Below, piece after piece: positions 1 through 33,814 of a stretch of DNA of 33,814 nt. Positions within the stretch are counted from its first letter, which is position 1. Every line of letters begins with the position of its first letter. The notes beneath the pieces are model-generated. The model saw only the letters and a program-made list of their open reading frames with translations, had not been told where the DNA came from and did not search any database. This DNA is from Anaerolineae bacterium. GTDB taxonomy: Bacteria; Chloroflexota; Anaerolineae; Aggregatilineales; Phototrophicaceae. The stretch covers positions 1 to 33,814 of the forward strand of contig JAUZRW010000190.1 of the NCBI GenBank assembly GCA_030950085.1, read 5' to 3'. The position numbers and the translations under genes were made by a program.

Positions 1-1680
1 CTTTCCCCTATTTATTGAGATGATACGTTTGATTTTTGTCCCCGGCGGAAATAAATCATTCACCACTTTGTTATGTTGCAGCATATCTGTAATCGTTATA
101 TGAATCTGCTTGATATCCGTATCATTGACAGGGCGATAAACGGCACTGCGTAAACGGTCATCGCGGTCAAAGAGAAGCGTCAAACCACCAAAAACATCGA
201 CTTGTGTATTCTGCAAAATCCCAAATTGCTCACCCTCTAATTTAACGGTTTGTGAAGCGAAGAATGTCATAAAAGCATATCCTTCGGCATTGCGATAGGT
301 ACTCATAGGCAAGAGTTCATGTTGAGGGGTGATTTTCAGAGCCGATAGGACTTCGTTTTCTAAGAAGATGGCGGCTGCCAGTGCATTGGTCATAATTTCG
401 GGCAAACGCACATCGGGTAATGCGGCTAAAGTCTTGAGGTGTTCATCGCTATCGTTAGCCAGAAGAATAGCGCGTTTATCAAAAACTTCGCGTAAAATCG
501 CCTGATACGCGCCTTCAAATAAGATGCCGTCGGCAGTCAAAAATGCCCGTGCCATATCTTCAAAATACAATTCGCCCACTGGACCCAATTCAATCGCCAT
601 GATGAGCATCGAACCCAGTATATCTCGCGCCCGAAGCAATGCGACAAAATTAGGCTGTTTATGCTCCTTTTTGTGATGTTCGTATATGCCTACCAAAATA
701 TCATAGACTGCGCCTGTAAAGAGCCGCGAATAATTATGTTCCTCGCGTGCCAGTTCAGTTTCAGGGTTATTGGGCTGATATGGTAATTCATCAAAGGGTT
801 TGGCACGCAAGAAGTTAAAAGCGTTACGTAAATAAATCGTATGCTCTTGATAATGTGCGTTATCCTTTAGTTCTTTCGTCAGATTCTCGGCAACTTCACT
901 AATGAAATTCGTCATGCGAAGGTCGCCATTTGTCCATGATAGGAGTCGCCGAATCAACGAATCATCGTGTAGCGCCACCAACATAGCCGCAATATCACCA
1001 AAACTCTCATGAAAGGCACGCCCACCTAAGCCAAATGACTCGTTATACAAATCACGAATGCCATCAAGTACCGCATGAGCCGCTTCGTGGGCGACAATAT
1101 CCGCACTCTGAGCCGTCGCGTGTTCTTCCCCCTCGGAATCCTTAAAAGTATGAAAACCTAATAATCGTGCTTGTTCATTATAAAAAGCATTGCCAGAATC
1201 GCCAGCATGAGGGTCAATCGTGATACGGGCTGTCGGGAAAGCCCACGGCAGAGTGCGATGAGCATAGCGTTCAAACATTCGCAGCGTATAAGTTGTATAG
1301 TAGAAGGCATTCATTTGGTCAAATTGGGGTGTACCGGGCCAATAGAGATAATGACCCTCTGCATCCGGTTCGACTACAATGCCACGACTATCTTGCACCT
1401 GTACCCGTGAATTGATGAGTCCCGATTGGATTTCGCGTGCCAGCATTCGCCGTATTTCCGGTTCACCGACAAACGGATTTTGGGGGTAGACTGTTACAAA
1501 AACGGTGCTACTCGCCTCATCAGGATACGGTTCTTGCTGCAAAGTAAAAGTACTCATAGAACGTTGTGCCATCATCGCCGGAATGTTGGCGCGGCTGTGT
1601 TGTTGTAGCTTTCTCAAAATATGCCACGCATTATTTTTGCCTGCACTATGAAAATCTTCTTTCTTAGATTTATCTGCCAT
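1..1680 (-). CDS. Gluzincin (thermolysin/fungalysin-like) zinc metalloprotease, C-terminus cut by window edge
   Basis: The minus-strand frame is open for 560 codons from an ATG at 1680 to the left edge with no stop, so the C-terminus is missing. A GAGGAG ribosome binding site lies 7 bases upstream of the ATG. The zinc site is visible: HEAAH at residues 198-202 (H198 and H202 as ligands, E199 catalytic) and, 22 residues after the second His, AFHESFGDIAAML with E225 as the likely third ligand, the arrangement of the gluzincin clan. A segment resembling the substrate-side strand (GNAFYNEQARLLGFHTF) precedes it. There is no signal peptide; the N-terminus is charged (MADKSKKEDF), so the protein is cytoplasmic or exported by another route. 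The family and zinc site are well supported; the exact MEROPS family and the substrate are not known. It lies downstream of lysR on the same strand, separated by a repeat. Confidence 0.85.
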   Translation of the reverse strand, partial: MADKSKKEDFHSAGKNNAWHILRKLQQHSRANIPAMMAQRSMSTFTLQQEPYPDEASSTVFVTVYPQNPFVGEPEIRRMLAREIQSGLINSRVQVQDSRGIVVEPDAEGHYLYWPGTPQFDQMNAFYYTTYTLRMFERYAHRTLPWAFPTARITIDPHAGDSGNAFYNEQARLLGFHTFKDSEGEEHATAQSADIVAHEAAHAVLDGIRDLYNESFGLGGRAFHESFGDIAAMLVALHDDSLIRRLLSWTNGDLRMTNFISEVAENLTKELKDNAHYQEHTIYLRNAFNFLRAKPFDELPYQPNNPETELAREEHNYSRLFTGAVYDILVGIYEHHKKEHKQPNFVALLRARDILGSMLIMAIELGPVGELYFEDMARAFLTADGILFEGAYQAILREVFDKRAILLANDSDEHLKTLAALPDVRLPEIMTNALAAAIFLENEVLSALKITPQHELLPMSTYRNAEGYAFMTFFASQTVKLEGEQFGILQNTQVDVFGGLTLLFDRDDRLRSAVYRPVNDTDIKQIHITITDMLQHNKVVNDLFPPGTKIKRIISINRGK

Positions 1681-1740
1681 CTATATCTCCTCAAAAATTA
1701 TTTTCAGTTTCCTACATACAAAAGCAAGAAAAAGATTCAA

Positions 1741-1806
1741 CACAGAGACGCAGAGAAGCAGAGATTTTTGACCTACTCTTGGCGTTCTTTGCGACTTTGC
1801 GGTTCA
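1741..1806. repeat. GCAAAG/CTTTGCG hairpin repeat, copy 1
   Basis: The left arm is CACAGAGACGCAGAGAAGC and continues to 1763. The right arm at 1778-1806 contains CTTTGCGACTTTGCGGTTCA. The arms are imperfectly complementary: CAGAG blocks face CTTTG blocks, which pair with G-U wobbles. The same word pattern recurs at 13690-13797, 16651-16674, 24913-24936 and 33753-33798, so this is a dispersed intergenic family. It fills the gap between the metalloprotease and lysR. Confidence 0.75.
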
Positions 1807-1819
1807 ATACACCTCTTTA

Positions 1820-2719
1820 CTAGATTATCAGATGTTGCCATAGCGTCTGCAACACACGGACAAATGCCTGATGTGCCTCGTCAATGTCACGGTTTTTGTA
1901 GGCAATAATCACAGGTTCGCTGTATAAAATCGGCATATCGACAATATTCAGACGTACAAATTCACCCGATTCAACAGGCGCACGAATGTAACTTTCTGGC
2001 AAAAAGGTCATGCCCTCGCCCATCATGACCAAACGACGTGCCATGACCATCGGTACAGCGATGACTGCACCACCACTACCACGACGGGCTTGTTCTACCA
2101 CTTCATCAATGAAGGCTGTCATCTGTGGGAACATCGACACACGAAAGACCATATATTTGTAGAGGTCTAGCATATGTAGTGATTCGCGCTTTGCCAATGG
2201 ATGGCGTGTGCCGACAACAGGCACAATCGGGTCACGCAAGCGCAGCAATTGTGTCATATTGCGGTCAAAAACAGGCGCATTGACCAATCCAATCGTAATT
2301 GCATTATCCATTAGCATATCAACGATGGTGGTTTTGTTGCGTTCCCAAATGCGAATATCGACAGACGGATGTGCATTACGAAACTTGCCTAATGTATCGA
2401 CAAGGTAACTGAGCAATAAGGGAGTGGGAGCAGCGATTCGTACCTCACCAGAGACACCGACATGAAAATCATGGACTGCCTGTAAACCATCATCGCGCAC
2501 ATTGAGCATCCGCCGCGCATAGGGCAAAAAACGTTCACCCATTGGAGTCAAAAATAATTGTCGTCCGCGCCGTTCAAACAAATCACCGCCGAGTTCGGTC
2601 TCTAATAGTGAAATGCGCATGCTGACCGCAGGTTGCGTCAAGCCGAGTGACTCTGCCGCCCGTGTGAAATTGCCATCGCGTGCCACACGGTCAAACGCCT
2701 CCAATTGCCCAATTTCCAT
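1820..2719 (-). CDS. LysR-family transcriptional regulator
   Basis: The 299-residue protein is a normal LysR length. The N-terminal winged helix-turn-helix covers residues 1-60 and has the family pattern: LEAFDRVARDGNFTRAAESL, then LTQPAVSMRISLLETELG, then LFERRGRQLFLTPMGE. The remainder (about 90-299) fits the periplasmic-binding-like effector domain. GAAGG lies 6 bases upstream of the ATG. It is divergent from acnA, and a T-N11-A dyad sits 47 bp upstream of its start (2766-2784), so it probably controls itself and the divergent transcript. The effector cannot be read from the sequence. The family call is firm; control of acnA is an inference from position. Confidence 0.93.
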   Translation of the reverse strand: MEIGQLEAFDRVARDGNFTRAAESLGLTQPAVSMRISLLETELGGDLFERRGRQLFLTPMGERFLPYARRMLNVRDDGLQAVHDFHVGVSGEVRIAAPTPLLLSYLVDTLGKFRNAHPSVDIRIWERNKTTIVDMLMDNAITIGLVNAPVFDRNMTQLLRLRDPIVPVVGTRHPLAKRESLHMLDLYKYMVFRVSMFPQMTAFIDEVVEQARRGSGGAVIAVPMVMARRLVMMGEGMTFLPESYIRAPVESGEFVRLNIVDMPILYSEPVIIAYKNRDIDEAHQAFVRVLQTLWQHLII

Positions 2720-2765
2720 GAAATACCTTCACACCAAGTTTAATCAATTGTTGACCATATATGGA

Positions 2766-2784
2766 CTATAAACATCTTTTATAG
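2766..2784. promoter_or_regulatory. Candidate LysR-type operator (T-N11-A dyad)
   Basis: A perfect 7-bp inverted repeat, CTATAAA (2766-2772) and TTTATAG (2778-2784), has a 5-bp spacer and contains T(2769)-N11-A(2781). Its centre at about 2775 is some 63 bp before the transcription start predicted from the -10 box at 2826-2831, matching the usual -65 placement of LysR recognition sites. It lies in the divergent lysR/acnA gap. The dyad is seen directly; its use by this regulator is inferred. Confidence 0.5.
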
Positions 2785-2825
2785 ATAACCAAATCAGCAT
2801 TAGCTTCTATTATGACCCCAAACGC

Positions 2826-2847
2826 TATACTCTACAAATGGAGTATA
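2826..2847. promoter_or_regulatory. -10 box embedded in a perfect dyad
   Basis: TATACT (2826-2831) is a good plus-strand -10 hexamer. It is also part of a perfect inverted repeat, TATACTC (2826-2832) and GAGTATA (2841-2847), that spans the ATG of the small ORF at 2838. No good -35 box is visible at the right distance, as expected of an activator-dependent promoter. The predicted transcription start falls at or next to the ATG. It may be a second regulator contact site. Confidence 0.4.
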
Positions 2848-2999
2848 CAAACGAAACTATTGCGGAACTCACTATCCTGTTGGCTGAGGCTTCTGATGCA
2901 GTCAAAGCATGGATGCAACCCGAAGCATGGTCAACAGCCGATGCGACTTTTGTGAATCACCATGTCATCATCGCTGCCCGAAAACAAGTGACTGTTTGA
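2838..2999 (+). CDS. Small hypothetical protein (53 aa), possibly leaderless
   Basis: ATG at 2838 to TGA at 2999 encodes 53 residues beginning MEYTNETIAELTILLAEASD and ending ARKQVTV; the first half looks helical. There is no Shine-Dalgarno sequence, but a TATACT -10 box ends 6 bases before the ATG, so a leaderless mRNA is possible. It lies between lysR and acnA on the acnA strand, with its stop about 100 bp before acnA. I do not recognise the family. It could be a real small protein, a regulatory leader for acnA, or chance. Confidence 0.35.
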   Translation: MEYTNETIAELTILLAEASDAVKAWMQPEAWSTADATFVNHHVIIAARKQVTV

Positions 3000-3035
3000 A
3001 TCACAACTGTAATTTGAATCAGAATTCGCTACAAT
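2995..3035 (+). promoter_or_regulatory. Direct repeats and possible -10 upstream of acnA
   Basis: The 9-mer TTTGAATCA occurs twice at 2995-3003 and 3013-3021, exactly 18 bp apart. It is followed by a -10-like TACAAT at 3030-3035, 63 bp before the acnA ATG. No clear -35 hexamer stands 16-18 bp upstream of that -10. Same-face direct repeats of this kind suggest an operator, but the binding protein is unknown. Confidence 0.35.
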
Positions 3036-3098
3036 AGCAGCGAAAATATCCGCATAATTATTCATTATCGCTAACCAAATCAATAGAAGGAAAATTCT

Positions 3099-5804
3099 AT
3101 GACTGATAAATTTGGCGCACGCACTAGCTTCAATACAGGCAGTGGCGAAGCTGTCATCTACCGCTTGGGCAAGTTAATAGAAGATGGTATCGGGCATGTC
3201 GGAAAATTGCCTTTCAGCATCAAGATTTTGCTGGAAAATGCCCTACGAAATTATGATGGCAGTCAGTATACAGAAGAAGATATCGTCAATCTTGCTAATT
3301 GGAATCCTGATGATTTCAATTCTGTGGAAATACCTTATGGCCCCTCGCGTGTGATTTTACAAGACTTCACGGGTGTCCCTGCCGTAGTTGATTTAGCTGC
3401 CTTACGCAGTGCCATGCAGCGTCTCGGCGGCGACCCCAAGAAAATCAATCCACTTGTTCCAGTTGACCTCGTGATTGACCATTCCGTACAAGTCGATGTT
3501 TTTGGGCGTGCCGATGCTCTCATGAAAAATGCCGAAATGGAATTTGTCCGCAACCGTGAACGCTATGAATTTTTGCATTGGGGACAAAAAGCCTTCGATA
3601 ACTTCAAGGTTGTTCCGCCTGCGACGGGTATTGTGCATCAAGTGAATCTCGAATATCTGGCGAAAGTCGTACAGCTATATGATGACCCACATGGCGATGG
3701 TAAAGTTGCTCTGCCCGATAGTCTCGTTGGCACAGATAGTCATACAACGATGATTAATGGTCTCGGTGTATTAGGTTGGGGTGTGGGCGGTATTGAAGCC
3801 GAAGCTGCTATGCTTGGACAACCCATTTACATGCTGATGCCGGAAGTTATCGGATTCAAAGTGACGAGACAATTGCCGCAGGGCGCAACAGCAACAGACC
3901 TTGTGCTATTGATTGTGGAAATGTTGCGTGCGAAAGGTGTTGTCGGCAAATTTGTCGAATTCTATGGGAGTGGTCTCAGTAGTATGACACTGCCTGACCG
4001 TGCCACAATTGCGAATATGGCTCCTGAATACGGCGCAACGATGGGTTTCTTCCCGATTGATGATGAAGTTCTCAGTTATCTGCAACGGACTGGACGCAGC
4101 GCCGATGATGTGCAATTGGTGGAACGCTATGCCAAAGAGCAGGGACTCTTCCGCACAGATGATACCCCTGACCCGATTTTCAACGATACACTAGAGCTCG
4201 ACCTCAGCACAGTAGAGCCGAGTATGGCGGGTCCACTTCGTCCACAAGACCGTATTCTATTGAAAGATATGAAATCGGCTTTCAACAAAGCATTAACCGC
4301 AGAGCAGGGTCCACAAGGCTTTGAACTGAGTGAGGACGAACTCAGTAAAACGGGTACATTCAAGAACAATGGCGATACGCTCCAGATGACACATGGCAAT
4401 GTTGTGATTGCGGCGATTACTTCTTGTACTAATACCAGTAATCCCTCTGTGATGATTGCGGCAGGTCTGCTGGCTAAAAAAGCTGTCGAAAAAGGTCTGA
4501 GTAGTAAGCCTTATGTGAAAACGAGCCTTGCGCCCGGTTCAAAAGTGGTGACAGAATATCTCAATAAAGCCAACTTGAGCGAATCCCTAGAAACACTGGG
4601 ATTCCATACGGTTGGTTATGGTTGCACAACATGTATCGGCAACAGTGGACCCTTACCCGATGCTGTAAAAGCGGCGGTTGATGAAGGGCAATTGGTAGCA
4701 ACCTCTGTTCTCAGTGGCAATCGCAACTTTGCTGGACGCATTGGTCCCGATGTGCGAGCGAACTATCTCGCATCACCGCCGCTAGTGGTTGCTTATGCGC
4801 TGGCTGGGACTGTCGATATTGACCTCAATACTGAGCCTATCGGTCAAGATAAAGACGGCAAGGATGTTTTCTTGAAAGACATTTGGCCAAGCCGTGATGA
4901 AATCTTGGATGTGGTACAAAGCACTGTCACGGCTGAGATGTACACGCAACAATATGGCAATACCTATACGGGCAACGAACAATGGAACGCGATTCCGAGC
5001 CCTGATGGTGATGTCTATGACTGGAATGCCGATAGTACCTATATTCAAGAACCGCCCTTCTTCATTGATATGCCGCCCACACCGGCTGCGGTTAAGCCGA
5101 TCCAGAGTGCGCGAGTGATAGGTCTCTTTGGCGATAGTGTGACTACCGACCATATTTCTCCTGCTGGGGGAATTGCGATTAATAGTCCGGCAGCGCAATA
5201 TCTAAAAGAACACGATGTTGAACCGAAATACTTCAATAGTTATGGCTCACGGCGCGGCAATGACCAAGTGATGACACGCGGCACATTTGCGAATGTTCGT
5301 CTCCGCAATCAACTCGTTCCTGATAGCGAAGGCAATGTCACCTATCATCTGCCGTCGGGCGACAAAACGACTTTCTATGAAGCATCGCTCAAGTATAAAG
5401 CTGACAATACAGAATTGATTGTGCTGGGCGGCAAAGATTACGGCATGGGGTCAAGCCGTGATTGGGCGGCAAAAGGCACATTGCTACAAGGGATTCGTGC
5501 TGTAATTGTCGAGAGTTTTGAGCGCATCCATCGCAGCAATCTTGTGATGATGGGCGTGCTACCACTTGTTTTCAAAGAAGGCGAAACATGGGAATCACTC
5601 GGATTGACGGGGCATGAAAGTTTCGATATTCCGATTAGTGATGATATTCAGCCGATGCAAGAAATCACTGTCACAGCAACCGATGCCGATGGTAAACAAA
5701 CGACATTCAATGCCATTATCCGCCTTGATACCCCTGTTGAAGTGGATTACTACAAACATGGCGGGATTTTGCAATACGTCCTGCGGAATCTGATGAATAG
5801 CTAG
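3099..5804 (+). CDS. acnA: Aconitate hydratase A
   Basis: This cytoplasmic [4Fe-4S] enzyme interconverts citrate and isocitrate in the TCA cycle. The 901-residue length matches the AcnA/IRP1 family. The three cluster cysteines are C443 (in [11 protein letters not shown]), C509 and C512 (in [12 protein letters not shown]), close to E. coli AcnA C435/C501/C504. Other family blocks are [20 protein letters not shown], the swivel-domain [14 protein letters not shown], and [21 protein letters not shown] lies about 8 bases before the ATG. It is a single gene, preceded by a complex control region divergent from lysR, and is not cotranscribed with an obvious TCA partner. It probably works with the ferredoxin-dependent 2-oxoacid oxidoreductase encoded at 20.9-23.8 kb. 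Confidence 0.97.
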
Positions 5805-5831
5805 GATTTAGCGATTTAGCTGGTCAGAATC

Positions 5832-5856
5832 GTAGGGGTTTTAGCGTGCTAAACCC
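5832..5856. repeat. GTAGGGG palindrome, degenerate copy downstream of acnA
   Basis: GTAGGGGTTTTAGC faces GCTAAACCC around a GT centre, a hairpin with one bulge. The left end matches the 28-bp palindrome family seen at 20682, 24886 and 33579, but the right end has lost its final TAC. There is no T-tract, so it is a poor intrinsic terminator, although it sits 28 bp after the acnA stop. Confidence 0.6.
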
Positions 5857-5958
5857 AATTGAGAGCGTGTCTTACCATAGATGCGCTCTTTTTCTTCATA
5901 ATGACATACAGAAAATATGCTATGATGGGCATAAAACTGTGTTTGAGAGGAAGCAAAT

Positions 5959-6201
5959 ATGTCCGAAAAAGTTATTCTCGAATTACCAGAAGCAATCGCA
6001 CAACACACACGAGAAGCATCTGAACGTACTGGACGTTCGTTTGAAATGATTCTCATTGACTGGTTAGGGCGTAGTGCCACAAACGCCGATGTTTATCCCC
6101 TGATACCCGATGCTGAATACATTATCGAAACACCCTACGGAAATGAAGCCGCAGCAAAAACCTTAATGAATTTTCTTGATTCTAGCGGAGATAGCGATTA
6201 A
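5959..6201 (+). CDS. Small antitoxin-like / ribbon-helix-helix-like protein
   Basis: The 80-residue protein begins MSEKVILELPEAIAQHTREA. This short beta-strand followed by a helix (SERTGRSFEMILIDWLGR) recalls ribbon-helix-helix DNA-binding proteins and small antitoxins. The second half is acidic (NFLDSSGDSD at the end). A strong GAGAGGAAG ribosome binding site lies 6 bases before the ATG. Its TAA overlaps the ATG of the aspartic protease gene by one base (TAATG), so the two are translationally coupled. The partner is a protease-fold protein, not a recognised toxin, so a toxin-antitoxin role is not established. The gene is likely real; its function is unknown. Confidence 0.75.
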   Translation: MSEKVILELPEAIAQHTREASERTGRSFEMILIDWLGRSATNADVYPLIPDAEYIIETPYGNEAAAKTLMNFLDSSGDSD

Positions 6202-6533
6202 TGCGTTTTCCATATGTTGCTGTAGACAATCAGCAAACCAACCTCATGCCGCGCTTACCACTTAAGTTAACACTTGGTAACCAGTCATTTGAGGTTACAG
6301 GATTGGTGGATAGTGGTTCTGCTGTGAATGTTCTTCCGTACAGATTTGGCTTATCGCTCGGCGCAGTATGGGAAGAACAAACAACTTTAGTATCACTTGT
6401 AGGAAGTTTAGGTAATTTTGAATCTAGAGCATTGGTTGTGATGGCTTCTCATCCACAGATTACTATCGACAAACAAGTAAAGCTGGTATTCGCATGGACA
6501 CAAGCCGAAAATGCACCCGTCATATTCGGATAA
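6201..6533 (+). CDS. Retropepsin-like aspartic protease, prematurely stopped
   Basis: The 110-residue product has the single-chain retropepsin-like active site GLVDSGSAVNVLPY near residue 37 (D-S-G in place of D-T-G). The family pattern continues with LGAVWEEQTT, then VKLVFAWTQAENAPVIFG. Homologues as I know them run on from this point with G-Q-x-N-F-F-x-E-F-D-V-C-F. Here a TAA at 6531-6533 replaces what would be the Gln codon (one base from CAA), and the conserved tail follows in frame. The product as translated therefore lacks the final strand region of the fold and may be inactive. It overlaps the preceding gene by one base. The family call is from motif recognition and is fairly secure. 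Confidence 0.8.
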   Translation: MRFPYVAVDNQQTNLMPRLPLKLTLGNQSFEVTGLVDSGSAVNVLPYRFGLSLGAVWEEQTTLVSLVGSLGNFESRALVVMASHPQITIDKQVKLVFAWTQAENAPVIFG

Positions 6534-6611
6534 ACGAACTTTTTCATGGAATTTGATGTATGTTTCTATCGGTCTCAGTCTGTTTTTGACGTGCATATCA
6601 AAACGGACTAA
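6534..6611 (+). pseudogene. In-frame continuation of the aspartic protease after the TAA
   Basis: Reading on in the same frame after the TAA at 6531-6533 gives TNFFMEFDVCFYRSQSVFDV plus HIKTD, then TAA at 6609-6611. This matches the usual C-terminal block of the family (NFF-x-E-F-D-V-C-F-Y-R-S-Q). The 25 codons have no start or ribosome binding site of their own. The simplest reading is a single nonsense change, CAA to TAA, or a base-call error; suppression is less likely because many genes here end in TAA. Confidence 0.75.
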
Positions 6612-6783
6612 GCTACATCTACCAGTCTGACACTATTTTGGCTAAACACCAACCAACTTGCAAGTAAGTCGGTATATTTTAAGGCAACGACAATGAAATT
6701 TCTAAGAAACTTGTTTAGAATAAGCCTTCATAAAGAAAAGAACGCAGAATAAAGGACTATATAGTAGAGTTTATGCTGAAAAA

Positions 6784-7095
6784 ATGGCGGATACAATCGG
6801 CTTTGAAGACCAATACCCAATCATACAAAAAAGTGTTGAAGATAGCCTATCACAGCTTGACGTAGATATTTTTGTAGCACACTTAAATGATTTGGTTACA
6901 AAGAAAAGCAATAGGAGTTATTCAATCATTTATTATAATCAGCAAGAAGATGAACACTTTGAATTGGGCATGTGCAACCTCGAAATTTTCATTGTCAAGA
7001 ATTCTGAAGTCAAAGAATTCTACCAATCACAAATACACCGAAGTCAAGTTGGTAAAGGGAAATTCTTGAATTTCTACAATAAACATAATTCATGA
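6784..7095 (+). CDS. Hypothetical protein, AT-rich orphan
   Basis: The 103-residue ORF starts MADTIGFEDQYPIIQKSVED and contains RSYSIIYYNQQEDEHFELGM, resembling a small alpha/beta protein. I do not recognise the family. There is no good ribosome binding site; the frame is open upstream to 6724 but offers no better start. Codon use is visibly richer in A and T than in the neighbours, and the flanks (6612-6783, 7096-7152) hold nothing I can identify. It may be acquired, a decayed remnant, or a small immunity-type protein; none of these is supported by a motif. Confidence 0.5.
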   Translation: MADTIGFEDQYPIIQKSVEDSLSQLDVDIFVAHLNDLVTKKSNRSYSIIYYNQQEDEHFELGMCNLEIFIVKNSEVKEFYQSQIHRSQVGKGKFLNFYNKHNS

Positions 7096-7152
7096 ATAAT
7101 AGGCTATTCTGCTTGACAAAACAGACCAAACTTCGTTAGATACATCTCTAAC

Positions 7153-7503
7153 CTAATCTCCTACTGCACGCTGCAAATGTGGGACAACCTGCATCAAGAG
7201 TTCGCGCAATTTGGCAGCGATAGAAGCAGGTGGATTACCTAGCAAGGCTGTTAATAGGAGTTTTTCAGCTTCACGGTATTCACCACAATCGACGGCAAGT
7301 GTCGCGGCGCTACGATGAATCACAGAGCGACTCGGCTCTAAATCTGTCGGCGCGATTTCGTTAGCGACTCCCCGTTCGAGTTCATAAGCCTCACGAAAAA
7401 GTGGGACAGCTTTACCTTCATCGCCTCGTTGCCGTGCGAGAAGTGCCTGACTCGCTAATTCCATTGCTTTACGGTGTTGTTGATTGAGTTTCTCAAAATC
7501 CAT
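7153..7503 (-). CDS. TPR-like small helical protein
   Basis: The 116-residue, all-helical protein begins MDFEKLNQQHRKAMELASQ and includes HRSAATLAVDCGEYREAEKL followed by LLTALLGNPPASIAAKLREL. This resembles a small tetratricopeptide-type family that I recall from cyanobacteria and Chloroflexota; it would be a cytoplasmic scaffold or regulator without known reaction. The ribosome binding site is weak (GATGAG about 11 bases upstream). It is monocistronic, convergent with the orphan gene on its left and divergent from the MFS gene on its right. Confidence 0.75.
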   Translation of the reverse strand: MDFEKLNQQHRKAMELASQALLARQRGDEGKAVPLFREAYELERGVANEIAPTDLEPSRSVIHRSAATLAVDCGEYREAEKLLLTALLGNPPASIAAKLRELLMQVVPHLQRAVGD

Positions 7504-7661
7504 TAGGCAAAAATCTCATCTATCAATACAAGCTCATCATAGCACAGAAGCCATCGCCTAATCGCTGATAGTCGTAGTCGATATACAATGGTTATTGCTA
7601 TGACGCGCAAATCAGGCTAGTGTTAGTCTATTCTTTGATAACAGGATAGGTTCTCTATAAA

Positions 7662-8909
7662 ATGTACAATAAAAGTACCCGTATTCGCCTAACGAATACT
7701 ATTTTCGTGGCGGAAAGTTTGAATTCGGCATCACGGATTGCAATTTTCACCTTACTGTCGATTATTGCGGTTGAACTCAGTGGAAAGGAGAGTGCTGCCG
7801 GATTACCCTCAACAACGATGACGCTTGCACAAGCACTGATGGCGCTGCCGATTGGTATCTTGATGGGGCGCTTCGGGCGGCGGATTGGTCTCACCCTTAG
7901 TTACAGCATGTCGTGGATTGGCGTTTTACTGGGGCTACTGGCAGTGATTCAAGGTTCTTTTTGGTTACTGTTAGTCAGTTCGGCAATGCTCGGTATGGGA
8001 CGGGCAGGTTCTGACCAAAGCCGTTTCGCAGCCGGTGATATGTTCCCACAAAAAGACCGAGCGCGGATGATTGGGCGCGTCGTTTTCGCAGGAGTCGGTG
8101 GGGCAATATTTGGTCCCTTGCTCGTCAGTCCCGGCACAGCACTGGCAGCCCGATTAGGATTTGACTCCAATACAGGAGCATACCTGATTGGCATTGTACT
8201 TTATATGATTGCAACCTTGCTCATATTCTCCTTACTACGTCCTGAGCCAATGGACATTGCCCGCGAAATAGCAGGTGATGAGAAAAAGAAGAAAGTCGAT
8301 GAAATTGAGCGCCCCTCACGGTCAATCAGAGAATTGCTCAAATTACCGCGTGTCCAACTTGCTGTTCTCTCAATGCTTATCAGTCAGATGGTCATGGTCG
8401 CGCTGATGGTCATTACGCCACTTCATATGCACAATTATAATTATGGCACGGGCGCAGTATCGCAAGTCATTATGGCACACACGTTAGGCATGTTTGGACT
8501 CTCGCCCCTGACAGGTCGCATCATAGACCGCTACGGACGAGTCCCGATGATGATTGCTGGCGCAGTAACACTGGTTCTTTCGGCTATTATTTCACCATTA
8601 TCAACAACAATGCCTGTCTTGGCGCTTGGCTTATTCTTGCTCGGCTTAGGTTGGAATTTCGGCTATATTGCAGGGTCATCACTGCTTGCCGATGCGCTAG
8701 AGGGTGAAGAACGTGCCAAAATGCAGGGGACAAATGATATGCTCGTAGCAGGAGCTGCCGCACTAGGGAGTTTCAGTTCTGGTCTCATTTTCAGTGTTGG
8801 TGGCTATGTTTCAGTCGCCGGAGTAGGCTTGGTACTCGCGCTGCTCTTCGCTTGGATTATATGGATGCTTGCCGCGTCCGAACCGCACATCAAAACCAGT
8901 GCTTTATAA
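7662..8909 (+). CDS. Major facilitator superfamily transporter
   Basis: The 415-residue integral membrane protein has about 12 hydrophobic segments in two halves of six, with a charged central loop near residues 205-225 (DEKKKKVDEIERPSR). MFS motif A is present in both halves: GRFGRRIG after the second helix and GRIIDRYGR after the eighth. The substrate is not predictable; family members export drugs or metabolites by proton antiport. The ATG at 7662 follows a modest AGGATAGG 11 bases upstream, with TATAA immediately before it. It is followed after 112 bp by comEC on the same strand; cotranscription is possible but the two have no known link. Confidence 0.88.
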   Translation: MYNKSTRIRLTNTIFVAESLNSASRIAIFTLLSIIAVELSGKESAAGLPSTTMTLAQALMALPIGILMGRFGRRIGLTLSYSMSWIGVLLGLLAVIQGSFWLLLVSSAMLGMGRAGSDQSRFAAGDMFPQKDRARMIGRVVFAGVGGAIFGPLLVSPGTALAARLGFDSNTGAYLIGIVLYMIATLLIFSLLRPEPMDIAREIAGDEKKKKVDEIERPSRSIRELLKLPRVQLAVLSMLISQMVMVALMVITPLHMHNYNYGTGAVSQVIMAHTLGMFGLSPLTGRIIDRYGRVPMMIAGAVTLVLSAIISPLSTTMPVLALGLFLLGLGWNFGYIAGSSLLADALEGEERAKMQGTNDMLVAGAAALGSFSSGLIFSVGGYVSVAGVGLVLALLFAWIIWMLAASEPHIKTSAL

Positions 8910-9021
8910 TTTACTTGGCGCTAGGCGCATCTCGTCTTCTGCAAAAAGCGTACAAAATTTGCGGAATCCCCTCATCAATGGGTAATATCAGGCTATTAGT
9001 CATTTTATCCACTGGATTGAT

Positions 9022-11373
9022 ATGCGACTGGTTTATATCGCACTGGGCTGGGTATCCGGAATCATACTTGCAGCAACTTATAGTGCCTTCATCCCCCTTT
9101 TCTGGTTGAGTGGCTTGGGTGTGATGGTACTCGTGACGGGTATGGGTTGGGGCGCACGAAGAGGCTGGTATCTGCTGGCGCTAGTCGCCTTATTCGCAGG
9201 CGGTTATCGCTATCAATTTGTGCAACAAACAAGCGACCTAGCGCAATATAACACAGTAGGCGCAGCAACTATCATCGGCGACATTGTGCATGAGCCAGAT
9301 ATTCGGGATGACCGTATTCAGCTTCGGGTTCGGGCAGAAAGTATCAATCTCGGTATCGAGACACATCCCACTGATGGTCTCTTATTGGTCAATGTGCCAC
9401 GGATTGCAGATGTGCGCTATGGCGATAGGGTTCGCATTACAGGACGACTCAATACGCCAGCAACCTATGATACCTTCTCTTATGCAGATTTTCTCGCTCG
9501 TGAAAGTGTCTTCACGATTATGGATAATACCATTGTCGAAGTCTTAGCAACAGATGGCGGCAATGCCATTATTCGTCAACTCTTGAGCATCAAGGCACGT
9601 TTACAAGCAAAAATCGGCGAAAATCTCCCCGACCCTGAAGCAGCTTTGCTGGCAGGTATTTTGCTTGGTAACGAACGGGGACTCGACCCCAAACTGAACG
9701 AAGATTTTACGCGAGTTGGGGCAGCACACATCATTGCTATTAGCGGCTTCAATATGGCAATCATCGCCGGAATCTTGGACGGAACTTTAGGGCGAATTTT
9801 TAGCTCTCGGAAATGGATAGCGACTTTACTCGGTATTGTGCTGTTGGCGTTATATACATTATTGGTTGGGGCGAATGCGGCGGTTATCCGTGCTGCTTTC
9901 ATGAGTAGTTTGCTGTTGATTGCACCGTTATTGAAGCGAAAAACCTACGTTCCGGCATCCTTAGCGGCTGTGGTTATGGTGATGTCTGTAGCACAGCCCA
10001 GCGTATTGTGGGATATCAGCTTTCAGTTGAGTTTTTTCGCTGTATTAGGATTAGCCCTATTCGCAACCCCATTCAGTCAATACTTTGATACACTACTTAA
10101 CAACCTCTTTCCATCAGGATTTGCGCGTCTAGCCAGCGCATTCCTCAGTGAACCCTTAGTGGTTTCGATTGCTGCACTCACAATGACACTTCCATTGACG
10201 ATGCTCTATTTTCAACGCTTGTCGATTGTCAGTTTGCTGGTCAATATATTGGTTGTGCCGATTCAATCCTATGTTCTGATTATCGGTGGTCTAGCCCTTA
10301 TAGTAAGTTTCGTTTTCTCACCCATTGGACAAATGTTATTTTGGATGGACTACGTTTTATTATCATGGTCGATTCGTGTTGTGCGGCAATTTGGTAATCT
10401 AACATTTGCGGATGTTGTTGTATCTTTTGATAGACGATTGGTGTGGGCTTTTTTTGCAATAATCATAGGAGCAGCCATTATGCGTGCCGAACAATTTTCG
10501 TGGGTGCGGCGGCTTGATAACTTAATTCGTAGTCGCAGTGTTTTTACAGCAATTATCGTATCGGCGGCTTGTCTCTTCATCCTCATAGTCAGTGTTTTCT
10601 ATAGCCGTCCGGATGGCAATTTGCATGTTTGGTGGCTTGATGTTGGGCATAGTCACGCTGTTTTTATCGAAACACCCGGCGGTAGTCAAATATTGATTGA
10701 TGGTGGGCGTTTCCCGTCACGATTACTGACTTCCATTGGTGATAGAATGCCTTTTTATGACCGCACTATTGAAATCGTGGTCATTACCCGTCATGACGAA
10801 TTTGATACAGGGGCGTTATCAGCAGTGCTTGAACGCTATGATGCCGGAGTTGTCCTCACAAATGGACAAGTGCGACTCAGCGACAGTTATGTTGAATTAG
10901 AAAATGCCATTGCACCGTATGATGTCGTGACAGTCCGTGCTGGATATCGTATTGAAATTGATGATGGCACACTGATTGAGGTTTTATATCCAACACAAAC
11001 CCCGTCATATAATGACAATCTAGGTGATAGTGTTATCGTCCTACGTATCACTTATGGCGATATCTCATTTTTGATACCATCAGATTTAAGTCGCCGTGGG
11101 CAATCGTTATTATTGGAAAATGGTCAATGGTCTCTCGCAACTGTGATGGCTTTACCACAACATGGGACACAACGCAGTCTGGATGAGGTATTTTTAGCAG
11201 CCGCACAACCACAAGCAATCGTTTTGCAAAGTGATATAGCCAATCGACGCGGCGACCCCGATAGGGACATATTGGCAATGCTGGAAGACACCCCTCTGTA
11301 TCGCACGGATGAAAGTGGAACGCTTCACTTTTATACGGATGGAAGCGTTCTATGGTTTGTCGGTGAAGGTTAA
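9022..11373 (+). CDS. comEC: ComEC/Rec2-family DNA uptake protein with degenerate metallo-beta-lactamase domain
   Basis: The 783-residue protein has the three-part ComEC layout: N-terminal membrane/OB-like part (about 1-200), the competence membrane domain (about 205-490, with HIIAISGFNMAIIAGIL), and a C-terminal metallo-beta-lactamase-like domain (about 535-780, starting WLDVGHSHAVF). ComEC forms the inner-membrane channel for single-stranded DNA in transformation. In this copy the metal motif, normally H-x-H-x-D-H, reads TRHDEFDTG at residues 589-597, and the usual HHGS block reads QHGT (713-716), so the nuclease centre looks damaged. The membrane part appears intact. Its stop overlaps the stop of the convergent gene at 11370 by three bases. 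The family call is firm; loss of nuclease function is an inference. Confidence 0.92.
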   Translation: MRLVYIALGWVSGIILAATYSAFIPLFWLSGLGVMVLVTGMGWGARRGWYLLALVALFAGGYRYQFVQQTSDLAQYNTVGAATIIGDIVHEPDIRDDRIQLRVRAESINLGIETHPTDGLLLVNVPRIADVRYGDRVRITGRLNTPATYDTFSYADFLARESVFTIMDNTIVEVLATDGGNAIIRQLLSIKARLQAKIGENLPDPEAALLAGILLGNERGLDPKLNEDFTRVGAAHIIAISGFNMAIIAGILDGTLGRIFSSRKWIATLLGIVLLALYTLLVGANAAVIRAAFMSSLLLIAPLLKRKTYVPASLAAVVMVMSVAQPSVLWDISFQLSFFAVLGLALFATPFSQYFDTLLNNLFPSGFARLASAFLSEPLVVSIAALTMTLPLTMLYFQRLSIVSLLVNILVVPIQSYVLIIGGLALIVSFVFSPIGQMLFWMDYVLLSWSIRVVRQFGNLTFADVVVSFDRRLVWAFFAIIIGAAIMRAEQFSWVRRLDNLIRSRSVFTAIIVSAACLFILIVSVFYSRPDGNLHVWWLDVGHSHAVFIETPGGSQILIDGGRFPSRLLTSIGDRMPFYDRTIEIVVITRHDEFDTGALSAVLERYDAGVVLTNGQVRLSDSYVELENAIAPYDVVTVRAGYRIEIDDGTLIEVLYPTQTPSYNDNLGDSVIVLRITYGDISFLIPSDLSRRGQSLLLENGQWSLATVMALPQHGTQRSLDEVFLAAAQPQAIVLQSDIANRRGDPDRDILAMLEDTPLYRTDESGTLHFYTDGSVLWFVGEG

Positions 11374-11804
11374 AACGATGTCAGAAATAGAGGGCGAACT
11401 GCCGCTTCGCTGACGAGTAAGCCAAAGGTCATCAACAAGTACAAACCCCCAGCAAGAGATGTCACAAGACACATCATAATTGCAGGACCGGGCTTCTTCT
11501 TCCCTTTACGGATTGACCCTACTGTAATCGCCGGAAAGACGAATATGCCAACATGAACAATAAATGCGAATAAGGCATTTGTTGATTCACCCTCATTTAT
11601 CAAAATAGATTGTGTAATAAGTAAATCAACGACACAAAACAACATTGTAGCAAACAGCAGATATTGGGCGCGGTCATTGCCATCCGGTAACAAGGCGAGT
11701 ACCAAAATACTGCCAATGAACGTCGCGTAAACGAGAATATCTGCGACACTATCCGGTCTCAGATTCGTCCCCGCATTGGCTAAGATTATACTAACTTGAT
11801 CCAT
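11370..11804 (-). CDS. Small four-helix integral membrane protein of unknown function
   Basis: The protein has 144 residues from the ATG at 11804, with four hydrophobic segments (ADILVYATFIGSILVLALL, then YLLFATMLFCVVDLLI, then ALFAFIVHVGIFVFPAI, then IMMCLVTSLAGGLYLLM) and a short basic loop KGKKKPGP before the last. A longer frame could start at a GTG at 11822, but that GTG lies inside the GAAGGAGAAG ribosome binding site of the ATG at 11804, so the shorter start is right. Upstream on its strand are overlapping TATACT/TATAAT hexamers (11834-11844). I do not recognise the family. It is convergent with comEC, with a 3-bp overlap. Confidence 0.7.
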   Translation of the reverse strand: MDQVSIILANAGTNLRPDSVADILVYATFIGSILVLALLPDGNDRAQYLLFATMLFCVVDLLITQSILINEGESTNALFAFIVHVGIFVFPAITVGSIRKGKKKPGPAIMMCLVTSLAGGLYLLMTFGLLVSEAAVRPLFLTSF

Positions 11805-11953
11805 AAACGACTTCTCCTTCACTCAAAATTTCAATTATAGTATACTCGATTCATTGCGTCTCTACTTGTTAGGTTTTTGTGAGCAATTTCCACAATACCT
11901 AATCTCATGATACAGTTGTAGCGGATGAGTACAAAAGCGAGGATACAATCACT

Positions 11954-12991
11954 TTGAAGCAACTTAAGCAACTTCTCGTGCATTTACAGCGTTGGTGGAC
12001 GCAACGTTCACAGCCTACACAATCACTGGGTAGTTATATCTGGAAGGCAATTACAAACTTCACTCGGACAAATACGGGTGGAAGACAAGCTGCTGGACTT
12101 GCTTACTATGCCATATTTTCAATTTTTCCATTGACTCTGTTATTAGCCGTCAATATTGGAAGACTCGTTGGACCGGCAGTTGCTGAAGAACAAATCATCC
12201 AAGGCTTGCAATTGTTCTTACCACAAAATACCGTAGACCTTATCCAAACTGTGCTGACAGATACACTCCAACAAGGCAATTCGTTTGGCTTAGTGGCAAC
12301 AGTGGCATTGTTATGGGCAGCATTGGGTTTATTTAACAACATCTCGCATTCGCTCGATAGTATTTTTGGTGCGACTGAGGGGCGCGGGGTTTGGCGGCAA
12401 CGTGTCTTAACTATTATCATGGGTTTAACCTTGATTGTCTTAGTCGGGGCATCCTTTGTGACTTCTGGTGTTCTACGCTTGATTAGTGCCTTAACACCGG
12501 GTAACCCGAGTATCTGGGTGACGATTGGTACTTTCTTTTTGCCGATTGGCTTGGATATTGTGATATTTGCCCTCTTGTTCCAGTATGTACCGACTGTGGA
12601 TGTTCATTGGGATGCTGTATGGCCGGCGGCAGTTTTTGGCGCAGTTGGATGGGAAGTTGCCAAGCAAGCCTTTGAGTGGTATTTGACCAATCTCGCAAAC
12701 TACCAGATTATTTATGGCAGTATTGCAACGGGTATTGTGCTACTATTTTGGGCATGGGTAATCGCCTCTATTTTTCTGTTTAGCGCCCAACTGTGTGCGC
12801 GACTGAATGAATGGTTATCAGATTACGAGGCATACCGATTGGCTGAACACGAACAGCCGCATTCGATTACGATTACATTCCAAGAAGAATTGCTACCCCC
12901 ACCCCCCCCATTGCCAGAATTAGAAACGCTTTCTAATTCAAAGGCAGTTCTCGAATACGTAGAAACGCTCAATCCGATAGAAAATGACTGA
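11954..12991 (+). CDS. YihY/BrkB family inner membrane protein
   Basis: The 345-residue protein has six hydrophobic segments and the YihY/BrkB signature near residues 40-65 (GGRQAAGLAYYAIFSIFPLT). Later conserved parts include LWAALGLFNNISHSLDSIFG and YGSIATGIVLLFWAWVIASI. The biochemical function of this family is unsettled (a transporter or envelope role has been suggested). The start is TTG at 11954 with GAGGAT about 10 bases upstream; no in-frame ATG fits before the conserved region. The C-terminal cytoplasmic tail contains a proline run (LLPPPPPLPEL) encoded by C5-A-C8 at 12896-12909, a tract prone to slippage. Confidence 0.87.
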   Translation: MKQLKQLLVHLQRWWTQRSQPTQSLGSYIWKAITNFTRTNTGGRQAAGLAYYAIFSIFPLTLLLAVNIGRLVGPAVAEEQIIQGLQLFLPQNTVDLIQTVLTDTLQQGNSFGLVATVALLWAALGLFNNISHSLDSIFGATEGRGVWRQRVLTIIMGLTLIVLVGASFVTSGVLRLISALTPGNPSIWVTIGTFFLPIGLDIVIFALLFQYVPTVDVHWDAVWPAAVFGAVGWEVAKQAFEWYLTNLANYQIIYGSIATGIVLLFWAWVIASIFLFSAQLCARLNEWLSDYEAYRLAEHEQPHSITITFQEELLPPPPPLPELETLSNSKAVLEYVETLNPIEND

Positions 12992-13110
12992 CACACATGT
13001 CAAAGTGACTATGGTAGCGACTGTAATTGAATGTGGCGCTTCGTCATTGTTTGATATACACTACGGCACTTAGTTAACCTAAAATTACAGAGAGCAGTAG
13101 AGCAAACTAT

Positions 13111-13653
13111 ATGTCAGATTTTATCGATTTTGACCCGGAAGGTGATGAGGTCGTAAATCGTGAAGTAATTGAACATAATCCGCCATCTACAGACCGTAGC
13201 CATGCGCGACGGGTTACATTACAAGCCCTCTATGAAGTTGATAGTGTAGGACATGCGATTGGCAGAGTTCTCAATAATCTTTTGACCCATAGTGTCGAAA
13301 ACAGTCGAGTCAAAGGCTATGTCACACGCCTCGCCAAAGGTGTGGATAGTAAGCAAAATGACTTAGATACCGTTTTGCAAAAATACGCCCCAGAGTGGCC
13401 TATCAGCCAAGTTGCTGTGATTGACCGCAATATTCTCCGCATCGCCCTCTATGAGATGGCAGTTACGACACAGATACCTATCGGAGTGGCAATAGATGAG
13501 GCAATGGAATTGGCAAAGTTGTATGGGGCAGAAAATACGCTGCGTTTCATCAATGGTGTCTTAGGGTCTATTGCTGATAATTTAGAAGAAGTCCGTCTCT
13601 TCCTCGCATCTGAAACAGCACCCACCGTAGAAAACGAAAACACAGATGAATAG
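13111..13653 (+). CDS. nusB: Transcription antitermination factor NusB
   Basis: NusB binds boxA RNA with NusE (S10) and supports rRNA antitermination. The 180-residue protein has the NusB fold pattern: RRVTLQALYEVD near residue 35, IDRNILRIALYEM near 107, IPIGVAIDEAMELAKLYG, and the C-terminal RFINGVLGSIADNL. Compared with the roughly 140-residue E. coli protein it has an acidic N-terminal extension of about 30 residues (MSDFIDFDPEGDEVVNREVI) and a short acidic tail. The ribosome binding site is weak (GAGAGCAG). It stands alone; the usual ribH or accessory neighbours are absent. Confidence 0.93.
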   Translation: MSDFIDFDPEGDEVVNREVIEHNPPSTDRSHARRVTLQALYEVDSVGHAIGRVLNNLLTHSVENSRVKGYVTRLAKGVDSKQNDLDTVLQKYAPEWPISQVAVIDRNILRIALYEMAVTTQIPIGVAIDEAMELAKLYGAENTLRFINGVLGSIADNLEEVRLFLASETAPTVENENTDE

Positions 13654-13689
13654 TTTTTCATATGCGTTATTTGTAGAGTCCGATAAGTG

Positions 13690-13797
13690 CTTAGAAAATG
13701 CGTAACGCAAAGATGCAAAGGGTGAAAGGCGCAAAGAAAGGTTTTGAATAGAAATCTTGGCGCTTTGGCGTTTTGGCGGTTCAGCTTTTTTTCTAAG
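13690..13797. repeat. GCAAAG/CTTTGCG hairpin repeat, most complete copy with 9-bp terminal inverted repeats
   Basis: The outer ends are a perfect 9-bp inverted repeat: CTTAGAAAA (13690-13698) and TTTTCTAAG (13789-13797). Inside are a left arm with AACGCAAAGATGCAAAG and GGCGCAAAG (to 13736) and a right arm CTTGGCGCTTTGGCG with TTTTGGCGGTTCA (13756-13783), imperfectly complementary. The whole 108-bp unit would fold as one long hairpin. The left part from 13674 aligns without gaps to 33736-33798 (49 of 63 positions identical by my count). It has no coding content and is MITE-like in form. Confidence 0.8.
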
Positions 13798-13869
13798 TTT
13801 TTCCCAGATTCTGCATATTACAATACCGTCGTTTTGTATAGAAATTAGCCAAATAAGGATACATAGCCA

Positions 13870-15042
13870 ATGCCAAAAGACCTCATTGCGCCGCATGGTG
13901 GCAGCTTGATTAACCGTGTCGTGGCAGATGACCAACGTGATGCCATGCTGACTCGCGCCCAAAATGCACCCCTTGTCACACTTTCAGATGTCGCCCTCTC
14001 TGACCTTAATTTAATTGCCATCGGAGTCGTCAGTCCGTTAACAGGTTTTATGGGCAGTGAAGATTACAAGCGCGTTGTTCATGACATGCACCTGATAAGC
14101 GGTCTGCCGTGGTCAATCCCGATTACCTTACCCACCGCGACAGATATTGCGGATACACTAAAAGTCGGGCAAGATGTGGCACTTGCGGATAAATCGGGCA
14201 AGGTTGTCGCCATCCTCGAACTCAGCGAAAAGTTCACTTACAATAAAGAAGTAGAAGCACAAAATGTCTATCGCACGACAGAAGAAGCGCACCCCGGTGT
14301 CGCACGCCTCTATATGCAGGGTGATGTTTACCTCGCAGGCGATGTTTGGGTTCTTGAGATGCCTGAGCCAGAATATCCAAATGAATTCCTCACACCCGCA
14401 CAGACTCGCGCTAAATTCATCGAAAAAGGCTGGAAAGAAATTGTCGCTTTCCAGACTCGCAACCCGATTCATCGCGCTCATGAGTATTTGCAAAAAGTAG
14501 CCATGGAAATTGTGGATGGCTTGATGTTGCATCCACTGGTGGGCGAAACCAAATCTGATGATGTCCCAGCAGATATTCGTATGGAAAGTTATCGCGTTGT
14601 ACTGGAGCATTACTATCCTAAAGACCGTGTTTTGCTGAATACGTTCCCAGCAGCGATGCGTTATGCTGGACCCCGTGAAGCTATCTTCCATGCCCTGTGC
14701 CGCAAAAATTACGGTTGCTCGCACTTTATCGTCGGGCGTGACCATGCCGGAGTCGGCAAATACTATGGCACATACGATGCACAAGAGCTATTCGATGAAT
14801 TCGATAAGCGCCTCATTGATATTACACCCTTAAAGTTTGAACATGCCTTTTACAGCAAAAAACAGCAAACTATCGTGACCGCAAAAACATCTATCTATGG
14901 TAAAGATGATTGGATGTTCCTCAGTGGGACACAAATACGCGAAATTTTAACTCGTGGCGAACCTTTGCCAGAAGAATTTACTCGTCCCGAAGTGAGTGAA
15001 GTTTTACTGCGCGGTTATCAGCAGATGAAAAGCGAGAGCTAG
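13870..15042 (+). CDS. sat: Sulfate adenylyltransferase (ATP sulfurylase)
   Basis: Sat forms adenosine 5'-phosphosulfate and PPi from ATP and sulfate in the cytoplasm. The 390-residue, single-chain Sat type is not the CysDN type. The nucleotide-binding motif QTRNPIHRAH is at residues 195-204 and GRDHAGVGKYYG starts at 289; the N-terminal domain (MPKDLIAPHGGSLINRVV) and the C-terminal SGTQIREIL are typical. There is no fused APS kinase domain; a separate apsK lies 1.7 kb downstream. AGGATA precedes the ATG by 8 bases. It is followed 7 bp later by a phosphodiesterase-fold gene, suggesting one transcript. No dissimilatory aprAB genes are present, so activation for assimilation or sulfation is the likely use. 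Confidence 0.96.
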   Translation: MPKDLIAPHGGSLINRVVADDQRDAMLTRAQNAPLVTLSDVALSDLNLIAIGVVSPLTGFMGSEDYKRVVHDMHLISGLPWSIPITLPTATDIADTLKVGQDVALADKSGKVVAILELSEKFTYNKEVEAQNVYRTTEEAHPGVARLYMQGDVYLAGDVWVLEMPEPEYPNEFLTPAQTRAKFIEKGWKEIVAFQTRNPIHRAHEYLQKVAMEIVDGLMLHPLVGETKSDDVPADIRMESYRVVLEHYYPKDRVLLNTFPAAMRYAGPREAIFHALCRKNYGCSHFIVGRDHAGVGKYYGTYDAQELFDEFDKRLIDITPLKFEHAFYSKKQQTIVTAKTSIYGKDDWMFLSGTQIREILTRGEPLPEEFTRPEVSEVLLRGYQQMKSES

Positions 15043-15049
15043 AATCGCA

Positions 15050-16459
15050 ATGTTGCAATTGTTTGGACGGCATAACAAAGCACAGCGCGTTTTATTGTTG
15101 GGGCTAGATTGCGCTAGTCCACACCTCATTTTTCAGCAGTTCAGAGATGATTTACCGACGTTGCATTCGTTGATGCAAGACGGGACATGGGGCGAATTAG
15201 AGTCTTCGATTCCTTGCATCACTGTTCCGGCATGGGCAAGCATGACCAGCAGCCGTGACCCCGGTGTATTGGGTATTTATGGCTTTCGCAATCGGGCAGA
15301 TTATTCTTACGATGCGCTCACGGTAGCGAATAGCAGTGCCATCAAAGAAGCGCGTGTCTGGGATATCATTGGTGAAGATGGCAAGCAATCACTCGTGATG
15401 AATGTCCCACAGACTTACCCTGTAAAACCGATAAATGGGCATCTCGCCAGTAGCTTTCTGACACCCCATACAGGCGCACAATTTGCTTACCCTGCCATCT
15501 TCAAACAAGAAATCCTCAAGATTGCACCCCATTATGATTTTGATGTACGCAATTTTCGCAATGTAGAACGAGCGGAATTGCTACAAAGACTCATTGACCT
15601 AACAGAAATTCAATATCGTGTCTTAGAATATGCCCTCACACACAAGGACTGGCATTTTGCGATGCACGTCAATATCGGCGTTGACCGTATTCATCATGCC
15701 TTCTGGCGCTATCATGACCCACAACATCGCCTCCACGAAGCACGTAGCCCCTTTACAAATGCGATTCGGGATTACTATAAGCTGGTTGATACTTGGATTG
15801 GTCGTATCCTTAAGCAAGTCGATGAGGATGTGACCGTTATCATTGCCAGTGACCATGGGGTTAAGCGTATGGATGGCGCAATTGCCATTAACGAATGGTT
15901 GTGGCGGAATGGCTGGTTGGTTCTCAAAAATGAACCTGACAGCGCAACAACATTCTCACATGATATCGTCGATTGGTCACGCACGAAAGCATGGTCAACG
16001 GGAGGCTATTACGGGCGCATTTTCTTGAATGTAGCGGAACGTGAACCACAAGGGGTTATTGCACAATCTGATTATGAAAAAGTTCGTGATGACTTAGCCG
16101 CGCAAATAAAAGCTATCCCTGATGATAAGGGTCAGCCACTCAATACGCAGGTTTTTACTCCACAGGCTATTTATCAAGAGGTGAATCATATCGCACCGGA
16201 TTTAATGGTTTATTTCGGCGATTTACATTGGCGCGCAGTTGGAGGTATTGGCTTGGGACAGCATTTTACACTCGAAAATGATATCGGTCCCGATGATGCC
16301 AATCATGCCCCAAATGGCATGTTCATACTGCGCCATCCACACAAAAAAGGGCGTGGTTGTGTGACGAGTTCGCAATTGATGGATATTGCACCCACTATCT
16401 TAAACCTTATGCAAATCCCAATTCCGAAGACGATGCAAGGTCATATCATCGAAATATAA
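15050..16459 (+). CDS. Type I phosphodiesterase / nucleotide pyrophosphatase (alkaline phosphatase superfamily)
   Basis: The 469-residue protein has the metal and nucleophile set of the PF01663-type alkaline phosphatase fold: D20 (LLLGLDCASP), nucleophile T58 (PCITVPAWASMTS), D212 with H216 (GVDRIHHAFW), D268 with H269 (IIASDHGVKRMDG) and H419 (DANHAPNGMF). There is no signal peptide, so it is likely cytoplasmic. It starts 7 bp after sat, with its ribosome binding region inside the end of sat, so the two are coupled. The substrate is unknown; by context it might hydrolyse APS, PAPS or another nucleotide or sulfate/phosphate ester, but that is only a hypothesis. It is not a formylglycine sulfatase, because the C-x-P-x-R motif is missing. 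Confidence 0.85.
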   Translation: MLQLFGRHNKAQRVLLLGLDCASPHLIFQQFRDDLPTLHSLMQDGTWGELESSIPCITVPAWASMTSSRDPGVLGIYGFRNRADYSYDALTVANSSAIKEARVWDIIGEDGKQSLVMNVPQTYPVKPINGHLASSFLTPHTGAQFAYPAIFKQEILKIAPHYDFDVRNFRNVERAELLQRLIDLTEIQYRVLEYALTHKDWHFAMHVNIGVDRIHHAFWRYHDPQHRLHEARSPFTNAIRDYYKLVDTWIGRILKQVDEDVTVIIASDHGVKRMDGAIAINEWLWRNGWLVLKNEPDSATTFSHDIVDWSRTKAWSTGGYYGRIFLNVAEREPQGVIAQSDYEKVRDDLAAQIKAIPDDKGQPLNTQVFTPQAIYQEVNHIAPDLMVYFGDLHWRAVGGIGLGQHFTLENDIGPDDANHAPNGMFILRHPHKKGRGCVTSSQLMDIAPTILNLMQIPIPKTMQGHIIEI

Positions 16460-16775
16460 GCGATTTGCCCTTGAACAAGTTGAATATTGAGTCTATAACA
16501 TAACGGCTTTTCTAAAATACGTTCTATATGGACTATGTGGAATGGTAAAGGCGATTCAATCTGTACTTTGAATTACCAGTAAGCGCAAGAATAGCTTTCA
16601 GCAGGTCAGCATTTCAGCTTATGGCAGAATAGCATCTTATTCACTCATTATTTTGGCGACTTGGCGGTTCAAAAAATAAAATAGGTACTTTTAGTTTAGA
16701 CAGTCATTTCACAGTTTGCGTAAAAGGGCATCGTTTATTACAAGGTCGTATATCTAATTTATCAGGAGTTTGTAC
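16460..16775. other. Gap between the phosphodiesterase gene and apsK
   Basis: This 316-bp stretch has no convincing ORF. It holds a partial copy of the CTTTGCG repeat (16651-16674) and ends with the apsK ribosome binding site AGGAG at 16764-16768. No intrinsic terminator is clear, so readthrough from sat into apsK is possible. Confidence 0.6.
16651..16674. repeat. Partial GCAAAG/CTTTGCG repeat (right arm only)
   Basis: TTTTGGCGACTTGGCGGTTC matches the right arm of the copy at 13771-13783 and of the copy at 1790-1806. I see no matching left arm next to it, so this is a solo or decayed arm. Confidence 0.55.
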
Positions 16776-17327
16776 ATGATTGTCGATCATCCCGGTTTTG
16801 TCCTGTGGTTCACAGGGCTATCTGGTGCAGGGAAAACCACCATTGCCAAGGCGATGTTACCTATTTTGCAAGAGCGCGGCATCCGTATCGAGCGACTTGA
16901 TGGTGATGTTGTCCGCGAAAGTCTCACTAAAGACCTCGGATTCACCAAAAAAGACCGTGATACCAATATTGAGCGGGTTACATTTGTCGCAAAACTTCTC
17001 AGCCGCAATAATGTGGCAGTGCTGGCAACGTTTATGTCACCCTATGAAGGCACGCGCAACATGGTTCGGGATGAAGTCACCAATTACATTGAAGTTTTCG
17101 TTGATGCCCCAGTTGAAGTCTGCGAAGAGCGCGATGTTAAGGGGATTTATGCCAAATTTCGTGCGGGTGAAGTGAAAAACTTGAATGGTCTCGATTTGCC
17201 ATATGAAGACCCCCAACAACCCGATATTCATGTGGAAACGCATAAAGAAACGGTTGAAGAATCAGCCGCCAAAGTCATCCAATGGCTAGAAGAGCATCAA
17301 TGGATTCCAGCACCTGTCACCAGCTAA
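16776..17327 (+). CDS. apsK: Adenylylsulfate kinase
   Basis: This enzyme phosphorylates APS to PAPS with ATP, the step after Sat. The 183-residue protein has the P-loop GLSGAGKT at residues 14-21, then RLDGDVVRESLTKDLGF and KKDRDTNIERV, and the APS-kinase lid region CEERDVKGIYAKFRAGEVKN followed by LNGLDLPYEDP. The ATG at 16776 is chosen over an in-frame TTG at 16770 because AGGAG (16764-16768) lies 7 bases before it. It belongs with sat as the PAPS-forming pair, although a 316-bp gap with a repeat separates it from the upstream genes. It ends before a strong shared terminator. The family is certain. Confidence 0.95.
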   Translation: MIVDHPGFVLWFTGLSGAGKTTIAKAMLPILQERGIRIERLDGDVVRESLTKDLGFTKKDRDTNIERVTFVAKLLSRNNVAVLATFMSPYEGTRNMVRDEVTNYIEVFVDAPVEVCEERDVKGIYAKFRAGEVKNLNGLDLPYEDPQQPDIHVETHKETVEESAAKVIQWLEEHQWIPAPVTS

Positions 17328-17343
17328 TATAGGCGAAAACAAG

Positions 17344-17355
17344 CCGCTTTCGCGG
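17344..17355 (-). terminator. Small GAAA-tetraloop hairpin after apsK
   Basis: On the minus strand this reads CCGC-GAAA-GCGG followed by CTTGTTTT, a 4-bp stem with a GNRA tetraloop and a T-rich tail. It is a possible back-up terminator for leftward transcripts that pass the stronger hairpin at 17431-17463. Confidence 0.3.
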
Positions 17356-17430
17356 TTTCATCGCGCCTCACACAAAATTGCAGTCTGAGATAGGTGTTCG
17401 TGCATTATCGCAGATAGTTTGTTAAACAAG

Positions 17431-17464
17431 AAATGGGCGCGTCATTGTGTACGCGCCCATTTTG
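17431..17464. terminator. Strong bidirectional terminator between apsK and the P-type ATPase
   Basis: A perfect 12-bp inverted repeat, AAATGGGCGCGT (17431-17442) and ACGCGCCCATTT (17451-17462), has an 8-base loop CATTGTGT and is followed by T. The A/T ends give a T-tract in either direction. It lies between convergent genes, so it can end both transcripts. Confidence 0.85.
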
Positions 17465-17498
17465 ATTCTGATTAGGTGCTAATTTTAGGCATATTACG

Positions 17499-20400
17499 CT
17501 ATGCTTGTGTTGCTTCGACATTTTTGGCAAATTCTCGCTCATCGGCATGACGATTGAAATACTTCTCGATTTCTACCGCGAACAGCACAACAGCCCCTAA
17601 CAAGAATGATACAAGCAATTCGATACCTGACAAAGCCACTGTCTCGAAACTTTCTTGCATGAAGGTGACATACAGCACAATGATTTGCAAGGCAAAGGTA
17701 GAGAGTACCGCCCAAAACAAGAGTCGATTGCTCTTGAAACCAGTGCGGAAGAAAGACGCATTGTTACCCGCATGAATAGCCATCACCTCAAACATTTGTG
17801 TGAAGGCTAATATTGTAAAGGCAATTGAGCGCGGAATCCGTTCTACATGCCCGATAAGTGTTTCATTAGCTTCTTCTTCTAAGGATACTTCTTCATCAGC
17901 ATCATGCAATTCGGCGGCGATTCGCACTGCTGCCTCATCTTCGCGGATAGAATCCCAGTATTCGGCAGTCAAGGCAACTTGTTCGCCATCAGCATTTGGA
18001 ACAGTAATATCTTCGCCAATGAGAGCGACTAATTCTTCGCCTGTGAGGTTTTCTATACCATGTGTGTCTGACCATAAATCAAGGTTATTATGCCAAAAGC
18101 CCCAAACATATCCACCTAAGGTCAGAACAGTAATGACAAGACCAATGAAAACAATATGTCGCCCGACACCGCCCGCAAAGATACTCTCTTTCTTGGGGCG
18201 CGGTTTACGGCGCATGACACCCTCTTCGGCTGGTTCAAAACCGAGCGCAATCGCAGGAAGTCCATCAGTCACCAAATTAATCCACAAAATCTGGATGGCT
18301 AATAATGGCACAGGCAAGCCGACTAGCAAGGCGATAAACATCACCAAAATTTCGCCAACATTGGAACTGAGCAGGTATTTGATGAATTTTTTGATGTTGT
18401 CATAAATTGCACGTCCCTCTTCAATGGCAGCGACGATACTAGCAAAATTATCGTCTGTCAGCACCATTGCGGCAGCACCTTTGCTGACATCAGTACCCGT
18501 GATACCCATCGCAACGCCAATATCCGCTTGTTTGAGGGCTGGCGCATCATTGACACCATCCCCTGTCATGGCAGCGATGTTGTCCTTATCTTGCAAAATT
18601 TTGACTAATTTCAGCTTATGTGTAGGGGATACACGGGCAAAACACGATGTTTCATCCAGTGCCTTAGAGATTTCTGCATCACTCATTTCATCAAGTTGAC
18701 TGCCCGTAATCGCACGTTGACCGTCGCCTAGAATACCCAAATCTCGTGCGATAGATTCAGCAGTCAGGGCATGATCGCCCGTAATCATGATAGAGCGAAT
18801 ACCCGCCTCGCGTGCAGTTTTGACGGCAATTTTTGCTTCGGGGCGTGCAGGGTCAACAATGCCGACAAGCCCTAGCAAAACCAGTTCGCGTTCAATGCCT
18901 TCATCGAGTTCGTCTTGGGGTGATTCTTCTAATGGACGATAAGCAATCCCTAAAACACGCAAACCTCTCCCGGCGAGGGTATTTACGTGGTCATGCCATG
19001 CTTGACGACGCTCATCGGATAAGGGAAGTCGTCCGCTTGGGATATGTTCTTCTGTTGCCCAGCCAATGAGACGGTCAGGTGCGCCTTTGGTGATAGAGAT
19101 ATACCCCTGACTATCAAAAAGGCGCTTCGCTTCCTCGCCGACCAAGTTATGTACAGTGGTCATTGCCTTACGTTCACTGCTAAATGGAAATTCATTGATG
19201 CGTGGCAAATCAGCTTCTAGTTGCTCGCGTGTCCAGCCCACTTTTTGGGCGGCAACTACCATCGCGCCTTCGGTTGTATCTCCAACAACATTAAAAGCCC
19301 CGTCACTATGCTCAATATAAGCATTGGTTGATAATGCCATCGCTTTGATGAAGCGCCCCACCGAATCATCTGCTTTCGGGTCAATCGTAGCGCCACCCTC
19401 ATCTGTGAAAATGCCTTCTGGTGTATAGCCGATACCTTCTACATTGATATCGTCGTGGCGCGGTAAGGCGAAATAGGTTGCTGTCATTTCATTACGTGTG
19501 AGTGTGCCTGTTTTATCGGAACAAATCACAGTGACACTACCGAGTGTTTCGACAGCCGGAAGTCGTCGAATCAAGGCGTTACGGGCAATCATACGACCAG
19601 CGCCCAAAGACAAGCCAATCGTCACTAATGCTGGTAAACCCTCTGGTACTGCTGCAACAGCAAGACTGACTGCAATGAGGAACATTTCTTGCGGTGGGAT
19701 ACCCTGTAAGCGCCATCCGACAAAAAAGACAATCGCCACAATCACAATCGCTGCCCAAAACAACACACTTCCCAACTGTGCCAGACGGCGTTGTAGCGGA
19801 GTTTCACCTTTTTCAACTTTTGTGAGCAAGTCCGCGATTTCACCGAGTTCGGTTTTTAGACCTGTTGTGGTGACAACCATCAGACCACGCCCAAAATTGA
19901 CAGTCGTTCCCATGAAAACCATATTTTTACGGTCTCCAACGCCAACTGAGCCTGTGCCTTCAATGGCAGCAATTTTCTTGCCGACAGGAACAGACTCGCC
20001 TGTCAATGCCGCTTCCATCGCTCGCAAACTGCTGACTTCTAGTAAGCGACCATCTGCCGGAATACTGACCCCCTCTTCAAGCAAGACAATATCGCCGGGA
20101 ACCAGTTGCTCGGCACTAATGACCTTAATTTTACCCTCGCGCCGAACTGTCACCTGTGGGACTTGCATCGCACTCAAGGCAGCGAGAGCTTGTTCAGCTT
20201 GAAATTCTTGGTAGATGCCAAGTGCGGCATTCAAAACAACGATAATGGTAATAACTATCATATCGGTTACTTCACCAAGAAATGCCGATACCACAGCCGC
20301 GAAAATCAATAACCAAATCAGTGGGTCATTAAATTGTCCCCAAATGAGTTCAAACCAATTGATACCTTCATCACGCGGTAAAGCATTGAGACCATATTGT

Positions 20401-20501
20401 TCTAAACGCTTTTTAACCTCTGTTTCGCTGAGACCTGTTTCTTGGCTAGTGTTCAGATCTTTGATGGTGTCGGATACTGTCATCCGATAAAAATCAGGCA
20501 T
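17499..20501 (-). CDS. SERCA-like calcium-transporting P-type ATPase (P2A type)
   Basis: The 1000-residue membrane pump has all P-type landmarks: TGES at 167-170, phosphorylation site D329 in CSDKTGTLTRNEM, and TGDGVNDAPALKQADIG with D652 at the hinge. Ca2+ site residues known from SERCA are kept: TM4 AAVPEGLPA (E287), TM5 SSNVGEIL (N and E), TM6 NLVTDGLPA (N, T, D), and a Glu in TM8 (TQMFEVMAIH). This points to Ca2+ export using ATP. The loop between TM7 and TM8 (about 803-884) is unusually long and acidic. The C-terminus is short and carries no known regulatory domain. It is a single gene bounded by a terminator at 17431-17464; no obvious regulator is adjacent. Confidence 0.94.
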   Translation of the reverse strand: MPDFYRMTVSDTIKDLNTSQETGLSETEVKKRLEQYGLNALPRDEGINWFELIWGQFNDPLIWLLIFAAVVSAFLGEVTDMIVITIIVVLNAALGIYQEFQAEQALAALSAMQVPQVTVRREGKIKVISAEQLVPGDIVLLEEGVSIPADGRLLEVSSLRAMEAALTGESVPVGKKIAAIEGTGSVGVGDRKNMVFMGTTVNFGRGLMVVTTTGLKTELGEIADLLTKVEKGETPLQRRLAQLGSVLFWAAIVIVAIVFFVGWRLQGIPPQEMFLIAVSLAVAAVPEGLPALVTIGLSLGAGRMIARNALIRRLPAVETLGSVTVICSDKTGTLTRNEMTATYFALPRHDDINVEGIGYTPEGIFTDEGGATIDPKADDSVGRFIKAMALSTNAYIEHSDGAFNVVGDTTEGAMVVAAQKVGWTREQLEADLPRINEFPFSSERKAMTTVHNLVGEEAKRLFDSQGYISITKGAPDRLIGWATEEHIPSGRLPLSDERRQAWHDHVNTLAGRGLRVLGIAYRPLEESPQDELDEGIERELVLLGLVGIVDPARPEAKIAVKTAREAGIRSIMITGDHALTAESIARDLGILGDGQRAITGSQLDEMSDAEISKALDETSCFARVSPTHKLKLVKILQDKDNIAAMTGDGVNDAPALKQADIGVAMGITGTDVSKGAAAMVLTDDNFASIVAAIEEGRAIYDNIKKFIKYLLSSNVGEILVMFIALLVGLPVPLLAIQILWINLVTDGLPAIALGFEPAEEGVMRRKPRPKKESIFAGGVGRHIVFIGLVITVLTLGGYVWGFWHNNLDLWSDTHGIENLTGEELVALIGEDITVPNADGEQVALTAEYWDSIREDEAAVRIAAELHDADEEVSLEEEANETLIGHVERIPRSIAFTILAFTQMFEVMAIHAGNNASFFRTGFKSNRLLFWAVLSTFALQIIVLYVTFMQESFETVALSGIELLVSFLLGAVVLFAVEIEKYFNRHADEREFAKNVEATQA

Positions 20502-20681
20502 ATAGCTCCCTTCATTGATTTATTGATATCATCAACATGGCTCTATTGTAGTCAAAAACACATATTAAACCTATTATTTCGGAGAAAATTTAATTAGATT
20601 TTCGTTTCTTGATGCTAACTAACCTGAGTTTTGGATAAGCACAGAAAATGTGTTTTTTCGGCAAATCATGGATTTTCGGGC

Positions 20682-20709
20682 GTAAGGGCGCAATGTATTG
20701 CACCCCTAC
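20682..20709. repeat. 28-bp GTA-GGGC palindrome, copy 2
   Basis: The left half GTAAGGGCGCAAT and right half ATTGCACCCCTAC surround a GT centre and pair at 11 of 13 positions. It has the same length and outer ends as the copy at 33579-33606, but the inner arm differs (GCAAT/ATTGC here, ATAGC/GCTAT there) while remaining self-complementary. Confidence 0.75.
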
Positions 20710-20848
20710 AACGATCTATGACCTTTTATGACCTCATATTTTCGATGAAATCCTTAAACAAAGTTCACGTTAACTATGCTCTACAGCAGAATTTTATACC
20801 ATCATAATATAAACAGAAGGTAAATTGTAAGTGCTATAAAATGTTCGT

Positions 20849-20872
20849 AAACCCCTAGTTTTTAGGGGTTTT
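20849..20872. terminator. Hairpin with T-tail, 5' of the korB terminator
   Basis: AAACCCCTA (20849-20857), loop GTTTT and TAGGGGTTT (20863-20871) form a perfect 9-bp stem ending in T residues on both strands. No plus-strand gene precedes it. It could be a second terminator for leftward korAB transcripts or a repeat-derived hairpin. Confidence 0.5.
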
Positions 20873-20886
20873 GCCGTCGAGTGACA

Positions 20887-20921
20887 AACAAAAAGCCGCC
20901 TACCTTGCGACAAGCAGCTTT
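20887..20921 (-). terminator. Intrinsic terminator of the korAB operon
   Basis: On the minus strand AAAGCTGC pairs with GCGGCTTT (8 bp, one G-U) across a 14-base loop and is followed by TTTTTG. It starts 23 bp after the korB stop, the expected place for rho-independent termination. Confidence 0.75.
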
Positions 20922-20943
20922 GACAATCTAACGAGTCATGCAA

Positions 20944-21981
20944 TTACTTGAACGACTTCATGATATCGTCCAGCTTATCCTTGCTCGGACGGTCATTGAT
21001 AAGAGCAAGAGGTGTATCCGCGACTTGCTCCAATTCCGGCAATGTTGGACGCGGTTCTTCGTAGTAAATCAAGCCCGTCAAGAAGAGTTCTTCGCGTTGA
21101 GCCTCTTCTAATACTGCATAGGCTTGTGCTTTGCTGCGTGGGTCATAATCTTTGTCGAGTTTCTTGAGCAAAACAGATGTCCCGTCGTGCATCGACACTT
21201 CGATTGTTTGACCATCTTCATAGGTTTCAACTTCGATTTCATCTTGTGGCGCAACAAAATCAGGTGCGATAATCTGAATCTCGTGCAAGGGAACTTCGTG
21301 CTTCACACCATAGGGGAAGCTGTGATGCGATGTATCCGCATTGTTGAATGTGACACAAGGGCTGATAATATCAAGTATGGCAGTCCCTTTATGGGCGATT
21401 GCCGCTTCCAACAAAGCCTGCACTTGTTTCTTATCACCACTGAAACTACGCGCAACAAAGGTCGCACCACTGATAATCGCTTCTAGTACGAGGTCAATCG
21501 GTGGCATTTCATTGCGCCCGTAGTGTTTTAGTTCAAGACCTTCTTCAGCAGTAGCGGAAAATTGTCCTTTTGTCAGACCATAGACACCATTATTTTCAAT
21601 GATGTAAACAAATGGCACATTGCGCCGAATCACATGCTTGAACTGCCCCATGCCAATACTACCCGTATCGCCATCACCACTGACAGCAATCGCTTTCAGG
21701 GTGTGGTTTGCCATCAACGCCCCTGTCACGACAGAGGGCATCCGACCATGCAGGGCATTGAAGCCATGCGAACGTCCAAGAAAGTACGCTGGTGATTTGC
21801 TAGAACAACCGATACCACTCATTTTGAGCAATTGATGTTGTGCGATGTTCAGGTCAAATGCCGATTGCACAATCTGATTAGAAATTGAATTATGACCGCA
21901 GCCAGGACAGAGCGTTGTCGGGCGAGCTTGATAATCATCTTTTACAAGTCCGAGTTTGTTGGTTTTCTCTACGCGAGCCAT
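20944..21981 (-). CDS. korB: 2-oxoacid:ferredoxin oxidoreductase beta subunit
   Basis: The beta subunit binds thiamine diphosphate and a [4Fe-4S] cluster and, with the alpha subunit, oxidises a 2-oxoacid (2-oxoglutarate most likely) to acyl-CoA, reducing ferredoxin. The 345-residue protein has four cluster cysteines at C25, C28 (LCPGCGHN), C59 (GIGCSS) and C209 (ISPCVTF), spaced almost exactly as in the Sulfolobus two-subunit enzyme. The TPP motif is SGDGDTGSIGMGQ (from 101) and the substrate loop is YGLTKGQFSAT (from 134). A longer frame starts at 22017 inside korA, but AGGAG and an ATG directly after the korA stop (TAATATG) favour 21981. It is cotranscribed with korA and ends at its own terminator. 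Confidence 0.94.
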   Translation of the reverse strand: MARVEKTNKLGLVKDDYQARPTTLCPGCGHNSISNQIVQSAFDLNIAQHQLLKMSGIGCSSKSPAYFLGRSHGFNALHGRMPSVVTGALMANHTLKAIAVSGDGDTGSIGMGQFKHVIRRNVPFVYIIENNGVYGLTKGQFSATAEEGLELKHYGRNEMPPIDLVLEAIISGATFVARSFSGDKKQVQALLEAAIAHKGTAILDIISPCVTFNNADTSHHSFPYGVKHEVPLHEIQIIAPDFVAPQDEIEVETYEDGQTIEVSMHDGTSVLLKKLDKDYDPRSKAQAYAVLEEAQREELFLTGLIYYEEPRPTLPELEQVADTPLALINDRPSKDKLDDIMKSFK

Positions 21982-21982
21982 A

Positions 21983-23818
21983 TTACTTGGTCTCCTGTTC
22001 TTCAATGCTTTCAACAATCCAGCGTGCAGTCATCGGTAAACCATCGCCTAACGTCAATGATTTGACGTGTGTGAGGTTGTCTTTACATTCCATATGGATG
22101 ATTTGGTCAAGTTGTCCATCGAAGTTATTTTCGATAACGTAGATGGTCTTGTGCTTGTTGATGAAGTCAAAGACATCTTTGCTCAAGGGAAGCGCACGAA
22201 CGCGCAGGTAATTGCTTTCGATGCCGTTATTCTTGAGCCAATCACGCGCCTCAACCATCGCAGGTTCATTTGTACCAAAGCTAATCAAGCCAATTGATTT
22301 ATTGGCATCATAATCTTCAATGTTCTGGGGGAGATGCTGCTTTGCAGTTTCCATCTTCAAGCGTAAGCGGTTCATATTTGCCAGCCAGTCTTCACTACGT
22401 TCGCTGTAGACTGCCATTTCGTTATGTCCTGTACCGCGTGCGAAATAAGCCGCATTCGGATGGTCAGTTCCCGGTAAGGTGCGATAGCCGACACCATCAT
22501 TATCAACATCCATATACCGTCCCCATTTGCCATGGTTTTTGATGAACTTTGTTAGGCTTTCAGCATCTAACACCTTGCCGCGTTTCAGGGGTTCAGATGG
22601 ATATTCGAAGGGGTCTGCCATCCAATTATTCATACCGAGGTCAAGGTCACTCATGACGAATACAGGCGTTTGCATTTCTTCCGCAATATCTAAAGAACGC
22701 CAAGCAAATTCAAATGCTTCTTCGGGTGAGGCAGGTAACAATACGATATGATGTGAATCACCATGTCCCAGATAATGGATGAAGAGCAAATCACCTTGAC
22801 TGGTACGGGTTGGCATACCCGTACTGGGACCCATGCGCGTAATATCCCAGAACACACAAGGAATTTCAGCAAAATAAGCTAAACCGACAAATTCTGACAT
22901 CAGGCTCAGTCCGGGTCCACTGGTTGCTGTCATTGATCGCGCCCCGCCAAAACCAGCACCGATAATCATCCCAGCCGCCGCGAGTTCGTCTTCAGCTTGG
23001 ACAATGGCTAAGGTGTAATTGCCATCATCATCTTTACGCAAATGCCGATATTTGTGAATGTCATCGACTACACTTGTAGATGGTGTAATGGGATACCAAG
23101 CCACGAAATGAACACCACCAAAAACTGAACCGAGTGCGGCGGCTTCATTGCCTGTGATAAGGATTTTGCCTGCTGTTCCGTTCATCGTTTCAAAGCGGAA
23201 AGGGTCACTTTTGATGAGGTTTTCGGCAGCCCAATCATAAGCTAAACGAATCACATCCATATTCATCTGAGCGGGTTTTTCTTTGCCACCGAATTGGTCA
23301 AGCAGTGATTGATAAACGACATCCATATCCATGTCAAAGAGTTGAGCGCAAACACCGACATAGGTCATGTTTTCGACACGCGCCTTAAATGCACGCGCAA
23401 CATTGGCTTCTTTCATCAACTTTCGCACTGGCACGGGGTAGTAAGTGATATCGTCACGCTCTGGTGGCGTTTTGAGGTCATCCCGATAAATGACGACACC
23501 ACCGGGCGGAGTATTCTTGATATCTTCGGTGACTGTATCTTGATTATACGCCACAACAATTTCTGTGGTGAAGCGCCGCGCCACATAACCATCTTTACTA
23601 GCGCGAATAGTATACCATGTGGGGAGACCCTTAATGTTGGAAGGAAAGAGGTTCTTACCATTGACGGGGATGCCCATATTGAAGAGTGAGCGCACGAGAA
23701 CCGCGTTGGAGGTTTGGCTACCAGAGCCATTTTGAGTAGCAACAGAGAATGCAAAATCATTAACAATGGGTTTTGAATCCGTAGCGGATTCTTGTTCTAG
23801 TGGCAGGTTAACAGCCAT
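21983..23818 (-). CDS. korA: 2-oxoacid:ferredoxin oxidoreductase alpha subunit (gamma-alpha fusion)
   Basis: The 611-residue subunit fuses the gamma domain (about 15-200, starting FAFSVATQNGSGSQTSNAVL) to the alpha pyrimidine-binding domain with WYPITPSTSVVDDI (Y242 onward), EDELAAAGMIIGAGFGGARS and SGPGLSLMSEFVGLAYF. The C-terminal domain (about 500-611) has YVIENNFDGQLDQI. Fused alpha and separate beta are typical of the two-subunit Kor/OFOR class. There is no ferredoxin domain, so electrons go to a separate ferredoxin. The ribosome binding site is poor: AAGGA lies 28 bases upstream, next to an out-of-frame ATG of an 11-codon ORF that overlaps the true start. The stop is one base before the korB ATG. 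Confidence 0.94.
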   Translation of the reverse strand: MAVNLPLEQESATDSKPIVNDFAFSVATQNGSGSQTSNAVLVRSLFNMGIPVNGKNLFPSNIKGLPTWYTIRASKDGYVARRFTTEIVVAYNQDTVTEDIKNTPPGGVVIYRDDLKTPPERDDITYYPVPVRKLMKEANVARAFKARVENMTYVGVCAQLFDMDMDVVYQSLLDQFGGKEKPAQMNMDVIRLAYDWAAENLIKSDPFRFETMNGTAGKILITGNEAAALGSVFGGVHFVAWYPITPSTSVVDDIHKYRHLRKDDDGNYTLAIVQAEDELAAAGMIIGAGFGGARSMTATSGPGLSLMSEFVGLAYFAEIPCVFWDITRMGPSTGMPTRTSQGDLLFIHYLGHGDSHHIVLLPASPEEAFEFAWRSLDIAEEMQTPVFVMSDLDLGMNNWMADPFEYPSEPLKRGKVLDAESLTKFIKNHGKWGRYMDVDNDGVGYRTLPGTDHPNAAYFARGTGHNEMAVYSERSEDWLANMNRLRLKMETAKQHLPQNIEDYDANKSIGLISFGTNEPAMVEARDWLKNNGIESNYLRVRALPLSKDVFDFINKHKTIYVIENNFDGQLDQIIHMECKDNLTHVKSLTLGDGLPMTARWIVESIEEQETK

Positions 23819-23992
23819 AACGTTTGCACATGATACCGTGCATTTATCCTTTCTTTGAAACTGACCTAATTTTTACCGTTCTGATTGTTCATAATGCAGA
23901 ATCGCTTTATAGGATACAACAATTTAAGAGGGAAAACATTGCCAATTTCTAAGATACTGCTAATCTCTTAGCAGACCCAACAAGATTCAAAC

Positions 23993-24018
23993 AAAAACCT
24001 CTGCAAAGTAACAGAGGT
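23993..24018 (-). terminator. Intrinsic terminator of the deoxynucleoside kinase gene
   Basis: On the minus strand ACCTCTG and CAGAGGT (7-bp perfect stem, 8-base loop) are followed by TTTTTG, 8 bp past the kinase stop. This separates the kinase gene from korA. Confidence 0.75.
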
Positions 24019-24025
24019 CGTCATA

Positions 24026-24649
24026 TTAAGCAGGCGAAAGAGTCGCTTTCACTTGCTTGATGATGGTCTCAAAATCTGTCGTATTATGCTGAAAATCCAT
24101 AGCATCCATTTTGAGGCGCAGTATCGGGCAAGCTGTCCAATCATCTATCCAATCGTTATAGAGGTGATTCAACTGTGCGAGATAATCACGGCTGATATTT
24201 TGCTCAAAATCGCGTCCACGATTCTGAATATGACTGACAAGTGTATCGACGCTACAATCGAGATACAGTAGCAGACTCGGCGGTGGCAAGAATGACGATA
24301 TAGCCTTGTATAAATTGCGATAAGCATCGTAATCACGGTCAGTCATCTTGCCTTGCTGATACAGATTCCGTGCGAAAATTTCAGCATCTTCATAGACAGT
24401 ACGGTCTTGAACCACACTACCGGGGTGGTCAATAAGCAGTCGATGATGCTCTAGGCGCTTACCAAGAAAAAAGACCTGCGAATGAAAACTCCAGCGAGTC
24501 ATATCGTCATAAAAATCTGCCAGATAGGGGTTTTCGGCATTCGCCTCATAAAAGGGTTCCCAAGCAAAATAATCAGCCAACATGGTGGTTAAGGTACTTT
24601 TGCCCGCGCCAATATTCCCTGCAATTGCGATGAATTGATGCTGTGTCAT
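24026..24649 (-). CDS. Deoxynucleoside kinase (dGK/dAK/dCK family)
   Basis: The enzyme phosphorylates deoxyribonucleosides for salvage, using ATP, in the cytoplasm. The 207-residue protein has P-loop GNIGAGKS at 11-18, the family block FHSQVFFLGKRLEH, the D-R-S-type motif QDRTVYEDAEIFA, PPSLLLYLDCSVDTLVSHI, and the lid arginines NRGRDFE. An in-frame GTG at 24661 is possible, but GGTGG 8 bases before the ATG at 24649 supports the shorter start. Base specificity cannot be read from the sequence. It is a single gene with its own terminator at 23993. Confidence 0.9.
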   Translation of the reverse strand: MTQHQFIAIAGNIGAGKSTLTTMLADYFAWEPFYEANAENPYLADFYDDMTRWSFHSQVFFLGKRLEHHRLLIDHPGSVVQDRTVYEDAEIFARNLYQQGKMTDRDYDAYRNLYKAISSFLPPPSLLLYLDCSVDTLVSHIQNRGRDFEQNISRDYLAQLNHLYNDWIDDWTACPILRLKMDAMDFQHNTTDFETIIKQVKATLSPA

Positions 24650-24885
24650 AGTGTTTACCACCCTTGCAAAATGATAGTCAGAGGCATTGTTTGTACTGTA
24701 TCCCCGTTATAGCTCAAATTTTCGGTTATGACAGGGTTTCGAGGTGAGAAATGAGTTTGATTCTCATGCCGCCAGAGACTATAGCACAAGAATCGAAAAA
24801 TGTGGATTAATGTAGCGATAAAGTTGCGTTAATGGCATGAGGGGCTAAAAATGAAGGTGTAGAAATATAATATTCAATGATTTTT

Positions 24886-24905
24886 GGGCGTATTGCCATA
24901 CGCCC
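24886..24905. repeat. GGGCGTAT/ATACGCCC palindrome, copy 3
   Basis: GGGCGTAT (24886-24893), TGCC, ATACGCCC (24898-24905) is a perfect 8-bp inverted repeat, followed by CTGCA. It is the core of the 28-bp family without the outer GTA/TAC. It abuts a fragment of the CTTTGCG family at 24913. There is no T-tract on the minus strand, so it is a weak terminator candidate for the lipoprotein gene. Confidence 0.6.
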
Positions 24906-24912
24906 CTGCAAA

Positions 24913-24936
24913 TTTTCTTTGTGGCTTTGTGGTGAA
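24913..24936. repeat. Fragment of the GCAAAG/CTTTGCG family
   Basis: TTTCTTTGTGGCTTTGTGGT matches the right-arm pattern (C-T-T-T-G-x-G blocks ending in G-G-T) with C-to-T changes. It lies directly against the palindrome at 24886-24905 and beside the lipoprotein stop. Confidence 0.45.
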
Positions 24937-24943
24937 ATCAATT

Positions 24944-25720
24944 TCACCCAGCAATGCGACTGACCATCACATCAACTTCGCCGAGTGAGATTTCACGATT
25001 ATCGAGAATATCAATTGTAAATGCTCTAATTGTAGCAGGACCCGTATAGCCATTTGTTGGCAGACTCGCCTCCCAAACCATGTCATCGACAAAATAAGGA
25101 TTGGTCATCGTGACACCGACACTCGAAATTTCTGTTCCGTCAGGTTGGAACATAGCGAGTGTAAATTGATTCTCGAAAACACCGGATGCTGAACCGACCA
25201 CGAGAATTTCATCACCACCGGGCGTATCATTATTTTGTGGCGATAAAATCTGCCCAAATACCCCTTCGGGACGCTGTTCTAATGACGAAATGAGAATCGT
25301 TGCAATATCATAATCTTGTGTGATACGCTCATCCACAGGCAGGGCATAGACTAAAACTTCGGTGGGGTCGCCAGTATAGCCATGCACAAGTTCGATTAGC
25401 CACTGTCCATTTTGCGGCTGAACAGTTGTTTCGGCGAGAAGTTCATCTTCGGCAGTGACAACGCGAATCTTGAAGCCATCATCTGGCACATTGTCCGATT
25501 CACCTGCTAACCACAATGATTCCGCATAGATGATTGAGCCATTGGCAGGGGTTGTGATATTGACCGTGCCTTGTATCGTCGGCACAGTGGGCAAAACGGT
25601 CACTTCGCCCTGCTGTGGTGTTGATTGACACGCGGCAAGGATTAAGTTCAAGAGAATTATTAATAGCAAAATGTGGGGGCGAGACATATCTTGTCCAAAA
25701 AACTTAGCATGATTAGCCAT
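24944..25720 (-). CDS. Lipoprotein with Gmad2-like immunoglobulin-type domains
   Basis: The 258-residue protein has a lipobox: MSRPHILLLIILLNLILAAC, so it is exported and lipid-anchored at Cys. A 30-residue T/P/V-rich linker leads to two beta-sandwich repeats: ITTPANGSIIYAESLWLAGE and, near 145, ILSPQNNDTPGGDEILVVGS with VFENQFTLAMFQPDG, which resembles Gmad2. The role is unknown; such domains usually bind or scaffold at the cell surface. The first ATG (25720) has AAGG 7 bases upstream and overlaps the aminotransferase stop (ATGGCTAA); an ATG at 25687 gives a more usual signal peptide length. Both are possible. It follows the aminotransferase gene in one operon without an evident functional link. 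Confidence 0.82.
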   Translation of the reverse strand: MANHAKFFGQDMSRPHILLLIILLNLILAACQSTPQQGEVTVLPTVPTIQGTVNITTPANGSIIYAESLWLAGESDNVPDDGFKIRVVTAEDELLAETTVQPQNGQWLIELVHGYTGDPTEVLVYALPVDERITQDYDIATILISSLEQRPEGVFGQILSPQNNDTPGGDEILVVGSASGVFENQFTLAMFQPDGTEISSVGVTMTNPYFVDDMVWEASLPTNGYTGPATIRAFTIDILDNREISLGEVDVMVSRIAG

Positions 25721-26885
25721 TTTTTAACCTTGCCAATCTATCAGCGGCTTTGTGCAGTGTTTCATCAATCATACAATAAGAGAAACGGGCGTGCTTGCTG
25801 GTAATGTGCTTATGCGATTCACTGAAAAATGCCGACGGCGGAATACAGGTCACGCCATGTTCTCGAATCAGCCAATGAGCAAATTCACGGTCATTTCCAT
25901 CATACACATCGGAAAAATCGCCCATCATATAAAATGCGCCATTGGGTGTATACGTCACTTTAATGCCTGCGTTGACTAACCCATCCAATACGATTTGACG
26001 TTTGCCAAGATACATCTCATTCACACCGTCATAATACGAATCGCCCAATGTGAATGCCTTCGCTATGCCCCATTGTCCGGGGTGATTGACTGCAAACGTG
26101 ACATTTTGATGCACACGCCACACGCCTGTAATCAAATCGGGATGCCCTGTCACCCAACCCACTTTCCAACCTGTTGCGCTGAACGTTTTTGCAGCACTGC
26201 TGACGGTTAAAGTACGTTCAAACATATCGGGCAGAGTCGCAATCGGGATATGTTTCGCGCCGTCGTATGTCAGATGTTCGTAGACTTCATCACTGATAAC
26301 TGTCACATCAAATTCTTTGCACAAGTCAGCTATCAACGTTAATTCTTCCATTGTATAAGCGCGTCCAATGGGATTGTGCGGATTATTTATCACAATAGCG
26401 CGAGTCTTCTTGTTGAATGCTGCCCGTAACTCATCAGGGTCAAATGTCCATGATGGCGGGTACATCGGCACAAAAACAGGTTTCATACCCCCCATTGTTG
26501 CGGCAGGTAGATATAAGTCGAAAAAGGGTTCAATCAAGATAATTTCATCGCCGATATCAGCCGCACCTTGAATCGCCGTAAATAAGCCTTCGGATGCCCC
26601 GGAAGTGACGACAATGCCCTTATCCACATCAATATCAAGGTCATAATATTGCTTCGCATGGTTTACGACTTGTTGCCGTAATGCCAAAATCCCTAAATCT
26701 GGCGCGTACTGATTAGCCTTGCCAGAGAGAATCGCCTCAGAAGCCGCCTCTAGCATTTCACGGGGTCCATCAAAGTCTGGTCTGCCTTGTCCTAAATTGA
26801 CCGTATCGTAATTGGATGCGTAGTCGTTAATTTCAGCAAAAATTGACGTGCCAAAATCGGCAACGCGCTTGGCAAATGTTGGCAT
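25713..26885 (-). CDS. PLP-dependent class I/II aminotransferase, methionine/kynurenine aminotransferase-like
   Basis: The 390-residue fold-type I aminotransferase transfers an amino group to a 2-oxoacid in the cytoplasm. Landmarks are VNLGQGRPDFDGPREML, ANQYAPDLGILALRQ, INNPHNPIGRAYT, D199 and Y202 in ISDEVYEHLTYDG, and the PLP lysine K233 in SSAAKTFSATGWKVGW. The DFDGPR, ANQYAP and VHQNVTFAVN blocks resemble E. coli YbdL and eukaryotic kynurenine aminotransferases, so methionine, glutamine or kynurenine are better guesses than aspartate. GAGGAG lies 11 bases upstream. It is the first gene of an operon with the lipoprotein and is divergent from the acidic coiled-coil gene. Confidence 0.93.
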   Translation of the reverse strand: MPTFAKRVADFGTSIFAEINDYASNYDTVNLGQGRPDFDGPREMLEAASEAILSGKANQYAPDLGILALRQQVVNHAKQYYDLDIDVDKGIVVTSGASEGLFTAIQGAADIGDEIILIEPFFDLYLPAATMGGMKPVFVPMYPPSWTFDPDELRAAFNKKTRAIVINNPHNPIGRAYTMEELTLIADLCKEFDVTVISDEVYEHLTYDGAKHIPIATLPDMFERTLTVSSAAKTFSATGWKVGWVTGHPDLITGVWRVHQNVTFAVNHPGQWGIAKAFTLGDSYYDGVNEMYLGKRQIVLDGLVNAGIKVTYTPNGAFYMMGDFSDVYDGNDREFAHWLIREHGVTCIPPSAFFSESHKHITSKHARFSYCMIDETLHKAADRLARLKNG

Positions 26886-26918
26886 TCTATGAATAACTCC
26901 TCATTATGATAGAAGCAC

Positions 26919-26947
26919 ATTGTAACGAATTGCTCTGTATTTGCCAC
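26919..26947 (-). promoter_or_regulatory. Candidate sigma-70 promoter of the aminotransferase gene
   Basis: On the minus strand -35 GTGGCA (26942-26947) and -10 TACAAT (26919-26924) are separated by 17 bases. The start would lie about 30 bp before the ATG. The -10 matches well; the -35 is 4 of 6. Confidence 0.35.
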
Positions 26948-26989
26948 CATAACTCAATAGTCAATATCAGAAATCCGTATAATAATCTT

Positions 26990-27027
26990 AAGAGGCGCAA
27001 CACAGCTTGCGTCTCTTGCGTTATAAT
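26990..27027 (+). promoter_or_regulatory. Dyad plus -10 box upstream of the acidic coiled-coil gene
   Basis: AAGAGGCGCAA (26990-27000) and TTGCGTCTCTT (27007-27017) form an 11-bp inverted repeat with one G-T, with loop CACAGC, just before TATAAT at 27022-27027. The dyad takes the place of a -35 box, so it may be an operator. The gene starts at 27063 with AGGAG 7 bases before its ATG. Confidence 0.45.
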
Positions 27028-27062
27028 TCACATAACTTGATAGTCGATTATAGGAGTCAGTC

Positions 27063-27887
27063 ATGGTCGATGAAAACAAAATACCGCCACAAGACGACGA
27101 ACAGGACGAGAATAACAACCCAGAAGTTAAGAATCCACTCATCAGTCAAGAAGATTTCACGACGGAAGTGCCACAAGTTGAAATGCTGCCGGATGACGAA
27201 ACTGAGTTATTGCCAAGCCTAGCCGGTGATGAACAAAAACTCCGTGAAGATTGGCAAAAAATCCAAGAAAGTGAAGATGGCTACCTGCCAGACCATCAAC
27301 CGGAGAAAATAGACGATAGTGATAGTGACGAACACATTGAAAACAGTGTTGAAGAATCTGTCATTGAAGAAGATATGGACGATAAGAGTATCTTAGGCGA
27401 ATCAATTGATGATGATATTGCGGATGACGAAGCAGACAGTGAATCCGACGCGCTAGAGCCAGAAACGGAATCGCCGAGCAGAAATACTTATATTCTACCA
27501 GAACCCCCCAAGCCTGAATGGAAAATCCAAGCGGAAAAGTTGTTTCAAGAACGGCAAGCGAAAAAGCAAGAAATGATAGAAGAACGGCGGCGACTTGAGG
27601 CAGCAAAACGCTCTGAAAAAGAACAATACGAAAAGCAATTGCATGAACAAAAACAACAATTGGATGAACAGATTAAAGTGAATTTCGAGACACGGCAGGA
27701 AGAAAAATCAACAGTTGTTGATGATATGGTAGAACGCATCCGCGCAGAAAGAGAACAGAAGCGCAAAGAACGTGAGGCTGCTGATGAAGCATTGCGTAAA
27801 GAACGTGAAAAACGGAGTTATAAAGCGCATCGAAACGTTGAGAGTCGTATCAACCGCTTGAGTAAAAAAGAAGATTTATCGCAGTAA
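27063..27887 (+). CDS. Hypothetical acidic, charged coiled-coil protein
   Basis: The 274-residue protein has two unlike halves. Residues 1-140 are strongly acidic and probably disordered (DDDIADDEADSESDALEPET). Residues 150-274 are a run of E, K, R and Q with few hydrophobics (KKQEMIEERRRLEAAKRSEK, then RAEREQKRKEREAADEALRK), typical of a long coiled coil or a single charged alpha helix. There is no membrane segment or signal peptide. The ribosome binding site is clear (AGGAG, 7 bases). It is followed after 14 bp by a GT-C membrane protein gene, so the two are probably cotranscribed. I do not recognise a family; low-complexity composition makes database matches unreliable. Confidence 0.75.
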   Translation: MVDENKIPPQDDEQDENNNPEVKNPLISQEDFTTEVPQVEMLPDDETELLPSLAGDEQKLREDWQKIQESEDGYLPDHQPEKIDDSDSDEHIENSVEESVIEEDMDDKSILGESIDDDIADDEADSESDALEPETESPSRNTYILPEPPKPEWKIQAEKLFQERQAKKQEMIEERRRLEAAKRSEKEQYEKQLHEQKQQLDEQIKVNFETRQEEKSTVVDDMVERIRAEREQKRKEREAADEALRKEREKRSYKAHRNVESRINRLSKKEDLSQ

Positions 27888-27901
27888 GCCAGCGTATTGA
27901 G

Positions 27902-29692
27902 ATGAATACAACTATGCTTATCAATGCACCCTATGAGCGCCTATGGATAGGTCTTATTCTGGCGATTTTTGTATTTTTGGCGCTAGGTTTCAGTCTCGGT
28001 GCATTATTTGAGGGACCCGATGAAGCCGCGCATTATAATTTCGTGCGCTATGTCCAAGCTAATCGCAACTTACCCCCTGCTGATGGCGATCCCTACGGGC
28101 AATTTCATCAAGCCCCATTATATTACCTGCTCATGCAGCCGCTTGCGATATTATTCCCTGACCCCAATTTTGACCGCGCTGAATTGCGTGAAAACCCAAA
28201 TCACGCTTATGATATTACGCGATTCGGCAATGATAATAAGAATCTGTATTTGCACACCCGTGATGAGGCATTTCCTTATCGAACAGCAACAGCACGAGCA
28301 GTTCATGTTATGCGGCTTGCTTCGGTGTTGATGGGAGCAATAACCGTTTGGCTTGCTTATCGCGTGACATGCTTTGTCTGGTCTGAACATCCGTATCGGC
28401 GCATCTTAACAGTCGCAATTGTCGCCTTCTGGCCACAATTCATTTATCTCTCAAGCCTCATCAACAATGACAATTTGATGTTTTTGATGGGTACAGCATC
28501 GTTATTGTTGATGTTGCAGCAACAAGCTAATCCCACATGGAAGCGTGCCGCAATTTTAGGTCTTGTTCTCGGTGCGGCACTGCTCACAAAAGCCTCGATG
28601 GGCTTATTGGCAATTCCAATCGGTATAGCGACAATCATTGATAAACGACTATGGAAATATGCTATTTTGACCGCGCTGTTGACGATTGCTATCGGTGGGT
28701 GGTGGTATGTCCGCAATTATGTCACCTATGGCGATTGGTTTGGTTTTAATGCGATGTTTATTGCGTGGTCTAATCAAGCAATCAACCCAGATGGTAGCCC
28801 CGACTTTGCGATTGGTTTAAGTCGTTCTGTTTATGCTTATAGCAGTGTGTGGGCAAGATTCGGGCAAGGTGCAATAGCTATGCCACTATGGATATATCGC
28901 GTATTCGATTATTTATTAATTATTGCTGGAATCGGTTTAATTGGACGTTTCATCAGAGGGTGGAAAAACCGTCAAACAATCCGCGTGAATGTCCGACAAA
29001 GTGTATTTATTGCGGCATTTGCGCTGGTCTGGATTGGCTCGATTATTTCAGCAGCCAGTGTTGCCACCGCCGGCAATCAAGGACGCTATTTGTTTCCGGG
29101 TATTGTTGCATGGGGGATGATACTCGCTCTAGGCATTGATACATGGTTCATACGGATTCCACGCGCCATTGCGACAGCAATTGTCTGTAGTTTGTTGATA
29201 ATAACCAGTTTGACTGCCTTATTTGTAGGGTTTTATCCATCTTATCGGGCATTACCCGTCCCCGATGAGATTGCGCGTCCGTTGGGTATTCGTTATGAGG
29301 ATACAGCAGAATTATTGGGGATAAGTCCGTTGGACTTACAAGGTTATCCCGGCGAGACGATTACGGTTGAACTCTATTGGCGTGCGCTTGAATCCGCAGC
29401 ACCGACATTACAAATGTATCTCCATGCGATTAATGGTGAAGATGTGCTATGGCGCGATAGCATCCCCGGAAACGGCAATCGCCCGGCAGATGATTGGCAA
29501 CCGGACGAAACATGGTCAGAGCGTTATGTTGTGACATTACCTGTCACGTTAGAGCCTGATACAAATTATATTCTAGTAGCAGGTTTATTTGACCCCACTA
29601 CAGGCACAGCATTAGAGGCATTTGACGGTGCTGGCAATAGCCTGAGTAACACACCATTCATCGCAAACCTCACGATTATTGCCAAACCGTAG
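27902..29692 (+). CDS. GT-C fold glycosyltransferase-like membrane protein (PMT/ArnT or DUF2142 type) with beta-sandwich tail
   Basis: The 596-residue protein has about 11 hydrophobic segments. The first outer loop has FEGPDEAAHYNFVRYVQANR and then GQFHQAPLYYLLMQP, the acidic-plus-HxxPLYY pattern of GT-C transferases that use polyprenyl-phosphate sugars. Later blocks are FWPQFIYLSSLINNDNLMF and TAGNQGRYLFPGIVAW. The C-terminal part (about 470-596) is a beta-sandwich with YPGETITVELYWRALES and LPVTLEPDTNYILVAGLFDP, an outer domain often fused to such proteins in Chloroflexota. The acceptor and sugar are unknown. It follows the acidic coiled-coil gene by 14 bp, and its stop directly abuts the stop of the convergent gene (29692/29693). 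Confidence 0.82.
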   Translation: MNTTMLINAPYERLWIGLILAIFVFLALGFSLGALFEGPDEAAHYNFVRYVQANRNLPPADGDPYGQFHQAPLYYLLMQPLAILFPDPNFDRAELRENPNHAYDITRFGNDNKNLYLHTRDEAFPYRTATARAVHVMRLASVLMGAITVWLAYRVTCFVWSEHPYRRILTVAIVAFWPQFIYLSSLINNDNLMFLMGTASLLLMLQQQANPTWKRAAILGLVLGAALLTKASMGLLAIPIGIATIIDKRLWKYAILTALLTIAIGGWWYVRNYVTYGDWFGFNAMFIAWSNQAINPDGSPDFAIGLSRSVYAYSSVWARFGQGAIAMPLWIYRVFDYLLIIAGIGLIGRFIRGWKNRQTIRVNVRQSVFIAAFALVWIGSIISAASVATAGNQGRYLFPGIVAWGMILALGIDTWFIRIPRAIATAIVCSLLIITSLTALFVGFYPSYRALPVPDEIARPLGIRYEDTAELLGISPLDLQGYPGETITVELYWRALESAAPTLQMYLHAINGEDVLWRDSIPGNGNRPADDWQPDETWSERYVVTLPVTLEPDTNYILVAGLFDPTTGTALEAFDGAGNSLSNTPFIANLTIIAKP

Positions 29693-30247
29693 TTACTGCT
29701 TATCGCGTAACAAATCCACTTCGACTAATTCCACTTCGTCTTCAACGGGTTGTGGAACATAAATAGGCTGGGCATCTTCGGGTACTTGTGGCGAATTCAT
29801 GGCAGGTTGTCGTTGCAACTCTGTAATACCATTGCGAACTTGATTCATGTTGCGAATCAACTGCTGTTCCAATTTACCCAATAATTGGAAGACATATTCA
29901 TCAGCTTCCGATGTAATTCGCTTTGCCTCTTGACGCGCCTGTTCTTTGATACTTTCGGCACGCACTTGAGCCGCATGAACACTCGAATCACCTTCTAGCA
30001 TTTGCTCCGCTTTTTTACGATTTTCTTGCACAATCCGCGCTGCTTCTTCATGTGCCTCTGCAAGAATACGGTCTCGTTGTGCTAAAACTCGCGCTGCTTT
30101 TTCGATTTCTTCTGGAATCGAAATTCGCATCTGGTCAATAATTTCTAAAGTTCGTTCTTCATCAACCATTGTATATTTTGTGCCAAAGAGGTGGCGACCT
30201 TCATCGACCAAATCTTCAAGTCTATCTACAAGATGTTGAATATCCAT
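29693..30247 (-). CDS. DivIVA / ATP-synthase-b-like coiled-coil protein downstream of coaD
   Basis: The 184-residue protein has an N-terminal helical pair (MDIQHLVDRLEDLVDEGRHL), a long coiled coil (about 45-140, with EAHEEAARIVQENRKKAEQM and RAESIKEQARQEAKRITSEA) and a proline-rich acidic tail. It resembles the DivIVA-like or F0F1-b-like protein found after coaD in Actinobacteria and Chloroflexota, thought to be linked to growth or envelope organisation; its role here is inferred. GGAAGGA lies 7 bases upstream, within the 21-bp gap after coaD, so the two form an operon. There is no membrane segment. Confidence 0.8.
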   Translation of the reverse strand: MDIQHLVDRLEDLVDEGRHLFGTKYTMVDEERTLEIIDQMRISIPEEIEKAARVLAQRDRILAEAHEEAARIVQENRKKAEQMLEGDSSVHAAQVRAESIKEQARQEAKRITSEADEYVFQLLGKLEQQLIRNMNQVRNGITELQRQPAMNSPQVPEDAQPIYVPQPVEDEVELVEVDLLRDKQ

Positions 30248-30268
30248 GTAAAATTCCTTCCGCTACCA

Positions 30269-30754
30269 CTAATCATAACCGAAACGGGTTTTTAGTGCCG
30301 CTTCAATATGGGGTGGAACTAATCGTGAAACCGAACCACCCAATTCGGCTATTTCGCGCACAGTGCTTGAACTAATGTGAATGAATTTGACATCTGCCAA
30401 AATAGCAACCGTTTCAATATCGGGTGCTAGTGATTTATTGGCGAGTCCCATCCGAAACTCATACTCGAAGTCACCAAATAAGCGTAAACCCCGAATTAAT
30501 GCCATCGCACCCATAGACCTTGCATAGTTTACAACTAAGCCTGAAAACTTTGCAACCCGGATATTATTATCGTCTTGGAAGACCTGTTCCGCAAGTTCAA
30601 CACGCTCATCCACTGAAAATAACAGATTTTTTTTGGGTGTCGCATAAATCGCAACAATAATTTCGTCAAAAATCCGCGCCGAGCGCCGTGCAATATCAAT
30701 ATGACCAAAGTGAATCGGGTCAAGTGATGCCGGATAAATGCCGATTCGTGACAT
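30269..30754 (-). CDS. coaD: Phosphopantetheine adenylyltransferase
   Basis: This cytoplasmic enzyme forms dephospho-CoA from 4'-phosphopantetheine and ATP, the penultimate CoA step. The 161-residue protein has the usual length, with nucleotidyltransferase motif HFGH at 15-18 (YPASLDPIHFGHIDI), ALIRGLRLFGDFEYEFRMGL, and ISSSTVREIAELGGSVS near the C-terminus. Position 10-12 is S-L-D where most homologues have S-F-D. GGGAG lies 7 bases before the ATG. It is the first gene of a two-gene unit with the coiled-coil gene, downstream of recG on the same strand after a 164-bp gap. Confidence 0.97.
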   Translation of the reverse strand: MSRIGIYPASLDPIHFGHIDIARRSARIFDEIIVAIYATPKKNLLFSVDERVELAEQVFQDDNNIRVAKFSGLVVNYARSMGAMALIRGLRLFGDFEYEFRMGLANKSLAPDIETVAILADVKFIHISSSTVREIAELGGSVSRLVPPHIEAALKTRFGYD

Positions 30755-30918
30755 ATGAAACTCCCATGTTACAAGACTATTCTAATATCAATCCAATAAT
30801 TACGCTACTGAATTGAAAGTACAATAGTACTTCACAAACAAGAAAACTGCCGCTTGCAAACTAAAGACAAACGACAATATAGGATTAATGGCGAAAAATT
30901 CGTACAAAAATACAGAGT

Positions 30919-33507
30919 CTAACTGACATCGCCACCAACTCTGTTCTGTACTAATTGAACTTTTTCTGCCAGCAATAAATGTTCTTCACGTTCCAGATAA
31001 GGGTCTTCTTCGTAGATAGTACGGGCTTCTTGCTGCGCGAGGCTTACAAGGTCAGGAGTCATAAATTCGCCCAATTGTAATTCAAATGAGCCACTTTGCC
31101 GTGTCCCCATCAAATCACCTGCGCCACGAATTTTCCAATCAAGTTCTGCTAATTTGAAGCCATCGTCCGTTTCTTCCATTGCCCGTAAGCGTTCTTCCGC
31201 CTCTTCCGTGAGGTTATCCGGAATGAGTAAGCAGAATGATTGATGTCCGGCACGCCCAACGCGCCCTCTAAATTGGTGCAGTTGTGCCAGCCCAAAACGA
31301 TTCGCCCCTTCAATCACGATAACACTGGCATTAGGAATATCCACGCCGACTTCGGCAACACTGGTTGTCACCATGACATCGTAATCATGATTGGCAAAAG
31401 CAGTCATGATTTCGTCTTTCTCCGACGGACTCATACGCCCATGCAATAAGCAAACGCGATATTTATAGAAAACTTGACTCAGTTCTTCATAAGCCTCTAC
31501 CGCCGCACGCGCATCTACTTTTTCCGATGCTTCAACTAAGGGGTGAATAATAAATGCTTGTCGCCCCTCTTGGACGTGGGCATCAATAAAGTAAAACGCC
31601 TTTTCGCGTTCTACAGGCGATAATAAGCGTGTTTGAACAGGGAGTCGCCCCGGTGGTTTCTCATCAATGACGCTCAGGTCAAGGTCAGCATACATTGTCA
31701 AGGCTAAGGTACGCGGAATAGGAGTCGCCGTCATCACGAGTAAATGAGGATTCGTACCTTTGCCCCGTAGCGATGACCGTTGCTCGACACCAAAACGATG
31801 TTGTTCATCAATGATGGCTACCGCTAAATCCTTGAACTCCACCCCTTCTTGAATCAGGGCATGAGTACCAACCACGATATCAATTGAGCCATCTGCCATT
31901 CCCCGATAAACCGATTGCCGTTCGCTCGTTGTCAATGCACCCGTCAATAAGGCGACAACGGGGCGAAAATCGCCGGGGAAATTCTCAAAATATTGACCGA
32001 TACTGCGATAATGTTGTTCCGCAAGGATGCTAGTCGGTGCCATCAGTGCTGCTTGTTTGCCATTTTGCAGTGCGATACCAATTGTCGCTAAGGCAACAGC
32101 CGTTTTACCAGAGCCAACATCGCCTTGTAAGAGACGATTCATCGGGATTTCTTTGGCAATATCTTCTCGAATCTGTTGTAATGCCCGTGATTGCGCCCCC
32201 GTCAATTCATAGGGGAATACAGCACTCAAGAATTCATCCAGCCAAGCATCCTCAACAAGAAGCGGTTGTCCGGGAACGGATTGCCACTCCCGACGCTTGC
32301 TCAGACTTCCCAATTGCAATATCAGCAGTTGGTCGAAGATAAAACGGCGACGAGCATGATTCAGATGGTCTTCGCCTTCTGGGAAGTGCAAATTTTTGTA
32401 TGTCCAGTTTATATCCGCCAATTCCGCCCGTTCCAATGTTGCTAAGGGGATATGGTCTGGCACACGGTCTGCATACTGGTCGATAGCCTTTTTCATCAGA
32501 CGACGAAAAGCACGCGCTGTCACCCCTTGCGTTAAAGGGTAAACAGGCACAATGCCGATAGTATGCAAATTCTCAGAATCAAGGCGTTCCCATTCAGGAT
32601 TGCTCATTTGCAGTCGGTCACGCCAGATAGTCGCCTTGCCACTGACAACAACCTGTGTCCCCTTACGAATGGTACGAATCAAGAAATGCTGCCCGAAGAA
32701 CACCACATCCAATACACCACTACCATCATCTAGGCGCATATAAAAATCTTTGCGATTGTTGCGTCCTATGCGCGTTTCAGTATGGGCGACTGTGCCAATG
32801 ACTGTGACAATTTCATCTGGCGTGAGTTGCCGAATATAGCGCAACTTGGTGTAATCATCGTAACGGCGTGGGAGATATTGCAACATATCTTCGACGGTAT
32901 AGATATACAATTTGGTAAAATCATCTGCCTTACTCTGACCAATACCCTTGATATCAGTCACAGGCTGTTGCAGTTCACGCAGGCGATGTTTTGCTTCTTC
33001 CCAATCGAGCTTTGGGCGTTGCTTACGCGGCGGACGGGCTAAAGTCGGTTGCGGAGGAATATCTAATTGGCGCACTGCAACAGGCTGATAATTATCATAG
33101 CCATACGATTCGACTGACCGTTGTTTGTGCTTCGCCTTCCTTGATTTTGATGATTTTGGTCGGGTATCGGCTGCATTATCGTTTTTATTAGCAGCATCAG
33201 CTTGCTTTTCCGCTTGTAGTTGCTTGTGATATTTGGGCGGAGGAGGTATGCGTCCCATAATTCTGCCGAGCATATAGTCAATTTGTTTCATCCGCTCTAG
33301 CTGACCGTCAACATGCTCATAATCAATCAGCAACTCGCTAATTTCATCCGCCAGCACACGATGTTCGGGACGACGCGCTTGTTTTTGTGCATCATGTTTC
33401 CATGTAATACTATAGGCGGCTAGTCCACCGATGACGGCACGATTCCCACAGCCTTGTTCACGTTCTAATTTGAGTATTTTGACGAGTGTTTCTAATGCCG
33501 ATGGCAT
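30919..33507 (-). CDS. recG: ATP-dependent DNA helicase RecG with N-terminal extension
   Basis: RecG remodels stalled forks and branched DNA. The 862-residue protein is about 170 longer than E. coli RecG. The extra N-terminus (1-175) is basic and probably partly disordered (KSSKSRKAKHKQRSVES). The wedge/OB domain follows (helix-hairpin-helix at DIKGIGQSKA near 183, RYDDYTKLRYIRQLTPDEIV). The helicase core shows Walker A GDVGSGKT (K468), DEQH (D567), MTATPIPRTLALTMY, and motif VI HQFRGRVGRAGHQSFC. The C-terminus is standard. The ribosome binding site is weak. The long N-terminus is known from other Chloroflexota RecG proteins and is not a fusion error. Confidence 0.95.
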   Translation of the reverse strand: MPSALETLVKILKLEREQGCGNRAVIGGLAAYSITWKHDAQKQARRPEHRVLADEISELLIDYEHVDGQLERMKQIDYMLGRIMGRIPPPPKYHKQLQAEKQADAANKNDNAADTRPKSSKSRKAKHKQRSVESYGYDNYQPVAVRQLDIPPQPTLARPPRKQRPKLDWEEAKHRLRELQQPVTDIKGIGQSKADDFTKLYIYTVEDMLQYLPRRYDDYTKLRYIRQLTPDEIVTVIGTVAHTETRIGRNNRKDFYMRLDDGSGVLDVVFFGQHFLIRTIRKGTQVVVSGKATIWRDRLQMSNPEWERLDSENLHTIGIVPVYPLTQGVTARAFRRLMKKAIDQYADRVPDHIPLATLERAELADINWTYKNLHFPEGEDHLNHARRRFIFDQLLILQLGSLSKRREWQSVPGQPLLVEDAWLDEFLSAVFPYELTGAQSRALQQIREDIAKEIPMNRLLQGDVGSGKTAVALATIGIALQNGKQAALMAPTSILAEQHYRSIGQYFENFPGDFRPVVALLTGALTTSERQSVYRGMADGSIDIVVGTHALIQEGVEFKDLAVAIIDEQHRFGVEQRSSLRGKGTNPHLLVMTATPIPRTLALTMYADLDLSVIDEKPPGRLPVQTRLLSPVEREKAFYFIDAHVQEGRQAFIIHPLVEASEKVDARAAVEAYEELSQVFYKYRVCLLHGRMSPSEKDEIMTAFANHDYDVMVTTSVAEVGVDIPNASVIVIEGANRFGLAQLHQFRGRVGRAGHQSFCLLIPDNLTEEAEERLRAMEETDDGFKLAELDWKIRGAGDLMGTRQSGSFELQLGEFMTPDLVSLAQQEARTIYEEDPYLEREEHLLLAEKVQLVQNRVGGDVS

Positions 33508-33814
33508 AGTTCTATCTCTCTAGTTCATTCAATTAGTTGTAGAATCTGGAAAGTAATTGGAAATAAAATCTCAGTTTTGTAGGGGCATAGCGCGCTATGC
33601 CCTTACGACGGAATTCTAAAAACTTCTTAGACTCCACATATGGAGAGTCTGGAAAGTAATTGAAAAAAGATGAGCATATTTTGACCTCAAAAGGGTATTT
33701 CTAATTCTAAAGACTTTTAGGACTCTACAATAATATAGAGTCTGATATGTTTTTAGAAAAAGCATAACGCAGAGAAACAGAGAATCAGAGGCGCAAAGCA
33801 TCATTTCAAATAAG
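33508..33814. repeat. Intergenic cluster of nested short repeats upstream of recG
   Basis: There is no supported gene here. CTGGAAAGTAATTG occurs at 33546-33559 and again at 33649-33662. A second unit starting AATTCTAAA and ending GAGTCT occurs at 33612-33650 and at 33703-33743, each with its own small hairpin (AGACTC/GAGTCT; GACTCTA/TAGAGTC). A 28-bp palindrome (33579-33606) sits between the first pair. From 33736 the sequence matches the hairpin element at 13674-13736 and runs to the edge. The recG promoter should be near 33520-33560 but is not clear. Confidence 0.7.
33579..33606. repeat. 28-bp GTAGGGGC palindrome, best copy
   Basis: GTAGGGGCATAGC and GCTATGCCCTTAC (33579-33591, 33594-33606) surround GC. 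Only one position departs from a perfect palindrome, and it would be a G-U pair in RNA. It is the reference copy for the copies at 5832, 20682 and 24886. Confidence 0.8.

What the first reader, a model, noticed from the sequence alone, without database searches (positions are those of the whole stretch)
6201..6611. Retropepsin-like gene cut by one TAA with the conserved tail still in frame
After the stop at 6531-6533 the same frame encodes NFFMEFDVCFYRSQ, the C-terminal block I know from this family, and the stop stands where a Gln codon is expected (CAA to TAA). The downstream 25 codons show no other damage, so the change is recent, is an assembly or base error, or the codon is read through. 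The upstream coupled small gene is intact.
Basis: partly seen in the sequence, partly recalled or inferred. Interest (0 to 1): 0.6.

Follow-up and report, generated by a model that had tools for sequence, protein, structure and literature searches.

The report
Freshly broken bacterial retropepsin gene pair
A small retrovirus-type protease gene in an uncultured Chloroflexota bacterium is cut short by one stop codon near its end, most likely a recent ordinary mutation; the intact gene belongs to a widespread, little-studied two-gene module that is laid out like a toxin-antitoxin pair.

Summary
Confirmed: ORF 6201-6533 (110 aa) ends at TAA 6531-6533 and the frame runs on for 25 codons of conserved family sequence. 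At that column 104 copies were readable: Gln 86, Arg 9, His 7, Ile 1, stop 1, the window. Against its nearest relative the tail is as constrained as the body (nonsynonymous change 17% in both, synonymous sites saturated). The lesion is young, a base error, or read through. Single stops in other copies are scattered and none was found at this column, so a recent nonsense mutation is preferred. No reads were available.

The fold is a retropepsin; the stop removes its last helix and strands. The protease matches PADLOC's uncharacterised candidate PDC-M52, but the partner is unusual: its N-terminus looks ribbon-helix-helix instead of helical. Across the family that N-terminus is exchanged while tail and protease stay. 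Of 25 broken proteases 15 lie beside an open partner; beside 96 intact ones 93 partners were confirmed, 3 not, none clearly broken. This looks toxin-antitoxin-like; toxicity is untested.

The parts
5959..6201 (+). Partner gene (80 aa): ribbon-helix-helix-like N-terminus (about residues 1-40) and the family's conserved tail YIIETPYGNEAAAKTLMNFL; open and apparently intact
   Evidence: a profile of 6 such partners finds Arc/TraY-type chains in 9 of 11 PDB matches at E up to 5, best 0.0032; the window's partner alone finds none
6201..6533 (+). Truncated retropepsin-like ORF (110 aa), D-S-G active-site motif at residues 37-39 and VIFG at 107-110, ending at the in-frame TAA
   Evidence: PDC-M52B model E 1.3e-30
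6531..6533 (+). In-frame TAA at a column that is Gln in 86 of 104 readable copies
6534..6611 (+). Untranslated or read-through tail: 25 codons plus TAA, coding for the last helix and two strands of the fold
5805..7152 (.). Low-GC stretch holding the pair between the aconitase-like gene and the TPR/MFS genes; the 1,200-bp window from 5959 is 38.1% GC, and about 0.1% of such windows in the contig are lower

Best explanation
The locus is a two-gene module: a small upstream partner (5959-6201) and a retropepsin-like aspartic protease (6201-6611) whose start overlaps the partner's stop. A recent single nonsense change at a usually-Gln codon cut the protease to 110 residues (stop shown; age inferred from constraint). 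The product keeps the active-site loop but lacks the C-terminal helix and strands, which in retropepsins help form the dimer and hence the shared active site (recalled; not tested), so it is most likely inactive. The partner stays open. In intact copies the protease probably works as a dimer held in check by, or acting on, the partner, whose N-terminus binds DNA and autoregulates the operon while its conserved tail contacts the protease: a toxin-antitoxin-like or phage-defence-type module (inferred). The broken copy is one of many: such proteases are lost repeatedly while their partners often remain.
For: No readable homologue ends here and the column is Gln in 86 of 104. Body and tail show the same constraint against the nearest relative L081 (pn 0.17 in both; ps 0.85 and 0.97), so the whole frame was translated until recently. 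UAA ends 11 of the 22 large window ORFs that I picked, so it is an ordinary terminator. Single internal stops elsewhere are scattered (residue within the aligned stretch: 54 in L008 and L016, 60, 86, 90, 122; 4, 5, 15, 66 twice, 71, 126). The read-through frame folds as a retropepsin (pLDDT 89.5; 5c9f_A Z 12.9, rmsd 2.4 over 118 residues), and H114-117, E118-123 and E128-133 lie beyond the stop. The protease matches PDC-M52B. Of 25 broken proteases, 15 have a profile-confirmed open partner; of 96 intact ones with room upstream, 93 have one, and the other 3 (L047, L051, L098) are unconfirmed, each with a partner-like ORF by eye. If lesions fell by length alone, 15 to 0 has probability about 0.0016.
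Against: No reads were available, so a base error in this draft contig is not excluded. The tail shows no second lesion or relaxed constraint, which readthrough would also explain. No second genome of the genus is among the 98 family genomes, so the stop cannot be seen segregating. If the 3 unconfirmed partners were counted as broken, the decay asymmetry would be weak (about 0.08, my arithmetic), and related loci are not independent. Toxicity, inhibition and proteolysis are inferred only.
Confidence: 0.7

Rival explanations
1. Base-calling or assembly error: the genome carries a sense codon and the gene is intact.
For: The genome is a 266-contig draft; the rest of the frame has no further lesion; the tail is as constrained as the body.
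Against: Comparable single stops occur in other copies from separate assemblies, though some of those could be errors too. The contig's error rate was not tested.
Confidence: 0.19
2. Programmed or leaky readthrough: TAA is decoded at some rate, giving a short and a full-length protease from one gene.
For: The tail is open and constrained.
Against: Of 104 readable copies only the window has a stop at this column, whereas a programmed stop should be conserved; internal stops elsewhere are scattered; UAA is a common terminator in this window (11 of 22 chosen ORFs) and is generally the least leaky stop in bacteria (recalled).
Confidence: 0.06
3. The 110-aa form is a functional short variant, for instance a dominant inhibitor or a binding-only protein.
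For: It keeps 110 of the 136 residues and the active-site motif.
Against: No readable relative ends there, and an unused tail would not stay conserved for long.
Confidence: 0.05

Closest known systems
PDC-M52 (PADLOC-DB 2.0.0 phage defence candidate; M52A + M52B)
   Same: The protease matches M52B (window 1.3e-30; intact relative L011 3.8e-59); a small partner gene lies directly upstream; partners match M52A in 15 of 16 rows of A3, best 1.9e-17.
   Different: The window's partner and 5 other RHH-type partners do not match M52A (0 of 6); the window's protease is truncated. No paper with the term PDC-M52 is in the library searched.
Retropepsin-like aspartic proteases of bacteria (APRc of Rickettsia conorii, PDB 5c9f)
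   Same: Fold (Z 12.9, rmsd 2.4, 118 residues); D-[ST]-G motif; hydrophobic-hydrophobic-Gly motif.
   Different: 9% identity in the structural alignment; no sequence-level PDB relative found with the profile; encoded with a small partner gene.
Type II toxin-antitoxin modules
   Same: Small upstream gene overlapping the second one; partner N-terminus exchanged between RHH-like and helical (Unstab_antitox PF09720 in 7 of 16 at E up to 1, best 2.5e-4) with a conserved tail; the second gene is often lost beside an open first gene.
   Different: No paper joining retropepsin or aspartyl/aspartic protease with such modules turned up (the one hit concerns Candida); no toxicity data.
COG2856 Zn-protease/Xre pairs (Makarova et al. 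2009, PMC2701414; passages read)
   Same: A protease encoded with a DNA-binding regulator, proposed there to cleave the repressor.
   Different: Metalloprotease instead of aspartic protease; Xre regulator; often fused.

Membership tests
Retropepsin-like aspartic protease (clan AA) | D-[ST]-G active-site motif | tested here: met
   D37-S38-G39; D and G invariant in A1
Retropepsin-like aspartic protease (clan AA) | Single-lobe retropepsin fold | tested here: met
   Model m89accdaf5261 against 5c9f_A: Z 12.9, rmsd 2.4, 118 aligned. The model is of the frame with the stop read as a residue, not of the predicted product; 2 of 5 models were good
Retropepsin-like aspartic protease (clan AA) | C-terminal helix and strand of the dimer interface present in the product | tested here: not met
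   The predicted product ends at residue 110; H114-117, E118-123 and E128-133 lie after the stop. Their dimer role is recalled, not computed
Retropepsin-like aspartic protease (clan AA) | Proteolytic activity | not testable with these tools
   Needs an assay
PDC-M52 | M52B protein | tested here: met
   PDLC04692 E 1.3e-30
PDC-M52 | M52A protein beside it | tested here: not met
   No M52A match for the window's partner; position and conserved tail agree
PDC-M52 | Anti-phage activity | not testable with these tools
   Listed as a candidate only
Type II toxin-antitoxin module | Two adjacent small genes with a DNA-binding antitoxin | tested here: inconclusive
   Overlapping pair. RHH-like partner by weak matches of the set of six (PDB profile best 0.0032; FitA-like_RHH 0.0045, CopG_antitoxin 0.015); the window's partner on its own matched no RHH family
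Type II toxin-antitoxin module | Second gene toxic alone, neutralised by the first | not testable with these tools
   Asymmetric decay is indirect

The most novel reading that the evidence does not exclude
The PDC-M52 pair is a protease-based toxin-antitoxin-like (perhaps abortive phage-defence) module: a retropepsin that is harmful unless restrained by, or waiting to cleave, a partner whose DNA-binding N-terminus is interchangeable and whose tail recognises the protease. The window then shows a freshly disarmed toxin beside a retained antitoxin. (Lowered from 0.35 after the stricter partner recount.)
Probability: 0.32. Interest if true: 0.75.

Novelty: new variant of a known kind. Interest (0 to 1): 0.4.

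Why it matters
The stop itself is an ordinary lesion. What matters is the module it exposes: the protease family has a match in 203 of 388 genomes searched from one cyanobacterial order (E up to 1e-10) and in 43 of 98 genomes of the window's family, the window's included, yet I found it only as a database candidate. A bacterial retropepsin with a swappable DNA-binding partner would be a new kind of protease-regulated pair, testable by simple growth and phage assays. The RHH-type partners do not match the M52A model (0 of 6), so scans that need both models would miss such pairs.

Tried and rejected
Programmed stop: not the leading reading, because the column is sense in 103 of 104 readable copies and other stops are scattered. 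Fourteen further rows were not parsed by the pattern; by eye ten of them read Gln there, and the others are garbled, distant or different. L008 and L016 looked like one inherited stop at the same codon; L016 is nearer to L006 and L011, which have CAA there, so they look independent.

Stop reassignment: UAA ends 11 of 22 chosen window ORFs. Old pseudogene: rejected by the constraint in the tail. Pfam and NCBIfam did not place the window's protease or partner above cut-off. Toxin_ToxA for the partner (E 0.084) and UBZ_FAAP20 for ORF 6784-7095 (E 0.027) were taken as chance. The partner model from the mixed alignment A3 was poor (pLDDT 60.4) and no fold search was made with it. A PDB sequence search with the protease profile found only three weak unrelated chains. 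With the protease of L011 there was no match in 50,697 phage records and a match in 3 of 72,556 plasmid records.

Synteny: five neighbour proteins of the window found no match at E 1e-3 in the 131 other loci then held (flanks are short). In 33 other family genomes with both the MFS neighbour's relative and the protease, the two never share a contig (recounted by eye); many of these assemblies are fragmented, so this is weak evidence for mobility. Paper searches: (listings and abstract starts only); passages of PMC2701414 and PMC11514479 were read. Remarks on the dimer interface and on UAA leakiness are recalled.

Limits of the counts: the match list is capped. Loci L162-L171 were chosen because a stop had been flagged; of the 15 flagged copies seen, 7 have an internal stop and 8 merely their normal end. 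Their broken proteases are not used in the 0.0016 figure, nor is the figure for 22 loci printed. L027 was counted intact but is frame-damaged by eye, and is counted as broken. One search's 98 intact copies include the distant L075, which leave out, while L041 and L130 (contig ends) enter there as not broken. One search used a laxer partner test (95 of 97 with an ORF, 2 more at edges); one search is the stricter one. The trees are poorly resolved.

Full report
What is there. The window lies in a 5.09-Mb draft genome of 266 contigs. Its family also holds G704, whose aligned copy (L076) is identical to that of L013, titled as an uncultured Chloroflexi bacterium; that is the basis for calling the window Chloroflexota. 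At 5959-6201 lies an 80-aa gene, and at 6201-6533 a 110-aa ORF that shares one base with its stop. After TAA 6531-6533 the frame stays open for 25 codons to TAA 6609-6611.

The tail is family sequence. A profile of 19 rows (18 relatives and the window's 110-aa ORF) aligns through the stop to the end of the frame (E 2.5e-56). Of 104 copies readable at the stop column, 86 have Gln (59 CAA, 27 CAG), 9 Arg, 7 His, 1 Ile, and only the window has a stop. The nearest relatives are L081 and L043, which read IIFGQMNFF and VIFGQMNFF.

How old is the lesion? Against L081 the body shows 85% of synonymous and 17% of nonsynonymous sites changed, the tail 97% and 17%; against four other relatives the tail shows 15-22% and the body 22-31% of nonsynonymous sites changed. 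The tail was therefore selected as protein for nearly all of that time. If it is no longer translated, the 13 matching conserved codons bound the time since the stop to about 0.10 neutral substitutions per site (95%).

Why a nonsense mutation is preferred. Programmed readthrough should leave a conserved stop; instead, stops in other copies are scattered. In one search, of 124 copies at 123 distinct loci, 98 were classed as intact, 24 as broken and 2 as cut by a contig end (L027 was later moved by eye to broken). Seven of the 24 align over most of the profile with one internal stop: the window, L008, L016, L044, L054, L120 and L128. In a cyanobacterial order, 203 of 388 genomes have a match; of 15 stop-flagged copies from its capped listing, 7 have an internal stop, at aligned residues 4, 5, 15, 66 (twice), 71 and 126, and 8 only their normal end. 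UAA ends 11 of 22 chosen window ORFs. A base error cannot be excluded without reads, and the contig's error rate was not tested. Whether the family's lesion rate is unusual was not tested against a control family.

What the protein is. The frame with the stop read as a residue folds with mean pLDDT 89.5 (two of five models good, three poor) into a retropepsin: best PDB match APRc of Rickettsia conorii, 5c9f_A, Z 12.9, rmsd 2.4 over 118 residues (Foldseek E 2.9e-4). Pfam Asp_protease_2 is matched by 18 of 19 members of A1 at E up to 1, best 3e-7, and by the window at 0.04, below cut-off. The stop removes H114-117, E118-123 and E128-133. In retropepsins this end contributes to the dimer and so to the active site (recalled); the 110-aa product is probably inactive.

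The partner. Of 116 copies with a readable start, 98 have an upstream gene that scores with one of two N-terminal seed profiles, 92 helical and 6 RHH-like; the other 18 were unclear, many of them helical by eye. In 93 of the 98 the partner's stop lies between 8 bases before and 11 bases after the first aligned base of the protease. Helical partners resemble Unstab_antitox (7 of 16 members of A3 at E up to 1, best 2.5e-4) and end in a tail around PYDAxxAA. The window and five relatives have a ribbon-helix-helix-like N-terminus on a similar tail: a profile of these six finds Arc- or TraY-type chains in 9 of 11 PDB matches at E up to 5, best 0.0032. The window's partner alone matched no RHH family or chain, so this assignment rests on the set. 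Two cyanobacterial copies, L151 and L155, also score better with the RHH seed profile (11.1 and 9.7 bits). On protease trees the fewest class changes are 2 (105 rows) and 4 (139 rows), though many forks are unresolved. An exchanged N-terminus on a constant tail is what antitoxins often show (recalled).

Asymmetric decay. With a profile-checked partner test, of 25 broken proteases 15 lie beside an open partner, 9 have none confirmed and 1 is at a contig edge. Of 98 not broken, 93 have a confirmed partner, 2 are at a contig edge and 3 (L047, L051, L098) were not confirmed, though each has a partner-like ORF by eye. No clearly broken partner was seen beside an intact protease. If lesions hit by length alone, 15 to 0 has probability about 0.0016; if the 3 unconfirmed were broken partners it would be about 0.08 (my arithmetic). 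Related loci are not independent. It fits a second gene that is harmful, or useless, without the first, but it is only a pointer.

What is known. PADLOC-DB holds the pair as PDC-M52: the protease as M52B (window 1.3e-30), partners as M52A (15 of 16 rows of A3; the row that fails is the window's). The RHH-type partners do not match M52A (0 of 6). In the library searched, no paper holds the term PDC-M52, none joins retropepsin with toxin-antitoxin or aspartyl protease with addiction module and antitoxin, and the one for aspartic protease with type II toxin-antitoxin concerns Candida. On the Rippkaea plasmid pP880101 the pair lies near a HicBA pair and transposases.

Verdict. The most likely event is a recent nonsense mutation that disarmed the protease of an RHH-partnered variant of PDC-M52. 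The lesion is ordinary; the module is worth testing.

Noticed in passing
window 6784-7095: A 103-aa ORF of 33% GC next to the pair has a match in 1 of the 98 family genomes searched, its own, and no convincing family match.
   Followed up: partly
L008 2986-3405 and L016 2986-3405: Two cyanobacterial copies carry stops (TAG and TAA) at the same codon after VLPY with the rest of the frame open; they look independent.
   Followed up: partly
L120 1037-2105: Two copies of the module in tandem, the first with a TGA near its end.
   Followed up: no
L027 2735-3366: The partner frame runs into the protease's N-terminus and the protease continues in another frame: a fusion, an indel or a sequencing error.
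   Followed up: no
L151 and L155: Two cyanobacterial proteases, 98% identical to each other, with RHH-like partners, whose nearest other rows have helical partners.
   Followed up: partly
L172 951-3354 (Rippkaea orientalis plasmid pP880101): The pair lies near a HicBA toxin-antitoxin pair and IS elements.
   Followed up: no
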